A DNA stretch of 64,000 nucleotides, from NCBI RefSeq assembly GCF_000975115.1, contig NZ_BBRE01000003.1:1-64000 (forward strand), in the 5' to 3' direction. Below the pieces are notes generated by a model. The model was not told the DNA's origin. It ran no database searches and saw only the letters and a program-made list of their open reading frames with translations. The stretch is from Demequina oxidasica (GTDB taxonomy: Bacteria > Actinomycetota > Actinomycetes > Actinomycetales > Demequinaceae). Of the stretch, positions 1 to 64,000 are shown piece by piece. Each line of letters begins with the position of its first letter. The first letter of the stretch is position 1. The position numbers were made by a program, and so were the translations under genes.

Positions 1-235
1 AGGACGTTTTGCGTGGATAATCCCAGGTAAACACCCTGATTGTCTGCGGAGCACGGCCTGAAAGATGACCCGCGGCTGCGGTTCCGAGCCAAACTAATGT
101 GAAGAATTTTCCGACCTCCCTCCACGCATCCGTGACGTCTCAGTGGGGATTCACCCAACGCGCGGCCACCGTTTCGTTTGAAACGCCAAGGTAGGCCTGC
201 GACGAGCTCTTAACCTTCACACGCGTGTGCAACGC
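1..235. other. left-edge stretch without a recognisable gene
   Basis: I see no convincing coding frame, RNA gene or operator here. The only structure is a short inverted repeat at 170-185 (arms CGTTTC and GAAACG around GTTT), too short to interpret. The stretch probably holds the upstream region or end of a gene beyond the window edge. Confidence 0.4.
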
Positions 236-273
236 AAAAGAGTGCCGAGGCTCCGCTGCCTCGGCACTCTTTT
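236..273 (-). terminator. intrinsic terminator downstream of gatB
   Basis: A perfect 15-base inverted repeat (arms 236-250 and 259-273) with an 8-base loop, flanked by A-runs and T-runs on both sides. It lies about 30 bases past the gatB stop codon, so it most likely ends the leftward gatCAB transcript. The symmetric T-runs allow it to work in both directions. Confidence 0.85.
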
Positions 274-301
274 GTCTACTGCTCGCTTAGTTCTTATGCC
301 G

Positions 302-1816
302 CTATTCGCTGACTCCCGCGCGCTGCAGGATGATCTCGCGCACCCGACCGGCGTCGGCCTGTCCACGAGTAATCTTCATGACCGCGCCCACGATCGCGCC
401 CGCCGCCTGGATCTTGCCGTCCTGAAGCTTGGCCAACACGTCCGGTTGCGCTGCCAGTGCTTGGTCGACCGCGGCCTCGAGCGCGGAATCGTCGGACACG
501 ATCTCGAGTCCACGCGTCTCGACAACAGCCTTCGGGGAGCCTTCGCCCGCGAGTACTCCCTCGAGCGCCTGCCTTGCGAGTTTGTCGTTCAGGGTGCCAG
601 CATCGACGAGTCCTTGAAGTTCCGCGATGTCATGCGGGGTGACGGGAAGCGTGGCGATGGCCACCTCGCGCTCGTTGGCAATACGCGCGAGCTCGCCCAT
701 CCACCACTTGCGTGCCGCCTGCGGCTTGGCGCCCGCAGCGACCGTGTCCGCGATCAGGTCGAGCGCATCGGCGTTGATCGCGTCGCGCATCTCCATGTCC
801 GCGAATCCCCAGTCAGCCTGGAGACGCTTACGCATTTTGGCCGGGTGTTCAGGGATGGTCGCGCGTAGTTCCTCGACCCACTCCCGGGAAGGCTGCACCG
901 GCAACATGTCCGGCTCGGGGAAGTAGCGGTAGTCCTCCGCCTGCTCCTTGGAGCGTCCCGGCGTCGTGGACTTAGTGTCCTCGTGCCAGTGGCGGGTCTC
1001 CTGAACCACAGGCTTGCCCGCGCTGAGTAGGTCCGCCTGTCGCCCCGCTTCGTGGTGGATCGCGTTCTCGATCGCGCGCAGCGAGTTCACGTTCTTAGTC
1101 TCCGAGCGCTTTCCGAACTCGATTGCGGACTGGTCCTCACCATCGGCCGCTTTGGCACGGAGAGAAAGGTTGACGTCGGCGCGAACCGACCCCTGCTCCA
1201 TGCGACCGTCGGAGATTCCGAGCGCCTTCACAATGTCGCGAATAGTCGCGACATAGGCGCGAGCCACCTCGGCCGTGCGGTTTCCCATGCCCTCGATCGG
1301 GTGGGTCACGATCTCAACCAGCGGCACGCCGCCACGGTTGTAGTCCACGAGCGAATAATCGGCGCCCTGGATTCCTCCCGAGCCACCCTTGTGAGTGTTC
1401 TTGCCGGCGTCCTCTTCTATATGCGCACGCTCAATACCGATCATCACAGCGGTGCCGTCGTCGAGCACCACCTCGAGCTCGCCCTCGTAGCACGTGGGCT
1501 CGTCGAACTGCGAGATCTGGTAATCCTTGGACAGGTCCGGGTAGAAGTAGTTCTTGCGCGCAAAGCGGCTCGACTCGCGAATCGAGCAACCCAGGGACAG
1601 CCCCAGGCGAATCGCGCTCTCCACTGCCTTCTGATTGGGCACCGGCATCGCTCCAGGCAGCCCCAGGCACACCGGGCACACCTGCGTGTTGGGCTCCGCG
1701 CCAAACTCGTTGGCACAGCCACAGAACATCTTGGTCTTGGTGTTCAACTCGACGTGAACCTCGATGCCGAACACCGGGTCGAAGTCGCGCGTCGCGGATT
1801 CGTAGTTATAGCTCAT
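302..1816 (-). CDS. gatB: aspartyl/glutamyl-tRNA amidotransferase subunit B
   Basis: GatB (504 aa) is the kinase and tRNA-binding subunit of GatCAB. It phosphorylates Glu-tRNA(Gln) or Asp-tRNA(Asn) and amidates it with ammonia channelled from GatA, in the cytoplasm. The N-terminal cradle starts [14 protein letters not shown], followed by the cysteine motif with CGCANEF and CPVCLGLPG; the C-terminal YqeY-like tail holds the tRNA. The reading frame is open 16 codons further upstream, but ATG at 1816 is chosen because GGAGG stands 6 bases before it and the ATG overlaps the gatA stop as ATGA, giving translational coupling. Length is normal for the family. Confidence 0.96.
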
Positions 1817-3336
1817 GAGCGGACCTCCAGTTCGGGGGCCTGGTCCATCAACGAACCACCCCATTCGGCGGCGAGCGCGGCCTCAAGTGCAGCGCCGACT
1901 CGGTAGAGGCGTGCATCCTCGTGCGCGGGTGCCAAAATCTGGAAGCCGGTGGGCAGCCCATCTTCGGGTGCGACTCCGGAAGGAAGCGACATGCCGGGAA
2001 TTCCCGCGAGGTTGGCGGGAATAGTCGCGACGTCGTTGAGGTACATCGCCAGTGGATCGTCGATGCGCTCCCCCAGCTTGAACGGCGTGGTGGGAGTCGT
2101 GGGCGACACAAGGACATCAGCCTGCTCGAAGGCGGCGGCAAAGTCCTGCTGGACCAGGGTGCGCACCTTCTGTGCCGAACCGTAGTACGCGTCATAGAAG
2201 CCGGCACTCAAGGCATACGTGCCAAGCATGATGCGGCGCTTAACCTCGTCGCCAAAGCCCTCCGCACGCGTCGCACCCATAGTGCGCTCGATCGTTCCGG
2301 TCTCTACTCGGAGTCCAAAACGCACCGAGTCGAACTTAGCCAGGTTGCTCGAGGCCTCCGAGGGCAGAATCAGGTAATAAGCGGCCAGCGCGTACTCGAA
2401 GTTGGGGCACGAGACCTCGACGATCTCTGCACCCGCCGCCTGCAGCTTGTCCAGGCTCTCCTGGAAACGCTGCTTGACGCCGGCCTGATAGCCGCCGCCC
2501 TCCCCTGAGTCGTCGCCACGCAGTTCCTTCACGACGCCGATGCGTACGCCGGTCAGGTCGCCGAGCGCACCCTCGCGGGCGGCGGCCACGACGGCCGGCA
2601 CTGGCTCGTTGAGAGAGGTCGCGTCCATCTCGTCATGCCCACCGATGACCTCGTGCAGCAACGCCGTGTCGAGCACGGTGCGGCCGCAGGGACCCAACTG
2701 GTCAAGAGAGGACGCCAGGGCGATTGCGCCAAAGCGGGAGACGCCGCCATAAGTTGGCTTCACTCCAACCGTGCCAGTGACGGACGCAGGCTGACGGATC
2801 GAGCCGCCCGTGTCCGAGCCAATCGCCAGCGGAGCTTCCCAGGAGGCAAGCGCCGCGGCGCTACCGCCACCGGAGCCACCAGGGATGCGCTCAAGGTCCC
2901 ACGGGTTGTGCGTGGGACCGTAGCCCGAGTGCTCCGTGGAAGAGCCCATCGCGAACTCATCAAGATTGGTCTTGCCGAGGATCGGCATGCGGGCCTCGCG
3001 GATCTTACGCGTGACCGTCGCGTCGTAGGGCGGAATCCAACCCTCGAGGATCTTGGAGCCGGCCGTAGTGGGCAGGCCCTTGGTGACCAACAAGTCCTTA
3101 AGTGCAATCGGCACACCCGCGAGCGCGGGCAGCTCTACGCCTGCCGCGCGGTCAGCATCTACTGCTGCCGCTGTGGCCAGCGCGCCCTCCGCGTCGATGT
3201 GAAGGAACGCGTGAACGTCGCCGTCAACGGCGCCGATGCGGTCCAGGTGCGCCTGCGTCAACTGGACAGACGTGATGTCCCCCGCTGCCATGGCATCGGC
3301 CATCTGCGCGGCCGTCAGACGGGTGAGGTCGCTCAT
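1813..3336 (-). CDS. gatA: aspartyl/glutamyl-tRNA amidotransferase subunit A
   Basis: GatA (507 aa) is the amidase-signature subunit that hydrolyses glutamine and feeds ammonia to GatB. The Ser-cisSer-Lys triad is visible as Lys80 (IALKD), Ser155 (PGGSGGGSA) and Ser179 (DTGGSIRQP); the 24-residue spacing between the serines is the family spacing. The residue after Ser155 is Gly instead of the common Ser, which does not touch the triad. It overlaps gatC and gatB by ATGA at both ends, so all three are one translationally coupled operon. A GGGAGG ribosome site precedes the ATG. Confidence 0.97.
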
Positions 3337-3632
3337 GCTTCCTCCCCTAGGATCTGCGGAACGCGGAAGCGGCCGTCCTCAGCGGCGGGCGCGCCAGAGA
3401 GCGCCTGCTCCTGCGTGAGGGACGGACGGACCACGTCCTCGCGATGAATGTTCGCCATGGGAATGGGGTGCGAAGTCGCGACCACATCCGAATCGGCGAC
3501 CTCGGCCACCTTGGCTACGGCGTCCACGATCGCGGAGAGTTGACCCGCCATGCGGTCGAGGTCTTGGTCGGTCATGTCGATGCGGGCGAGCGCCGCGAGG
3601 CGCGCCACATCGGAGCGTTCAAGGGAAGACAT
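3333..3632 (-). CDS. gatC: aspartyl/glutamyl-tRNA amidotransferase subunit C
   Basis: GatC (99 aa) is the small belt-like subunit that stabilises the GatA-GatB complex. The N-terminal helix with the [10 protein letters not shown] motif and the [10 protein letters not shown] segment are typical, and the length is normal. It is the first gene of gatCAB. No good ribosome-binding site precedes the ATG; instead TAGACT (3639-3644, read on the minus strand) sits 6 bases before it, so the message may be leaderless. The set implies that this organism makes Gln-tRNA(Gln) by the indirect amidation route, as known for actinobacteria lacking GlnRS. Confidence 0.95.
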
Positions 3633-3638
3633 GAGGCG

Positions 3639-3644
3639 AGTCTA
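3639..3644 (-). promoter_or_regulatory. -10-like box of gatCAB promoter
   Basis: TAGACT on the minus strand, 6 bases upstream of the gatC ATG, fits the actinobacterial TANNNT -10 consensus at the distance seen in leaderless transcripts. No clear -35 box is seen. Confidence 0.45.
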
Positions 3645-3700
3645 ATGGTTTAGCCGCACCGCATCAGTCGGCTGTCGTGGCCCACGAGCACTGCTCGGGT

Positions 3701-4282
3701 CTAGCGCGGCTCCCACGAGTAGCCAATGAGCTGGATGCCCCGATTTGCCTCGCCCGCGGCCCCTGCTACTTCAGCTGCGGGAATCCTAGAAACGGATCCA
3801 TCAGGGTGGTCGATGACAACCCAGTCAAGGTCCTCACGGCGCTCGAATCCAAGTCGTTCGTAGAGCCGGTGAGCAGGGTGCATGTGAGCCATAGTCGACA
3901 GCACGATGCGCTTGGCGCCGCGCTCGACGGCAAAGTCCATGCCAGCCTTAGTGAGCTTCGCGCCAAGGCCACGCCCCCGCTCTATGGGAGACACCGCGAG
4001 CATGCGGAATTCAAACTCGTCCTCGCCGGCCACCTCGATGAACGGGCTTCCTGGGGCAACGACGGTGAGGGTGCCGACAATCGCACCCGCCCCGGCCTCA
4101 CCATCGGACATCATGAGCAGATGCGCACTTTCAGCGCGTGCCTGCGCGTCTCGAAGCGCGAGCAAGTAAGGGTGAGCCTGGTCTACCAAACCGTCGGCCA
4201 AGTACGCCAAGGCAGTGAGTTCGCCGATCTCAGAGATCCGGCTCGACTCATTGGGCGAGACCTCGCGGATTGATTCAGTCAT
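3701..4282 (-). CDS. GNAT-family N-acetyltransferase
   Basis: A 193-aa cytoplasmic protein with one acetyl-CoA-dependent GNAT fold. The core is visible as the strand EFRMLAVSP followed by the acetyl-CoA loop ERGRGLGAKLTKAGM and the motif AHRLYERLGFERRED. The substrate cannot be told from sequence; small molecules, peptides or antibiotics are all possible. The longer open frame starts at 4336, but ATG at 4282 is preferred because GAGGAG stands about 8 bases before it. It lies alone between gatC and a TetR regulator on the same strand. Confidence 0.85.
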   Translation of the reverse strand: MTESIREVSPNESSRISEIGELTALAYLADGLVDQAHPYLLALRDAQARAESAHLLMMSDGEAGAGAIVGTLTVVAPGSPFIEVAGEDEFEFRMLAVSPIERGRGLGAKLTKAGMDFAVERGAKRIVLSTMAHMHPAHRLYERLGFERREDLDWVVIDHPDGSVSRIPAAEVAGAAGEANRGIQLIGYSWEPR

Positions 4283-4443
4283 AGGACTCTCCTCGTCTGT
4301 TGGCGGCAATCGAGAATTTTGCTCATCGCGCCCCATTTATTTCGCGGACATTGCCCGTCATTGGTGAAACCTTTGCCACCAATCTAGACCGCACTGTTCG
4401 CTCGCGCCATCTTTACGCCAGCGAGTCTTGCGCGTGATCGGCG

Positions 4444-5085
4444 CTAACTGAGAATGCGTCGCGTGTGGCCGGACACCACCGAAGACAAAATCGCGTTGAT
4501 CGCAAAGGCCGACGAGTCCGCTAGCTTCACGACATCCGGAGAGAGGAGCCACTGAATCTGAAGGCCGTCCATCACCGCGATGATGCCATTGACTGCGTGA
4601 TCAATCTCCTCGCCTGACGGCTGATCACTAGGGTCACACACCTCCAACAGCGCGGCGCGAACCTCGCCCCGCAGCGTCTCGTATCGCTCAATAAAGAACT
4701 GCTTGGCGGGATGGTTGTCCGTCACGGATTCGGACGAAAGCACCGCGAACGCCTGAACAATTCCAGGACGCTGCTCGTTCATTCTGGCGGTGCGCACGAG
4801 GTGGTTGAACAGCTCCAAGCCGTCAGGAATGTGCTGGCCCTCAATGTGCTCGACGTCTGTGCGGTCACGGTAGAGCAGCACCTCGAGCAATAGCTGGTCC
4901 TTGGACCCGAAGTGGTGCAAAACCCCTGCGTGAGTCATGCCCACCTGCTCGGCAATCTCCGCCAGGGAGCCGTTCTTGTAGCCCTTGTTTCCAAACACCA
5001 CCATCGCGGCACTGAGAATCTCCTCGCGCTTTCGCAGGGTCTCTTCGCGCGGCTTGGCCACCCGCGACGTTGCGCTTTCAGTCAT
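4444..5085 (-). CDS. TetR-family transcriptional regulator
   Basis: A 213-aa regulator. The N-terminal helix-turn-helix is clear (RKREEILSAAMVVFGNKGY, then SLAEIAEQVGMTHAGVLHHF, residues about 16-62), followed by a helical ligand domain. It is divergent from the GH3 glycosidase gene, and the 18-bp palindrome at 5143-5160 lies between them, so it probably represses the GH3 gene and itself; the inducer would be a sugar or a product of the hydrolase (inference). The frame is open to 5142, but ATG at 5085 gives the usual start; TACTGT lies 6 bases before it on the minus strand, suggesting a leaderless message. Confidence 0.88.
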   Translation of the reverse strand: MTESATSRVAKPREETLRKREEILSAAMVVFGNKGYKNGSLAEIAEQVGMTHAGVLHHFGSKDQLLLEVLLYRDRTDVEHIEGQHIPDGLELFNHLVRTARMNEQRPGIVQAFAVLSSESVTDNHPAKQFFIERYETLRGEVRAALLEVCDPSDQPSGEEIDHAVNGIIAVMDGLQIQWLLSPDVVKLADSSAFAINAILSSVVSGHTRRILS

Positions 5086-5142
5086 GCCGCCACAGTAACG
5101 GAAACATAACGGTTTCGTGACTTTGATTGGGAGGGTTGCCAA

Positions 5143-5160
5143 ACTTACTAACTAGTAAGT
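5143..5160. promoter_or_regulatory. 18-bp palindromic operator, probable TetR site
   Basis: Perfect inverted repeat with arms ACTTACTA and TAGTAAGT around the spacer AC. It sits in the 122-base gap between the divergent TetR and GH3 genes, the standard place for a TetR operator, and its length and symmetry match operators of the family. Confidence 0.7.
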
Positions 5161-5207
5161 AAGGTTCCAGATATCCCGCCCAACGATGTGAATGTGGAGA
5201 AGAAAAA

Positions 5208-7781
5208 GTGACGACGGAGTCCCAGGATGCACTTGCCGCCAGCAACGCTGTCGACGAGTCCATTGCACCCCTCATGGCTACACTCAGCCTCGAAGAGAAG
5301 GTGCGCCTGCTCACGGGACAGACCGCATGGCGCCTCTACGCGATGCCCGGCATCGGTCTGCGCTCACTCGCCATCTCCGATGGCCCCGTGGGAGTTCGCG
5401 GAACTGGGGAGATCCCCGGTGCCACTAGTCTCCTCATGCCTTCTCCGAGTGGCCTCGCAGCCACCTGGAACATTGACACCGCTCGCCGCGCCGGCATCAT
5501 GTTCGCCACCGAGGCCCGCCGGCTTGGCGTGGACATTGTCCTCGCCCCGCAAGTCAACATTCAGCGCACTCCCGTTGGCGGTCGCCACTTCGAGTGCTAC
5601 TCCGAGGACCCCCATCTCACCACTCAAATTGCCGCTGCGGTGGTCAGCGCGATGCAGGATGCGGGAGTAGCCGCGTGTGTCAAGCATTACGTAGCCAACG
5701 ACTCGGAGAACTACCGCACTGAGTACACGTCGCGGGTCCCCGAGCAGGCGCTGCGTGAAATTTACATGGCACCGTTCGAGCACCTTGTTACCGACGTCGG
5801 TGTGTGGTCGGTCATGGCCGCATACAACGGCGCCGACGTCGGCGACCAGGCTGCCCCCATGACGGAACATGGTCACCTGAACAACGACGTGCTGAAGGGC
5901 GAGTGGGGCTTCGATGGCGTCGTTCTCAGCGACTGGATGGCCACGAATACCACCGTCGAGTCGGCCAACGGCGGCCTCGATCTCGTGATGCCCGGACCCG
6001 GCGGTCCATGGGAGGGCAAACTCCTCGAGGCAGTGCGCCGGGGACACGTCAACGAAAGCGTCATCGACGACAAGGTCACCCGCATCCTCCTTCTCGCCAA
6101 GCGCGCCGGCGGATTTGGCGAACCAATACCCGCGCCTTCGCGTCCCGACGACGCGGAGTTCCTGCGCCAGTTCGCGGCGGAGGCCACGGTTGTTCTGCGT
6201 CGCGGCGATGAGTACGTCGTGGACCCAGCGAACGTGAAGAGCATTGCGCTCATCGGCCCCAATGCGGTCAACGCCTACGTACTAGGTGGAGGCAGTTCTA
6301 CGGTTCACCCGCATTACGTGGTGAGCCCCAAGTCGGGGCTCACGGAGGCGTTCCCCGGCGCCGACATCACGCTCCTGCGTGGGGGGTCCGCCTTGGTACA
6401 CACACCACCGGCAGATCTCACCCAAGACGTCACCGTCCCCGCCACGGGCGAGCCGGGCATCGCCGTCACCGAACTGAACGCGGCCGGCGAGATCATCAAG
6501 TCCTTGGTGAACCCCGCGTGGTCCGGCTGGCACAACGATCCGTCCGAAGACTGCACCGATGTGACGCTTGAGACCGACCTAGCTCTGCGCGAGGCAGGCG
6601 AGCACCGCATCGACATTGGCGTAGTAGGTGCCCACCGCATCTTTATAGACGACAACCTCGTATCCGAATCGGACGTTGAGGTAGACGCGAGCGTGATCCT
6701 CGACTCCAGCGCCAACTCGCCCCTCGGCGTGGGCCTGGCAGTGTCGACTGACAGCCCGCGATCCGTGCGCCTTCGCGTCGAGTTGAAGACCGTCGACGCG
6801 GGTGGCTACGGACGCTGGGTGCGCGCCGATTTTCGTCACGCTCGTCCAGGCCCCTCTATAGAAGACGAGATCCGCGAGGCCGTCGAGGCCGCCCGCACCT
6901 CCGACCTCACCGTACTGGTTGTCGGCACCAACTCCGAGGTGGAGTCTGAGGGCTGGGACCGCGTAAACTTGGCACTTCCCGGCCGTCAGGACGAACTAGT
7001 TCGCCGCGTGCTCGAGGTGGCCCCGGATGCCGTCGTGGTCGTCAACGCGGGTGCACCCGTATTGTTGCCGTGGCTCGACAAGGCCAAGACTGTCCTGTGG
7101 GCCTGGTTTCCCGGCCAAGAGTGCGGCAACGCGATCGCCGACGTCATCACTGGGAGGACCGAGGCCGCCGGCCGTCTGCCCTGGACGCTGCCCCTCTCCG
7201 AGTCTGACGTCCCCATCATGGACACGGCACCAGACGCCGACATGGTGCTGCACTACCCCGAGGGCATCCACGTGGGATACCGCGAGTGGGAGCGCACCGA
7301 GAAAGCCCCGGCCGCCCCCTTCGGCCACGGCCTTGGCTGGACCGATTTCGAGTACGGAACCGACGCATCGGCCGCCGTCTCCGACGATGGCATGGTCGCC
7401 GTGACGCTTCACGTCACCAATACGGGTATCCGCGCAGGCGCCGAGGTTGTACAGGCCTATGTCGAGGCGCCCTCGCCCAGCCCGGCTGGCATCGAGCGTC
7501 CCATCCGCTGGCTCGGCGGTTTCACCCGCGTGACCATTGACGCGGGCGATATGGCAACCGTCTGTGTACGCCTTCCCCGCCGCGTCTTTGAGGTGTGGGA
7601 CATCTCCTCACATTCCTGGGTACTACCTAGCGGCGACTACACGATTGCCCTTGGCCGCTCCGTCCGAGACCTCAGGACCCGAGCCCTCATTAGTCTTCCC
7701 TCCCCCGGCAGCACCGCTTCCGCCGTGCGCACTAAACCGAGAGAGGCAAGCGCCCTAACTCAGACGGATCATTCCGGCTGA
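5208..7781 (+). CDS. glycoside hydrolase family 3 beta-glycosidase with PA14-like insert
   Basis: An 857-aa GH3 enzyme without signal peptide, so probably intracellular, removing beta-linked glucose or xylose from imported oligosaccharides. Order: N-terminal TIM barrel (about 15-300) with KHYVANDSE and the nucleophile Asp242 in VVLSDWMA; alpha/beta sandwich domain interrupted by a PA14-like beta insert (about 410-545) that shapes the substrate pocket in related enzymes; C-terminal fibronectin III-like domain (about 725-830). The start is GTG at 5208, after GGAGAAG. It is followed after 105 bases by a transporter operon of the same strand, which probably supplies its substrate. Specificity (glucosidase, xylosidase or other) is not readable. 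Confidence 0.92.
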   Translation: MTTESQDALAASNAVDESIAPLMATLSLEEKVRLLTGQTAWRLYAMPGIGLRSLAISDGPVGVRGTGEIPGATSLLMPSPSGLAATWNIDTARRAGIMFATEARRLGVDIVLAPQVNIQRTPVGGRHFECYSEDPHLTTQIAAAVVSAMQDAGVAACVKHYVANDSENYRTEYTSRVPEQALREIYMAPFEHLVTDVGVWSVMAAYNGADVGDQAAPMTEHGHLNNDVLKGEWGFDGVVLSDWMATNTTVESANGGLDLVMPGPGGPWEGKLLEAVRRGHVNESVIDDKVTRILLLAKRAGGFGEPIPAPSRPDDAEFLRQFAAEATVVLRRGDEYVVDPANVKSIALIGPNAVNAYVLGGGSSTVHPHYVVSPKSGLTEAFPGADITLLRGGSALVHTPPADLTQDVTVPATGEPGIAVTELNAAGEIIKSLVNPAWSGWHNDPSEDCTDVTLETDLALREAGEHRIDIGVVGAHRIFIDDNLVSESDVEVDASVILDSSANSPLGVGLAVSTDSPRSVRLRVELKTVDAGGYGRWVRADFRHARPGPSIEDEIREAVEAARTSDLTVLVVGTNSEVESEGWDRVNLALPGRQDELVRRVLEVAPDAVVVVNAGAPVLLPWLDKAKTVLWAWFPGQECGNAIADVITGRTEAAGRLPWTLPLSESDVPIMDTAPDADMVLHYPEGIHVGYREWERTEKAPAAPFGHGLGWTDFEYGTDASAAVSDDGMVAVTLHVTNTGIRAGAEVVQAYVEAPSPSPAGIERPIRWLGGFTRVTIDAGDMATVCVRLPRRVFEVWDISSHSWVLPSGDYTIALGRSVRDLRTRALISLPSPGSTASAVRTKPREASALTQTDHSG

Positions 7782-7885
7782 CGAACGGGTAGAAGGAGTT
7801 GGCACTCGCTGGCTTCGAATTTCACCACCACGAGTAGCCCACTGCTCACCTAAAACATGATCCGCATCACGTCACAGAGAGGTAC

Positions 7886-9592
7886 ATGATGTCTAACCGA
7901 CTAATCCCGGCCGTAGCCCTTGGGCTCGCCACCGCACTGGTGGTTGCTGGTTGCTCTTCGGATAATTCCAACGAAGACTCCACCAACTCCCCCGCGCCCT
8001 CAACCAGCAACTCCGCTAGCGCGGGAGCTGTCGGCACCGAAGCCCTGACCATCGGAATGCCGAACGGCACCCAGACCGACAACTCGAATCCGTTCGTGAA
8101 CACGTCCTCGGCACAGTCACTCGGCTACGCCTACGCGATCTACGAGCCCCTCTTTCAGACCACGGACATCTCGGACACACCTCCGGAGCCCTGGCTCGCC
8201 ACTGAAGCAGCGTGGAACGAGGACTACACGTCCGTCACGTTCACTGTCCGTGACGGCGTGAACTGGTCGGACGGCACCGCGCTGACTGCCGACGACGTGG
8301 CGTTCTCGTTCCAGATCCGCAAGGACAACGAGGCACTCAACAACACCGCACTGCCTTACGGCGACATCACTGTCGATGGCAACATGGTCAATGTTGGCTT
8401 CACGCAGCCTGTGTTCGTTAAGGCGAATCGCGTGCTCAACACGTTCGTGGTGCCCAAGCACATCTGGGAAGCTATCGCAGACCCGACGACTGACCTCAAC
8501 CAGGACCCGATCGGAACCGGCCCCTACGTCCTTGAGAACTGGACCCCCGAGGCTGTCAAACTCGTTCCCAACGCTGACTACTGGGGGGGCACTCCTGCCG
8601 CTCCCGAGTTGCTCTACACGTCCTATACGGACAACGCGGCCATGACGACGGCACTCGTCGCCGGCGAATTGCAGTGGGGCTGGACCAACATCTCGGACTA
8701 CGAGAATGTCTACATCGCCAAGGACCCCGAGCACAACCACTTCTGGACCCCTTCGGGCCTGGCCGTCGACGTGCTCTACCTGAACAACGAGACCAAGCCG
8801 TTCAATGACGTGGCCGTCCGCCAGGCGCTCAGCATGGTGACCGACCGCAACGCCATCTTCAACATCGGTTCGGAGAAGGCCTTCCCGGAGGTCACCTCGA
8901 TCACCGGCATGCCGACCCCTGCTGGCAACGCGTTCATCTCCTCCGAGTACCAGGGCAAAGAGTACTCAGTTGATGTTGAAGGAGCCAAGAAGGTTCTCAC
9001 CGACGCCGGCTACAAGTACGAGGGCGACACGCTGTTCGACAAGGACGGCGAGCAGGTGACCTTCACGCTGACCGACCCCGCCGGCTGGAACGACTACGTC
9101 ACCACCCTGCAGCAGATTGCCGACATGGCAAGCCAAATCGGCATCGAAGCAACGGTCGACACCCCCGACGCTGACTCCTGGTTCGGAGATATCGCGGCCG
9201 GCGACTTCCAGGCATCGCTGCACTGGACCGACGGAGGCCCCACTCCTTACGACATGTACAGCGACATCATGGATGGCGCCTACTACCTGGAGCAGGGCGA
9301 AGCCGCCAACTGGAACTTCGGTCGCTACAACAATGACGAGGCCACCAAGGCACTCGCTGACTTCTCGAGCGCATCCGAGGACTCGGTTCGCCAGGAGGCC
9401 ATGGACGTAGTCCAGAAGCGCTTCGTGGAGGACCAACCCGCGATCATCGTCCGTGGACGTCCCGCATCCGCCGAGTACTCCTCGAAGTACTACACCGGAT
9501 GGCCCTCGGATGAGGACCCCTACAACCAGGCACAGCCCACCGGCCCGCAGGCCTCTCAGATTCTCATGAAACTGAAGCCTGCGACCGACTAA
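7886..9592 (+). CDS. ABC transporter substrate-binding lipoprotein, family 5 (oligopeptide/oligosaccharide type)
   Basis: A 568-aa lipoprotein: basic start, hydrophobic stretch and lipobox VVAGC, then a low-complexity Ser/Asn/Pro linker and a family 5 (DppA/OppA-like) binding fold. It captures the ligand outside the membrane for the transporter encoded next. Family 5 proteins bind peptides or oligosaccharides; placement behind a GH3 gene under a TetR regulator favours a beta-linked oligosaccharide (inference). ATG codons at 7886 and 7889 are both possible, with GAGAGG just upstream. A strong hairpin follows the stop codon. Confidence 0.9.
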
Positions 9593-9599
9593 CTACACC

Positions 9600-9633
9600 G
9601 GTGGGGGCGAGCTCGCAAGAGTTCGCCCCCACC
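9600..9633 (+). terminator. intercistronic GC hairpin after binding-protein gene
   Basis: Inverted repeat with 11-base arms (9600-9610 and 9623-9633) 8 bases after the stop codon, without a U-tract. It lies inside the operon, so it likely acts as a partial terminator or RNA-end stabiliser that raises binding-protein output relative to the membrane subunits. Confidence 0.6.
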
Positions 9634-9683
9634 ACACTCTGGTGTCACCCACGACTCACTCCAATACTTTGCAAGGAAAGCGA

Positions 9684-10757
9684 ATGCCTACAGACACTCC
9701 TCCCGCCGGCAGCGCCGCCGCGGTCGAGACGGCCGGCGACGTCGTCCTCCAGGCCCAGGGCCTGACAAAGCATTTCCCATTGCGCGGGATGGCGCGCGGT
9801 AAGGCAGTGCACGCCGTCGACGGGGTCGACCTTGAACTGACGCGGGGTTCCGTCGTCGCACTCGTAGGCGAGTCCGGATCGGGCAAGTCCACCATTGCCA
9901 AGCTTCTTTCGCTGCTGATCCACCGCACCAGAGGCGACATCCGCCTCAGTGACAAGAGCGTTGACGGTCGCGGAAGGCGCGCGTTCCGCCGCCACTCCAA
10001 GCGCGTCCAGATGATCTTCCAGGACCCCTTCGGATCACTCAACCCCATCCACACCATTCGTTACACGCTCACGCGAAGCGTCCGGATCCACAAAGGAAAG
10101 CTCCGCGGAGACAAGTTGGAGACGGCGCTTCAGGAGCTCCTCGCCCGCGTCCAGCTCACACCCGCTGACCGTTACATCGATAAGTTCCCCCACGAACTCT
10201 CCGGAGGCCAGCGTCAGCGCGTCGCTATTGCGCGCGCCCTGGCAGCCGACCCCGACGTCCTTCTAGCCGATGAGCCCATCTCGATGCTCGACGTCTCCAT
10301 CCGCCTGGGAATCCTGAACCTCCTCAAGACTCTGCGCGACGACATGCACGTCGCAATTCTCTACATCACGCACGACATCGCCTCCGCGCGCTACTTCGCG
10401 GACCGCACGATGGTGATGTACGCGGGCCAGATCGTCGAGCAGGGGTCGAGCGAGGACATCACCCAGACTCCGGCTCACCCGTACACGCGACTGCTCATCG
10501 ACTCCGCCCCGGACCCCGACGCCCCCGCCCGCGCCGAGCGCTCCACCTCCGGCGAGGCGCCGAGCCTAGTGTCGCCGCCTCCGGGATGCCGCTTTGCGAC
10601 TCGCTGCCCGTTCGCCAACGACCTCTGCCGTTCAGAGACACCCCAACTGTTCAACGTGCCTGGAGATGACCGCGCGGCACGCTGCTGGGGCTACTCCGAC
10701 CGCGACACCAAGCCAGACGTCTCCGGCGTCACCAAGTCCGTCAAGGAGACCATCTAA
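9684..10757 (+). CDS. oligopeptide/oligosaccharide ABC transporter ATP-binding protein (DppF/OppF-like)
   Basis: A 357-aa ATPase that energises the transporter from the cytoplasmic face. Visible: Walker [10 protein letters not shown], signature [15 protein letters not shown], Walker B LLADEP, and the C-terminal oligo/dipeptide extension with the cysteine cluster [15 protein letters not shown] that in this family can hold an iron-sulfur cluster. ATG at 9684 after AAGGAAAG is preferred over the longer frame from 9642. Its stop overlaps the next start as TAATG. Confidence 0.92.
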
Positions 10758-11737
10758 TGCGCTTCTTTATACGCCGCGGCACGTTCTACATCATCACCGC
10801 GTGGGCCGCCGTCACCCTAAACTTCTTCCTGCCGCGCATCATGCCCGGTGACCCCGTTTCCTCCGCGATCATCAAGTCGGGCGGTCAGATCAGCCCCGAT
10901 GCGATTAACTCGCTGAAGGTGCTCTTTGGCCTCGACAACGGCCAGAGTCTCTGGGAGCAGTACACCTCGTATTGGGGTCAGCTCTTCCGCGGCGACCTGG
11001 GGCTATCATTTGCGTTCTTCCCCACCCCTGTGAGTGCCGTCATTCAGCAGTCGCTTCCTTGGACCGTGGGCCTGGTTGGTATTGCCACCATCCTCAGCGT
11101 GATCCTTGGGACGACCGTCGGAACGCTGATTGGTTGGCGCCGCGGCACCAAAGCAGATGCGGTACTCCCAGTCGCGACCTTCTTCTCCGCAGTCCCCTAC
11201 TTCTGGTTCGGCCTGATCGCTATCCTGCTGTTCGCCGTCACCTGGGACTTTTTCCCCGCCTCGAAGGGCTACCAGCCCGGACTCGTCCCAGCGTGGAACT
11301 GGGAGTTCATCAGTTCCGTGCTGTGGCACGGCACCCTGCCCGCGCTCACCATCGTGGTGTCCTCAATCTCCGGTTGGATCCTAGGTATGCGCAACATGAT
11401 GGTCACCGTCGGCCAAGAGGACTACGTGACTGTGGCCCAGGCCAAGGGCCTGAAGGAACGCCGTGTCATGGTCAGCTACGCGGCCCGCAACGCGGTGCTG
11501 CCGCAGATCTCAAGTTTCGCACTCGCGCTCGGCTTCATTGTGGGCGGCACGTTGGTCATGGAGATGGTCTTCTCGTATCCGGGAATCGGCTTTGTGCTCT
11601 ATCAGGCCGTAAACGCGAGTGACTACCCCCTCATGCAGGGCTGCTTCCTTGTCATCACGCTTGCGATTCTGGTTGCAAACATGATGGCGGACGTGGTCTA
11701 CGCATTCCTCGATCCTCGCACTAGGCAGGAAGGCTAG
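10757..11737 (+). CDS. ABC transporter permease (DppB/OppB-like)
   Basis: A 326-aa inner-membrane permease with six predicted segments. The N-terminus (RRGTFYIITAWAAVTLNFFL, PRIMPGDP) and the coupling loop (EDYVTVAQAKGLKERRVM, then AARNAVLP) are typical of the B subunit of dipeptide-type transporters. It pairs with the next permease; its start overlaps the ATPase stop by one base, so translation is coupled. Confidence 0.93.
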   Translation: MRFFIRRGTFYIITAWAAVTLNFFLPRIMPGDPVSSAIIKSGGQISPDAINSLKVLFGLDNGQSLWEQYTSYWGQLFRGDLGLSFAFFPTPVSAVIQQSLPWTVGLVGIATILSVILGTTVGTLIGWRRGTKADAVLPVATFFSAVPYFWFGLIAILLFAVTWDFFPASKGYQPGLVPAWNWEFISSVLWHGTLPALTIVVSSISGWILGMRNMMVTVGQEDYVTVAQAKGLKERRVMVSYAARNAVLPQISSFALALGFIVGGTLVMEMVFSYPGIGFVLYQAVNASDYPLMQGCFLVITLAILVANMMADVVYAFLDPRTRQEG

Positions 11738-11739
11738 CT

Positions 11740-12855
11740 ATGACTACTGTCGACACGAACAACCTGGAACCACAGGAGCTCCCTCGTCCGGATGCGCCTG
11801 GCGTCTCGCACACCAAGCAAGGCCCGCCCAAGCCCAAGAAGGGCTCGCAGTTTGTCTTCCTGCGCAATTCCAAAGCGATTGCCGGCATGATCATCCTGGG
11901 TTTCTTTGTCATCATCGCGATCATCGGTCCCTGGATCGCCCCCTACGACCCCGATGCCTTCAGCGACCAGCTTGTCGCACCGCCGTCGTGGGAGCACTGG
12001 CTCGGCACGACTCACCTGGGTCAGGACGTCCTGTCTCAACTGTTGGTGGGGACTCGCTACGTGATGATCGTGGGCTTCGCTGCGGGCATCCTTGCCACAA
12101 TTCTCGCGATTGTCATCGGTGTGACCGCCGGATACCTGGGGGGCTGGAGCGACGAGGGCTTGTCCCTTTTGGCCAACATCTTCCTGGTGATCCCGGCGCT
12201 GCCGTTGCTCATCATTGTCGCGAGTTCACTCGATGGCGGAATGCTGGTGATCGCCGTGGTGATCTCACTCACCGCGTGGGCCTGGGGAGCACGCGTCCTG
12301 CGGGCACAGACCATGTCACACCGCAGGCGCGATTACGTCGAGGCCGCTCGCGCCAACGGCGAATCCACTTGGCGCATCGTGCTCGCAGAGATTCTTCCCA
12401 ACCTCACCGCGATCATCGCGTCCAGCTTTGTCGCGACCGTGACCTTCGCCATCCTGACTCAAGTCACGCTCGCGTTCATTGGTGTGACCTCCCCCACCGA
12501 CTGGAACTGGGGAACCATCCTCTACTGGGCACAGGGCAACCAGGCACTTGCCCGTGGCGCATGGTGGTGGTTTGTCCCCGCCGGCCTCTGCATCGCCGCC
12601 GTGGGTGTGGCGCTCGCGCTCATCAACTTCGGAATTGACGAGTTCGTCAACCCGCGCCTGCGCTCCACGGGCAGGTACGCCCGCGTGCTCCGCAAGCGTG
12701 GCGTCCAGGCCCGCGTTGGCTTCACTCCCATCGACCGCGGCACGACGCACGGCGGAGTGGTCGCGAAGTCGCAACCCGGCAGTCCACCTGGCGGCAATTC
12801 CTCCGCCCCGGAAACTCCCGGCGAGACACCCGCCTCTACGAACGTGAAGGGCTAG
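11740..12855 (+). CDS. ABC transporter permease (DppC/OppC-like)
   Basis: A 371-aa second permease. It has the C-subunit hallmarks: a hydrophilic N-terminal extension, then AIAGMIILGFFV, the motif APYDPDAF and HWLGTTHLGQDVLS, and the coupling loop RRRDYVEAARANGEST. The C-terminal 60 residues are a charged and Gly/Pro-rich tail, longer than usual and probably disordered. It starts two bases after the preceding stop codon. Confidence 0.93.
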   Translation: MTTVDTNNLEPQELPRPDAPGVSHTKQGPPKPKKGSQFVFLRNSKAIAGMIILGFFVIIAIIGPWIAPYDPDAFSDQLVAPPSWEHWLGTTHLGQDVLSQLLVGTRYVMIVGFAAGILATILAIVIGVTAGYLGGWSDEGLSLLANIFLVIPALPLLIIVASSLDGGMLVIAVVISLTAWAWGARVLRAQTMSHRRRDYVEAARANGESTWRIVLAEILPNLTAIIASSFVATVTFAILTQVTLAFIGVTSPTDWNWGTILYWAQGNQALARGAWWWFVPAGLCIAAVGVALALINFGIDEFVNPRLRSTGRYARVLRKRGVQARVGFTPIDRGTTHGGVVAKSQPGSPPGGNSSAPETPGETPASTNVKG

Positions 12856-12857
12856 AC

Positions 12858-13943
12858 ATGACTACCACCGCCCCTGCGCTTACCCACGCGACGCTTCAGG
12901 CCGCGGATCCCATCCTGGAGATCAAGAACCTGTCGGTTGACTACGGGTTCGGCGACGACCCCACCCACGTCCTCCAGGACGTCTCGCTCACGCTCAACCG
13001 CGGCGAGGTCTTGGGTCTCGCGGGTGAGTCCGGATGTGGCAAGTCCACGCTCGCCTATGGGGCAACCCGGCTGCTCCCCCCTCCTGGCGTGATTCGTGGC
13101 GGCGAGGTGATCTTCACCGGCCGCGACGGCGTCAAGACGGACATTCTCACACTGAACGACAAGGATCTGCGTACCGCTCGCTGGCGTGACTTCGCGATCG
13201 TGTTCCAGGGCGCGATGAACTCTCTCAACCCGGTTCACCGGGTCGGCACGCAGTTGATCGACGCGATCAAGGCGCACGACAAGACCGCCACCAAGCAGGA
13301 GGCTCGTGAACGTGCGGCCTACGTCCTCGAGATGGTGGGCATCAACGCCGACCGTCTCAAGGCGTACCCCCACCAACTCTCCGGCGGGATGCGCCAGCGC
13401 GTCATGATTGCCATGGCCCTGGTGCTCGAGCCCGAGCTGCTGATCATGGACGAGCCCACCACCGCACTCGACGTGGTGATGCAGCGCCAGATCCTCGAGG
13501 AGATCACGGACCTGCGTGATCGCCTGGGATTCTCGGTGATCTTCATCACGCACGACGTCTCGCTCCTCGTGGAGGTAGCCGACCGCATCGCCATCATGTA
13601 CGCGGGCGAGATCGTCGAGGCCGCGGATGCGAAGGACGCCTACCTGCGCCCCCGTCACCCGTACACCAAGGGTCTGCTCAACTCGTTCCCACCCCTGCGT
13701 GGACCGCGTCGCGAGCTGCAGGGCATCCCCGGATCACCTCCCGACATGGCCCAACTTCCGAACGGTTGCCGGTTCGCAGACCGCTGCCCCTTTGTGATGG
13801 ACCGTTGCCGTACCGAGGACCCCGCGCTCTCGCGCACCGCCCTCAAGATGTCGGAACCAGAGCGTCTGGTCGCCTGCCACCTTCACGATGGCAAGGCCAG
13901 CGAAGTGCCCGCCGAGTTGGCCCTTCAAGCGCCACAAAAGTAG
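12858..13943 (+). CDS. oligopeptide/oligosaccharide ABC transporter ATP-binding protein (DppD/OppD-like)
   Basis: A 361-aa ATPase, the second of the heterodimer. Walker A GESGCGKST, signature LSGGMRQRVMIAMAL, Walker B LLIMDEPTTALD and the C-terminal family extension with GCRFADRCPFVMDRC are all present. It starts two bases after the permease stop and is the last gene of the operon, followed after 40 bases by a strong terminator. With the four preceding genes it makes a complete importer. Confidence 0.93.
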   Translation: MTTTAPALTHATLQAADPILEIKNLSVDYGFGDDPTHVLQDVSLTLNRGEVLGLAGESGCGKSTLAYGATRLLPPPGVIRGGEVIFTGRDGVKTDILTLNDKDLRTARWRDFAIVFQGAMNSLNPVHRVGTQLIDAIKAHDKTATKQEARERAAYVLEMVGINADRLKAYPHQLSGGMRQRVMIAMALVLEPELLIMDEPTTALDVVMQRQILEEITDLRDRLGFSVIFITHDVSLLVEVADRIAIMYAGEIVEAADAKDAYLRPRHPYTKGLLNSFPPLRGPRRELQGIPGSPPDMAQLPNGCRFADRCPFVMDRCRTEDPALSRTALKMSEPERLVACHLHDGKASEVPAELALQAPQK

Positions 13944-13983
13944 GGAACAACCTCGCGGCGGAGACTATCCGCTGAGGCGAGGT

Positions 13984-14031
13984 GAGCGTGTCGGAGCAGT
14001 GGTGCGTTGCTCCGACACGCTCTTTCCTTTT
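13984..14031 (+). terminator. intrinsic terminator of the Dpp-like operon
   Basis: Perfect 15-base inverted repeat (13984-13998 and 14008-14022) with a 9-base loop followed by TTTCCTTTT. It lies between the converging transporter operon and ligA; the T-rich tail is on the plus strand, so it mainly ends the transporter message. Confidence 0.9.
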
Positions 14032-14037
14032 GCGCGA

Positions 14038-16176
<2,139 letters not shown>

Positions 16177-16258
16177 TCACCACGAAGGACTGACGCACGC
16201 GGGCACCCACGCCACCGCCTGTTCTGCGCACCAGGCAATGCGGGGACACAATGGACTC

Positions 16259-17212
16259 ATGATCGACGCAACGCACGTGACTTCTGACGACATCGACCGA
16301 GCTGCGGCGGCCATCGCGCCCCACGTGCGTCACACTCCCGTGATCGAGGTCCCGGGATCCGCAATCGGCGTCGATGCCACGCTGGTCTTCAAACTCGAGT
16401 TTCTCCAGGTCACCGGCGCTTTCAAGGCGCGCGGCGCGTGCCATTACGTCGCGACCCAGTCCATCGCCGATGCTGGGGTGGTCGCCGCATCGGGCGGTAA
16501 CCACGGCGCAGCAGTCGCCTACGCGGCCCGCGAATTTGGGCACCAGGCTCACATCTTTGTCCCCACCACTGCGAACCCCTCCAAGGTCGACAGGCTGGTA
16601 GGCCTCGACGCGCACATTCACAGCATCGGTGAGACTTACGGCGACGCCAAGGATGCGGCCGCCGACTACCTCATGCAGAACCACGCGACGTCGATCGAGG
16701 CGTTCGACGATCCGGTCGTGATGGCCGGCGCGGGGACCGCCGCGCGCGAGTTCGACCTCGACGCCCGGACCCCGGCTGGTCGGCCCCTCGACGCGATGAT
16801 GCTCGCGGTCGGCGGCGGCGGACTCGCGGGTGGTGCCGCCGCGTGGTGCGGGGATCGCATGCAACTAGTGGGCTGCGAGACCGTGGGCACCGCGTCGTTC
16901 GCCGCTGCCGTCGAGGCAGGCCACCCCGTGGACGTGCCCATCTCGGGAGTCGCTGCCGACCACCTGGGCGCCCGGCGCATCGGCGACGTTCCCTGGCGCG
17001 CCCTCAGCGACGCGAACGTGCAATCTGTGGTCGTGACGGACAACGACGTCTCCGTGGCCCAAGCCCGCCTCTGGCGCCTGCTCCGGGTGATCGTCGAGCC
17101 GGGCGTCGCCGCGCCCTTCGCCGCATTGATGACCGGGCGCTGGGTGCCAGAACCCGGCAGTCGCATCGGCGTCATGCTGTGCGGCGCGAACGTGGTGGCC
17201 CCCGTCAACTAG
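16259..17212 (+). CDS. threonine/serine dehydratase-like PLP enzyme
   Basis: A 317-aa fold-type II PLP enzyme, probably converting threonine or serine to the 2-oxo acid and ammonia. The PLP lysine is in VTGAFKARGA, where Ala replaces the Ser usual before Phe-Lys; the substrate loop ASGGNHGAAVAYAA and the phosphate-binding loop GGGGLAGGAAA are intact. There is no C-terminal ACT domain, so it resembles the catabolic, unregulated type more than biosynthetic IlvA. ATG at 16259 is preferred over the frame open from 16157, which would run across the ligA start. Confidence 0.83.
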   Translation: MIDATHVTSDDIDRAAAAIAPHVRHTPVIEVPGSAIGVDATLVFKLEFLQVTGAFKARGACHYVATQSIADAGVVAASGGNHGAAVAYAAREFGHQAHIFVPTTANPSKVDRLVGLDAHIHSIGETYGDAKDAAADYLMQNHATSIEAFDDPVVMAGAGTAAREFDLDARTPAGRPLDAMMLAVGGGGLAGGAAAWCGDRMQLVGCETVGTASFAAAVEAGHPVDVPISGVAADHLGARRIGDVPWRALSDANVQSVVVTDNDVSVAQARLWRLLRVIVEPGVAAPFAALMTGRWVPEPGSRIGVMLCGANVVAPVN

Positions 17213-17606
17213 CGGGTACGCCCCAGAGTTGCCAGTGCCGCAAAGTCCCCCACGGAGCAAAGTTGCGCGCTCGAGATTGCCACGAAAACCCATGCGAACA
17301 GCGTCATCGCCAGGGTGTGCCCCGTGGGATACGCGTACCCCCTTGAGGAGATGGATTCGCTGAACGCGGACGACGGACGGGGCGCTCCACCAGTTTTTGA
17401 GATGTCTCCCAGACCGGAAGACCGAGTAGCGCCGCCGGTAGAGCGAAACCGAGCCGACGTTGACGCTGATGGAAGGCCCGCACGGCAATCGCGGCGGTCA
17501 CCACCAACATCACGCGGGGCTGCTCACCCTCCGTGCCGCACTGCACCTGGATCCGTTCGCGTCTAGCCGCATTCAACAGCATCGACCAGTCGTGCCAGGC
17601 ATGAGG
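17209..17606 (-). pseudogene. frameshifted PAP2-family phosphatase remnant
   Basis: Between two intact plus-strand genes the minus strand carries pieces of a PAP2 membrane phosphatase in two frames. One frame gives a hydrophobic segment (FALPAALLGLPVW) then QKLVERP; another continues PRPSSAFSESISSRGYAYP, then TGHTLAMTLFAW, to a stop at 17209. Together they rebuild the family motifs K-x6-RP and PSGH (here PTGH). Loss of one C in the C-run at 17379-17382 explains the shift. The second half with the R-x5-H-x3-D motif is missing, so it is a truncated, dead gene. Frame and motif logic are mine; no database search was possible. Confidence 0.55.
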
Positions 17607-17634
17607 AGCGGTACGCGTCGCTAGCATAGGAGGC

Positions 17635-19314
17635 ATGAACGCACCCATCGATGCCACGTCCACCTCCGCCTGGGCGGAACTGACCGCCCACCACGAGTCC
17701 TTCGCGCCGGATCTACGCGCATGGTTCGCCTCCGACGCGAGCCGCGTCGAGCGCATGTCTCTACCGTTGGGCGACCTGCACGTCGACCTGTCGAAGAACC
17801 TGGTCACCGATGAGATCCTCAGCAGCCTTGTGAAGCTGGCTGAGCAGACCGGCGTCGCCGAGCGCTACGCAGCGATGCTCGCCGGCGAACACATCAACAC
17901 CACCGAAGATCGGGCGGTGCTGCATACTGCGCTGCGCCGTCCGGCCGATGCGTCCCCTGGCCTGGTCGTTGACGGTCAGGACATCGACGCAGACGTCCAG
18001 GAAGTCCTGGGCAAGGTTGCCGAGTTCGCGGACCGCGTGCGCTCGGGCGAGTGGACCGGCGTCACCGGCAAGCGCGTGACGCACATTGTGAACATCGGCA
18101 TCGGCGGTTCGGACCTGGGCCCAGTCATGGTCTATGAGGCACTCGAGCCGTACGCGACCGCTGGCATCTCCGCGCGCTTTGTGTCCAACATCGACCCCAC
18201 CGACATCGCGCAAAAGCTCAAGGGCCTCGACCCTGAGACCACGCTGTTCATCGTGGCCTCCAAGACGTTCACCACTCTCGAGACGCTCACCAACGCACGC
18301 CTGGCCCGCCAGTGGATGTGGGACGCGCTGGCCGCCTCCGATGCGATTTCCGGCGACGTTGCTTCCAAGGCCGATGCTGTGGCCCACCACTTTGTGGCGG
18401 TTTCCACGGCGCTCGACAAGGTCGAGGCCTTTGGCATCGACCCCACCAACGCCTTCGGCTTCTGGGACTGGGTGGGCGGCCGTTATTCGGTCGACTCCGC
18501 CATTGGCCTATCGCTGTCTATCGCGCTCGGCCCCGACGTGTTCGGCGACCTGCTCGCGGGCTTCCACACGGTGGACGAGCACGTGCGCACCACCCCGCTC
18601 GAGCAGAACGTGCCGGTCCTGATGGGCCTGCTGAACGTCTGGTACGGCAACTTCCTTGGCTCGCAGTCGCACGCCGTGCTGCCCTACGCGCAGCAGCTGC
18701 ACCGCTTCCCTGCGTACTTGCAGCAACTCACTATGGAGTCCAACGGCAAGTCGGTGCGCTGGGATGGAAGCCCCGTCACCACCGAGACCGGGGAAGTGTT
18801 CTGGGGCGAGCCCGGCACCAACGGCCAGCATGCGTTCTACCAGCTCATTCACCAGGGAACCAAGCTGATCCCCGCAGACTTCATCGCGGTAGTCAACCCC
18901 GCCTATCCCCTGGTGGACGGCGACCAGGACGCACACTCGCTATTCCTCGCCAACTTCCTGGCACAGACCAAGGCGCTGGCCTTCGGCAAGACCGCGGCCG
19001 AGGTCGAGGCCGAGGGCACCGAGGGTCCGCTCGTCGCCGCACGCACGTTCGCGGGCAACAAGCCCACCACCTCGATCTTTGCCCCCGCGCTCACCCCTCA
19101 GGTGCTTGGCCAGCTGATTGCGCTCTACGAGCACATCACGTTTACGCAGGGCGTCATCTGGGGCATCAACAGCTTTGACCAGTGGGGCGTGGAGCTCGGC
19201 AAGCAGCTCGCCGTCCAGATCGCGCCGGCTATCCAGGGTGATGCGGCTGCGCTGGCCGACCAGGACGCGTCCACCAAGGCGCTCATCGCCTACTACCAGG
19301 CCAACCGCAAGTAG
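17635..19314 (+). CDS. pgi: glucose-6-phosphate isomerase
   Basis: Pgi (559 aa) interconverts glucose 6-phosphate and fructose 6-phosphate in glycolysis and gluconeogenesis. Signature regions are present: [38 protein letters not shown] and [13 protein letters not shown]. Length is of the long bacterial type. The start is ATG at 17635: AGGAGG lies only one base before it, too close for normal use, while TAGCAT (17622-17627) is 7 bases upstream, which would suit a leaderless message. The gene stands alone. Confidence 0.97.
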
Positions 19315-19618
19315 CCACAAGCCTTACGGATAGGGAGTCGGACGCCGGTGGCGCGGCCGCCAATCCGTAGATTGCCACCGCTCTCGGTGACTCGTACGCG
19401 CCCGTTGCGACCCGGTATCGCCCCCCCCTAGCGAACCCCGTGAGGGGCTTGCACCCGGTGAGATCGCGATGCTCCACTGCCCCGAGGAATGCGCGGAGGT
19501 GGCGACAAGGACAGCTCCGTGGAGTGGGAGAAAATGCGCACGCGGTAGTCGAGGGCGGGATCCGCGGACCCAACTAGTGCGCCGAGCCTAGAGGGCCCGC
19601 CGTGCGTCAGCGGTGGGA
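19315..19618. other. 304-base gap without a clear gene
   Basis: I see no supported coding frame between pgi and the converging aldo/keto reductase gene. A possible weak hairpin lies near 19350-19364 (arms GGTGGC and GCCGCC), enclosed by ACGGAT and ATCCGT, which may help end the pgi message. The remainder looks like featureless GC-rich DNA. Confidence 0.4.
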
Positions 19619-20470
19619 CTACACCTTGTCGAAGGTATTGGGGTTGGGCCCCTGACGGCCCTCGTCGCCCTTGTCGAGAGCATCGATGCGGGCGATCTGG
19701 TCGTCCGAGAGCTCGAAGTCGAAAATCGCGAGGTTCTCGGCCATTCGTTCGCGGTGCATCGATTTGGGGAAAATGATGTCGCCACGCTGAACGTGCCAGC
19801 GCAGGACAACCTGGGATGCAGCGCGGTCAGTTTCCGCGGCAATTGCCTTCACGACGGGGTCACTGAGGGCCTCGCCCTTGGCCAGCGGTCCCCATGCCTC
19901 GACGGCGATGGCCTGCTCGTGAGAGGCGCGTCGAGCGACATCGTTACGGAAGAACGGGTGCGCCTCAATCTGGTTGACGACGGGCGTTGCCCCGGTCTCC
20001 TCGATGATCTTGGTGAGGTGCGCGGGCTCGAAGTTGGAGACACCTGCGGAGGTGAGGCGGCCGTCCTCGACCAATTCGAGCATCGCCTTCCACGTCGAAA
20101 CGAAGTCCCCGTCGTACTTAGTCGGCAACGGCCAATGGATGAGGAAGAGGTCGAGCCTGTCCAGACGCAACTTCTCGAGCGTCTCGTCGAAGGATCGCAT
20201 CACGTCCTCACGAGCGTGCTTACTGTTGGTGAGTTTGCTGGTGACATAGATCTCATCACGGGCGATTCCGGAGTTGGCGATGGCCTCGCCCACCTCCGCC
20301 TCGTTCTGGTAGCCCTGGGCAGTGTCGATGTGTCGGAAGCCAACCTCAAGCGCGGCACCCACGGTCTCCACGGCATCGGCCGGTGGAACCTGAAAGGTGC
20401 CGAAGCCGAGCTGCGGAATTGAAGTACCGTCGCTGAGTTTGATGGATGGGGTCTTGTGAGTGAAAGCCAT
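19619..20470 (-). CDS. aldo/keto reductase (2,5-diketo-D-gluconate reductase type)
   Basis: A 283-aa NADPH-dependent cytoplasmic reductase of aldehydes or keto-sugars. The catalytic tetrad can be placed: Asp and Tyr in HIDTAQGYQNE, Lys in YVTSKL and His in LFLIHWPLP. The C-terminal NADPH phosphate-binding stretch IIFPKSMHRERM is typical of the AKR5 type. The start ATG lacks a strong ribosome-binding site. It is divergent from the epimerase gene, 158 bases apart. Confidence 0.9.
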   Translation of the reverse strand: MAFTHKTPSIKLSDGTSIPQLGFGTFQVPPADAVETVGAALEVGFRHIDTAQGYQNEAEVGEAIANSGIARDEIYVTSKLTNSKHAREDVMRSFDETLEKLRLDRLDLFLIHWPLPTKYDGDFVSTWKAMLELVEDGRLTSAGVSNFEPAHLTKIIEETGATPVVNQIEAHPFFRNDVARRASHEQAIAVEAWGPLAKGEALSDPVVKAIAAETDRAASQVVLRWHVQRGDIIFPKSMHRERMAENLAIFDFELSDDQIARIDALDKGDEGRQGPNPNTFDKV

Positions 20471-20628
20471 GCTTGGGCCAACAGGTGCGGTGTCCTTACT
20501 ATTCCGGTGACCGTGGGGAACCTCTCGCGTCCATCTCTAGGCATAACCTTGCAGGCGAATGTGTTGAAACAAACGGTGCGCTCTTGCATCTGCACGCCAT
20601 CTACCTGTCACCAGAATTGGGAGAAACC

Positions 20629-21714
20629 ATGAAGGTCGTCGTCCTGGGCGCCAGTGGAAATGTCGGTACGGCTGTATTGCGTGCGTTGCGTGCCGCCAAT
20701 GACGTGACGGAAGTCGCAGCGGTCGCTCGACGAATCCCACGACGCACCCCTCCTGCTCCCTACGACATAGCGACGTGGACTAGCGTTGACATCGGCTCGC
20801 GCGACGGCCGCCAAGTGACCCGCACCCTCGCCCGCGCCATGGAGGGCGCAGACGCCGTGATTCACCTCGCTTGGGCGATTCAGCCCAATCACGACCGAGA
20901 CCGCTTGCGTCGCACGAACATTCTTGGTACCTCGCGGGTACTGGATGCGGCACGTTCCGCCGGAGTTGATCACGTGGTGGTGGCCTCCTCCGTGGGCGCC
21001 TATTCGCCGTGCCACGACGACCAGTTTCACGACGAGAGCTGGCCCACCATGGGCGTCCCGACCAGCGAGTACAGCGTTGACAAGGCCGACCTCGAGGAAC
21101 TGCTGAACCGGCATCAGCACGACCACCCCGAGGTGCTCATCACGCGACTGCGGCCCGCCATGATCTTCCAGCATGACGCGGGATCGGAGATCATGCGCTA
21201 CTTCATAGGGCGCCTGGTCCCCGGCATTGCCTTCAACGGACACCTCCCCGCAATCACGTGGCCAGACGACACCCGAATCCAGGCCCTTCACGCTGACGAC
21301 GTCGCCCAGGCATATCTCGGGGCCGTCAGAACCAGGCCCGGCGGGGCGCTCAATGTCGCCGCCGACGACGTGCTGGGCGGGCCCCACATCGCGAGCCTGC
21401 TCTCCGATGGGAGATTTCAGAGGGTGCCCACGTTGGCAGTACGGGCCGCAGTATCGGCAGGCTGGAATGCGCGCATCCTGCCCGTCAGCCCAGGCTGGGT
21501 CGACATGGCGGCGACGTTTACTCTGATGTCGACCGCACGAGCACGTTCCGTTCTGGGTTGGGCCCCGCGCCACACTGCACTGGATACGGTCGCCGAGGTT
21601 CTCGACGGCATGGTCAAAGGCGCAGGAACGGCGAGTCCCCCGCTGCGGCCCCGCGGTGGGGCCGCGAGTAGTCGTTGGCGGCGCGACTCGACGCCCGCAA
21701 GGTCGCTTGAATAA
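20629..21714 (+). CDS. NAD-dependent epimerase/dehydratase (extended SDR)
   Basis: A 361-aa extended short-chain dehydrogenase. The nucleotide-binding glycine motif is GASGNVGTAV at the N-terminus, followed by VIHLAWAIQP, VVASSVGAYSP and the catalytic YSVDK. It probably modifies a nucleotide sugar or related ketone; the substrate is unknown. ATG at 20629 after GGGAG is chosen because the glycine motif should be close to the N-terminus; the frame is open 52 codons further. Confidence 0.87.
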   Translation: MKVVVLGASGNVGTAVLRALRAANDVTEVAAVARRIPRRTPPAPYDIATWTSVDIGSRDGRQVTRTLARAMEGADAVIHLAWAIQPNHDRDRLRRTNILGTSRVLDAARSAGVDHVVVASSVGAYSPCHDDQFHDESWPTMGVPTSEYSVDKADLEELLNRHQHDHPEVLITRLRPAMIFQHDAGSEIMRYFIGRLVPGIAFNGHLPAITWPDDTRIQALHADDVAQAYLGAVRTRPGGALNVAADDVLGGPHIASLLSDGRFQRVPTLAVRAAVSAGWNARILPVSPGWVDMAATFTLMSTARARSVLGWAPRHTALDTVAEVLDGMVKGAGTASPPLRPRGGAASSRWRRDSTPARSLE

Positions 21715-21754
21715 CGGTCACACACGACGCTTGAGGCGTGCCAGACTTCAGCCC

Positions 21755-22045
21755 ATGGCCGTCCCCAGTCCCCGCATCTCCGAGCGGCTCTCCGCCGACT
21801 TTGGTCCCTCCGCGCCCTCCATGCTGAGCACGCTGGGTCGGATCCCAGTCTCTCCCCAGGTGGACCCCGAACGCATCCACGCGGCAATTCTGCTGGCATC
21901 GCGAGGCAATCAGTCCATGTTTGAGGACGCCCTCGAGCATGCCCAGGAAGACTGGAGGGACATGTTGGTGCGTACTGGTCTTGCGGACGATCACACGTGG
22001 CACGACGTGGTCGATGTGAAGTTCGGCGAGAACTCTCCCACATAG
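21755..22045 (+). CDS. small conserved-looking hypothetical protein
   Basis: A 96-aa soluble protein of unknown function. The sequence has few low-complexity regions and normal actinobacterial codon use, including SERLSADFGPSAPSML and DPERIHAAILLASRGN, so a real gene is likely. No ribosome-binding site precedes the ATG at 21755; CAGACT 7 bases before it could be a weak -10 box of a leaderless message. I recognise no domain. Confidence 0.6.
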   Translation: MAVPSPRISERLSADFGPSAPSMLSTLGRIPVSPQVDPERIHAAILLASRGNQSMFEDALEHAQEDWRDMLVRTGLADDHTWHDVVDVKFGENSPT

Positions 22046-22108
22046 CCCACTCCCCCACTGCCTTTACTTGTAAGGTCGAAGCATCCGCGCTGAGAGGAGG
22101 GAGGTCAG

Positions 22109-22705
22109 GTGCCAGGTTTTATGCCGTCCTACCGCCGCATCATGCCGGCCGCGCATCATGGATCGACGCCTACCTCAGATCCTCGTATCCCCGGTGTTAC
22201 TCCTCACGGGGATGATTCGCAGCCGGCGAGTGCGCGACCACAGGTCTGGATAGTCTTCCTCGCTATGACGGTCGTCTTGGCGGTTGCTGTTCTCCTTGCC
22301 TGGCTAGCCTTCAAGCCGTCTGGAAGCGACACTGCCGCACGTGAATCGGCAGCAGCACTCGGGATCACCGTCTCGGATACCTGGCGGGTGGATGCGGTCG
22401 ACGGGGGCTTTGACCTCACCCTTGATGCGGCCCCAGCCGAGGCTGACGCGTCCTACGGATACTCGTTCCACATCGCCCCCACGCCGGCCGTGTCGGCACC
22501 CCCGGATGCCTCGACCTGGGAGCCCAATATCTCCGGGGCCACCGCCTACGCGGACGGCGAGCCACCGACCCGTGTGCTCATTGACGCCAGGGAGCGCGGC
22601 TGGATCGTCACCCCCCTCACATGGTCGATGTATCAGGACGAGGAGCGGGCCAGTGCGGCCTGGCACGACGTCGCAGGCGCGATCAGTTTTACCTCTGCGC
22701 AGTAA
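22109..22705 (+). CDS. hypothetical membrane-anchored protein
   Basis: A 198-aa protein with a Pro/His-rich cytoplasmic N-terminus (about 45 residues), one transmembrane segment (about 47-67, VWIVFLAMTVVLAVAVLLAW) and an extracellular domain of about 125 residues. The start is GTG at 22109, well placed behind GGAGGGAGG. Function is unknown; the outer domain shows no motif I recognise. It follows the 96-aa gene by 63 bases and may share its transcript. Confidence 0.65.
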   Translation: MPGFMPSYRRIMPAAHHGSTPTSDPRIPGVTPHGDDSQPASARPQVWIVFLAMTVVLAVAVLLAWLAFKPSGSDTAARESAAALGITVSDTWRVDAVDGGFDLTLDAAPAEADASYGYSFHIAPTPAVSAPPDASTWEPNISGATAYADGEPPTRVLIDARERGWIVTPLTWSMYQDEERASAAWHDVAGAISFTSAQ

Positions 22706-22757
22706 GCGCCGAGCGGCGTCCGTGGAAGCGAAAGCCGCAACGGCATCGGCATCGGCC

Positions 22758-22782
22758 CAGCACTCAGCACTCAGCACTCAGC
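22758..22782. repeat. 7-bp tandem repeat, about 3.5 units
   Basis: CAGCACT is repeated three times head to tail and followed by a partial fourth unit, in the gap between the hypothetical membrane protein and the MobA-like gene. It is preceded by GCATCGGCATCGGC, two overlapping copies of an octamer common in this window. Confidence 0.8.
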
Positions 22783-22844
22783 GCGCGGCTACTGAAGTCA
22801 TCGCATTCGGCCATGCACCGCGCACTCATCCTAGGATGGATGGC

Positions 22845-23399
22845 ATGGACGTGACAGGAGTGGTGCTAGCGGCGGGTGCGGGATCGCGTGCAGAAGGGCC
22901 CCCAGTGCTCAGCAAGACTCCGGAGGGTGTGCCGTGGGTGACGCTCGCCTGCGACGCTCTTCGCGACGCAGGCTGCCGCGAGGTCATTGTGGTGCTGGGA
23001 GCGCAAGCCGATGCCGCGGCACCCCTCGTCCCTCCACGGGCGCTTCCCGTCATCGCCACCGACTGGGAAGAAGGCCAGGCAGCGTCGATACGTGTAGGGC
23101 TCGCAGCGGCGGCAACTTCTGCGGCCGATGCCGTGTTGCTGACCCTCGTTGAGCTTCCCCAACAGACCGCTAGCGCGGGCATGCGGGTCATCGCCGCGGG
23201 CACCAACGACGGGCGTGAGGCGATAGCGCGGGCGAATGTCAACGGCCAGCCAGGGCATCCCGTACTGATAGGCCGTGACCACTGGCGCGATGTCGCGGCC
23301 GCGGCTCACGGCGACGCGGGAGCGCGCGACTACATGCGCATGCACCTCACCGTCGAGGTGGACTGTACCGACCTGGGCGACGGCTCACCTGGTAGGTAG
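22845..23399 (+). CDS. MobA/MocA-like nucleotidyltransferase, divergent
   Basis: A 184-aa protein with the fold of molybdenum-cofactor nucleotidyltransferases: N-terminal VVLAAGAGSR, the later VELPQQT (VDLP in typical members) and C-terminal GHPVLIGRDHW and GDAGARDYM. The lysine usually found shortly after the N-terminal glycine loop (G-x-PK) is not at its place (EGPPVLSK), and the metal-binding Asp position reads Glu, so activity is uncertain. No other molybdenum-cofactor gene is nearby. ATG at 22845 is preferred; TAGGAT lies 7 bases before it. The frame also allows 22836. Confidence 0.65.
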   Translation: MDVTGVVLAAGAGSRAEGPPVLSKTPEGVPWVTLACDALRDAGCREVIVVLGAQADAAAPLVPPRALPVIATDWEEGQAASIRVGLAAAATSAADAVLLTLVELPQQTASAGMRVIAAGTNDGREAIARANVNGQPGHPVLIGRDHWRDVAAAAHGDAGARDYMRMHLTVEVDCTDLGDGSPGR

Positions 23400-23424
23400 G
23401 CGCAGGCACCCCCCAAGGGGCGTG

Positions 23425-23485
23425 TGGACTCGAGCTCAGCAATGTGGCCATGCTTCAAGAGCCAACGCGGGGAGCTCGGGGCAGC
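23425..23485 (+). repeat. truncated copy of TPP-riboswitch promoter and 5' aptamer
   Basis: This 61-base stretch matches 24605-24665; the last 45 bases differ at one position. The matching part holds the promoter region (TGGACT) and the 5' half of the TPP aptamer up to its first hairpin. Here the -10 reads CATGCT instead of TATGCT, and the rest of the aptamer (CTGAGA and the 3' conserved core) is absent, so it cannot bind TPP. It is a relic of duplication or recombination. Confidence 0.8.
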
Positions 23486-23602
23486 TGCTGGGCAACTGAT
23501 GCCTTCAACGTCAAGCCCCACTCGTGTCGAGAAATCCGCAACCGACATTTCTTTCTTGACAAGCATGATGTCGATGTCAATTCATGCGGCGGTAGCGTTC
23601 TG

Positions 23603-24373
23603 TCAGAGGGCGGCAAACTGCCCGGCCAGCACCTCGGCCTCGACGTGACGGACAGCATCAACTCCGCTACTCAGTCGGGCGCGCTCATCTGGGTGGTGCA
23701 GGTAGTAGGCCACGACCGTCGCGACCGCGTAGACGTCGCCGCTCAGTGTTCCCTCCTTCACCTGTACTGGACCGTCGACGGTCACCAACACCAAGGTCCG
23801 AGTCTTCTTCACCTCGATCACCCTGATGTCCTCCAATTGCGACCACTTCAGTGCCACGTGAGGACCGCCCCTCACCCCGCGCAAGCCGTAGTCATCCAAG
23901 CCAAGTCCAGCGGGCCGACGCAGCGACAGCAATGTCTGCCCGGTCATGAGGGCACCCACCACCGGCCCTCCCAAAATCACGCCGCGGGTGTAGAACGGTG
24001 CATCCGCCCATTGATCAGGTTGCACCCACAGCACCACGACGGACAGCAGCGCGAGCCCCGCCATGAGATTCACCAGAATCTGCAGGGCCGCCGGGGGTGT
24101 CATGACCAGGGGTCCCTCACTGCGCTCGACATTCACGACCTTGGGCGACAGCCAGCGCAGCCCAGTCATGGATCCCAGGATCGCCGCCAACGCCACCACT
24201 GCCAACGCGACCACCAAGAAAAGAGGCGTCTCACCGGAGTCTGCAATGGCGAAGGCGGCCAAGACCACCAACGCGACAATGAGCACGGGAATGACCCACG
24301 TCTTCAGTGGGCGCAGGGTCTCGCTAGGGGCGGTGCGTCCGAGCGAAACCCGCAACCTGGTCGGGAGCATCAT
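23603..24373 (-). CDS. PH-domain-like integral membrane protein
   Basis: A protein of about 256 aa with two hydrophobic pairs (around WVIPVLIVALVVLAAFAIA and ILVNLMAGLALLSVVVLW) and a C-terminal soluble part (GLDDYGLRGVRGGPHVALKW) that resembles a bacterial PH-like domain. Function is unknown. ATG at 24373 overlaps the stop of the preceding short frame as ATGA, with AGGA just upstream; 24370 is also possible. Both genes lie between the two riboswitch-derived repeats, with no link to thiamine. Confidence 0.65.
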   Translation of the reverse strand: MMLPTRLRVSLGRTAPSETLRPLKTWVIPVLIVALVVLAAFAIADSGETPLFLVVALAVVALAAILGSMTGLRWLSPKVVNVERSEGPLVMTPPAALQILVNLMAGLALLSVVVLWVQPDQWADAPFYTRGVILGGPVVGALMTGQTLLSLRRPAGLGLDDYGLRGVRGGPHVALKWSQLEDIRVIEVKKTRTLVLVTVDGPVQVKEGTLSGDVYAVATVVAYYLHHPDERARLSSGVDAVRHVEAEVLAGQFAAL

Positions 24374-24537
24374 GGTCCTGTCTTGGGGGTGCCAGTGGCG
24401 GAGTCCCACGTCATTTGCACGTCAGCGGTCTCGATGGCGGACTTCACGTTGTCAAGCCGTCCGCGAGGTCGTGGATGAAGTCCGGGTCGCCGTGAACGGT
24501 GCTGTCGAGACTCTCGAATGTCCAATCTGGGACTCAT
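24370..24537 (-). pseudogene. frameshifted short gene resembling the N-terminus of actinobacterial secretion/toxin proteins
   Basis: The open frame (55 codons) starts at ATG 24537 and ends by overlapping the PH-like gene. Its first half reads as Arg/His-rich nonsense, but the neighbouring frame reads WTFESLDSTVHGDPDFIHDL then ADGL, which joins smoothly to DNVKSAIETADVQMTW in the annotated frame. Two opposite one-base shifts, near 24529-24531 (GGG run) and 24452-24454, would restore one 55-residue protein. The VHGDPD-x-I-x2-LAD pattern recalls N-termini of putative type VII-secreted toxins or WXG-like proteins (from memory). I treat it as a decayed fragment. Confidence 0.35.
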
Positions 24538-24604
24538 AGTCGGCCAGTATATGGCGTACCTCCAAAGAACAGAGCGGACTTCACAGGCCACCCTGTGTCC
24601 TTGT

Positions 24605-24634
24605 TGGACTCCTTCTCGACAATGTGGCTATGCT
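24605..24634 (+). promoter_or_regulatory. promoter of the thiamine transport operon
   Basis: TGGACT at 24605-24610 and TATGCT at 24629-24634, spaced by 18 bases, fit -35 and -10 boxes. Transcription would start near 24640, just before the aptamer. Confidence 0.6.
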
Positions 24635-24639
24635 TCAAG

Positions 24640-24738
24640 AGCCAACGCGGGGAGCTCGGGGCAGCCGAGCTGAGAAAACAGCCATCAGTGCGCTGTTGAC
24701 CCGATAACTTGACCTGGGTAATGCCAGCGTAAGGACGT
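24640..24738 (+). ncRNA. TPP riboswitch (THI element)
   Basis: The conserved aptamer elements appear in order: GCGGGGAGC, a hairpin with arms CTCGG and CCGAG, CTGAGA, a variable stem (CAGC...GCTG), then GACCCG, CTTGACCTGGGTAATGCC and AGCGTAAGGA. This is the standard thi-box consensus. It lies about 140 bases upstream of a thiamine-precursor transport operon, so thiamine pyrophosphate should switch the operon off. The missing strong T-run and the SD-covering hairpin at 24850-24868 favour control of translation. Confidence 0.93.
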
Positions 24739-24849
24739 GTCGAAGGCACGGGCGTGGGCTCGGCAGCGCATTTGCAATACCCGCCGGGTGTACTCCCCGT
24801 GCCGGATGGCGACTGCATGTGATGCAGTAGTGCGAGCGCTGTGCTGCAC

Positions 24850-24868
24850 CCTGGTCTCAATCCAGGAG
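24850..24868 (+). promoter_or_regulatory. hairpin covering the ribosome-binding site (riboswitch expression platform)
   Basis: CCTGG (24850-24854) can pair with CCAGG (24862-24866) across a 7-base loop, hiding the AGGAG (24864-24868) of the first operon gene. A second perfect hairpin, CTGCAT/ATGCAG, and a longer pair, GGCACGGG/CCCCGTGCC, lie upstream. Together they look like the switching part of the riboswitch. Confidence 0.55.
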
Positions 24869-24874
24869 TCACAC

Positions 24875-25168
24875 ATGATCGCAGAAATCCAAGTCTTACC
24901 CCGCCCCATCGGCACCGCAGACAACCGCTACGCCCACGTCGACACCGCCATCGCTGCCATCAGCGATTCCGGTCTGTCCTACAAGGTTGGCGGGATGGGA
25001 ACCACCATCGAGGGAACCCCCGACCAGATCTGGGCGCTGCTGCGCACCGTCCACGAGGCCACGCTCACCGCCGGAGCGGAGGGGTGCCTGTCCGTCATCA
25101 AGGTCTCGGGCAGCGCGGCCGACGACGGCCCATCCGTCCAGGATCTGGTGGGCAAGCACCGCCGTTGA
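24875..25168 (+). CDS. thiamine/HMP-binding MTH1187-YkoF family protein
   Basis: A 97-aa cytoplasmic protein of the DUF77/MTH1187 family (AEIQVLPRPIGTADNRYAHV, then YKVGGMGTTIEGTPDQIWAL). Related YkoF binds thiamine or its pyrimidine half and is encoded with thiamine-precursor transporters. Placement as first gene behind a TPP riboswitch supports that role. ATG at 24875 after AGGAG is chosen over the longer frame, which would run through the riboswitch. Its TGA stop overlaps the TTG start of the next gene. Confidence 0.85.
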   Translation: MIAEIQVLPRPIGTADNRYAHVDTAIAAISDSGLSYKVGGMGTTIEGTPDQIWALLRTVHEATLTAGAEGCLSVIKVSGSAADDGPSVQDLVGKHRR

Positions 25169-25962
25169 CCGCGAATGCTCACCGAAGCGGGCGCGCGCAC
25201 GGATCCCGACTACGCGCCGCGCTCATCGGCACCGGAACCGTCGCCGTACTCATCGCTGCGTGGGAGGCCGCCGTGCGCATCGGCGACTTGCCGCCGTTTG
25301 TACTGCCCAGCCCGTCCCAGGTGGTCGCCACTGCGATCGAGCAGGCTCCCCTGCTCGGCCAACACGTCGCCACCACGGCGACCGAGGCGGTACTTGGGCT
25401 CGCCATGGGGACGATGCTGGGATGGCTGCTCGCCGTCCTCACCTCGGCCTTTCCCACCAGCGGGCAGATTTCCCAGCCTGTGGTGCTACTCAGTCAGACC
25501 ATTCCCACGGTGGTGCTCGCGCCGCTGATGATCCTGTGGGCCGGTTACGGGCTCACCCCCAAGGTGACCCTGGTCGCGCTGACCGTCTTCTTCCCCGTTC
25601 TCGTCGCCGCGACCGCGGCCATCAGGGACGTGGACGCCGAGTACTCCGACACCGTCGCGGGACTCGGTGGAGGCAAGGTACATCAGCTTTTGCTGGTGCG
25701 GCTTCCCGCGTCAGTGCCCGGTGCGCTTGCCGGCCTACGGATCGCTGCCACCTACGCCGTGGGCGCGGCCGTGGTCTCCGAATACCTCGCCGGCGAGTCC
25801 GGCATCGGCGTCTTCATTCAGCGCTCGCGCAAGGCGTACGCCGTCGACCAGATCTTCGTCGGCATCGCCCTCATCGCAATTCTGTCGGCTCTCATGGTGG
25901 CGGCAATCGTCGCTCTGAGACGCGTCGCCACCCCCTGGCAGATCAACCTCGTTTCGACCTGA
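25165..25962 (+). CDS. thiamine-precursor ABC transporter permease (ThiX-like)
   Basis: A 265-aa permease with about six membrane segments, of the SsuC/TauC/ThiX type (LPSPSQVVATAIEQ; SQTIPTVVLAPLMILW; coupling loop GGGKVHQLLLVRLPASVPG). It should import hydroxymethylpyrimidine or a related pyrimidine precursor with the next two products. The frame is open far upstream; TTG at 25165 is chosen because it overlaps the preceding stop as TTGA and removes a stretch antisense-like in composition. The start is an inference. Confidence 0.87.
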   Translation: MTANAHRSGRAHGSRLRAALIGTGTVAVLIAAWEAAVRIGDLPPFVLPSPSQVVATAIEQAPLLGQHVATTATEAVLGLAMGTMLGWLLAVLTSAFPTSGQISQPVVLLSQTIPTVVLAPLMILWAGYGLTPKVTLVALTVFFPVLVAATAAIRDVDAEYSDTVAGLGGGKVHQLLLVRLPASVPGALAGLRIAATYAVGAAVVSEYLAGESGIGVFIQRSRKAYAVDQIFVGIALIAILSALMVAAIVALRRVATPWQINLVST

Positions 25963-25998
25963 CCAACCTCCCCTTCCCACTTTCATTCAGGAGAAAAT

Positions 25999-27039
25999 AT
26001 GACTTACTTCACCCGACTCGCGGCACTCGCCGCCGGTTCCGCCCTCGCGCTCGCCGCCTGCTCATCCACCGATACCGACACGAAGGACGAGGCGGCACTG
26101 GACTCCGCAACCAACGCGGCTCAGCCCCTCACACCGGTCACCGTGGTGCTCGACTGGACGCCCAACACCAACCACTCCGGTCTCTACCTGGCACTCGCCA
26201 ACGGGTGGTACGAGGACGAGGGACTCGACGTCACAGTCATCGAACCCGGCGAAACGTCCGGACTGCAGTTGCTCGCCGCGGGACAGGCCGACTTCGCGTT
26301 CTCTGTGGCTGAGGGACTACTGCCCGCCCGTGCCGCCGGCGCCGACGTGGTTTCCGTGGCGACCGTCATCGAGCACAACACGTCCTCGCTGCTGTCGCTG
26401 GCGGACGAAGGCATCAGCCGGCCTCGGGACCTCGAGGGCAAAAAGTACGGTTCGTACGGATCTGACTTGGAGACCGCGATCATCTCCAGTCTGGTCGAGT
26501 GCGACGGCGGCGACCCCGCAAAGGTCGACCACGTGCCGCTCGTCAGCGACGACTTCCGCATCGGACTCACTCAGGACCAGTTCGACACCGCGTGGGTGTT
26601 TGACGCGTGGGACACCTTGAGGCTGGGCGAGGTTGACGGCATGGACGTCAACACGATCGCGTTCCGCGACTGGTTCGACTGCATCCCCGACTGGTACACG
26701 CCACTACTCGCAACATCAGGCGCGGAGATTGAGTCTGCTCCGGAAACAGTGGGTGCGTTTGTGGACGTCACCGCGCGTGGCTACGCCGAGGCAATGGATG
26801 ACCCCACCGCGGCCGCGGATGCGCTGATGGTCGCCGCCCCAGAGCTCGACTCGGCCCTCGTCACCGCGAGCACTGACTGGCTCGCGGACAAGTACGCGGA
26901 GTCACCCCAGACGTGGGGACAGCAGGATGGGACAACTTGGGACCGGTTCTCCCAATGGCTCACCGACAACGACATGCTGGACGGCGACCCTAACGTCGAC
27001 GGCGCGTGGACCAACGAGTTTCTGCCAGTACAACAATGA
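25999..27039 (+). CDS. thiamine-precursor-binding lipoprotein, NMT1/THI5-like (ThiY-like)
   Basis: A 346-aa lipoprotein: signal peptide ending in lipobox LAAC, then the NMT1/THI5-like fold with VVLDWTPNTNHSGLYLAL at about residues 50-67 and the glycine-rich ligand loop region. It binds a pyrimidine precursor of thiamine outside the cell; formylaminopyrimidine and HMP are the known ligands of the family. AGGAG stands 6 bases before the ATG. The stop overlaps the next start as ATGA. Confidence 0.9.
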   Translation: MTYFTRLAALAAGSALALAACSSTDTDTKDEAALDSATNAAQPLTPVTVVLDWTPNTNHSGLYLALANGWYEDEGLDVTVIEPGETSGLQLLAAGQADFAFSVAEGLLPARAAGADVVSVATVIEHNTSSLLSLADEGISRPRDLEGKKYGSYGSDLETAIISSLVECDGGDPAKVDHVPLVSDDFRIGLTQDQFDTAWVFDAWDTLRLGEVDGMDVNTIAFRDWFDCIPDWYTPLLATSGAEIESAPETVGAFVDVTARGYAEAMDDPTAAADALMVAAPELDSALVTASTDWLADKYAESPQTWGQQDGTTWDRFSQWLTDNDMLDGDPNVDGAWTNEFLPVQQ

Positions 27040-27884
27040 CAACAACGGCTAGCAACACGGATCGGACCTCGGAGGCTCATCGATCGAGCGAACCAATCCT
27101 TTCCGTGCGCGACCTGACCATCACGTTCCCCGCCTCGCGCGGGGGGCGTGGCGGCAGGCAGGACGGTGGCCTGACCGTGCTCGATGCGTTGAGTCTCGAA
27201 GTACACGATGGCGAATTTGTGGCCGTGCTCGGACCATCGGGCTGCGGTAAATCCACCCTGCTGCGCGCACTCGGCGGGCTCCTGGATGCTAGGGCTCGGG
27301 TCGAGGGCACTATCGCCGTCCCTTCGGACGCCTCCGGTCGGCGAGCCACCGCGTGGATGCCACAGCGCGACGGCCTGCTTCCCTGGCGACGGGCGATGGC
27401 GAACGCCATGGTCGGGGCGATCGCGGCCGGGGTACCTCGCGATCGCGCGAAACCTCGAGCACAACATCTTTTCAAGGAGTTTGGCCTCACAGGCTTTGAG
27501 CGCGCGTGGCCCCACGAGTTGTCCGGCGGGATGCGCCAGCGTCTCGCGTTGCTCAGGACGTGCCTGGCGGAGCGACCGGTGCTGCTGCTCGACGAACCCT
27601 TCGGCGGACTCGACCCCGTCACGCGTCGGCGCATGAACGCCTGGCTCGCCACTGTTCACCTGACGGAGAAGGCTGCGGCGGCCGATGCTGAGGTGGGGGA
27701 CGCTTCCAAGTCGGGTTCAGGCGTGGTTCTGGTCACTCACGACATCGACGAGGCAATGACTCTGGCCGACCGCATTGTGGTGCTGTCGGACCGACCCGGG
27801 CGTGTCGTTCATGAGGCCCGCGCTCAGCAACGCCGAGGTGAGCGGTACGACCGCGGCGCCCTGCTCAGTGCGCTGGACTGTTGA
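27036..27884 (+). CDS. thiamine-precursor ABC transporter ATP-binding protein (ThiZ-like)
   Basis: A 282-aa ATPase of the nitrate/sulfonate/taurine/ThiZ class. Walker A GPSGCGKST, signature LSGGMRQRLALLR, Walker B LLLDEPFGGLD and the switch His in LVTHDIDEA are present. A Ser/Gly insert near residue 225 is longer than usual. ATG at 27036 overlaps the preceding stop. It is the last gene of the riboswitch-controlled operon and converges on the lipid kinase gene 41 bases away, without an obvious terminator between. Confidence 0.9.
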   Translation: MTTTASNTDRTSEAHRSSEPILSVRDLTITFPASRGGRGGRQDGGLTVLDALSLEVHDGEFVAVLGPSGCGKSTLLRALGGLLDARARVEGTIAVPSDASGRRATAWMPQRDGLLPWRRAMANAMVGAIAAGVPRDRAKPRAQHLFKEFGLTGFERAWPHELSGGMRQRLALLRTCLAERPVLLLDEPFGGLDPVTRRRMNAWLATVHLTEKAAAADAEVGDASKSGSGVVLVTHDIDEAMTLADRIVVLSDRPGRVVHEARAQQRRGERYDRGALLSALDC

Positions 27885-27924
27885 ATACCCGCGTCTGAAC
27901 TCTGGGGGAGGCGCAACGGCCGGG

Positions 27925-28896
27925 CTAGTCCTGCGGGACCCGTACCTTGATGGCGTCGGGCTGAATGCTGAACTCGATGCGAGAGCACTCCCCCACGTCG
28001 TCGCCGTCCAGTTCCAGGACTCGCTTCTCGCTCAAGGTGACGATGACGGAGGTGACGCGCTGGTGAGCGACTGATTCGCTGCTTTCCGCCGCATCGCTTC
28101 CCGTCACCATGCGCTTGATTCCGTTGTCCCACACCATGGTGCGCAACGTGTCCATCCAACTCGCCACGCCATCGGCGCTTAGCACCAGCATGTCGAGCTC
28201 GCCGTCCGCGGGGTCCGCGTCAGGCAACAGCGTGACGCCGCCGGTCAGGATTCCGCAGTTGCCAACAATCAGCGTGTGCGCCTCGCTGCGGGACGGCTCA
28301 GCGCCGTCTACGGCGAGCTCCATGTCAATCACGTCGCTCTCCGACAGCGCCCGCCCGAGGGACTCGACGTAGGCCAGCCAACCGACCTTGCCCTTTAGGT
28401 CCTCGTCGGTCTCGATGATCATGTTGGCGTCAACGCCTACGCCCGCCATGACGGTGAACGCCAGTCGCTGATTCTTATCTTGATCGCTATCGCCCATGTC
28501 AGCCTGAGCCCAGGCCAGGTCGATGGTTCGCGACCTTCCGGAAAGCGCCACCGTGAGCGCCTTGGCGATGCTGTTCAGGGGAATCTCAAGGTTTCGCGTC
28601 AGCAAATTGCCAGTGCCCAGCGGAACGATGCCGAGTTCAGCCTGCGCCTCGCTGTCCGCGAGGCATTCCGCCACGGCTCGCACCGTACCGTCGCCACCAG
28701 CTGCGATCACCAGATCGACCCCCGCCTCGAGGGCCTCCTGCGTCATCCCATGCCCGGGATCCTCCTTGGTGGTCTCAAACCACGAGAAGCGCGGCGACGG
28801 GAGGTCAATGTCGATGGAGCTCAACGCATCCTCGATGTCCTCGCGGCTGGTTTTGGACGGATTGACGACGATACCGACATGAGTAATGGTGTTCAC
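27925..28896 (-). CDS. diacylglycerol kinase-family lipid kinase
   Basis: A 323-aa protein of the DAGK catalytic family (DgkB/YegS/BmrU type), phosphorylating diacylglycerol or another lipid at the membrane face. The N-terminal GIVVNPSKTS, the nucleotide loop AAGGDGTVRAV and PLGTGNLLTRNLEIP are diagnostic. The frame runs to 29184, but that extension is a shadow of the DsbA-like gene; GTG at 28896 puts the conserved strand at the N-terminus, with TATCCT 6 bases before it (leaderless type). Confidence 0.9.
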   Translation of the reverse strand: MNTITHVGIVVNPSKTSREDIEDALSSIDIDLPSPRFSWFETTKEDPGHGMTQEALEAGVDLVIAAGGDGTVRAVAECLADSEAQAELGIVPLGTGNLLTRNLEIPLNSIAKALTVALSGRSRTIDLAWAQADMGDSDQDKNQRLAFTVMAGVGVDANMIIETDEDLKGKVGWLAYVESLGRALSESDVIDMELAVDGAEPSRSEAHTLIVGNCGILTGGVTLLPDADPADGELDMLVLSADGVASWMDTLRTMVWDNGIKRMVTGSDAAESSESVAHQRVTSVIVTLSEKRVLELDGDDVGECSRIEFSIQPDAIKVRVPQD

Positions 28897-28939
28897 AGGC
28901 TCAGGATAGACATAGTTACTCCCAGGCGACGATGGGAAA

Positions 28940-29584
28940 CTACTGCCCTGCGGGAACGTCGCCCGAGCGGGCGGTCTCGAGTGCCTGGGTGAACATCTCC
29001 TTGGGCTGCGCACCGGAGACCGCGTACTTGCGGTCAAAGACGAAGAAGGGCACGCCCTGCACTCCAACCATCTGCGCGTCGGCGATGTCGGCGTCCACGG
29101 CCGAGACGAATTCGTCCGACGCAAGCATGGCGCGAGTGTCCTCGGCGGGAATGCCGACGTCCTCACCCAGGCCGACCAGAACATCGGCGTCGTCGAGGAT
29201 CTTGCCTTCCATCATTTGAGCCTGAAACAGGCGCTCGTGCATCTGGTCGCCCACGCCGCGCGAGTCCGCAAAGTGAGACAGTCGGTGCGCGTCCTTGGTG
29301 TTGGACACCAGGTAGGAGCCGAGGTCGTAGTCGAGGCCCACCTCGGCCGCAATGCCGGTCACCCGCTCGTTCATCTGCGCGACCTGGTCCGCCGCGATGC
29401 CGCGCTTGGCAAACATTTCGGGCTGCGTCATGACCTCACCCTTGGGGTGCGTGGGGTCGAGCTGGTAGCTACGCCACTGAACCTCGACGGGGCCATCAAA
29501 TTCTGCAATGGCATCCTGCAGGCGCTTCTTGCCGATGTAGCACCACGGGCACGCAACGTCGGACCAGACTTCAACCTTGACCAC
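28940..29584 (-). CDS. DsbA-family oxidoreductase (FrnE-like)
   Basis: A 214-aa thioredoxin-fold protein without signal peptide. The N-terminal VEVWSDVACPWCYIGKK holds the CPWC redox motif, followed by the helical insert typical of DsbA/FrnE proteins, with the cis-Pro segment GVQGVPFFVFD near residue 170. FrnE-like proteins act as cytosolic disulfide oxidoreductases or isomerases. The start is GTG at 29584 behind GAGGAG. Confidence 0.92.
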   Translation of the reverse strand: MVKVEVWSDVACPWCYIGKKRLQDAIAEFDGPVEVQWRSYQLDPTHPKGEVMTQPEMFAKRGIAADQVAQMNERVTGIAAEVGLDYDLGSYLVSNTKDAHRLSHFADSRGVGDQMHERLFQAQMMEGKILDDADVLVGLGEDVGIPAEDTRAMLASDEFVSAVDADIADAQMVGVQGVPFFVFDRKYAVSGAQPKEMFTQALETARSGDVPAGQ

Positions 29585-29667
29585 GAATTACTCCTCAATA
29601 TTTACGAAATGAACTCCCCGTCGCCAACGCCCATGTCTGCAGGTTCATTCCTCGTCGAGGAACGCCA

Positions 29668-31140
29668 TCACAGGCGCGTGTGAGTAAACGCGCCTCCGAC
29701 GAGGGTCGCAGCAACAGGCATTCGGCGTAGCACGTCAGGCTCAGCCGTCATCGGGTCGGCGTCAGTAATAACGAGGTCCGCGAGTGCGCCCTCTTCCACG
29801 CGAGCGCTACATGTCGATGCCGCGAGGGCCGCCTCGCGCGAGAGTTGCTGCTCGGGGTGCCACGGTTCGCGTCCGTCGCGTGACCTCGACACCGCCGCGG
29901 CAAAGGAGATCCACGGGTCGAGCGTCGCGACGGGGGCGTCCGAACCCAGGGCGATACGGGCGCCCGCGGCGTGGAGGTCTGCGAGCGGGAACGAGCGGTC
30001 GGTGCGCCCGGCCCAGAGCACATCGGCTGCATCGCGGTCGTCCATCGCGTGCTCGGGCTGGACGCTTGCCGTGATTCCCAGTTGAGCAAAGCGGACGATG
30101 TCTTCTGGCTGGACCAGTTGCGCGTGCTCAATTGAACCTCGCGCGCCCGTGGCGGCAAAGGCGTCGAGCGCGGACGTGTTGGCTAGGTCTCCGATCGCGT
30201 GCACGGCCACCTCGAAACCGTACTGCGTGGCACGGTCAAGCATGTCCTCGAGGGCAGCGGGCGGCACCGTGATGATGCCGTGGTCTGCCGTCCCCGGGTA
30301 GGGGTCGTGGCAGTACGCGGTCTTGGTGTTGAGCGAGCCGTCCGTGATGATCTTGAACGGCCCCACGGTGACCAGGCCGTTGGTTTTCTCAACGACGTCT
30401 CCGGTGCGTACGCCTCGCTCCACCATCGTGTCGAACATGTCCTCGTAGAAGCCCGCGCGCACCCGCAGTAATCCCAGCCCTTGAGCGCAGTTGCGAACCC
30501 AAAGCCGCATGTTGTCCGCCATCTCGAGATCAACGATGCCCACGGTGCCGCGGGCGGCCGCAGAAGCCCCGGCCTCCACCGCGTAAATACGCTCGTCGTC
30601 GTCAGGCTCGACCTCCAGCTTGCGCTGCAACTCGAAAGCCTCAGTCTCGCGAAGCAGCCCGGCGTGCGCCAAGTCGTAGTGGCGCTCGGCCGCGGAGTTG
30701 ACCCAACAGCAGTGCACGTCGCCACTGATCAGCACTACCGGCCGATGACGAGACGCGGCGTCGAGCGCTTCCGTCGTGGGAACGTCGGGCCACAGGGCAT
30801 CGCGGAACCCCACTCCCACGAGCGTCGCGTCGTTCTCCGGTTCGGCAGCGACGCGCGCGGCTACCATCGCGCACACCTCAGCTGCGGATGAGGCGCCCGC
30901 GACGTGAAACCGCCTGCGGGTCCGCGCCCAGAGCGCGAAGTGCACGTGGTTGTCCCACATGCCGGGCCCCAAGAAGCGACCGTCGAGGTCAACCTGTTCC
31001 GTGTCGACGGCGTCTCCGGCTTCGATCACCGGCGCAATCTGCGCGATGCGTCCATCCCGAATCAGCACGTCCACGGTCGAGTCTGCGCCACCGGTGATGC
31101 GCGCGTGGCGCAGTACGGTGTCGAAGCGTTCTGGTCTCAT
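29668..31140 (-). CDS. amidohydrolase family protein (YtcJ-like)
   Basis: A 490-aa metal-dependent hydrolase of the amidohydrolase 3 type. The first metal motif is DNHVHFALWA (HxH), with later VAVHAIGDLA, SIEHAQLV and IALGSDAPVATLDPW giving the remaining metal and substrate ligands. Members cleave amides such as formylated amines; the substrate here is unknown. TAGCCT lies 6 bases before the ATG on the minus strand, suggesting a leaderless message. Confidence 0.88.
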   Translation of the reverse strand: MRPERFDTVLRHARITGGADSTVDVLIRDGRIAQIAPVIEAGDAVDTEQVDLDGRFLGPGMWDNHVHFALWARTRRRFHVAGASSAAEVCAMVAARVAAEPENDATLVGVGFRDALWPDVPTTEALDAASRHRPVVLISGDVHCCWVNSAAERHYDLAHAGLLRETEAFELQRKLEVEPDDDERIYAVEAGASAAARGTVGIVDLEMADNMRLWVRNCAQGLGLLRVRAGFYEDMFDTMVERGVRTGDVVEKTNGLVTVGPFKIITDGSLNTKTAYCHDPYPGTADHGIITVPPAALEDMLDRATQYGFEVAVHAIGDLANTSALDAFAATGARGSIEHAQLVQPEDIVRFAQLGITASVQPEHAMDDRDAADVLWAGRTDRSFPLADLHAAGARIALGSDAPVATLDPWISFAAAVSRSRDGREPWHPEQQLSREAALAASTCSARVEEGALADLVITDADPMTAEPDVLRRMPVAATLVGGAFTHTRL

Positions 31141-31270
31141 TGAGAAAGGCTAACGGGACTGCGCCACGCCACACGACCACCTTGCCAAAACAAGGTCCAG
31201 ATACGTAGCGCGATACCACGCCTGATGACTTGATTCGCTTCGAGATAGATAACTTACCAGGGTAAACAGA

Positions 31271-31299
31271 AAGACTTGAGCGAACCTCGCTCAAGTCTT
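31271..31299. promoter_or_regulatory. HAIR operator (HspR-binding inverted repeat)
   Basis: Perfect 11-base arms (31271-31281 and 31289-31299) around a 7-base spacer. The core CTTGAGC-N7-GCTCAAG matches the HAIR consensus CTTGAGT-N7-ACTCAAG bound by HspR in actinobacteria. It overlaps the -35 box of the hsp20 promoter, so HspR should repress it until heat shock. Confidence 0.85.
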
Positions 31300-31304
31300 A
31301 TTAT
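31276..31304 (+). promoter_or_regulatory. hsp20 promoter
   Basis: TTGAGC (31276-31281) and TATTAT (31299-31304) with an ideal 17-base spacing. The -35 is inside the HAIR repeat. This leaves a 5' leader of about 115 bases before the hsp20 ATG. Confidence 0.75.
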
Positions 31305-31427
31305 GTGATCGAGCGCGACGCTCAGACTACGGCCTTCTGTCATCTTGTAGATCGCGGTCAGTCGCGCTCAAGACGCGTGGGCGCCCGCCCGCGTGGTTCC
31401 CAGAAGAGTTCAAGGAGGTTGTTCGTC

Positions 31428-31871
31428 ATGGCTCGCGATATCGCTCGCATTAACTCCACCGGTGTGGTTTCCCCCTGGCCGGAAGACTTCCAGCGCATAG
31501 TGCGCCAGTTCTTCGGCGACTCGGAAGCGTCTCTCGCAGGCGCATTCAGCCCCGCACTCGACGTTGAAGAAGGTGATGAGAGTTTCACCCTTCACGTCGA
31601 GCTCCCGGGCGTATCGCCAAACAAAGTGGATGTGTCTATCGAGGACAGTGTTCTCACGATTGCGGGAGAGCGCCAGTTCTATAGCGACGCCAACGTCGAC
31701 GGCTTCAAGCGCGTCGAGCGTTGCTTTGGCCGCTTTCACCGCGCAGTACGACTCCCCGACCGAGTGGACGCCGACAAGATCAAGGCAGAATACAAGGATG
31801 GCCTACTCACGGTAACGGTACCTAAGGCTGAGTCTGCCAAACCACGACGCATCCAAGTCGCGGCGGCCTAA
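31428..31871 (+). CDS. hsp20: Hsp20/alpha-crystallin small heat-shock protein
   Basis: A 147-aa ATP-independent chaperone that holds unfolding proteins. The alpha-crystallin domain spans about 45-140 (FTLHVELPGVSPNKVDVSI, then RCFGRFHRAVRLPDRVD, and GLLTVTVPK). The short C-terminal tail lacks a clear I-x-I motif (RRIQVAAA is the nearest). ATG at 31428 has AAGGAGG 9 bases before it and replaces the longer frame. Control by HspR is indicated by the upstream HAIR element. Confidence 0.94.
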   Translation: MARDIARINSTGVVSPWPEDFQRIVRQFFGDSEASLAGAFSPALDVEEGDESFTLHVELPGVSPNKVDVSIEDSVLTIAGERQFYSDANVDGFKRVERCFGRFHRAVRLPDRVDADKIKAEYKDGLLTVTVPKAESAKPRRIQVAAA

Positions 31872-31879
31872 TTGGTTGG

Positions 31880-31918
31880 CGGTGGGGCGGGCGTAACCCA
31901 TGAACACCCGCCCCACCG
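31880..31918 (+). terminator. GC hairpin after hsp20
   Basis: Twelve-base arms (31880-31891 and 31907-31918) with a 15-base loop, 8 bases past the hsp20 stop, without a U-tract. Probable terminator of the hsp20 message. Confidence 0.65.
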
Positions 31919-31959
31919 TCACGACCGCGACACAGTGCACTAGCTAGCGCTAAACGGCC

Positions 31960-32178
31960 GGACTCTGCTGCTCACTCCTAATCAGGTTCCTCACCCAACG
32001 CCCACGGCGGCGCCCAACCTGGTACCCGACCGCATCACCCCCGGGTCTGCCCAGCCATCTGTCAGGCGCGGGAGTCGAGGAGAGCACCATCTGGATGGGA
32101 CTCGCCAGACTCGGCGCTGCACTGATCGGCGGAATGCTGCTCATGGTCGCCAAGCGCCGCAGGACCATCACCAAGTAA
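31960..32178 (+). pseudogene. remnant of a wall-anchored protein (sorting-signal end only)
   Basis: The last 50 or so codons before the TAA at 32178 read like the tail of a sortase substrate: LSGAGVEESTIWMGL, a hydrophobic helix (ALIGGMLLMVA) and the basic end KRRRTITK. Just upstream another frame reads proline-rich linker-like sequence (HPTPTAAPNLVPDRITPG). No start codon or body is left, and the LPxTG-like motif is degraded. I infer a decayed surface protein gene whose terminator survives at 32188-32225. Confidence 0.4.
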
Positions 32179-32187
32179 CATTCCCCG

Positions 32188-32225
32188 ACCGCGCCAGGGC
32201 ATCACTGCCCTGGCGCGGTTGTCTT
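32188..32225 (+). terminator. strong intrinsic terminator
   Basis: Arms of 14 bases (32188-32201 and 32206-32219) with loop TCAC, followed by TTGTCTT. It follows the wall-protein remnant by 10 bases and precedes the oxidoreductase gene. Confidence 0.85.
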
Positions 32226-32288
32226 CGCCGTTACATGGTCGACGACGCTCTATGGAATGCCACAGCCGATGGCGTGGTTTGCTCTGAC

Positions 32289-33212
32289 ATGAAAGCAATC
32301 ACCTATGCACAGTTCGGCAATACCGAAGTCTTTGAACTCACCGAAGTTGCGGACCCCCACCCCGGACCCGACAGCATCGTGGTTGAGGTCAAGGCGGCCG
32401 GCATCAATCCCGTCGACTACAAGGTTCGCGAGGGATACCTCGCGGGACTGATCGACACGCAATTCCCGGTGGTGCCTGGATGGGACGTTGCCGGTGTCGT
32501 GGCGCAGGTGGGCCTAGATACCCCTGAATTTCAGGTGGGCGACGAGGTGTACGCCTATGCTCGCAAGGACTCGATAGGCGGGGGAACTCTCGCCGAACTC
32601 GTCGCAGTGCCCGTCCGAACTGCAGCACACAAGCCCTCTAGCATCGGCTTCGAGCAGGCGGCTGCCGTTCCGCTCGCCGGACTCACGGCACTACAGACCG
32701 TGCGCCGCGCGGGCGTTGCGAGCGGACAGACCGTCCTCGTCCACGGCGCAGCCGGCGGCGTTGGCTCGTTTGCCGTCCAGCTCGCCCTCCATGCGGGCGC
32801 AACTGTGGTGGGTACGGCATCGGCCACGAACCATGACTACCTGCGCGACCTCGGCGTCACGCCCATCGAGTACGGCGACGGTCTGGTGGAACGCGCACTG
32901 GCGCAGTCCCCCGCTGGCTACGACATCATCCTCGACTACGCAGGTGGCGCCTCCCTCGACCACACCTCAGAATTGCTCACAAAGGGTGGCGTAGTCGCGT
33001 CTGTCGCGGACCCTAGGGCGGCAACCGAATTCGGCGGCCACTACGTGTGGGTGCGACCCGACTCTACGGACCTAGAGGAACTCGCAGAACTCATCGACGA
33101 CGGCGCACTCAAGGTCGAGGTCGCGAATACCTTCGCGCTCGCCGACACCGCGGATGCCTACGCCGAGCTCGAGGGCGGACACGTACGCGGCAAGATCGTC
33201 GTGGTGCCTTAG
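32289..33212 (+). CDS. NADPH:quinone reductase-like zinc-independent alcohol dehydrogenase family protein
   Basis: A 307-aa medium-chain dehydrogenase/reductase of the quinone oxidoreductase type. The N-terminal MKAITYAQFGNTEVFEL, VPGWDVAGVV and the nucleotide motif VHGAAGGVGSFAVQLA are diagnostic; zinc-ligand cysteines are absent. It likely reduces quinones or enones with NADPH in the cytoplasm. ATG at 32289 is chosen by family alignment; the frame is open 18 codons earlier. It ends 4 bases into the converging LacI gene. Confidence 0.9.
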   Translation: MKAITYAQFGNTEVFELTEVADPHPGPDSIVVEVKAAGINPVDYKVREGYLAGLIDTQFPVVPGWDVAGVVAQVGLDTPEFQVGDEVYAYARKDSIGGGTLAELVAVPVRTAAHKPSSIGFEQAAAVPLAGLTALQTVRRAGVASGQTVLVHGAAGGVGSFAVQLALHAGATVVGTASATNHDYLRDLGVTPIEYGDGLVERALAQSPAGYDIILDYAGGASLDHTSELLTKGGVVASVADPRAATEFGGHYVWVRPDSTDLEELAELIDDGALKVEVANTFALADTADAYAELEGGHVRGKIVVVP

Positions 33213-34222
33213 GCGGATCTACGCACCACGAGTTCGGTCGGCATGATGGTAGTGCGCGGCCTGTCGACGTTGCCGGCCAACACATCGATCAAAATGTCGG
33301 CCATCATGCGGCCCATGTCGACCGAGGGCTGGCGGACGGTCGTCAGCGGCACCTCGCATACGTCTGCTGCGGGACTATCGTCATACCCAACCACTGCCAC
33401 GTCGCTTGGGATCGCGTAGCCGCGGTCCATGAGAACTGGCATCGCTCCGGTCGTCATGAGGTCAGAGGCGACGAAGACGCCGTCGATACTGGGGTCACGG
33501 TCTAGAACTTCGCGCATCGCCCGTTGTGCACCGAGCACGGTGTAATCACCATCAATACATGGTCCAGGCTCGAGCCCATTCGCTTCGAGCACCTGACGCC
33601 AGCCCTGGATACGGTCGAGCGCGCTCTGCATCGATGCAGGTCCAGTGATGGAAGCGATGCGTCGGCAGCCCCGCTCGACGAGCCGCCGCGTTGCAGTGGC
33701 CGCACCCGCGACGTTGTCGACGTCCACCACGTACGCATCGACGCCGTTGACTGCAGGCCGTCCGCCAAAGACGATTGGCATAATGCCGCTGATCTGCTCA
33801 AGCGAATGATCGCTAGTGTGGTGGGACACCACCGCCACTCCATCGACCGCACCGCCGGCGAGGTAGCGCATCATCTTGGCGCTGGGATCCGGGCTCGCAA
33901 CCATCAGGTTGAGCACATAGTCGCTCTGGTCAAGCCTGCTGTGGATGCCCGCCACGATGGATGCGAAGTAGACGTCACCAAAGAAACGCGTCACGTCCTC
34001 CGGGGCCACCAGAGCGATGGCGTGTGACTGCTGGCTCGCGAGCGAGCGTGCCGCTCGGTTTGGGACGTAACCTAGTTCCGCGATAGCGGTGCGTACCGCG
34101 TCGGCACTCGAGGGGTGCACCTTAGGCGAGCCGTTGACCACGCGAGAAACCGTGGCGCGGGAAACCCCGGCACGCTCCGCGACCATCTCAAGGGTGGGCG
34201 CCGCGGTGCGAATCCCGTTCAC
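33209..34222 (-). CDS. LacI-family regulator, CebR-like
   Basis: A 337-aa repressor. The N-terminal helix-turn-helix and hinge (TLEMVAERAGVSRATVSRVV, then NGSPKVHPSSADAV and YVPNRAARSLASQQ) closely resemble the CebR group, which senses cellobiose in streptomycetes; the rest is a periplasmic-binding-like sugar domain. It is the last gene behind a CebEFG-like transporter on the same strand, and two GAGCGCTC operators lie before that transporter. GTG at 34222 with AAGGA upstream is the start. The sugar is inferred, not seen. Confidence 0.9.
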   Translation of the reverse strand: MNGIRTAAPTLEMVAERAGVSRATVSRVVNGSPKVHPSSADAVRTAIAELGYVPNRAARSLASQQSHAIALVAPEDVTRFFGDVYFASIVAGIHSRLDQSDYVLNLMVASPDPSAKMMRYLAGGAVDGVAVVSHHTSDHSLEQISGIMPIVFGGRPAVNGVDAYVVDVDNVAGAATATRRLVERGCRRIASITGPASMQSALDRIQGWRQVLEANGLEPGPCIDGDYTVLGAQRAMREVLDRDPSIDGVFVASDLMTTGAMPVLMDRGYAIPSDVAVVGYDDSPAADVCEVPLTTVRQPSVDMGRMMADILIDVLAGNVDRPRTTIMPTELVVRRSA

Positions 34223-34246
34223 GAAGTTGTCCTTGCCACTCGTCGC

Positions 34247-34277
34247 GTGGTGCCCACCACAACATTGTGGGCACCAC
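34247..34277 (-). terminator. hairpin between permease and LacI genes
   Basis: Perfect 11-base arms (34247-34257 and 34267-34277) with a 9-base loop, 25 bases before the LacI start. There is no U-tract. It may lower read-through from the transporter genes into the regulator gene. Confidence 0.55.
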
Positions 34278-34342
34278 CACGACGAGCATTCAAACTGTCG
34301 GACGACTTCATTGTCGGCTCCAATCGGGGTTCGTCGAGAGCG

Positions 34343-35194
34343 TTAGCCCTTGACTGCCCCCGCCATGATCCCGGACACGAGCTGGCGACCAGCAAAGACG
34401 AACAGGAGTAGCAACGGAATCGTCGCGAGCATGACGCCGGCAAGCACCAGCGAGTAGTCCACAAAGAAGTTCGCCTGTAGCAGCGACAGGGCCAGCGGCA
34501 GAGTGGGGTTGGACTGATCGAGGATGATCAGCGGCCACATGAAGTTGTTCCATGCCGTCACGAACGTGAAGAGGAACAACATCGCAGCGGCCGGTCGCGC
34601 AGCGGGAACGCCCACGTGCCAGAACGTGCGAAGCATGTTGCAACCATCCACACGGGCGGCCTCGATCAGCTCAGTCGGCAGCGACTGCTGCAGGTACTGC
34701 GTCATCCAGAACACTCCGAACGCGGTCACCAGCGCCGGCACGATAACTGCTCCGAGCGAACCCGTCCAGCCAAAGTTGTTCATCAAGATGTACAGCGGCA
34801 CCACACCGAGCTGCACGGGGACAACCATGGTTGCGATCACTGAGGTGAGGAGAACCTTGTTGCCCTTGAAGTTCAACTTGGCGAAGGCGAATCCCGCAAT
34901 GGTGGAAAGGATAACCGTTGACAGCCCGACCGTGGTCGAGACGATAATCGAGTTCCCCAGCGCCTTCCAGAAGTTCACCGCGGGGTTATTGATCACCGAG
35001 GCAGCGTTCGAGAGGAAGTTGCCCCCAGGTATCCACGACAGGTTCTGATCGGTGACCGTAGACGCGTCTCCGGAACCGATGAGGAACGTGTAGTACAGCG
35101 GGAATAGCGAGGCAATGAGGACAACCGCGAGGGCCGCGTAAACAAACCACGTAGGCCTGCTGAGCGAAATGACACTAGTTCGGCGGAGCGCCAT
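34343..35194 (-). CDS. sugar ABC transporter permease, MalG/CebG-like
   Basis: A 283-aa carbohydrate permease with six predicted segments. The coupling loop EAARVDGCNMLRTFWHVGVP and the C-terminal LVSGIMAGAVKG are typical of the CUT1 class. It pairs with the MalF-type permease; its ATG overlaps that gene's stop (TAATG), with AGGAGG upstream. No ATPase is encoded here; CUT1 systems of actinobacteria commonly share the MsiK-type ATPase from elsewhere. Confidence 0.92.
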   Translation of the reverse strand: MALRRTSVISLSRPTWFVYAALAVVLIASLFPLYYTFLIGSGDASTVTDQNLSWIPGGNFLSNAASVINNPAVNFWKALGNSIIVSTTVGLSTVILSTIAGFAFAKLNFKGNKVLLTSVIATMVVPVQLGVVPLYILMNNFGWTGSLGAVIVPALVTAFGVFWMTQYLQQSLPTELIEAARVDGCNMLRTFWHVGVPAARPAAAMLFLFTFVTAWNNFMWPLIILDQSNPTLPLALSLLQANFFVDYSLVLAGVMLATIPLLLLFVFAGRQLVSGIMAGAVKG

Positions 35195-36153
35195 TAGATG
35201 CCTCCTGATTTGTCGGTCTTGATGAATCTTCGAGTTATCCAGAGGTTAATCAGGCTGAAGATCACGATGATGAGGAATAGGAGCCAGGCGATAGCTGATG
35301 CTCGACCAAAGTTGAGTTGGCCCCACCCGGTGTTGTACATGTACATCGTGATGGTCAACCACTGTTGGTCCGCGCCACCGCTACCGGTGTTGTCGAACAT
35401 GCGAGGCTCGTCGAAGATCTGCAGGCCACCGATGGTCGCGGTGATAATCACAAAGATCATGGTCGGGCGAATCTGCGGAATCGTCACGGAGATAAACCTC
35501 CGCAGTCGGCCAGCACCATCGATCGCCGCCGCCTCGTAGAGGTCACGCGGAATCGCCTGCATGGCGGCTAGGAGAATCAAGGCGTTGTAGCCCGTCCAGC
35601 GGAAGTTCACCATGGTGGCGATCGCGAAGTGGCTGGGAAGCACCTCTTTATGCCAACCGATCGGGTCAATGCCGATCATTCCGAGCCACTGGTTGAAGAC
35701 ACCGCTCTCGTCTGCGAACAGCTTGGAGAAGATGATGCCAACGGCGACGGGCATGACAACGTAAGGAACCAACACGCCCATGCGCCAGAAGGTGCGGGCC
35801 CGCAGGTGGTGGTCCAGCATCGCGGCGATGAACGTGGACATCAGTAGCTGCGGAATAGATGACAGCAGGAAGATTGAGAAAGTGTTGCGCAGAGCAAGCC
35901 AGAACTTGCGGTCATGCAAAACAAAGTCGAAGTTGCCGAACCCGATGAACTCACCGGAGTTGCGGATCGTGTCCCAGTCCATCATCGAAATGACGGCCGT
36001 GTAGATGATGGGGAAGATGCCAAAAAGGGCAAACACGATGAAGAACGGCGCGATATAGAGGTAGGGGGACGCCTTGAGGTCCCACCTGCCGAGGCGCTGA
36101 CGCCAAAGGTCGCGCGGTGTCTCGGTAGCGGTGTCCAAGTCAGTGGTAGACAT
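35194..36153 (-). CDS. sugar ABC transporter permease, MalF/CebF-like
   Basis: A 319-aa CUT1 permease with an unusually hydrophilic N-terminus and six segments. The coupling motif is YEAAAIDGAGRLRRFISVTI, then PQIRP. It works with the MalG-like protein in importing oligosaccharides delivered by the upstream-encoded binding protein. AGAAG stands just before the ATG. Confidence 0.92.
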   Translation of the reverse strand: MSTTDLDTATETPRDLWRQRLGRWDLKASPYLYIAPFFIVFALFGIFPIIYTAVISMMDWDTIRNSGEFIGFGNFDFVLHDRKFWLALRNTFSIFLLSSIPQLLMSTFIAAMLDHHLRARTFWRMGVLVPYVVMPVAVGIIFSKLFADESGVFNQWLGMIGIDPIGWHKEVLPSHFAIATMVNFRWTGYNALILLAAMQAIPRDLYEAAAIDGAGRLRRFISVTIPQIRPTMIFVIITATIGGLQIFDEPRMFDNTGSGGADQQWLTITMYMYNTGWGQLNFGRASAIAWLLFLIIVIFSLINLWITRRFIKTDKSGGI

Positions 36154-36190
36154 GAGCTTCTTTCAGGTCAAGGACGATTTCAAGGGGAGA

Positions 36191-36224
36191 GTCAGGGCCG
36201 CCTCCGTGAGGAGGCGACCCTGAC
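36191..36224 (-). terminator. intercistronic hairpin after binding-protein gene
   Basis: Arms of 15 bases (36191-36205 and 36210-36224) with one mismatch and a GTGA-type tetraloop, 13 bases after the binding-protein stop, without a U-tract. It is placed to limit read-through into the permease genes or to protect the upstream message end. Confidence 0.6.
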
Positions 36225-36237
36225 TGGTGTTACGGAA

Positions 36238-37590
36238 TTAACCGATGTTGTTAATGTCCGTGACGGCCTTGTCCCATGATGCATCGGGAGCGTCCGTGCC
36301 ATCGTCAACGCGGGTCAGCGCGTCGGTGATAGCGGTGTTCACCTGGAAGTAGTACGTACCCTTGTAAGGCGAGGGGAGAACAGCCTGGGCGCGGTCTGCG
36401 AAGATCGTGCCGGTGGCTGCGTCGTTGAAGAACGCGTTGGATGCGGAAGCAACCAGCGGGTCCTCGTATGCGGCAGGCTGGCTGGGGTAAGTGCCAGCGT
36501 TAGCGAATGCCTTGGCCTGCTGCTCGGGAGCGGTCAGCCAGTCAGCGAGCTTCTTAGCCTCGTCGACGTTGGCGCCGTTCTCAGGAACGGTGAGCCATGA
36601 GCCACCCCAGTTACCGCCACCGTTCGGGTAGACGTTTGCGATGTTCCAGTCGGTAGCGTCAGCAGCCGAACCGGAGATCACGCCGAGCATCCACGGCGGG
36701 CAAAGCATGACGGCGAACGCGTCGTTCTGCATGCCGGCGAACCAGTCTTCGCTCCACTGACCGAGGTGCGTGGACTGGTCCTTCGATGCAGCGGTGAGCT
36801 GGTCGTAAGCAGCCTTCACCTCGGGGTTGTCGAGCGCAATGATGTCGCCCGAGTCAGCGTCTTCGTATGCGGGGTCGATCTGGTTGATCATGCCCTGCCA
36901 GATGCCGCCCGTGGAGTCAAAGAATGCCTTGCCCGTGGCGTCGAAGTACTGCTGGCCAACGTCGAAGAAGTTCGCCCAGTCGCCATCAAGAAGGTCAGCG
37001 ACACCAGCGGGGTCGGAAGCCATACCGGCCTCTTCGAACAGCGAAGAGCGGTAGCAAACTGCCTGCGGGCCAACGTCGGTGCCGGCGCCGATGAGACGGC
37101 CGTCCTTGTCGGTAGCGTCGGCAACCTTGGAGTCGAGCCAGCGGCCGTCAAGCGACGGGTCCGTCAGGTCTGCGAGGAGGTCCGAGTACTGCATGACCTC
37201 GGGCATCCAGTCGACCTCGACCATCTCGACGTCAGCGAGGCCACCCGGGCCGAGCTTTGCAAAGAAGTTGGTGCGCGCGTCACCGGACTCGGCCTTGCGG
37301 TCGTAGGTGATGGTGACGTTCGGGTTTGCATCCATGTATTCCTGGATGAGGTCGAACTCGTAGTCGGCGTCAGGCTGCTCGATCGAGTTGTAACCAGGGG
37401 TGTTGAACGTGGCGAGCGTGAGCGTAACGGGCTCAGCGTTCGCATCGGGCGAGGTGGACTCCATGGCGCCACCGGTCGCGGACGTGCTGGGCTCAGGGTC
37501 GTCGCTGCTGGAGCAGCCTGCAACCGTGAGAGCGAGAATTGCTACGCCGGCCGAGAGGCCAAGTGCAGTCTTACGACGTGAGAAGGTCAC
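36238..37590 (-). CDS. sugar ABC transporter substrate-binding lipoprotein, CebE-like
   Basis: A 450-aa lipoprotein: basic start, hydrophobic stretch, lipobox TVAGC, an acidic Ser/Thr linker and a family 1 sugar-binding fold (LTLATFNTPGYNSIEQ, EYMDANPNVTITYDRK). With the permeases and a CebR-like repressor it probably delivers cello-oligosaccharides; other beta-glucans are possible. GTG at 37590 is chosen because AAAGGAG lies 5 bases upstream; GTG at 37596 would overlap that site. Confidence 0.9.
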   Translation of the reverse strand: MTFSRRKTALGLSAGVAILALTVAGCSSSDDPEPSTSATGGAMESTSPDANAEPVTLTLATFNTPGYNSIEQPDADYEFDLIQEYMDANPNVTITYDRKAESGDARTNFFAKLGPGGLADVEMVEVDWMPEVMQYSDLLADLTDPSLDGRWLDSKVADATDKDGRLIGAGTDVGPQAVCYRSSLFEEAGMASDPAGVADLLDGDWANFFDVGQQYFDATGKAFFDSTGGIWQGMINQIDPAYEDADSGDIIALDNPEVKAAYDQLTAASKDQSTHLGQWSEDWFAGMQNDAFAVMLCPPWMLGVISGSAADATDWNIANVYPNGGGNWGGSWLTVPENGANVDEAKKLADWLTAPEQQAKAFANAGTYPSQPAAYEDPLVASASNAFFNDAATGTIFADRAQAVLPSPYKGTYYFQVNTAITDALTRVDDGTDAPDASWDKAVTDINNIG

Positions 37591-37631
37591 GTTCACTCCT
37601 TTGTGAGTAAGGGTTAATGTCCAGACTCGAG

Positions 37632-37643
37632 GAGAGCGCTCTC
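37632..37643. promoter_or_regulatory. LacI/CebR-type operator 1
   Basis: GAGAGCGCTCTC, a perfect 12-base palindrome 42 bases upstream of the binding-protein start. The GAGCGCTC core is the centre of the CebR/CelR operator TGGGAGCGCTCCCA known from Streptomyces and Thermobifida. Confidence 0.8.
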
Positions 37644-37651
37644 ATTGTGCG

Positions 37652-37665
37652 TGAGAGCGCTCCCA
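37652..37665. promoter_or_regulatory. LacI/CebR-type operator 2
   Basis: TGAGAGCGCTCCCA, 13 of 14 bases like the published CebR/CelR consensus, centred 21 bp from operator 1, about two helical turns. The pair suggests cooperative repressor binding at the cebE-like promoter. Confidence 0.82.
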
Positions 37666-37857
37666 CGAATCGAGTTCACGGTATGCCCGGCCTGCAAGAG
37701 GTGTCAATCCAAAAAGGCCCATTCGTATCGTTTCGTCACCGAATCGTTACGAATGAGAGTCGAAACGTTACGGTCGCGCCCGATCTGTGACACTTTGGCC
37801 GATTTCCGGAAGAGGCGCGGCCTGGGCGAGCATTGTGGCGTCGGCGAGGGTAACCCT

Positions 37858-38898
37858 CTAGATCTCGCCCTTGCGCGCACCCGCCCACAGGTCAATTCCG
37901 GCGTCAGTCGCGTACTCGTCGATCTCGGCAAGCTCCGCGGACGTGAACTCGAGGTTGTCGAGCGCACCCACATTCTGTTCGAGTTGCTTGACGGAACTTG
38001 CTCCAATCACAAGCGACGTCACGCGCTCGTCCCGCAACGCCCACGCCAGCGCGAGTTGCGCGAGCGTTTGGCCGCGCTTCTCCGCAGTCGCGTCGAGCGA
38101 GCGCAATCGCTCGATCATGTCGTCGGTGATCCAGTCCTTGTCCAGCGACGACCCCTCGGCCGCTCGCGAGTCCGCAGGGATGCCGTCGAGGTAGCGCGGG
38201 GTCAGCATGCCCTGGGCCAGCGGCGAGAAGCCGATGACGCCGGCACCGACCTGGTCCGTCGCGTCGAGCAGTCCCTCAGATTCGATCCAGCGGTTCAGCA
38301 TCGAGTACGAGGGCTGGTGGATGAGCAGAGGTGTGCCGAGCTCGCGCAAAATCCCGGCCATCTCACGGGTGCGCTCCGCGTCGTAGGAGGAGATGCCCAC
38401 GTAGAGGGCCTTGCCTGCGCGCACCGCTGCATCGAGCGCGCCCGCGGTCTCCTCCAGCGGGGTGGTCGCGTCAAAGCGGTGACTGTAGAAGATGTCGACA
38501 TAGTCGAGGCCAAGTCGGCTCAGCGACTGGTCCAGGCTCGCGGTGACGTACTTGCGCCCTCCCCCGCCCTGACCATAGGGTCCGGGCCACATGTCCCAAC
38601 CTGCCTTGGTGGAAATGATCATCTCGTCGCGATAAGGCTTGAAGTCGCTGGCCATCATGCGACCAAAGTTCTCCTCGGCCGAGCCGTACGGAGGTCCGTA
38701 GTTGTTGGCCAGGTCGAAGTGTGTGATGCCTAGATCAAAGGCACGCGTCAGGATCTCGCGCTGCGTCTCGTAGGGACGGTCGCCACCAAAGTTGTGCCAT
38801 AGACCGAGTGACAGTAGCGGCAGGTCCAACCCGGAGCGGCCCGTGCGGCGGTAGGTCATCGGGCCGTCATAGCGGTTCTCGTGTGCAAGGTAGGTCAT
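37858..38898 (-). CDS. aldo/keto reductase, YghZ/Gpr type
   Basis: A 346-aa NADPH-dependent reductase of the YghZ group, known to reduce L-glyceraldehyde 3-phosphate and methylglyoxal. The N-terminal half shows MTYRRTGRSGLDLPLLSLGL, HFDLANNYGPPYGSAEENFG (Asp and Tyr of the tetrad), ISTKAG (Lys) and FYSHRFD (His). ATG at 38898 after GAGAGG is chosen over the longer frame. Its end is 268 bases from the CebE-like start, in the region with the operators. Confidence 0.92.
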   Translation of the reverse strand: MTYLAHENRYDGPMTYRRTGRSGLDLPLLSLGLWHNFGGDRPYETQREILTRAFDLGITHFDLANNYGPPYGSAEENFGRMMASDFKPYRDEMIISTKAGWDMWPGPYGQGGGGRKYVTASLDQSLSRLGLDYVDIFYSHRFDATTPLEETAGALDAAVRAGKALYVGISSYDAERTREMAGILRELGTPLLIHQPSYSMLNRWIESEGLLDATDQVGAGVIGFSPLAQGMLTPRYLDGIPADSRAAEGSSLDKDWITDDMIERLRSLDATAEKRGQTLAQLALAWALRDERVTSLVIGASSVKQLEQNVGALDNLEFTSAELAEIDEYATDAGIDLWAGARKGEI

Positions 38899-39037
38899 CA
38901 GTGAGCCTCTCGTGATGGATGGGGTCCGGTGGTGCCAACGTCCTGACACCTCAAACTATGCCCAATGACGGCCGATGCTATGGCTGAGCGGCATCGTCTA
39001 GGCTGGCTTTGTTCGTGTCTGCCGGTGGGGAAGCATC

Positions 39038-39136
39038 GTGGAGACGACCCGCATACCGTGGGCGGCACGAGTACCGATCCTCGTGATTTTGCTGGCGCTT
39101 GTATTGTTCTGCTGGGCCGACCGCCGCGAGGTCTAG
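39038..39136 (+). CDS. possible 32-aa single-pass membrane protein
   Basis: GTG at 39038 opens a 32-residue frame: basic N-terminus METTRIPWAAR, a hydrophobic core VPILVILLALVLFCW and ADRREV before TAG. GTGGGGAAG lies 4-12 bases upstream as a possible ribosome site. The clean TM architecture is the only support; no relatives could be checked. It lies in the gap between an aldo/keto reductase and mnmA and converges on mnmA 9 bases away. Confidence 0.35.
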   Translation: METTRIPWAARVPILVILLALVLFCWADRREV

Positions 39137-39145
39137 GCGCGCGGT

Positions 39146-40246
39146 CTAGAGAGCGCGCTTGGCTACCGTGGCTTGAGCAATCACGCGAGTGTCCTGGTAG
39201 ACCACCAGCGACTGGCCCGCCGCCACGCCGCGCATCGGCTCGATGAGGCTCACCATCATGCGGTCGCGACCCTCGCCGTCCACCACGCGCTGCACCGTCG
39301 CCGGCACCGCGTCGCCGTGGGCACGGACCTGGGCGGTGCACGCTGTCGACTCCGTCGCAGGCACGTCGGGAGCCAGCCACACCACGTCCTCGCCGGTGAG
39401 TTCGTAGACGCTCAGCAGCGTCTCGGGACCGACCACGATTGTGTTGGTGGTCGTGTTGACGTCGGTGACGTAGCGTGGCTTGCCGTCCGCGGCGGGGCGG
39501 CCAATGCCGAGTCCCTTGCGCTGACCCACCGTGTACGCATAGGCGCCTGTGTGGTCTCCCACCTTGGCGCCGGTTTCGTCCACAATCTCGCCGTCCTCTT
39601 GACCGAGCGCGCGCTCCAGGAAGCCCTTGGTGTCGCCGTCGGCCACAAAGCAGATGTCGTAGGAGTCGGGCTTGTTGGAGACCCCGAGTCCCCGTGCGGC
39701 GGCCTCGGCGCGCACCTCCGACTTGGTCGCGATTTCACCCAATGGGAACATCGCCTTCGCGAGCTTTTGCGGACCCATGACGGCCAGTACGTAGGACTGG
39801 TCCTTGGCCAAGTCCGCGGCGCGGTGCAGCTCACGAATCCCGTCCTCGCGAATGTCGATCCGCGCATAGTGCCCGGTAGCGACAGCATCAAATCCCAGTG
39901 CGGAGGCTCGCTCCAGTAGGGTGTCGAACTTGATGTGCTCATTGCAACGCACGCACGGATTAGGGGTGCGGCCCTGCGAGTATTCGCTGAGGAAGTCCTT
40001 CACCACCAAGTCGTGAAACTCTCCGCTCAGGTCCCACACGTAGTACGGGATACCCAAGATGTCTGCGGCACGGCGCGCATCGTTGCTGTCCTCGATCGAG
40101 CAGCACCCGCGCGAGCCCGAGCGGTACTCGTCCCGGTTGCGCGACAGCGCCATGTGCACGCCCACCACGTCGTGTCCGGCGTCGACAGCACGCGCTGCGG
40201 CGACTGCAGAATCAACTCCGCCAGAAAGTGCGGCCAGAACGCGCAA
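39146..40246 (-). CDS. mnmA: tRNA-specific 2-thiouridylase
   Basis: MnmA (366 aa) thiolates uridine 34 of tRNA Lys, Glu and Gln. Visible: PP-loop [15 protein letters not shown] at the N-terminus, catalytic cysteines in [12 protein letters not shown] and [10 protein letters not shown], and a C-terminal beta-barrel. The open frame extends to 40336, but TTG at 40246 is the likely start: GGAGG stands 5 bases before it and the PP-loop then falls at residue 6, as in the family. The cysteine desulfurase gene 1.5 kb upstream on the same strand is a plausible sulfur donor. Confidence 0.95.
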
Positions 40247-40391
40247 GGGAACCTCCAGATTGATGAACCCATCAAGTGTAAGCGAGGGGTGCAAACCGGG
40301 GGCCGATGCAGCGGTCACCTGACGATTCCACCGCACGCTTGGCGAATACCGCGCCTGGTAACGGCGCCGCGCGCACTACCAGTGCAGCAGC

Positions 40392-41120
40392 CTACGCAAC
40401 CAGGCGCTCGCGAAGAGCGACTAGCGTGACCTCATCACCGCCATTGGCGAGGTACCAACCCAGCGTGCCGCCCTCGTGTGCGTCCCATGCGTCAAGCACG
40501 GACTCAATCGCGGACGCTGGCGCGTCGAGGATCTCGCGGGGTACCGCCGACAGCGGTGACCCGCCAGCAGCGGTCAGAGCCTCAGGAAGTCCTCGGACGA
40601 TGCGAGCGATGACTCCCATCATGTTCGCCGCGGTCGCCGTGTAGTCGGCCACCACCACGTCCCGGTCGTACCCGAGCAGCCGCAAGATAAGCGCGGACGA
40701 GACCCCCGTCCGATCCTTGCCAGCCGAGCAGTGATAGAGCACCGGCGCCTCATCGCGAGCGACCTCGGCAACGACGCGGGTAAGCCCACTCGCAGGCACC
40801 CCCTCGATCATGGTCGAGTAGAGCGCGGCCAGCGATGAAAGCGATGTCTGAGCGGCATCACCCGCGAGATTCGCATCGGCGAGGATGTCGAGATCAACCA
40901 CCCGAGACGTCGCGGCGAGCGAGTTGGGCTGGCCCTTCTCGTCCGCTCCGCGCAGGTCCAGCACGGTCGCGGGCGGCCACGGAGAAAGACCCGCCGGTGG
41001 CTCGTCACCGTCCTGTGGGGCGTCCGAGCGGAACGCAACTCCGTGGCGCAAACCCGGTGCGGCATCGGCGAGGTCGCGAGCATTCGCGAGGTGAGGTGCA
41101 GCTTCTGGAAGTCCGTTCAC
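40392..41120 (-). CDS. tyrosine/serine protein phosphatase family protein
   Basis: A 242-aa phosphatase of the Y_phosphatase3 type (PtpB/IphP-like). The P-loop is HCSAGKDRTG, following the C-x5-R pattern with Cys nucleophile and Arg, and Lys-Asp after it as in lipid and dual-specificity members. ANARDLAD near the N-terminus is the family's NxRDLG-type motif. GTG at 41120 is chosen to avoid overlap with the upstream gene; ATG at 41183 is also open. Its substrate may be protein or phosphoinositide. Confidence 0.86.
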   Translation of the reverse strand: MNGLPEAAPHLANARDLADAAPGLRHGVAFRSDAPQDGDEPPAGLSPWPPATVLDLRGADEKGQPNSLAATSRVVDLDILADANLAGDAAQTSLSSLAALYSTMIEGVPASGLTRVVAEVARDEAPVLYHCSAGKDRTGVSSALILRLLGYDRDVVVADYTATAANMMGVIARIVRGLPEALTAAGGSPLSAVPREILDAPASAIESVLDAWDAHEGGTLGWYLANGGDEVTLVALRERLVA

Positions 41121-41160
41121 AGCATCGGTCGCTTTCGTTGGGTGAAATGGCTGGATTGAG

Positions 41161-41745
41161 CTACGTGGGGTCGAGAACTTCAACTATGCCCGACGGCGAG
41201 TCGAGTAGCTCAACAGTGCGCCGCGCGGCCTCGTCAGCATGGACTACCTTGTCGCCCTTTGGGGCCGTGTCGTACCAAGTGCCGGGCCCATAGAACAGGC
41301 CGTAGCGCACCGCAACGCCGCCGATGCCAAGGGTCGCCTCCTCCAGGTGGTCCACGGCACGCTGGGCGATTCCGGGCAAGTGGAAGGCCACGCTCTGTGC
41401 TAGAAAGTGCGGGACATTTGCGGCCTGGGCGGCCTGTACCAAGTGGTCGGTGCCGGTGCGGCGTGCGCGGTTCAGGGCGGGCACTTTGAGTGGGAGCACT
41501 GCGTGCGAGTCGGGAAGATCCGTGACCTGGTGCACCACGACGTCCGGGGTGACTGCGGCCAGGATCCCATTGAGCGCGGCGGCATCAAACACGTCACATG
41601 TGACCGCCGATGCCCCCGCCGCCTCGATCTGCGCGGTCTTGGAGGCCGATCGCGTCATGCCGACCACGTCGTGGCCGGCGGCTACCAGCAGCGGCAGCAT
41701 ACGCGCGCCGATGACGCCCGTGGCCCCCGCGACGAATACGCGCAC
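41161..41745 (-). CDS. NAD(P)-binding epimerase-like protein
   Basis: A 194-aa SDR-like protein with the N-terminal glycine motif VFVAGATGVIGARML and a later VRYGLFYGPGTWY. It is shorter than full epimerases (about 300 aa): the usual catalytic YxxxK is not evident, so it may be an NAD(P)H-binding reductase or regulator. GTG at 41745 begins 4 bases after the cysteine desulfurase stop; the longer frame is a shadow of that gene. Confidence 0.75.
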   Translation of the reverse strand: MRVFVAGATGVIGARMLPLLVAAGHDVVGMTRSASKTAQIEAAGASAVTCDVFDAAALNGILAAVTPDVVVHQVTDLPDSHAVLPLKVPALNRARRTGTDHLVQAAQAANVPHFLAQSVAFHLPGIAQRAVDHLEEATLGIGGVAVRYGLFYGPGTWYDTAPKGDKVVHADEAARRTVELLDSPSGIVEVLDPT

Positions 41746-41749
41746 CTGC

Positions 41750-42946
41750 TTACCCGAAGACCTCTGTATGGAAGTTTCCGGCGACCTTGCGCGCCCGCTC
41801 CACCGCATCGGGCAAGACCTCGATGAGCGCGTCGATGTCGGCCTGAGTAGAAGTGTGCCCAAGCGAGAAGCGCATCGTGGAGGCCGCGTCGGTCTGGGTG
41901 CGTCCCATCGCCATCAGCACGTGAGACGGCTGGGCGATGCCCGCCGTACAAGCGGACCCGTTGGAAGCCTCGACACCGTGCGAGTCGAGCACGAACATCA
42001 TTGCCTCGGCCGCGCATCCTGGGAAGACGAAGTGCACGTTGCCGGGAAGTCGCTTGGGCCCGGGCTCGGGGCCGGACAGGACAGCGTCGGGAATGGCCTC
42101 GCGAATACGCTCGATCATGTCTCGTTGCAGCGCACCCAGGCGCGCAGACTCTGAGTCGAGTTCCGCGACGGCTGTTTCCGCGGCGATCGACGCGGCGTGG
42201 AAGCCCGCGGCGTTGAGAGTGCCGGAGCGAACCTTGCGCTCTTGTCCTCCGCCGTGCGTCAGCGGCGTGATGGTCAGCTCTCTGCGCGCCACGAGGACGC
42301 CCACGCCCACTGGCCCCCCGAGCTTGTGCGCACTGACCGCCATGGTCGCGAGCCCCGAGGCGCGGAAGTCGACCGGCACGTGGCCCAAAGCCTGTACTGC
42401 ATCGGAATGCACAGGGATGGAGTGCTCGGTCGCGATGTTCACGATCTCTTGGATGGGCTGGATCGCACCCATCTCGTTGTTGGCCCACATCACCGAGATC
42501 AAGGCAATCTCGTCAAAGTGCGCGGCCACTTCGGCCCTCAGCGCCGCGAGGTCGACGATGCCGTCACGACCTACGGGCAGAATGACGGCCGTCGCGCCGT
42601 GCTCATTCTCGAGCCAGGTCGCGGGGTCGATGCCCGCGTGGTGCTCGATCGCGGTCGTCACGATGCGCGTGCGACGAGGATCCGCCGTGTGGCGAGCCCA
42701 GAACAGGCCCTTGATGGCGATGTTGTCCGCCTCGGTGCCGCCCGATGTCCAGATAATCTCCGTGGGGTGCGCGCCAAGTGCCCGGGCCATCCGCTCACGA
42801 GCATCCTCGACAATCGAACGTGCGAGGCGGCCAGACTTGTGAAGCGCCGACGGGTTTCCGACCCGCGCCAACTCCTCGAAGTACGCCATGCGCGCCGGCT
42901 CCACCATGGGAGTCGTCGCAGCGTGGTCGAGGTAATGAGTGGTCAT
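41750..42946 (-). CDS. cysteine desulfurase (IscS/NifS family)
   Basis: A 398-aa PLP enzyme that takes sulfur from cysteine as a persulfide for tRNA thiolation or Fe-S clusters. Visible: YLDHAATTPM at the N-terminus, TSGGTEADNIAIKG, the PLP lysine in SAHKLGGPVG, and the catalytic cysteine in SNGSACTAGIAQPSHV. A mobile-loop Cys followed by Thr/Ala is normal. ATG at 42946 is preferred; TAAAAT lies 7 bases before it, a near-perfect -10 for a leaderless message. It heads a leftward run of genes towards mnmA. Confidence 0.95.
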   Translation of the reverse strand: MTTHYLDHAATTPMVEPARMAYFEELARVGNPSALHKSGRLARSIVEDARERMARALGAHPTEIIWTSGGTEADNIAIKGLFWARHTADPRRTRIVTTAIEHHAGIDPATWLENEHGATAVILPVGRDGIVDLAALRAEVAAHFDEIALISVMWANNEMGAIQPIQEIVNIATEHSIPVHSDAVQALGHVPVDFRASGLATMAVSAHKLGGPVGVGVLVARRELTITPLTHGGGQERKVRSGTLNAAGFHAASIAAETAVAELDSESARLGALQRDMIERIREAIPDAVLSGPEPGPKRLPGNVHFVFPGCAAEAMMFVLDSHGVEASNGSACTAGIAQPSHVLMAMGRTQTDAASTMRFSLGHTSTQADIDALIEVLPDAVERARKVAGNFHTEVFG

Positions 42947-42983
42947 CTTCACGATTTTAGGGCAGGTCGCCGCACCACACTAC

Positions 42984-43028
42984 CCGGCGCCCACCGTGCT
43001 TGACGCTGGGCGGGCAGGTGGGCGCCGG
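42984..43028 (-). terminator. GC hairpin downstream of the nuclease gene
   Basis: Perfect 12-base arms (42984-42995 and 43017-43028) with a 21-base loop, 7 bases past the nuclease stop. There is no U-tract, as is common in actinobacteria. It also precedes the cysteine desulfurase promoter. Confidence 0.7.
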
Positions 43029-43035
43029 ATGGCAG

Positions 43036-45825
43036 TCAATTAACGGCGCAGGCCGCACCGTTGAGCTCAACGCTGGATAGCTCGCCGATGCCGGCGGTCT
43101 GAGATCCGAGGAACCCGAAGGTGATGCGCTGCCCGGGTTTGATGGTGGAGTTCCAGGACAGGTTGCTCACCGTCACGTCCGCACCGCTCTGGTTCACCTG
43201 ACCCGACCACAGTTGCGTGATCTTCTCGCCGTTGCCGAAGCTCCAGGCCAGATCCCAACCGTTGATGGATTCATCGGACAGGTTGGTGATCCAGACCTGG
43301 CTGATAAAGCCGCCGGGCCATCGCCCGTGCACGGTGTAGTCCACCGCACAGGTGGGAACCGGTTCCTCGCTAGCGAGATTGAGGCCCACCACCACCGGGT
43401 CATGGTCGGAGGTACGGAACTCGTTCGGCGCATAGAGGTTGGACACTTGGGCCGGCGTCTTGAAGTCCGTGTTGTAGTCCAGCGCGGAGGACTCGTCGGA
43501 GTTGAGGTGGTACTCGGCTGCCTCCGTGATCTGGTCGACGATGCTCGCCGAGGCGAACGTATAGTCGAGGGTTCCCCACTGGCCGTCAAAGACGTAGGAG
43601 TAGTCGCCGGCCCCTAGGTCCGTGAGACCCGCATCGCGGAGCACCTCGATGGGGTCCTCCATAGCGTACGAGTTCAGGTCTCCCACGAGGAGGACGTCTG
43701 AGTCGTCGACACCGGTGGGGTCAGAGGCAATCCAGTCCACCACGGCGTGTGCCGCGTCGGTGCGGTTCGCGTTCCAACACCCCGCCCCGTCGCCCTGATC
43801 TGCGTCCGCACCCGAGTCAGGGCAGCTGCCTTTGGACTTCCAGTGATTGGCAACCACCGTGAACGTCTCGCCGTTGGACAGTTGCTCAAATGACTGGGCG
43901 AGGGACGGCCGGTTGCGACTGTCGTCGAATCGCGGGTCTACCGACGAGTCGAGCACTGCGTAGTCGCCTGTCGGGGCGACGGCGCGGGTGTCGTAGATCA
44001 TTCCGACCCGAATGGTGTCGGTACCGATCACCCCGGTGTCGACGTAGGAATAGGCATCCTCGCCAATCGCGTCGTTCAGTGCCGAGGTCAGATCCGCGAG
44101 GGGCTCGACACCCGTGGTGTTCTCGAGTTCCATGAGCCCCATGACGTCCGCATCGATCTTTTCCAGGGCGGACACCAACTTGGCGCGCTGGCGGTCAAGT
44201 TCCTCGGTGGTGTTCGCGCCACGGCAGCCCTGCTTGTTTCCGTCGGGACCGCATTGACTTCCGTTGGCGTCCAACGTCAGGAAGTAGTTGAGCACGTTGA
44301 AGCTGGAGAACTTCAGAGAGCCACCGACCTCGGGTGCCCCGGCAGGGCGGGGGTTCGCGGACTCGAAGTTCGGAACAACTCCGCCCGGCACCAGCCCGGT
44401 GTCACTCAGGTCACCCACGGGACGGATACGGTACGCATTCCCCGAAGCCGAGTTACCAGCCCAGGAATAGGTCATTACTCCGGTCAGGCCGTCTATCGTG
44501 TCACCTCCGCGCAGCGGGTTGATCGCGCTTAATGGGTCGCCCCCGCCGCCAAAGACGATGGGGTCGGGGTTCTGAGCCTGCGTAGCATCGTCGACCTTGA
44601 TTCGGTTCAGGTCGTTGGCGGCCTGGATCGCGTTCGCGGCTGCGCCAGGCTGGGCCACGGCCGTGGGCTGGTCCAGTCTGCCGTCGCCGGAAATTGTCAG
44701 TTCTCCAAAGCGCCCGAGCAAGTACATCTCTGTGACATAGAGCGTCTGCGGAACGGTGACCAGCATGCCCTCATAGGCCTCGGCAGAGTTGGCCGCCGCG
44801 AACGGCAGCGACACCGTCGCCGGCGTTACCACCTGGTCCGATGCCTCAACCGTGACCTCGGTTACAGAGGAGAGTTGAGTCTGCCCCTGGTACTCCCCTA
44901 CTGTTCCCGTAACGCTCACCTGATCACCAAGACTGACCTGGTCCGCACCGTTATTGAAGACAAAGATGCCTTCCGACGTTGCGGCATCGCTATCGGTGTC
45001 AGCATCCTGTTCCTGCACGTAGAAACCGCGCAAGGCCGGCTGCGGACCCTCGTAGTCACCGACCACAATGCCGTCGATGGTGACGAACTGGTCAAGCATG
45101 GGCGAGGTTTCGCCCGCGCCCTGAATAGCGTTGATCAGGGCCGGCGTGGCGACTTCCCCTCCGCCATCACCGTCTCCGTCACCATTGCCGTCACCGCCAC
45201 CATCACCGGGATCCGTGCCGTCGCAGGTCGCGGCATGAGCGCCAAGCCCATCAAACGTGTTGGACTCGTAACCTTGCCACTCGACAGCAGGGTCGAACGC
45301 GTCGGAACCGTCCGTGTCGCCGGCGCATAGGTCCTCGTTGCGACGCAGCGTGTTGTCAGCGGTACTGGTGAGTCCCTCTCCCCATTGCGAGCCTGGGTCA
45401 AAGCCAATCTGGCCGATCACGTCGAGAGTGTCGGCGCCATGGACGAGCGCGAGCGCGTCGTCGCCGTTGAACAGCCCCGAACCGGTGGTCTGATCCGCCT
45501 CCGCGAGGATCGCAGGGTCGGCTGAACTGTGGGCGAAGACGAAGACGTCGCCCGTGGTGACGGTGCCGCTCAGCGCAAAGGTGGAGCCGGCATCGGCCGA
45601 ACCGTTCGAGTATTGGGCGATCGCGTACTCCGCCAGGTCGACATCGGCACCAGTGCCGTTGTAGATCTCCAGCGCCTTGTTATTTGAGCTTCCCTCGATG
45701 TACTCAGAGAAGAACAAGTCTGATGCCTGGGCGTCGGTGGTGGGTTCCGCGCTAGCGGGTATGGCCGATGCAGCGGTCACCCCCAGTGCGAAAAGTACGG
45801 TCGTGGCGATGATGCGTCGTTGCAT
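43036..45825 (-). CDS. secreted ExeM/NucH-type nuclease with C-terminal CBM2
   Basis: A 929-aa secreted protein. Order: signal peptide (1-27, cut after ASAEP region), lamin-tail domain (about 30-150; DLFFSEYIEGSSNNKALEIY), Gly/Asp linker, OB-fold region, endonuclease/exonuclease/phosphatase domain (about 490-800; FNVLNYF, GLMELENT, GDLNSY, SDHDPVVVG) and a CBM2 at about 830-929 (YTVHGRWPGGFISQVWITN, NGWDLAWSFG, NSTIKPGQRITFGFLG). The nuclease half should degrade extracellular DNA for phosphate or nucleosides; CBM2 modules bind cellulose or chitin. Related proteins usually end in a wall anchor or nothing. ATG at 45825 follows AGGGAG. Confidence 0.92.
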   Translation of the reverse strand: MQRRIIATTVLFALGVTAASAIPASAEPTTDAQASDLFFSEYIEGSSNNKALEIYNGTGADVDLAEYAIAQYSNGSADAGSTFALSGTVTTGDVFVFAHSSADPAILAEADQTTGSGLFNGDDALALVHGADTLDVIGQIGFDPGSQWGEGLTSTADNTLRRNEDLCAGDTDGSDAFDPAVEWQGYESNTFDGLGAHAATCDGTDPGDGGGDGNGDGDGDGGGEVATPALINAIQGAGETSPMLDQFVTIDGIVVGDYEGPQPALRGFYVQEQDADTDSDAATSEGIFVFNNGADQVSLGDQVSVTGTVGEYQGQTQLSSVTEVTVEASDQVVTPATVSLPFAAANSAEAYEGMLVTVPQTLYVTEMYLLGRFGELTISGDGRLDQPTAVAQPGAAANAIQAANDLNRIKVDDATQAQNPDPIVFGGGGDPLSAINPLRGGDTIDGLTGVMTYSWAGNSASGNAYRIRPVGDLSDTGLVPGGVVPNFESANPRPAGAPEVGGSLKFSSFNVLNYFLTLDANGSQCGPDGNKQGCRGANTTEELDRQRAKLVSALEKIDADVMGLMELENTTGVEPLADLTSALNDAIGEDAYSYVDTGVIGTDTIRVGMIYDTRAVAPTGDYAVLDSSVDPRFDDSRNRPSLAQSFEQLSNGETFTVVANHWKSKGSCPDSGADADQGDGAGCWNANRTDAAHAVVDWIASDPTGVDDSDVLLVGDLNSYAMEDPIEVLRDAGLTDLGAGDYSYVFDGQWGTLDYTFASASIVDQITEAAEYHLNSDESSALDYNTDFKTPAQVSNLYAPNEFRTSDHDPVVVGLNLASEEPVPTCAVDYTVHGRWPGGFISQVWITNLSDESINGWDLAWSFGNGEKITQLWSGQVNQSGADVTVSNLSWNSTIKPGQRITFGFLGSQTAGIGELSSVELNGAACAVN

Positions 45826-45937
45826 TCGTGAATCTCCCTTTTGTCCGGTATGTGCCACGCTAGCTGGCGCTACCGACAACTGCAGGTCTAGACGCTGAAC
45901 GCGATGCAAACACCTGGTAAACGTAGTGTGACGTTAC

Positions 45938-46621
45938 TCACTTAGCGCCGAGACGGCTGGCCCAGGCGACTATTTCCGCGTCCTGCAAGGACGTCGCGAC
46001 CCAGGCCGCGTCGTCGATGGATCCAGCCACGGTAGGCACCGCGATGACACGAAGCCCCGCCGCCATCGCGGAGGCTGCGCCGGTCGCTGAGTCCTCGAAC
46101 GCGACCGCCGTGGTGGGGTCGACTGCGAGCCGCTCGCATGCCAGTAGATAGGGGTCCGGCGCGGGCTTGAGGCGCTTCACCGACTCACCGTTCACCCTTA
46201 CTGCGAGGAGGTCGTCGAGCCCCAAGCTCGCGATGTTGCTGTCGAGGTGTTCCCTGGGCGCGCTCGACGCGACGGCCACGGGTACGCGCGCGGCGCATCG
46301 GCGCACCATCTCGGACGCTCCTGGCATCTCGCCGTGGCCGTGTTCGGCCTCTTGTTCATAGAGCCGCAGCAGTTCGCTCCACAGCACCTCGCCGTCTCCG
46401 GGTCGGTCCAGGTGTCGCTCGATGACCTCCAGCACCGCCGACGCAGATCGGCCGATGATGTCACGCTTGTGCTGCTCGGCAAACTCGACGCCGAGCCCCG
46501 CATAGAGGAGGGTCTCCGCGCGCGTCCACGCCGACTCGCTGTCCACCAGCAGCCCGTCGCAGTCGAATACGATCGCCCTGACTGAGTCGGGACGGATGAC
46601 GTCAATCAGTTTTTGAGGCAT
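45938..46621 (-). CDS. HAD-family hydrolase (beta-phosphoglucomutase-like)
   Basis: A 227-aa HAD phosphatase with a helical cap. Motif I is VFDCDGLLVDSE, motif II VASSAP, the lysine of motif III is in KRLKPAPDPYLLA and motif IV AFEDSATGAASAM. It dephosphorylates or isomerises a small sugar phosphate; the exact substrate is not visible. TAGTTT lies 6 bases before the ATG on the minus strand, so it probably has its own promoter despite sitting 24 bases after etfA. Confidence 0.9.
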   Translation of the reverse strand: MPQKLIDVIRPDSVRAIVFDCDGLLVDSESAWTRAETLLYAGLGVEFAEQHKRDIIGRSASAVLEVIERHLDRPGDGEVLWSELLRLYEQEAEHGHGEMPGASEMVRRCAARVPVAVASSAPREHLDSNIASLGLDDLLAVRVNGESVKRLKPAPDPYLLACERLAVDPTTAVAFEDSATGAASAMAAGLRVIAVPTVAGSIDDAAWVATSLQDAEIVAWASRLGAK

Positions 46622-46644
46622 GCCTCAAAACTACCGTGCGGGTC

Positions 46645-47607
46645 TTACGCTCCGCGGTGAGCCTTGACTGCCTCGATGGCTTGCGGGAGCACGTCGAACA
46701 GTGAGCCCACCACGCCAAAGTCACAGATCTCGAAGATGGGCGCGTCCGGGTCCATGTTGATGGCCACGATGGTGCCGGAGGCCTGCATGCCGCCACGGTG
46801 GTGAACGGCCCCAGAGATGCCGCACGCCACGTAGAGCGCCGGAGTCACGGTCGTTCCCGTCTGGCCGACCATGTGCTCGTGGCTGATCCAGCCCTCGTCG
46901 GTGGCGTCGCGGCTCGCACCCACGGCGCCGCCCAGCAGCTCCGCCAACTCGGTCACCAGCGCGTAGTCGCCGCCAGTGCCGCGACCGCCGGAGACCACCA
47001 CAGGCGCCTCCGCCAGCGGAACGCCCTCGATCTGGGCGACGGGCTCGACCGCGGTGACGGTCTCGCGTGTCGCGGGAAGCTGGACGGAAATCGGCACGAT
47101 GCTCGCGGCACCGGGCGCTTCTGCGGCCGATGCTGTGGTGGTGTTGGGGCGCACGCCCACGATCGCCTTGCCGGCGATACGGGTGCGCACGTTCCAGGTC
47201 GCGGCGAAGACGGTCTGGAACGCCTCGACCTCGCCGTCCACGAACTCGACGCCTGCAGCGTCCACCACGACACCAGCGCCGGTGGTCACGGCCAGACGAG
47301 TCACGATCTCCTTGTTCAGGAACGTGGAAACAACCAGGAGTAGCGATGCATCCTCGGTCGCAGCGGCAATGGCGGCGCCGGCCTTCGCGGGGTAGCGGGC
47401 CTCCGCACCAATGGCGGCGACGCGAACCTCTGCCGCGCCGAATTCACCCAACTGCGCCACAGCATCGGCGTCGGGCTCTGTGCCCAGCCACACGGCCACG
47501 GGTGTCCCGAGTGAACGTGCGAGCGTCAGTGCCTCGAGCGTCGGGCGGGCGACCGCACCGTCACGCAACTCGACCAGGACGGCAATGGGGTTGTCTGCGG
47601 TACTCAT
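46645..47607 (-). CDS. etfA: electron transfer flavoprotein subunit alpha
   Basis: EtfA (320 aa) forms with EtfB the FAD-carrying heterodimer that passes electrons from acyl-CoA and other dehydrogenases to the quinone pool. The C-terminal FAD domain shows VVVSGGRGTGG, GASRDATDEGW, GQTGTTVTPALYVACGISG and INMDPDAPIF. The start overlaps the etfB stop as ATGA, giving coupled, equal synthesis. Confidence 0.95.
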   Translation of the reverse strand: MSTADNPIAVLVELRDGAVARPTLEALTLARSLGTPVAVWLGTEPDADAVAQLGEFGAAEVRVAAIGAEARYPAKAGAAIAAATEDASLLLVVSTFLNKEIVTRLAVTTGAGVVVDAAGVEFVDGEVEAFQTVFAATWNVRTRIAGKAIVGVRPNTTTASAAEAPGAASIVPISVQLPATRETVTAVEPVAQIEGVPLAEAPVVVSGGRGTGGDYALVTELAELLGGAVGASRDATDEGWISHEHMVGQTGTTVTPALYVACGISGAVHHRGGMQASGTIVAINMDPDAPIFEICDFGVVGSLFDVLPQAIEAVKAHRGA

Positions 47608-48392
47608 GCGAGGCCCTTCTCAATGAGGAACGCGGCCAAGGCGTTGCCACCGTTTCCCGTGTCGGTCACAATCTGCTGATGCGCACGTGGCGGGCGCGGC
47701 GAGGCGTCCACCACAGTGGTGCGGGACGCACCGGCGCCCACGGACGCAGCGTCCACGCCGAGGTCCGCGAGCGACCACTGCATGACCTCGGCCTTGCGGG
47801 CCGCCATGATCAGCTTGAAGTTGGGATAACGCGGCTTGTTCAACTCGTCGGTGACGGACACGACCGCGGGTAGCGGCGCGGTGACGGTCTCGTGCGCGTC
47901 GGGCAGGTGCCGCACGATGGTGGCATTGCCATCGCCGACCTCCAACGACGAGGCGAGGGTGAGCTGCGACCAGTCCAGTTCAGCCGCGAGCGCGGTGGGC
48001 AGCATCGAGGTCAACCCGTCCAGCGCGGCCATGCCGGTGATGACCAGGTCGAGTGGGTTCTCATCGTGAACCTTGCGGATCGCTGCGGCGAGGACCGCGG
48101 CGGTGCCGAAGACGTCGGAACCGGCCACGGCATCGTCATTGACGTGAATCGCGTGATTGGCGCCCAACTGAAGAGCCTTACGAACGGCGGCCACGGCATC
48201 GGCCCCGCCGACGGTGAGCGCGTAGACCTCGCCCTCGCCCGCGGCCTCGACCAGCTGCAGTGCCGCCTCGACCGCATTCTCGTCGAGCTCGTTCATCGAG
48301 CCGTCGTCTGCGGTACGAGTCACGGTGCCGTCGGTGAACGAGCGCTGTGACTGAAGGTCTGGGGTGAACTTGACTGTGACCAGAATTCGCAT
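47604..48392 (-). CDS. etfB: electron transfer flavoprotein subunit beta
   Basis: EtfB (262 aa) carries AMP and the loop that recognises dehydrogenases. Typical stretches are ILVTVKFTPD, MNELDENAVEAALQLVEAAG, GVDAASVGAG near the end and VDLVITG-like DLVITGMAALDG. First gene of etfBA; TAGTCT lies 6 bases before the ATG on the minus strand, suggesting a leaderless message. No acyl-CoA dehydrogenase gene is nearby. Confidence 0.94.
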   Translation of the reverse strand: MRILVTVKFTPDLQSQRSFTDGTVTRTADDGSMNELDENAVEAALQLVEAAGEGEVYALTVGGADAVAAVRKALQLGANHAIHVNDDAVAGSDVFGTAAVLAAAIRKVHDENPLDLVITGMAALDGLTSMLPTALAAELDWSQLTLASSLEVGDGNATIVRHLPDAHETVTAPLPAVVSVTDELNKPRYPNFKLIMAARKAEVMQWSLADLGVDAASVGAGASRTTVVDASPRPPRAHQQIVTDTGNGGNALAAFLIEKGLA

Positions 48393-48510
48393 GGGTACAG
48401 ACTAGCGGCGCGCGCGTGCGACGTCACCAGGCTGCCTCACGTCATCAGGCGGGAACGCCGCAGGCACGGCAGGCGTTCACATCTCACCCCCTCAATCGCA
48501 AGGAGCGCCC

Positions 48511-49197
48511 ATGCCTGCCGCCGCCACCTCCACCGCCGATTCCCCTCAAGTAGTAGACCCCACCGCCGAGTTGAATCGTCAGGTCGACGCCTTTGTGGCC
48601 ATGGGCTACCCCGCGCTAGCGGGCGTAGAAGAGGCGGCCTTTCGCGCACTCTTCGAGCCGCTAGCCCAGCCTCTCGCCGATGCTGTCGCCGCCGGCTTGG
48701 ACCTGGCCGTCACCGACTGTCGCGTCCCGTTCGTCGCGGTAGTTTCCGACGCGGTTATATCGCCTGAGCTGCGCGTGCCTTTGCTTCGGGCCGGCCGCGG
48801 CAAGAAGGAGGGCATCCTGGACCGCAACTACGGCGAGAGCGGCCTCGCGTCCTACCGCGTGGTCGATGGCCTCGACGTGCCCGATGCCCCCGTGTACCTG
48901 TTGCTCGACGTGGAGCGTGGCGACGAGTTCAAGAACGTCAAGCCCATGAACGCCACGCCGGTGATCGCCGAGCGCGGGCGTACCGTGCTGACCATCGCGG
49001 AGGGGCTGTCCTTCAACGCCGCCTTCCCGGGCAAACTCATCAAGAATCACTGCTTCATGCTGGCCGGCTCGCACGAAGGCAACCGCCGCGTGCCCGCCAT
49101 CTGGATCTCTGCCGGCTCACCCAAGCTCGGCTGGTGTTTCCAGGGCGTCGAGCACACCTGGCTGGGCATCGCATCAGCCGCCGGACGTGCAATCTAG
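48511..49197 (+). CDS. DUF5701-like protein
   Basis: A 228-aa soluble protein with AGGAG 6 bases before the ATG. I recognise it as like the actinobacterial DUF5701 family (from memory): RVPFVAVVSDAVISPELRVP, then DVERGDEFKNVKP and a C-terminal GNRRVPAIWISAG, PKLGWCF. No catalytic motif is evident and no function is known. A hairpin follows the stop codon. Confidence 0.75.
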   Translation: MPAAATSTADSPQVVDPTAELNRQVDAFVAMGYPALAGVEEAAFRALFEPLAQPLADAVAAGLDLAVTDCRVPFVAVVSDAVISPELRVPLLRAGRGKKEGILDRNYGESGLASYRVVDGLDVPDAPVYLLLDVERGDEFKNVKPMNATPVIAERGRTVLTIAEGLSFNAAFPGKLIKNHCFMLAGSHEGNRRVPAIWISAGSPKLGWCFQGVEHTWLGIASAAGRAI

Positions 49198-49207
49198 TAG
49201 GCAGGAC

Positions 49208-49244
49208 GCGTGCCGGGACGCGAAGAACCGATGTCCCGGCGCGC
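49208..49244 (+). terminator. GC hairpin after DUF5701-like gene
   Basis: Twelve-base arms (49208-49219 and 49233-49244) with one G-U pair and a 13-base loop, 10 bases past the stop; no U-tract. Probable terminator. Confidence 0.6.
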
Positions 49245-49323
49245 GAGTCCCAGATAGGCGCTAGGTTGAGACGACAAGCGTCGCGCGAGGCACGCGGGCG
49301 CGCTCAACCGAGGGAACCCACAC

Positions 49324-50721
49324 ATGAGTAGCGCACCCGCACCCGAGGGCCGTGAGCCCCGTCACGTCGATGTCAATGCCATCTTCGCGTCCGACGGCGA
49401 GACGCACGACATTCCGTTGTTCACGCTCCCCGAGGGCCAACTCGACAAGGACATCGCCTACCAACTGGTCCACGACGAGGCCATGCTCGACGGCAACGCG
49501 CGCCTCAACCTCGCGACGTTTGTCACCACGTGGATGGATAGCGCCGCACAGAAGCTTTACGCGGAGACCGTCGACAAGAACATGATCGACAAGGACGAGT
49601 ACCCCAAGACCGCGGAGATTGAGACCCGTTGCTGGCGGATTCTTGCGGACCTATGGAACGCGCCAGACCCCGAGAAGTCCATCGGCACCTCGACCGTGGG
49701 CTCTTCAGAGGCCGCGATGCTTGCCGGCCTGGCGATGACGCGTCGCTGGCGCACCAAGCGGCGCGAGGCTGGCAAGTCGATCGACCGCCCCAACCTGGTC
49801 ATGAGTGCGGGCGTGCAGGTGTGCTGGGAGAAGTTCTGTAACTACTGGGACATCGAGATGCGCCTGGTGCCGGTCTCCACCGCGCACCCCGCGATGGACG
49901 GCGAGGCCATGCTGCCGTTCGTCGACGAGAACACCATCGGCGTCGTCGCGATCATGGGCGTCACCTACACGGGCGTGTACGAGCCGGTCGAGGAGATCTG
50001 CGCCGCGCTGGACGACCTGCAGGAACGCACCGGGCTGGACGTGCCAGTGCACGTCGATGGAGCATCGGGCGGCATGATCGCGCCGTTCGTGCAGCCTGAC
50101 TTGGTCTGGGACTTCCGCCTGCCGCGCGTGGTGTCGATCAATACCTCCGGCCACAAGTACGGCCTGGTCTACCCCGGCCTAGGCTGGGCGATCTGGCGCT
50201 CAGAGGAGTACCTACCCGAGGACATGATCTTCCGCGTCAGCTACCTGGGCGGCAACATGCCCACACTCGCACTGAACTTCTCCCGTCCCGGCGCGCAGGT
50301 ACTGCTGCAGTACTACTTGTTCATGCGCCTGGGCCGCGAGGGATACACGGCCGTGCAGAACGCGACCCGCAACGTTGCCATGCACCTGTCCGAGCACATC
50401 GGCAAGATGCCTGCGTTTGAGCTGGTCAGCGACGGCTCGGACATTCCTGTATTCGCATGGAAGCTCAAGGAGGGGTACACGGACAACTGGAACCTCTACA
50501 ACCTGTCCGACCGCCTGCGCGGAAAGGGCTGGCTGATCCCCGCCTACCCCCTGCCGGAAGACCTCGAGGACGTGATCGTTCAGCGCATCGTGGTGCGCAA
50601 CGGGCTGGGCTACAACCTTGCGCGAGACCTCCTCGCGGACATCGAGGAGTGCGTGGCCTGGCTGGATGGGCTCGATGGCCCCATTCCTTCCGAGCACGTG
50701 GAACCCGGCTTCACTCACTAG
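49324..50721 (+). CDS. gadB: glutamate decarboxylase
   Basis: A 465-aa PLP group II decarboxylase converting glutamate to GABA and CO2, consuming a proton. The PLP lysine is Lys278 in NTSGHKYGLVYPG, with VHVDGASGGMIAPF before it and GTSTVGSSEAAMLAGLAM upstream; all are classic Gad signatures. Length matches GadA/B. No glutamate/GABA antiporter gene is adjacent, so an acid-resistance role is open; GABA metabolism is the alternative. It ends 11 bases inside the converging membrane protein gene. Confidence 0.95.
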   Translation: MSSAPAPEGREPRHVDVNAIFASDGETHDIPLFTLPEGQLDKDIAYQLVHDEAMLDGNARLNLATFVTTWMDSAAQKLYAETVDKNMIDKDEYPKTAEIETRCWRILADLWNAPDPEKSIGTSTVGSSEAAMLAGLAMTRRWRTKRREAGKSIDRPNLVMSAGVQVCWEKFCNYWDIEMRLVPVSTAHPAMDGEAMLPFVDENTIGVVAIMGVTYTGVYEPVEEICAALDDLQERTGLDVPVHVDGASGGMIAPFVQPDLVWDFRLPRVVSINTSGHKYGLVYPGLGWAIWRSEEYLPEDMIFRVSYLGGNMPTLALNFSRPGAQVLLQYYLFMRLGREGYTAVQNATRNVAMHLSEHIGKMPAFELVSDGSDIPVFAWKLKEGYTDNWNLYNLSDRLRGKGWLIPAYPLPEDLEDVIVQRIVVRNGLGYNLARDLLADIEECVAWLDGLDGPIPSEHVEPGFTH

Positions 50722-51364
50722 CGACTGGTGCGGCCTCCCGCTCGGTAACTGCCGGGCGGGTGGCCACCGCTGCCGCGAAGAAGCACGCCGCACCAATGAT
50801 GGTGCCAATGTTCGCCCAGGCGAGGTTCAGCGCCTCGCTGGTGCCCGGGATGACGTAGGCTCCCGCGGCGGAGATCGCGAACGCGACGCACCCGGCAAAG
50901 CCGGTCCATACCGCCCCGGGCGTGCGCGCGAAGAAGTCCCAGAGTTCGTGTTGGCGACGCAATGCCGCGAGCGCGAACCCGGCAGAAATCAAGAACGCCA
51001 CCGAGCCCCACAGGTCTGCCCTCCACCCGATGCCCACGGCATCTGGAGTCGCGACGGCCGCCCGCCACGCCTGGAAGGTGCTGACGTTGAACAGCGCCGT
51101 GCCCACAAGCTGGATGGCGGCTGCCCACCAGTCGAATACGTCGCCCGTGGTCGTGGACTTCCACGGCGGGCGTCGACCCTCGAGCAGCAATTGAAGCAGC
51201 GCGGCGGTCGTGAAGAAGAGCGAGCCGATGAAGAAGGTGAGATTCGCGGTGACCGCACCCACGGCATCGGCGTACCAGGGCCATGGGCCGATGAAGAAGA
51301 ACAGCGAGCCGATCGCGAAGCCGATCGCCTCACGTCTCATCCGAATAAACCGCGCACTGTGCAT
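50711..51364 (-). CDS. YrhK-like integral membrane protein
   Basis: A 217-aa membrane protein with about six hydrophobic segments. The repeated FFIGPWPWYADAVGA and LTFFIGSLFFTTAALLQLL segments resemble the YrhK domain (four helices with Phe/Gly-rich turns). Function is unknown. It converges on the glutamate decarboxylase gene with an 11-base overlap. The start at 51364 lacks a strong ribosome site. Confidence 0.75.
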   Translation of the reverse strand: MHSARFIRMRREAIGFAIGSLFFFIGPWPWYADAVGAVTANLTFFIGSLFFTTAALLQLLLEGRRPPWKSTTTGDVFDWWAAAIQLVGTALFNVSTFQAWRAAVATPDAVGIGWRADLWGSVAFLISAGFALAALRRQHELWDFFARTPGAVWTGFAGCVAFAISAAGAYVIPGTSEALNLAWANIGTIIGAACFFAAAVATRPAVTEREAAPVASE

Positions 51365-51456
51365 GACCCCAGGCTAGGGCACGCGGCAAGCGGTCGGACG
51401 GCGCGCGCTACGCCGCATTCACCTCACTGTCACGGGCGTCCTGCACAATAGAGGAC

Positions 51457-53598
51457 ATGACAACTGAGCGTGCGAACGCGCACACCACGCAGCCCTCCCC
51501 TACTCCACACCTGCTGGGAGTACACCTCGTTGACGGCGGAGCGACCATAGGCGTCTACGCGGCACACGCCACCCGCGTCGAACTTTGCCTGTTCGATGAT
51601 GACGGAAACGAGTCGCGTGTCGACCTCGTGGGTCCGGAAAGCGGGAACTGGCACGCGTTTATCCCCGGTCTCGACGCCGGTCAGCACTACGGCCTGCGTG
51701 CGCACGGCCCATGGCGCCCCAAGCACGGCCACCGCTACAACCCCGCCAAGTTGTTGCTGGACCCCTACGGGCGTGGAATCGACGGCCAGATGACCAATAT
51801 GAGCGATCCGGCTGCGAAGGTGCTGCTCAGCAACCGCGACCCCGCAGACTCAGCGCCGGAGATGCCTCGCTCAGTCATTACCACCAAGACAGGCCACGAC
51901 TGGAAGCATCCCAAGCCGCGCGTGCCGTGGGTGGACTCCGTGGTCTATGAGATCCACGTCAAGGGCTTCACGCAACTCATGCCGGGCGTACCCGAGCACC
52001 TGCGCGGTACGTATGCGGGCCTCGCGCACCCGGCGTCCGTCGAGTATCTGGTGAACCTGGGAGTCACGGCCGTGGAACTGCTGCCCATCCAGGCATTCGC
52101 GAACGAACCTCACCTCGAGAATTCCGGGCTGACCAACTACTGGGGCTACTCGACGCTCGGTTTCTTTGCTCCCCACGCCGCCTACGCGACGGCCGAGGCG
52201 CGCGAGGCCGGGGCCCAGGCCGTGCAAGAGGAATTTGCCGGCATGGTGGATCTACTTCACCAGGCGGGTCTCGAGGTCATCCTCGACGTGGTCTACAACC
52301 ACACGTGCGAGGGCTCCTCAACCGACCGCGTGCTCAGCTGGAAGGGCCTGGATAACCTCAGCTATTACCGCAACCAGACTCACGCCCCCGCGCACTACGA
52401 CGACACCACCGGCACGGGCAACACCCTGGACTTTGGCCACCCGCGCGTAACCCAGATGGCGCTCGACTCGCTGCGCCACTGGGTCAAGGAGATGGGCGTG
52501 GACGGATTCCGGTTCGACCTCGCGGCGACCCTGGGGCGCACCGGGCAGGGTTACTCTGCCAATCACCCGTTCCTGGTCGCACTCATCACCGACCCTGTAC
52601 TGAGCGGCGTCAAGCTGATCGCGGAGCCGTGGGATGTGGGTCTGGGCGGCTGGCAAGTGGGGAACTTCCCTCAGCCCATGTCCGAGTGGAACGACCGCTT
52701 CCGCGACTACGCCCGCACATGGTGGCTGCAGACTGGCGCCCGTAATCACCCCACCGTCCCGGAGCTCGCCACGCGACTGGCGGGGTCCTCGGACCTGTTC
52801 GGCCACTCAGAACCGTGGGGCATGCGCGGCCCCGTCGCGTCAGTCAACTTTGTGACGGCGCACGACGGCTTCACCGGCTACGACCTCACGTCCTACAACG
52901 GCAAGCACAACGAAGCCAACGGCGAGGATAACCGCGACGGCACGGACAACAACCGTTCGTACAACCACGGTGTTGAAGGACCCACGGACGATGCTGACAT
53001 CTTGGCGGCGCGACGCAAGTCCCTACGGAACCTGCTGGGCACCACGTTGCTTGCCGCTGGTACGCCGATGCTGCTGGGAGGCGACGAGATCGGCCGCACC
53101 CAGGGCGGAAACAACAACGCCTACTGTCAGGACAATGAAATCTCCTGGGTCAACTGGGAGCTCGCCGACTGGCAGAACCAACTGCGCGACTCGATCGCCC
53201 ACCTCATTCACGTGCGTCGCGACAACGCCGTACTGCGGCCGTCCAAGTTCTATGACGGGGTGGACGAGGACCCCACCGACAACAAGTACCGCGCGGACTC
53301 GGCCTGGTTCAAGGCCGACGGCTCACACGAGGACGAGGGCTGGTGGGACGACTCCGCCACGCGAACCCTGCAGTTCATGCGCTCCACGATCACCGACGGT
53401 GAAGCCGATGCACTGGTGGTCATCAATGGCTCCCGCGAGGATGCCGAAGTCACCATTCCCGCGGACAATGGTCCGCTGTGGAAACTGGTGTGGGACAGTG
53501 CGTGGGAGTCGCCCTCTGAGGCAACCGAGGAACTTGTGGAGCCAGGTCAGTCGCAGGAGCTCGCAGCCGCAAGCATGCGACTCTATCTGAGCTGGTAG
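51457..53598 (+). CDS. glgX: glycogen debranching enzyme
   Basis: GlgX (713 aa) hydrolyses alpha-1,6 branches of glycogen trimmed by phosphorylase. An N-terminal CBM48 (about 15-110; GVHLVDGGATIGVYA) precedes the GH13 barrel with VYEIHVKGFTQ, VILDVVYNHT, GFRFDLAATLGR (nucleophile Asp), IAEPWDVG (acid/base Glu) and VTAHDGFT. Length is normal. CACAAT lies 7 bases before the ATG. It is intracellular and unrelated to the galactan locus that converges on it. Confidence 0.95.
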   Translation: MTTERANAHTTQPSPTPHLLGVHLVDGGATIGVYAAHATRVELCLFDDDGNESRVDLVGPESGNWHAFIPGLDAGQHYGLRAHGPWRPKHGHRYNPAKLLLDPYGRGIDGQMTNMSDPAAKVLLSNRDPADSAPEMPRSVITTKTGHDWKHPKPRVPWVDSVVYEIHVKGFTQLMPGVPEHLRGTYAGLAHPASVEYLVNLGVTAVELLPIQAFANEPHLENSGLTNYWGYSTLGFFAPHAAYATAEAREAGAQAVQEEFAGMVDLLHQAGLEVILDVVYNHTCEGSSTDRVLSWKGLDNLSYYRNQTHAPAHYDDTTGTGNTLDFGHPRVTQMALDSLRHWVKEMGVDGFRFDLAATLGRTGQGYSANHPFLVALITDPVLSGVKLIAEPWDVGLGGWQVGNFPQPMSEWNDRFRDYARTWWLQTGARNHPTVPELATRLAGSSDLFGHSEPWGMRGPVASVNFVTAHDGFTGYDLTSYNGKHNEANGEDNRDGTDNNRSYNHGVEGPTDDADILAARRKSLRNLLGTTLLAAGTPMLLGGDEIGRTQGGNNNAYCQDNEISWVNWELADWQNQLRDSIAHLIHVRRDNAVLRPSKFYDGVDEDPTDNKYRADSAWFKADGSHEDEGWWDDSATRTLQFMRSTITDGEADALVVINGSREDAEVTIPADNGPLWKLVWDSAWESPSEATEELVEPGQSQELAAASMRLYLSW

Positions 53599-53601
53599 AG
53601 C

Positions 53602-53639
53602 GTGGTGGCCAGGCGCGGAGGAGTGCGCCCGGCCACCAC
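53602..53639. terminator. bidirectional GC hairpin between glgX and GH53
   Basis: Arms of 14 paired bases in two blocks (53602-53610 with 53631-53639, and 53612-53616 with 53625-53629) separated by single mismatches, in the 50-base gap between converging genes. No U-tract. Confidence 0.65.
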
Positions 53640-53648
53640 AACTCTGGC

Positions 53649-56600
53649 CTAGTTCGTGCGGCGCCTTGAGTGACGCGTGATGAGTAGACCTGCCGCCAAC
53701 AGCGCCAGCGCGATTGCTACCATCACCGCCGCATCGGTACCCGTCGTGGACAACGCATCGTCGTCCGTGGAGACAGGTGCGTCCGCCGTGTCATCAGCGG
53801 CCGCAACCACCGTGATCTCGTACTCGGCGATGAGGCTATTCGCGTCGTCGTAGGCCTGGAGGTGGTGCACGCCAGGTTCGAGATTCATTGGGATCGTGAC
53901 GGTGACGGTCGCCTCACCGTTAACCACCTGGGCCGTCGCGAGCTGCTGGTAGGTGCTTGCGATGCCGACCTCGACCTCATCACCGGTGAGTCCGGTGAGC
54001 GTGAGGTCGAATGTCTGACCCGGGACCACCGAGGTGAACGGCACGTGGAACGTTGCTCCGGCCGACGGGGTCGAGTCCGAGTCCTCATCGGTTCCAGAGT
54101 CCGCACCCCCACCCGCGCCGGCGTCCCCGTCCGCACCTGAGTCGCCGCCGGTGCCGGATCCGTCGTCTGGGTCCGTGCCGGTTCCCCCGTCGGTGCCATC
54201 GTCCGGGTCTGTACCGGTGCCGTCGTCGGGATCCGTACCGTCCTCCGGGTCGGTGGCCTCGACCAACGCCCCGAGCGCCGTGGTGATCGCGACTGTGGCG
54301 TCGTCCACCTGCTGCTGAGTCCGTCCCGACGCCGCGAGCACAATCTGACCGCGGTTCACAGCCACGTCGAGGGAGGCCACAGACTCCGCCGTGAAGGCTT
54401 CTCTGTCGATGGCACCCGCAGTTGAGATTGCGTCCTCGAGCGTTGCCGCATCGACGCCGCTGGCGTCAGCCACGCGTATCAGTGAAACTTGGTCAACCCA
54501 GCCCCAGTCGCCGACACCCCAGTCCCCCCTCACCTGTACGGTGAGGATGCCGTTGTCGCCAACAACTGCATCGACGCTCGGCGTGGACCAGTTGCCCCAG
54601 CCCAGCAACTCCATTGGCACCGTCAACTCAGCGTCCCCGGGGTTGGCGACGAGCTCGACTGCGGCACTCGCCTCACCCTCGTCCGCGCCCATCAATCCCG
54701 CACTCAGGCGGTATACGCCGGGTGCGAGACCGTTGACTTCCTGAGTGGCGCTGAACTCGAAAGGCTCCCCTGTCGCGGCGTCGGACCACATGTTGAGGGC
54801 GAAAGACCCGAACGCGTCGCCGGTGTCCATTACCCAAAGTGTCCCGGTATCCGCGTTGGCGGGCCAGGGGTCAGCGATGATCTGCCACGGAGTCACATCG
54901 TCGACGCCGCTCTCGAAGCCGCCGTTGAGGATCCAGTTGCGAGCCGTCACGGTTACGGTGGCGGTCGCTGCCCAGCCGTTTTGGGACACACCATGGACGA
55001 CGTAGGTGCCCGGCGACGTGATGAGGTCCAACACGTCGTTCCAGATCACCGACTCCGTGGTGGTGGACTCGTCAAAGGCCTCCACCGTCACCGTGCCCGG
55101 AAGCACAATCTCGTCCCCCTCAACCGACTCCACCACTGCAGGGTGAACCGTGGGGTCTGGCACTGTGGCCTCGCCCGTGGTCAGTCCATCGATGGCACCT
55201 CGCAACTGAGTCCAGGCGGCGTCAACGGCAGCCTTGCTCGGAGCGGGCGAGTCGAACACGAACTGAGCTCGGCGCTCACCCTTGTCGAGCGCGGCAACAG
55301 AGGACACCGTGTAGCCCTCGCGGTCGATCGCATCGGCTTCGGCTGCCAGGGCCTCGAGTGCCGAGGTATCTGCGGTCACAGTTTCCGAGTCGGCAACGAG
55401 TGCAAAGTTGTCGATTGTGCCCCAGGAGGCTGCTGGCAGGTTGAAACTCGCGGAGATGGTGACAACACCATCGGCGCCAACGTTGAGCAGTTCCGTGGTG
55501 GGAGTCTGCCAGTTCAGGTACCCGTCGAGCGTTGCCGGAGCGTTGACGGTCGAGATCCCCGACGCCGCCGCGATGCTAATGACGCCGGTCGTGCCGCCGT
55601 CACCCTGCATCTTGGCTGACAGCCGATAGGTGCCTGCTGGAACTCCGGTGATTACCTGCTGAAGTCCAAAGCTGAACGCATTCGAGGAATAGAAATGCGT
55701 CGACTTTGACCCTTCGAACGGGTCGTCGTTGGCGCTGATCGTGTATCCCGAACCGGTACCTGTCCATGGCTCGACGCCACTCTCAAAGCCGGGGTTCAAC
55801 ACGAAGTTCTCGCCAGAGCTACCCGCCTCAAGCACGGTAATACTCGCGGTAACCGCAATATCAGCGGTTGTCGTTCCCTTGATGGCGTAGACGCCGGGCC
55901 CCGTGATCCACGCGGTGGAGGCGGACCACGTCACGTCCTGATACTCCGTCACTCCGTCGGTGTAGCGAACGTCGACAGCGGACGGCAGGGTGACGGTGTC
56001 GCCGTCGGTGACGGTGATCAACGGTGCAACCACGGAGTCGAACTCGCGCGGGCCGACCGAACCGGTGCGTGCGTACTCATAGACGTTGAGCGACTCGAGA
56101 GGGTAGCCATTGAAGTCGAAAAGTGCCTGGTTGTCCCAACCGGAGCCGCCATACGCGTCTGCGGGGCCCTCGACCTCGTCATTCGGGTCGTAGAAGTGCT
56201 CGGCGTAACTCGTCGCCCAACCGGAGCCGAACTCCTCCCACTTCTCCCAGTTGCTGTCGTAGTCGGACGGCGGGCCCACCGGGAGCCACGCGGGCTCCCA
56301 ATAGAAAGTTCCCAGTCCCTTGCCGTCGGACACCTTTGCCACCGCCTGCATGACGTCGCGGACGGCGAGTGCCTGTCCCTGAACCGAGGAGGAATAGGCA
56401 CTACTTGCGTTGGAGGCCTTGATGACGTTAGTGGTCCCATCGCCATCCTCGAGCGTGTAGTTCCAGGAGGTCTCGGCGACCACAACCTCCTTGTCATAGG
56501 TCGTCGCAATTTGGTCCAGCACCGAGGTGAGGTTGTCGAGGGTGCCGTGCCAGAACGGGTAGTACGAACTCGCGAAGACGTCGTAATCCACGTTGCGGTC

Positions 56601-57341
56601 GTCGAGAGCCTTTGCGACAGTCGCGTACTGACCAGCGCGCTCAGGGTTGGTGAAGTGGACCGCGACCTTGACGTCGCTGCTTAGCGTGTCTCGCACCGCC
56701 TCGGAGCCTGCCTGAAATAGCTGAGCGGTGTTGTCCCAACCACTGGTTCCGGCAATCTGACCGCCTGTGGTCTCGTTGCCGATCTGAACCATGCCCACAT
56801 CTACACCGGCGTCATCCATGTCCTGCAGCGTTTGTGCTGTGTAGTCATAAAGTGCGGTGGCGCGGTCTTCAAGCGTCAGTCCGGCCCAGTCCCGCGGCGC
56901 GACCTGCTGACCAGGGTGCGCCCAGAAGTCCGAGTAATGGAAGTCAACGAGCACCTTCATGCCCGCGTCGGTCGCGCGCTTGCCGATCTCCGTGGCGCGA
57001 GTGGCGTCAACGTTGCCGGCGCCGTATCCGTTGCCGTCATCGTCAAACGGGCTATTCCACACGCGAATGCGCGCATAATTCACGCCATGGTCCGCGAGCA
57101 CCTCGAAGAGGTCCGCCTCCGCGCCCGAGTCGTCGCGGAATATCACGCCCGACTCCTCGAGCGACAAGATTGACGAGAAGTCCGCCCCGTTGATGAAGTT
57201 GTCGCCCATGCCCTCAACTTTGGGGACGGTAATCCCGGCCTCGATGGGGTCATCGTCCGCTGCGACGGCAACGGGCGCTATCGCGACCATCCCCATCGCC
57301 ATGGCACTGGCGGCTGTGACCGCTCCCAGTCTGCTGCGCAT
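53649..57341 (-). CDS. wall-anchored GH53 endo-beta-1,4-galactanase, multidomain
   Basis: A 1230-aa surface enzyme cutting beta-1,4-galactan of pectin. Order: signal peptide (1-27); GH53 barrel (about 40-425) with acid/base Glu190 (VQIGNET) and nucleophile Glu290 (VVAETSW); Ig-like domain (440-505); CBM61-like module (511-665; FVLNPGFESGVEPWTGTG); short helical FIVAR-like repeat; second Ig-like domain; second CBM61-like module (NWILNGGFESG); second helical repeat; Asp/Gly/Thr-rich repetitive linker encoded near 54070-54260; a further beta domain; and a sorting end LSTTG, hydrophobic helix and RRR tail. LSTTG varies from LPxTG as is frequent in actinobacteria. The start has GGGAG before ATG. 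Confidence 0.93.
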   Translation of the reverse strand: MRSRLGAVTAASAMAMGMVAIAPVAVAADDDPIEAGITVPKVEGMGDNFINGADFSSILSLEESGVIFRDDSGAEADLFEVLADHGVNYARIRVWNSPFDDDGNGYGAGNVDATRATEIGKRATDAGMKVLVDFHYSDFWAHPGQQVAPRDWAGLTLEDRATALYDYTAQTLQDMDDAGVDVGMVQIGNETTGGQIAGTSGWDNTAQLFQAGSEAVRDTLSSDVKVAVHFTNPERAGQYATVAKALDDRNVDYDVFASSYYPFWHGTLDNLTSVLDQIATTYDKEVVVAETSWNYTLEDGDGTTNVIKASNASSAYSSSVQGQALAVRDVMQAVAKVSDGKGLGTFYWEPAWLPVGPPSDYDSNWEKWEEFGSGWATSYAEHFYDPNDEVEGPADAYGGSGWDNQALFDFNGYPLESLNVYEYARTGSVGPREFDSVVAPLITVTDGDTVTLPSAVDVRYTDGVTEYQDVTWSASTAWITGPGVYAIKGTTTADIAVTASITVLEAGSSGENFVLNPGFESGVEPWTGTGSGYTISANDDPFEGSKSTHFYSSNAFSFGLQQVITGVPAGTYRLSAKMQGDGGTTGVISIAAASGISTVNAPATLDGYLNWQTPTTELLNVGADGVVTISASFNLPAASWGTIDNFALVADSETVTADTSALEALAAEADAIDREGYTVSSVAALDKGERRAQFVFDSPAPSKAAVDAAWTQLRGAIDGLTTGEATVPDPTVHPAVVESVEGDEIVLPGTVTVEAFDESTTTESVIWNDVLDLITSPGTYVVHGVSQNGWAATATVTVTARNWILNGGFESGVDDVTPWQIIADPWPANADTGTLWVMDTGDAFGSFALNMWSDAATGEPFEFSATQEVNGLAPGVYRLSAGLMGADEGEASAAVELVANPGDAELTVPMELLGWGNWSTPSVDAVVGDNGILTVQVRGDWGVGDWGWVDQVSLIRVADASGVDAATLEDAISTAGAIDREAFTAESVASLDVAVNRGQIVLAASGRTQQQVDDATVAITTALGALVEATDPEDGTDPDDGTGTDPDDGTDGGTGTDPDDGSGTGGDSGADGDAGAGGGADSGTDEDSDSTPSAGATFHVPFTSVVPGQTFDLTLTGLTGDEVEVGIASTYQQLATAQVVNGEATVTVTIPMNLEPGVHHLQAYDDANSLIAEYEITVVAAADDTADAPVSTDDDALSTTGTDAAVMVAIALALLAAGLLITRHSRRRTN

Positions 57342-57450
57342 TGCATCTCCCTTGATCTTCTTTGACCTGACTCGGCGCGTCGATTGACGGCCGGCTACTG
57401 CTACTAGGTGACCCGCGGGGTCCTAACTCGGACTCGCGGCGACGCCGCGA

Positions 57451-58545
57451 TCACGCATCCTCCGGGCGAAGCTCAAATCCATCGATGAAGCCCCAGTCCT
57501 CGCCGCCGAGCGTGCCGGTGACCGCGATGGTCGCGACACCATCCTCACCCACGAGGATTCCCGGCACGGCGGTTGCCTGTCCCTGCACGCTCACTGGGTA
57601 GGCCGTCGCCAGATCAGCGGTGCCGACGACGTTGGGAGAGCCGTCGCCGTCCTCGAGGGTACGCACCCAGGAGGTCTCGGCGACCATGACCTGCTTGCCG
57701 TAGGTGTTCGCGATGTCGCTGAGCACCGCGGTGAGGTTCTCCGTGGTGCCATGCCAGAACGGGTAGTACGAGCTGGCAAAGACGTCGTAGTCGACGTCAA
57801 AATAGTCGAGGATGGAGGCGTATCTCGCGTAGGCGCCTTCCTTTTCGGGGTTGGCGAAGTGCACAGCCACCTGAGCGTCCGGATACACGTCGCGGACAGC
57901 CGCGCTGCCCGCGGAGAAGATGGCCGCAATGCCAGCCCACGCGGTCACGCCTGCGACGCCGCTATTGGTCTCGTTGCCCACCTGGACTACACGAACGTCG
58001 ACCCCCGCGTCCTTCATCGTGGTCAAGGTCTGGTGGGTGAACTCCCCCGCGACTGCGGCACGCTCTTCATCCGACGTCTCTTCCCAAGACTTGGGCGCGC
58101 GCTGCTTTGCAGGATCCGCCCAGAAGTCCGAATAGTGAAAGCCGACCAGCACTCGCAGGCCAGCGTCGGTCGCGCGTCTGCCGATCTCCGTCGCGCGAGC
58201 GGCGTCGGTGGTGCCGCCGCCGTAACCCTGGCCATCAGCATCGTGCGGGTCGTTCCACACGCGTACGCGCACGTCGGTCACGCCGTGCTCGGCGAGCACG
58301 GCGAAGAGATCCGCGGGCGTGCCGGCGTCGTCGCGAAAGATGACGCCGCTGGCTTCGAGCGCCAGCACTGAGGACACGTCGACTCCGTTGATGAAGTCCG
58401 TGGGGAGGCCGTCGACCTTGTCGACAACGATTCCGGCGTCTATCACTCCGGAATCGGTACCGGTCGTCGCGGGTATGCCCGCGCCCACTCCAATGGCGGC
58501 TACAGCCACGACGGCGCCTCCAATCCACAGACCTCGTTGTCTCAT
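57451..58545 (-). CDS. short GH53 galactanase paralogue with internal deletion
   Basis: A 364-aa secreted GH53. The N-terminus (RQRGLWIGGAVVAVAAIGVG) is a signal peptide or anchor. Residues 40-327 align collinearly with the long galactanase, with Glu192 (VQVGNET) and Glu290 (VMVAETSW) kept. After residue 327 the rest of the barrel (last strand, GTFYWEPAW in the long enzyme) is missing and the protein continues with 37 residues resembling the end of a CBM61 (GEDGVATIAVTGTLGGEDWG). The frame is intact. Activity is doubtful. The gene starts 12 bases after the permease stop with no clear ribosome site. Confidence 0.88.
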   Translation of the reverse strand: MRQRGLWIGGAVVAVAAIGVGAGIPATTGTDSGVIDAGIVVDKVDGLPTDFINGVDVSSVLALEASGVIFRDDAGTPADLFAVLAEHGVTDVRVRVWNDPHDADGQGYGGGTTDAARATEIGRRATDAGLRVLVGFHYSDFWADPAKQRAPKSWEETSDEERAAVAGEFTHQTLTTMKDAGVDVRVVQVGNETNSGVAGVTAWAGIAAIFSAGSAAVRDVYPDAQVAVHFANPEKEGAYARYASILDYFDVDYDVFASSYYPFWHGTTENLTAVLSDIANTYGKQVMVAETSWVRTLEDGDGSPNVVGTADLATAYPVSVQGQATAVPGILVGEDGVATIAVTGTLGGEDWGFIDGFELRPEDA

Positions 58546-58557
58546 AAGTATTGCGTG

Positions 58558-59445
58558 CTAGCCCTTGACGGATCCGGCGGTAAGACCACCCACGATGTAC
58601 TTCTGAAGGGCGAGGAAGAGCGCCAGAACCGGCAAGGATGCGACCACGGCGCCGGCGGCGAAGAGCCCCCAGTTGCTGGTCAGCTGGTTGGAGACCCACT
58701 GGTACATGCCCACCGCGAGCGTCCACTGGTCCGGCGACACGAGCACGATCTTGGCGAGGATAAAGTCACCAAAGGCGGAGATGAACGCCAGCAAAGCCAC
58801 CACCGCGAGGATGGGAGTCACGAGCGGCATAATCAGGCGCCAGTAGATCTGCGCATGCGTGGCCCCATCGATCTTCGCGGCCTCGTCCATTTCCTTGGGA
58901 ATCGAGTTGAAGAAGCCGTACATCAGGAAAGTGTTCGCGCCCAATGCGCCGCCCAGGTACACACAGATGAGCGCGATCTTCGAGTTGATTCCGAGTGCCG
59001 GGGCCACGTTTCCCAGTGCCGTCAGCAGCAGGAAAACGGACACAAACGCGACCGTCTGCGGGAACATCTGAACAATCAGCAGCGTGGTCAGGCCGGGCCG
59101 GCGCCCCTTGAAGCGGAAGCGTGAGAAGGCATACGCCGCCGCCGCCCCCATCAAGACAGCACCTACGGCGGTGGCGCCGCCGACGATCAGCGTGTTGCCC
59201 ACCCACGTCCAGAACGTGGTCTCGCCCAGTGCCTGATAGTTGGCGAACGAGATGTCGCTAAACAGGTTGCTCGAGCCAGTGAGGGTCCCCGATTCTGACA
59301 GCGACGCCGACAGCACGTAGACCAGCGGGAAGATCGCATAGAACGCGATGATGGCGGCGAGCGGATACTTCCACCCCACCTCGGCCCACCAGCGACTGCG
59401 GCGCGTGGGAGAGCGACGGGCTACTTTGACGGTTTGCTCGGACAT
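58558..59445 (-). CDS. galacto-oligosaccharide ABC transporter permease, MalG/GanQ-like
   Basis: A 295-aa CUT1 permease with six segments; the coupling loop is DEAAKIDGATHAQIYWRLIM and the C-terminus GGLTAGSVKG. It starts two bases after the MalF-type gene and forms the channel with it. Neighbouring galactanase and beta-galactosidase genes point to beta-1,4-galacto-oligosaccharides as cargo (inference). The ATPase must come from elsewhere. Confidence 0.92.
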   Translation of the reverse strand: MSEQTVKVARRSPTRRSRWWAEVGWKYPLAAIIAFYAIFPLVYVLSASLSESGTLTGSSNLFSDISFANYQALGETTFWTWVGNTLIVGGATAVGAVLMGAAAAYAFSRFRFKGRRPGLTTLLIVQMFPQTVAFVSVFLLLTALGNVAPALGINSKIALICVYLGGALGANTFLMYGFFNSIPKEMDEAAKIDGATHAQIYWRLIMPLVTPILAVVALLAFISAFGDFILAKIVLVSPDQWTLAVGMYQWVSNQLTSNWGLFAAGAVVASLPVLALFLALQKYIVGGLTAGSVKG

Positions 59446-59447
59446 CT

Positions 59448-61061
59448 CTAGATCTCCTCGAGCTTGCGGGTCTGACGGAATGCGACTGCGGAGATGATTC
59501 CCACGATCACGAAGACGATGATCGACAGCGCCGACGCGAGGCCATAGTCGGCCACACCACCCGAGACGCCGGAGATCTTGTAGATCGCGGAGATCAGGAT
59601 GTCAGTGGAGCCGAGGCCACTAGTGCCTGGGAAGGCGGGACCTCCCTCGGTGAGCATGTAGATAATCGTGAAGTTGTTGAAGTTGAACGCGAACGAGGCA
59701 ATGGCCAGGGGCGCAGTGGACACCATGAGCAGCGGCAGCGTGATGGAGCGGAACTGACGCCAGCGCCCGGCACCGTCAATCTTCGCGGCCTCCATCGTTT
59801 CTCCGGAGAGCGCCTGCAAGGCGCCAGTACAGACTAGGAACCAATACGGATAGCTCAGCCATAGGTTGACCCACAGGATCGCGAACCGCGCGAGCCACTC
59901 GTCGCCCAGCCAGTTGATATCCGCACCAAAGAAGAACAGGTCGTTGATGACCCCGAACTCCTTGTTCAGCATGCCCCGCCACAGGAGTGCCGACATGAAT
60001 GCCGGGAACGCGTACGGGAGGATGAACAGGGTGCGGATAAACTTGCGTCCCTTGACCCTCTGGTCGTTGTAAATCATCGCGAACAGGAGCCCGAGGCCAA
60101 AGCTCGTGAGCACCGTCAGGATGGCGAACGCGAAGGTCCACAGAGTCACCTCGAGCAGCGGCCCCGCAAGCGCGGTATCGGTCACGGCGCGCTGGAAGTT
60201 GTCAAAGCCAACGGTGACGACCCAGCCCGTCGGCAGCATCGTGCCGTCCTCGGCAACAAAGTTGCCGCTCGCCGAGGCCTCGTACACCGTGCCGGTCTCT
60301 GTATCCGTCAGCGTCTGGGCGTCGGGGTCCCATTCCATCGTCGATTTATAGATCGCACCCGTCTGCCCCTCACGGGTGCGAATCGATCCGTCCTCGGCAT
60401 CGTCGGAGACGGGAACGCGCAGGTTAACTACGGTGTCCTGCAAGTCCTGGTCGCTAAAGAGGTCACTACGGGGCACGATCTCCCAGCCGGGTACCTCCGT
60501 GGGAGTCCCCGAGGCATCGACTGCCGCACCGTTGACGGGTGCGAGGGGGTCCTCCGCAGTTCCGACCTCGACGAACCCGTCGTCGTTGATCGCGAAGCCG
60601 ATGGTGTCGCCGTCACGCACCACGGCGAGGGGGTAGGAGACCGAATCCGGCACTCGGTGCTCCGCCTGGATGAGCGCTGCGTCGACCGCTTGCTGCTCGT
60701 TTCCGGCGTGGCCCGTGCCGTAGTTCGTGAAGGCCACATAGCCCGTGTAGCCAAGCGTGAAGATTTGGAAGACAAAGAGGAACACGAGGCCAGGGAGCAT
60801 GTACTTCAGCGGCATCGCCCGCTTGGTGAAATAGACCACATCGGCGACGACCAGGAGTACGACGGAGGCACCCAGGATGACCCAGGCCTCGACGTTAATG
60901 GCCGACATGATGATGCTGATGCCGAGCGCGTTGATGACTGCCATCACGAGCAGCTTCACAAAGAAGCCCCAGCCCATGCCATGCAGGTTACGCGCGTGGG
61001 ACACCCGAGGCTCGGGGTGCTGGCCGGGCCGGTTCACCGCGGCTGCCGCGTCTTTCGACAT
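59448..61061 (-). CDS. galacto-oligosaccharide ABC transporter permease, MalF/GanP-like
   Basis: A 537-aa CUT1 permease of the long MalF type: N-terminal segments, then an extracellular domain of about 170 residues (about 115-290) between early membrane helices as in MalF, and the coupling loop METAAKIDGAGRWRQF-like stretch (MEAAKIDGAGRWRQFRSITL). It differs from the 319-aa CebF-like protein, which lacks this domain. ATG at 61061 with GGAG upstream is chosen over the frame open to 61157. Confidence 0.92.
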   Translation of the reverse strand: MSKDAAAAVNRPGQHPEPRVSHARNLHGMGWGFFVKLLVMAVINALGISIIMSAINVEAWVILGASVVLLVVADVVYFTKRAMPLKYMLPGLVFLFVFQIFTLGYTGYVAFTNYGTGHAGNEQQAVDAALIQAEHRVPDSVSYPLAVVRDGDTIGFAINDDGFVEVGTAEDPLAPVNGAAVDASGTPTEVPGWEIVPRSDLFSDQDLQDTVVNLRVPVSDDAEDGSIRTREGQTGAIYKSTMEWDPDAQTLTDTETGTVYEASASGNFVAEDGTMLPTGWVVTVGFDNFQRAVTDTALAGPLLEVTLWTFAFAILTVLTSFGLGLLFAMIYNDQRVKGRKFIRTLFILPYAFPAFMSALLWRGMLNKEFGVINDLFFFGADINWLGDEWLARFAILWVNLWLSYPYWFLVCTGALQALSGETMEAAKIDGAGRWRQFRSITLPLLMVSTAPLAIASFAFNFNNFTIIYMLTEGGPAFPGTSGLGSTDILISAIYKISGVSGGVADYGLASALSIIVFVIVGIISAVAFRQTRKLEEI

Positions 61062-61125
61062 TATGTCTCCTGGAATTTCAATCAGTATTGCCGTAGGCCG
61101 GCCGTCAAGCGCGAAGAGGTGGTGC

Positions 61126-61157
61126 GTGGGGCGAAACGCCGGGGCGTCCCGCCCCAC
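61126..61157 (-). terminator. intercistronic hairpin after binding-protein gene
   Basis: Outer 8-base arms (61126-61133 and 61150-61157) and an inner ACGCC/GGCGT pairing, 9 bases after the binding-protein stop, no U-tract. Third example in this window of a hairpin directly behind a sugar- or peptide-binding protein gene. Confidence 0.55.
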
Positions 61158-61166
61158 CTCAAAGAA

Positions 61167-62441
61167 CTAACCCTCGAGTGACTTCTCGAGCTCGGTCACC
61201 ATGTTGTCCCAGGTCGACACCGGCTCTGCACCAGTGATGATCTGAATCTCGGCGGCGTTCCACAGGTCCCACACGTTGCCCATCTCGGGGATGGAAGGCA
61301 TAGGGACACCAGCGGCGGCCGATGCGACGAATCCTGCGGTGATGGGGTCGGACGACACCTCATCGGCGAGTACCGATAGCGCGGGAAGGCGAGGGTCTGC
61401 CTCGTACAGCGTGCGCTGTGCTTCCGCGGTAGCCATGTAGTTCACCAGGAAGTCGTTCGCAAGCAGAGCATTGTTGCTCTGCGAGCTGAGGTAGAAGCCC
61501 TGCACACCGACGAACGGCGCGGCAGTCTCGCCGCCGGCGGAGACCATCGGCGAGACGACGAGGTTCATGTCACCACCGTCGAAGAACGGCATCCACGGAC
61601 CCTGCATGATGAACGGCGACTTGCCATCAGAGAACAGCTGGTTGGAGGTGTCGTAGTCAATCGTGTCGGAGAAGATTCCGGTGCCCTTGGCGCCGTTGTC
61701 GTAGAGGAACTGAGCGAAGGCCTCGCCATTCTCGCCGCCCATTCCGACTTCGTTGGTGTAGGACCCGGACTCGTCCTGGACGAACACGGGTGCGCCGAAT
61801 GACGTCTGTAGCGGGTAGGCGCTGTAGCCGTCGCCCGAGGCACCGTTGGTAAACAGAATGAAGGGACGGTCTTCGAAGCCAGCTTCGTTGGCCATGGTGA
61901 TCATCTCGTCCCACGTCGTGGGAGCGGTGTCGCCCACCAGGTCCGCGTTCTGGATGAGCGCGATCGCCTCGGTCGAGTACGGAAGGCCATAGAGCTGGCC
62001 GTCATACGTCATGGCGTCGAGCGCGACTTCCTGAAAATCATTTGCTTTGTCGCCAAGGTCGATGGTGTCGACCACCCCGGCCGTGACAAGTGCGCCCAGC
62101 CAATCGTGTGCGCCAACGGTGATGTCGGGTCCTTCCCCCGTAGGCACTTGAGCCACGAAATCGTTGCGGAGGTCCTCGAAGTTCTTCTGAACCAAGGTGA
62201 CGGTGGCACCCGTGTCGGTCTCGAACTGTTCAGCCGCAGCCTTGAGCGCACCTTCGCGCTCAGCGTCGGTCCACACCACCAGCTCGGCACCGGTGCCGTC
62301 GATTGCAGGAGCGTCGGACGGTGACGTCGATGCGGCAGGCGCGGTCGATGCCGACTCCGCGGGCTCCGGGTCAGAACTGCACCCGGCGATCAGGGCTGCG
62401 GTCGCGACAAATGCGACGCCAATTCCAAACTTGTTACGCAT
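61167..62441 (-). CDS. galacto-oligosaccharide-binding lipoprotein (MalE/GanO-like)
   Basis: A 424-aa lipoprotein: signal peptide ending in lipobox LIAGC, a Ser/Ala linker and a family 1 maltose-type fold (LVVWTDAEREGALKAAAEQF, LPYSTEAIALIQNADLV, PFIMQGPWMPFF). It should bind galacto-oligosaccharides released by the neighbouring GH53 enzymes. GGAAGGAAA precedes the ATG. It is 153 bases from the beta-galactosidase stop, in which I see no clear promoter or operator. Confidence 0.9.
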   Translation of the reverse strand: MRNKFGIGVAFVATAALIAGCSSDPEPAESASTAPAASTSPSDAPAIDGTGAELVVWTDAEREGALKAAAEQFETDTGATVTLVQKNFEDLRNDFVAQVPTGEGPDITVGAHDWLGALVTAGVVDTIDLGDKANDFQEVALDAMTYDGQLYGLPYSTEAIALIQNADLVGDTAPTTWDEMITMANEAGFEDRPFILFTNGASGDGYSAYPLQTSFGAPVFVQDESGSYTNEVGMGGENGEAFAQFLYDNGAKGTGIFSDTIDYDTSNQLFSDGKSPFIMQGPWMPFFDGGDMNLVVSPMVSAGGETAAPFVGVQGFYLSSQSNNALLANDFLVNYMATAEAQRTLYEADPRLPALSVLADEVSSDPITAGFVASAAAGVPMPSIPEMGNVWDLWNAAEIQIITGAEPVSTWDNMVTELEKSLEG

Positions 62442-62594
62442 GGATTTTCCTTCCAGAGTGAGGTCGCGCTGTGCGTCTCTGGCGAGATCGCGACATTGCG
62501 ATTGGGTACTACGAGCGACGGGTCGGGCGACCCGGCCGCGGGTGGAGAGTGTGAACGCGCCGATGCTTAGGACACCAGCGCCTAGGAAGTCAGG

Positions 62595-64000
62595 TCAGCG
62601 CTCACCGCCTTCGGGTGACTTCGCGGTACGCACAACGGCACATCCGCCGGCGACGATGGTGAGCTCCCGGGCGACGCTGCGACCGGTGAACATTTCAATG
62701 CCAGATGCGGGCACTGTGACGGGCGCATCGCAGTGATTGATTGCTATCAGGTAGTCGGCCTCAGGGCTTTGGCGCATCACAACCTCGAGCCCCTCGGGAC
62801 TCCCTGCGAGGACCAACCCAGCGTCGGCGTAGGCCGCCGCCATCAAAGGTCCGAGTTCGTCGACGCTCAGATGGGTGCTGACGTACCACCCATGGCCGGC
62901 GCCGTGCGAATTGCGCGTGATCGCGGGCGATCCGGCGGCGGGTCCGTCGACGTACGTGCCGATGACTTCTGCGCCATCGAGCACGAGGTCCTCCTGCCAG
63001 GTGTCGGCCGCAAGCGTCAGTCCATCTCCGTGGGTCCAGGCGATCTTTGCGGTCTCGCTCTCACGCATCGGCAGGTATTCGGCGACGGTCACCCCGAGCG
63101 CAGCTTTCAGGGGTGCGCCGTATCCGCCCTCGTGGACAGACTCATGCTCGTCGACGACTCCCGAGAAGTACGACACCACCAGCGTGCCACCTGCCTCGAC
63201 ATACCGCGCAAGGTTTTCGCCGGCATCGGCCGTGAGGAGGTAGGAGGCAGGAGCCACCACCATCTTGTACTTACCGAGGTCCTGAGTGGGGTGTGCGAAG
63301 TCCACCGTCACCCCGTCCCGCCACAGCCGCTCGTAGTAGGTGCGCATGCGCTCGCGGAACTGCGCGTCGTCGGACGGACGCCACTCGAGATCCTGCGCCC
63401 AGAGCGACTCCCAGTCGTACAACACCGCGACATCGGCGTCGACGCGCGATCCCTTCGCCTCCTCGAGCGCTCCAAGCCGTCCGCCAAGGTCCACGACCTC
63501 GCGGAACACGCGGGAGTCCGCGCCGGCGTGCGGCAGCATCGCCGAGTGGAACTTCTCCGCGCCGGAACGTGAGGCCCGCCACTGGAAGAACAGGATTGCA
63601 TCAGCGCCGCGCGCAAAGTGGGAAAGCGAGTTGCGGCACATCTCGCCCGCAGATTTGGCGATGTTGCGGCCCTGCCAGTTCACGGCGGAGGTGGAGTGCT
63701 CCATCAGAATCCAGGGCGCACCGCCCGCGACCGAGCGCGTGAGGTCCGCCGCGAGCGCAAGGCCCACGTGGGACTCGGGGTCCTGAGCCCAGAGGTAATG
63801 GTCGTTGGCGACGATGTCGACCTCGCGAGCCCACTTCCACAGGTCGAGGTTCCACGACTGGTGTGCCATGAAGTTGGTGGTGACGGGCTTGTCGCTAAAG
63901 GCACGGATCGCGTCCCGCTCGGCGCGGTAGCAGGCACGCAGTTGGTCGTCGGTGAACCGCGCCCAGTCGAGCTTCATCGCGGGGTTAGGGGTCGAGGCGG
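62595..64000 (-). CDS. GH42 beta-galactosidase, cut by the window edge
   Basis: The frame is open to the window end, so the N-terminal part of the protein is missing; about 468 residues are visible of some 670-690 expected. They cover the end of the catalytic barrel, with the nucleophile Glu in ILMEHSTSAVNWQGRN, the trimer-forming middle domain (about from YLLTADAGENLARYVEAGG) and the C-terminal beta domain. No signal peptide can be judged. GH42 enzymes take galactose off imported galacto-oligosaccharides inside the cell. The Met at 63977 is internal, not the start. Confidence 0.9.
   Translation of the reverse strand, partial: ASTPNPAMKLDWARFTDDQLRACYRAERDAIRAFSDKPVTTNFMAHQSWNLDLWKWAREVDIVANDHYLWAQDPESHVGLALAADLTRSVAGGAPWILMEHSTSAVNWQGRNIAKSAGEMCRNSLSHFARGADAILFFQWRASRSGAEKFHSAMLPHAGADSRVFREVVDLGGRLGALEEAKGSRVDADVAVLYDWESLWAQDLEWRPSDDAQFRERMRTYYERLWRDGVTVDFAHPTQDLGKYKMVVAPASYLLTADAGENLARYVEAGGTLVVSYFSGVVDEHESVHEGGYGAPLKAALGVTVAEYLPMRESETAKIAWTHGDGLTLAADTWQEDLVLDGAEVIGTYVDGPAAGSPAITRNSHGAGHGWYVSTHLSVDELGPLMAAAYADAGLVLAGSPEGLEVVMRQSPEADYLIAINHCDAPVTVPASGIEMFTGRSVARELTIVAGGCAVVRTAKSPEGGER

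Follow-up and report, generated by a model that had tools for sequence, protein, structure and literature searches.

An internal in-frame deletion in a GH53 galactanase paralogue of Demequina oxidasica, with probable loss of function

Introduction

Does a gene that has kept an open frame and both catalytic residues of a galactanase still encode a working protein if its barrel runs straight into the last residues of a carbohydrate-binding module? This question is raised by a minus-strand reading frame of Demequina oxidasica (57451..58545, here GH53-A), located in the window analysed in this study, a continuous stretch of 64,000 nucleotides. The first-pass annotation described the gene as a GH53 paralogue in which an in-frame deletion had fused a cut barrel to a CBM61 tail, and assumed that the deletion had either produced a non-catalytic galactan-binding protein or was recent.

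Results

The GH53-A gene and its neighbourhood

We found the frame to be open as described, with an ATG start, no internal stop and a length of 364 aa. The protein belongs to the GH53 family by its Pfam score (321.9 bits, cut-off 24), with an incomplete profile match in which residues 52-328 cover profile positions 1-281 of 340. In NCBIfam, neither P0001 (the GH53-A protein) nor P0002 or P0003 received a GH53 name, all matches being far below cut-off, and a scan of positions 57200-58800 for promoters and terminators found none. According to Pfam and the model strands, the barrel fragment (residues 52-327; 57565..58392, minus strand) extends from β1 to β7. It includes both catalytic glutamates, the acid/base E192 in a GNE motif (57970..57972, minus strand) and the nucleophile E290 in an AET motif (57676..57678, minus strand), so that their reported retention holds; both are conserved in all 51 aligned rows, a set which includes P0001 and excludes four distant rows. 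E290 aligns with E263 of the Bacillus licheniformis enzyme, the residue mutated in 2gft according to the title of that entry. Residues 328-364 (57454..57564, minus strand) are what remains of the CBM61-like domain of this same gene, namely its final 37 residues. The N-terminal hydrophobic stretch is retained, as judged by eye. By the same inspection this stretch is followed by a lipoprotein-like Cys in the copies of two other Demequina genomes (G009, L058:8653-10737; G034, L059:8362-10308), and no such Cys is present in GH53-A of the window or in the G036 and G021 copies; the anchoring mode of GH53-A copies seems from these sequences to vary between genomes.

The genome (2.62 Mb in eight contigs) contains two GH53 matches, GH53-A and its intact neighbour GH53-B (53649..57341, minus strand, 1230 aa) with a complete GH53 domain (positions 1-339 of 340), two Big_4 stretches, FIVAR and a weak CBM_4_9 match. 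The two proteins show 59% identity over the barrel, and the alignment of residues 40-327 with GH53-B, reported as gapless, in fact needs two single-residue gaps. At the C-terminus of GH53-B we noticed by eye a long D/G-rich linker followed by LSTTG, a hydrophobic stretch and RHSRRR; the last three elements resemble a sortase cell-wall anchor, and the NCBIfam LAXTG match on this protein is far below its cut-off. Upstream of GH53-A, all on the minus strand, lie an ABC permease ending 12 bp before the GH53-A ATG (58558..59445, Pfam BPD_transp_1), a further ABC permease (59448..61157, TM_PBP2_N and BPD_transp_1), a solute-binding protein (61167..62441, SBP_bac_8) and a GH42 β-galactosidase (62595..63977, Glyco_hydro_42 and 42M), the frame of which exceeds the window and spans 62595-64628 when extended. 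Based on these gene families, the two permeases, the binding protein and the GH42 enzyme, the locus is therefore probably a galactan-use cluster.

An intact orthologue in Demequina aurantiaca

The syntenic gene of D. aurantiaca NBRC 106265 (L036:5608-7551 in G036, the genome with the best match) is located at the same position as GH53-A, between the permease and GH53-B, and is intact. It encodes 647 aa with GH53, Big_4 and a CBM61-like domain, and Pfam recognises GH53 positions 1-340 and Big_4. Protein identity between GH53-A and this orthologue is 87.6% over residues 1-331 and 88% over residues 324-363, while GH53-A lacks 283 residues of the orthologue, a segment which starts at the end of helix 7 and reaches the last quarter of the CBM. 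On the DNA level GH53-A tracks the orthologous gene to 57565, and 57564 picks up 849 bp further on. The junction (57564..57565, minus strand) is thus where it had been suspected, near 57560, and as the missing piece amounts to 283 codons the reading frame is kept. GH53-A is a gene of the D. aurantiaca type minus a single internal 849-bp in-frame piece. The syntenic orthologue shows the proposed in-frame deletion directly; it also bears out the joining of a cut barrel to a CBM61 tail, but not a fusion of two genes, as the deletion lies inside a single one. With an intact orthologue in a relative and the conserved functional core absent, GH53-A is a candidate pseudogene by internal deletion.

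The breakpoints have the 4 bp GTGC in common, and 4 bp or more are shared by 2.7% of random position pairs of the gene, so this microhomology is suggestive only as a route of deletion. Bacterial rearrangements with microhomology at the junctions have been reported, with 8 bp or more as the cut-off deduced for true deletions (PMC3411829), compared to 4 bp in GH53-A. DNA identity between GH53-A and the orthologue is 90.1% up to the junction and 97.4% in the 269 bp after it, a stretch that extends through the intergenic region into the beginning of the next gene. We considered this high 3' identity as a recombination tract and discarded the idea: among 2881 segments of this length in the syntenic block 3.4% reach the same value, which is not exceptional.

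Structure of the truncated barrel and its tail

The AlphaFold2 model of GH53-A (mean pLDDT 77.7) contains seven barrel strands and an extra low-confidence strand at residues 12-16. Helix 320-330 is followed by residues 331-364 without secondary structure (pLDDT 55-60). In the control model of the intact orthologue, built from nearly the same alignment, strand 8 is present at 341-346, residues 409-419 form a helix, and the C-terminal domain is folded up to residue 644. The structure prediction thus agrees with the earlier view that the last barrel strand is gone: in the model, which gives no measure of stability, the (β/α)8 barrel of GH53-A is incomplete, strand 8 and loop 8 being absent. Fourteen of 55 invariant GH53 columns fall inside the deleted piece, and all 41 located before the junction are intact in GH53-A. 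Relative to the orthologue, GH53-A has lost strand 8, loop 8 and helix 8 together with the end of helix 7, and beyond the barrel the Ig domain and three quarters of the CBM.

The tail does have exactly the 37 residues that had been counted, out of about 147 in the module, and does not constitute a complete CBM61 β-sandwich (about 150 residues). For the C-terminal domain of the orthologue Pfam yielded no CBM61 match. The domain matches 9fli (E 5.8e-20) and 2xom (E 1.8e-12), which are both named galactanases, and we take 2xom to be the Thermotoga CBM61 (TmCBM61). The tail of GH53-A is related to CBM61 through these two matches of the orthologue domain together with the tail alignment, and on such sequence grounds the CBM61 label appears reasonable. 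With regard to the missing part of the barrel, a structural study states that in the solved GH53 enzymes, with one exception, calcium or a disulphide connects loops 7 and 8, and that in two of these enzymes the -3 subsite is located on loop 8 (PMC8447715).

Distribution in the genus and age of the deletion

We searched 44 genomes of the genus, one per species, with a 121-base query spanning the junction, considering up to 20 best candidates per genome. Some match was obtained in 10 of the 44 genomes, a full-length match in the source genome only, so that the fusion, which the first-pass annotation had proposed to look for in related strains, was absent from the candidates of the other 43; D. 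aurantiaca carries both halves of the query, separated from each other. In total we identified 47 GH53 matches in 32 of the 44 genomes, and GH53-A alone ends before profile position 331 (the row of G030 starts at 215, where its contig ends). At least two copies are present in 12 genomes, one copy in 20 and none in 12, and a second GH53 copy is therefore dispensable in the genus. In the GH53-domain tree GH53-A and the copies of D. aurantiaca, G009 and G034 form one supported group (100/99). The G021_A copy is located outside this group and clusters with its own neighbour, apart from the remaining four A genes. Two distant GH53 domains were found in very long open frames of 1718 and 2715 aa (G006:C4:94781-95869 and G060:C1:417548-418636, respectively). 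Among the titles listed on Demequina glycoside hydrolases, GH53 with CBM61, GH53 structure, truncated barrels, truncated glycoside hydrolase pseudogenes and microhomology deletions, none names the GH53-A gene; the combination of Demequina and galactanase returned no paper.

Polarised amino-acid changes in residues 35-327 are about equally distributed, with 13 changes assigned to the window branch, 12 to the D. aurantiaca branch and 6 undecided (p=1.0); over residues 1-327 the numbers are 15, 14 and 8, respectively. Three outgroups named A were used, among them G021_A, which is weaker owing to its position in the tree. In the GH53-domain tree the end branch of the window copy (0.092 versus 0.049) is inflated by four post-junction residues in its row. 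The dN/dS of GH53-A against its orthologue amounts to 0.199 and exceeds that of every other gene among the 19 compared (second-highest value 0.109), but this pairwise value spans the whole time since the split without separating the branches and is no sign of decay after the deletion. These 19 genes were retained from 39 ORF pairs after 20 overlapping shadow ORFs had been dropped, and one of them (43036-45909) is cut at the end of the fetched stretch. The substitution D135G was also examined as a sign of decay and is not decisive, the column comprising 41 D, 8 N and 2 G in 51 rows, one G being that of P0001.

An even distribution of changes would be expected both from a deletion that is recent relative to the D. 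aurantiaca split and from a fragment still under constraint. Of the two we consider the recent deletion the more likely, since the protein retains no folded binding module. One half of the earlier alternative is thereby favoured, in line with the 13 versus 12 changes and the 41 intact residues, whereas the galactan-binding protein is not, given the reduced CBM and the unstructured residues 331-364.

Discussion

Taken together, we think it very probable that GH53-A has undergone a fairly recent in-frame loss-of-function deletion in a dispensable galactanase paralogue that was redundant with GH53-B. The ancestral gene would have encoded an anchored or secreted endo-β-1,4-galactanase, composed of the GH53 barrel, an Ig-like Big_4 domain and the CBM61-like module, within a galactan-uptake cluster. 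One deletion of 849 bp, perhaps by slippage or end joining at GTGC, would then have removed its middle. Judging from the anatomy of the model, the barrel of the remaining product could not close, and the protein should be unstable and inactive. That the frame stayed open would be a matter of chance (about 1 in 3), with the downstream GH53-B left intact, and the loss would have been tolerated because GH53-B, with its complete GH53 domain, supplies the same activity. Two observations count against a loss of function and would also fit a retained one, namely that neither frameshifts nor stop codons have accumulated and that every invariant residue before the junction has been preserved.

These same observations, together with the hydrophobic N-terminus, both glutamates and a window branch that is not accelerated, are what would be expected if the truncated protein had been retained at the cell surface as a non-catalytic galactan binder or decoy. 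We nevertheless regard this as quite unlikely, as a CBM reduced to a quarter and predicted to lack secondary structure from residue 331 on, a barrel without strand 8 and the loop-8 side of the cleft, and the absence of the deleted form from the 43 other genomes (up to 20 best candidates per genome) all speak against it. Very unlikely in our view is also the more specific variant in which a membrane-attached, non-catalytic seven-strand half-cleft would hold galactan near the ABC importer while GH53-B cuts it. A fusion or recombination between GH53-A and GH53-B might be suggested by their adjacency and barrel identity, but is hardly conceivable: both sides of the junction match one and the same gene of D. 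aurantiaca in order, GH53-B stands complete beside it, and the tail is GH53-A's own 3' end and not borrowed from the neighbour.

An assembly or sequencing artefact, by which 849 bp of a full chromosomal gene had been dropped, appears unlikely, even though the species is represented by a single assembly and the junction occurs in one genome only (44 genomes, up to 20 best candidates each). In the eight-contig genome the junction is located 57.5 kb inside a contig of 382 kb. GH53-A and GH53-B have no 25-mer in common on the same strand, and no exact direct repeat of 8 bp or more exists between the 180-bp and 170-bp surroundings of the breakpoints in the orthologue; the collapse of a repeat between the two GH53 genes, which had been named as a possible refutation, is therefore unlikely. 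The missing 849 bp were not found on any contig among the best 40 of 128 candidates, where the sole match was the paralogue GH53-B with 64% over 272 of the 849 bases, and a relocation of the segment was rejected on the same result. A loss-of-function deletion in GH53-A thus remains the preferred explanation. In all other respects the gene looks like ordinary decay. It clearly illustrates how a single in-frame deletion can eliminate a tandem copy of a carbohydrate enzyme and leave behind a gene free of stop codons, and as the score of the fragment far exceeds the GH53 cut-off, it would probably still be counted among the galactanases by automatic annotation.

Comparison with known galactanases

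The best fold match of the GH53-A model is the Bacillus licheniformis galactanase (1ur0_B; TM 0.74 by query, 0.70 by target), with 56% identity over 293 columns. This endo-β-1,4-galactanase (1ur0, 2gft) has a full barrel in which a calcium site joins loops 7 and 8 (PMC8447715); the loop-8 side is deleted from GH53-A. GanA of G. proteiniphilus T-6 (9fli) aligns with its residues 199-811 in one stretch to residues 36-644 of the D. aurantiaca orthologue, running through GH53, the Ig-like domain and the C-terminal CBM. The complete GanA also possesses an additional N-terminal part, for which a weak CBM-like match was obtained, whereas GH53-A matches GanA over residues 35-332 only. Likewise, the galactan-binding module 2xom matches the C-terminal domain of the orthologue including the part kept as a tail, of which GH53-A retains the last 37 of about 147 residues.
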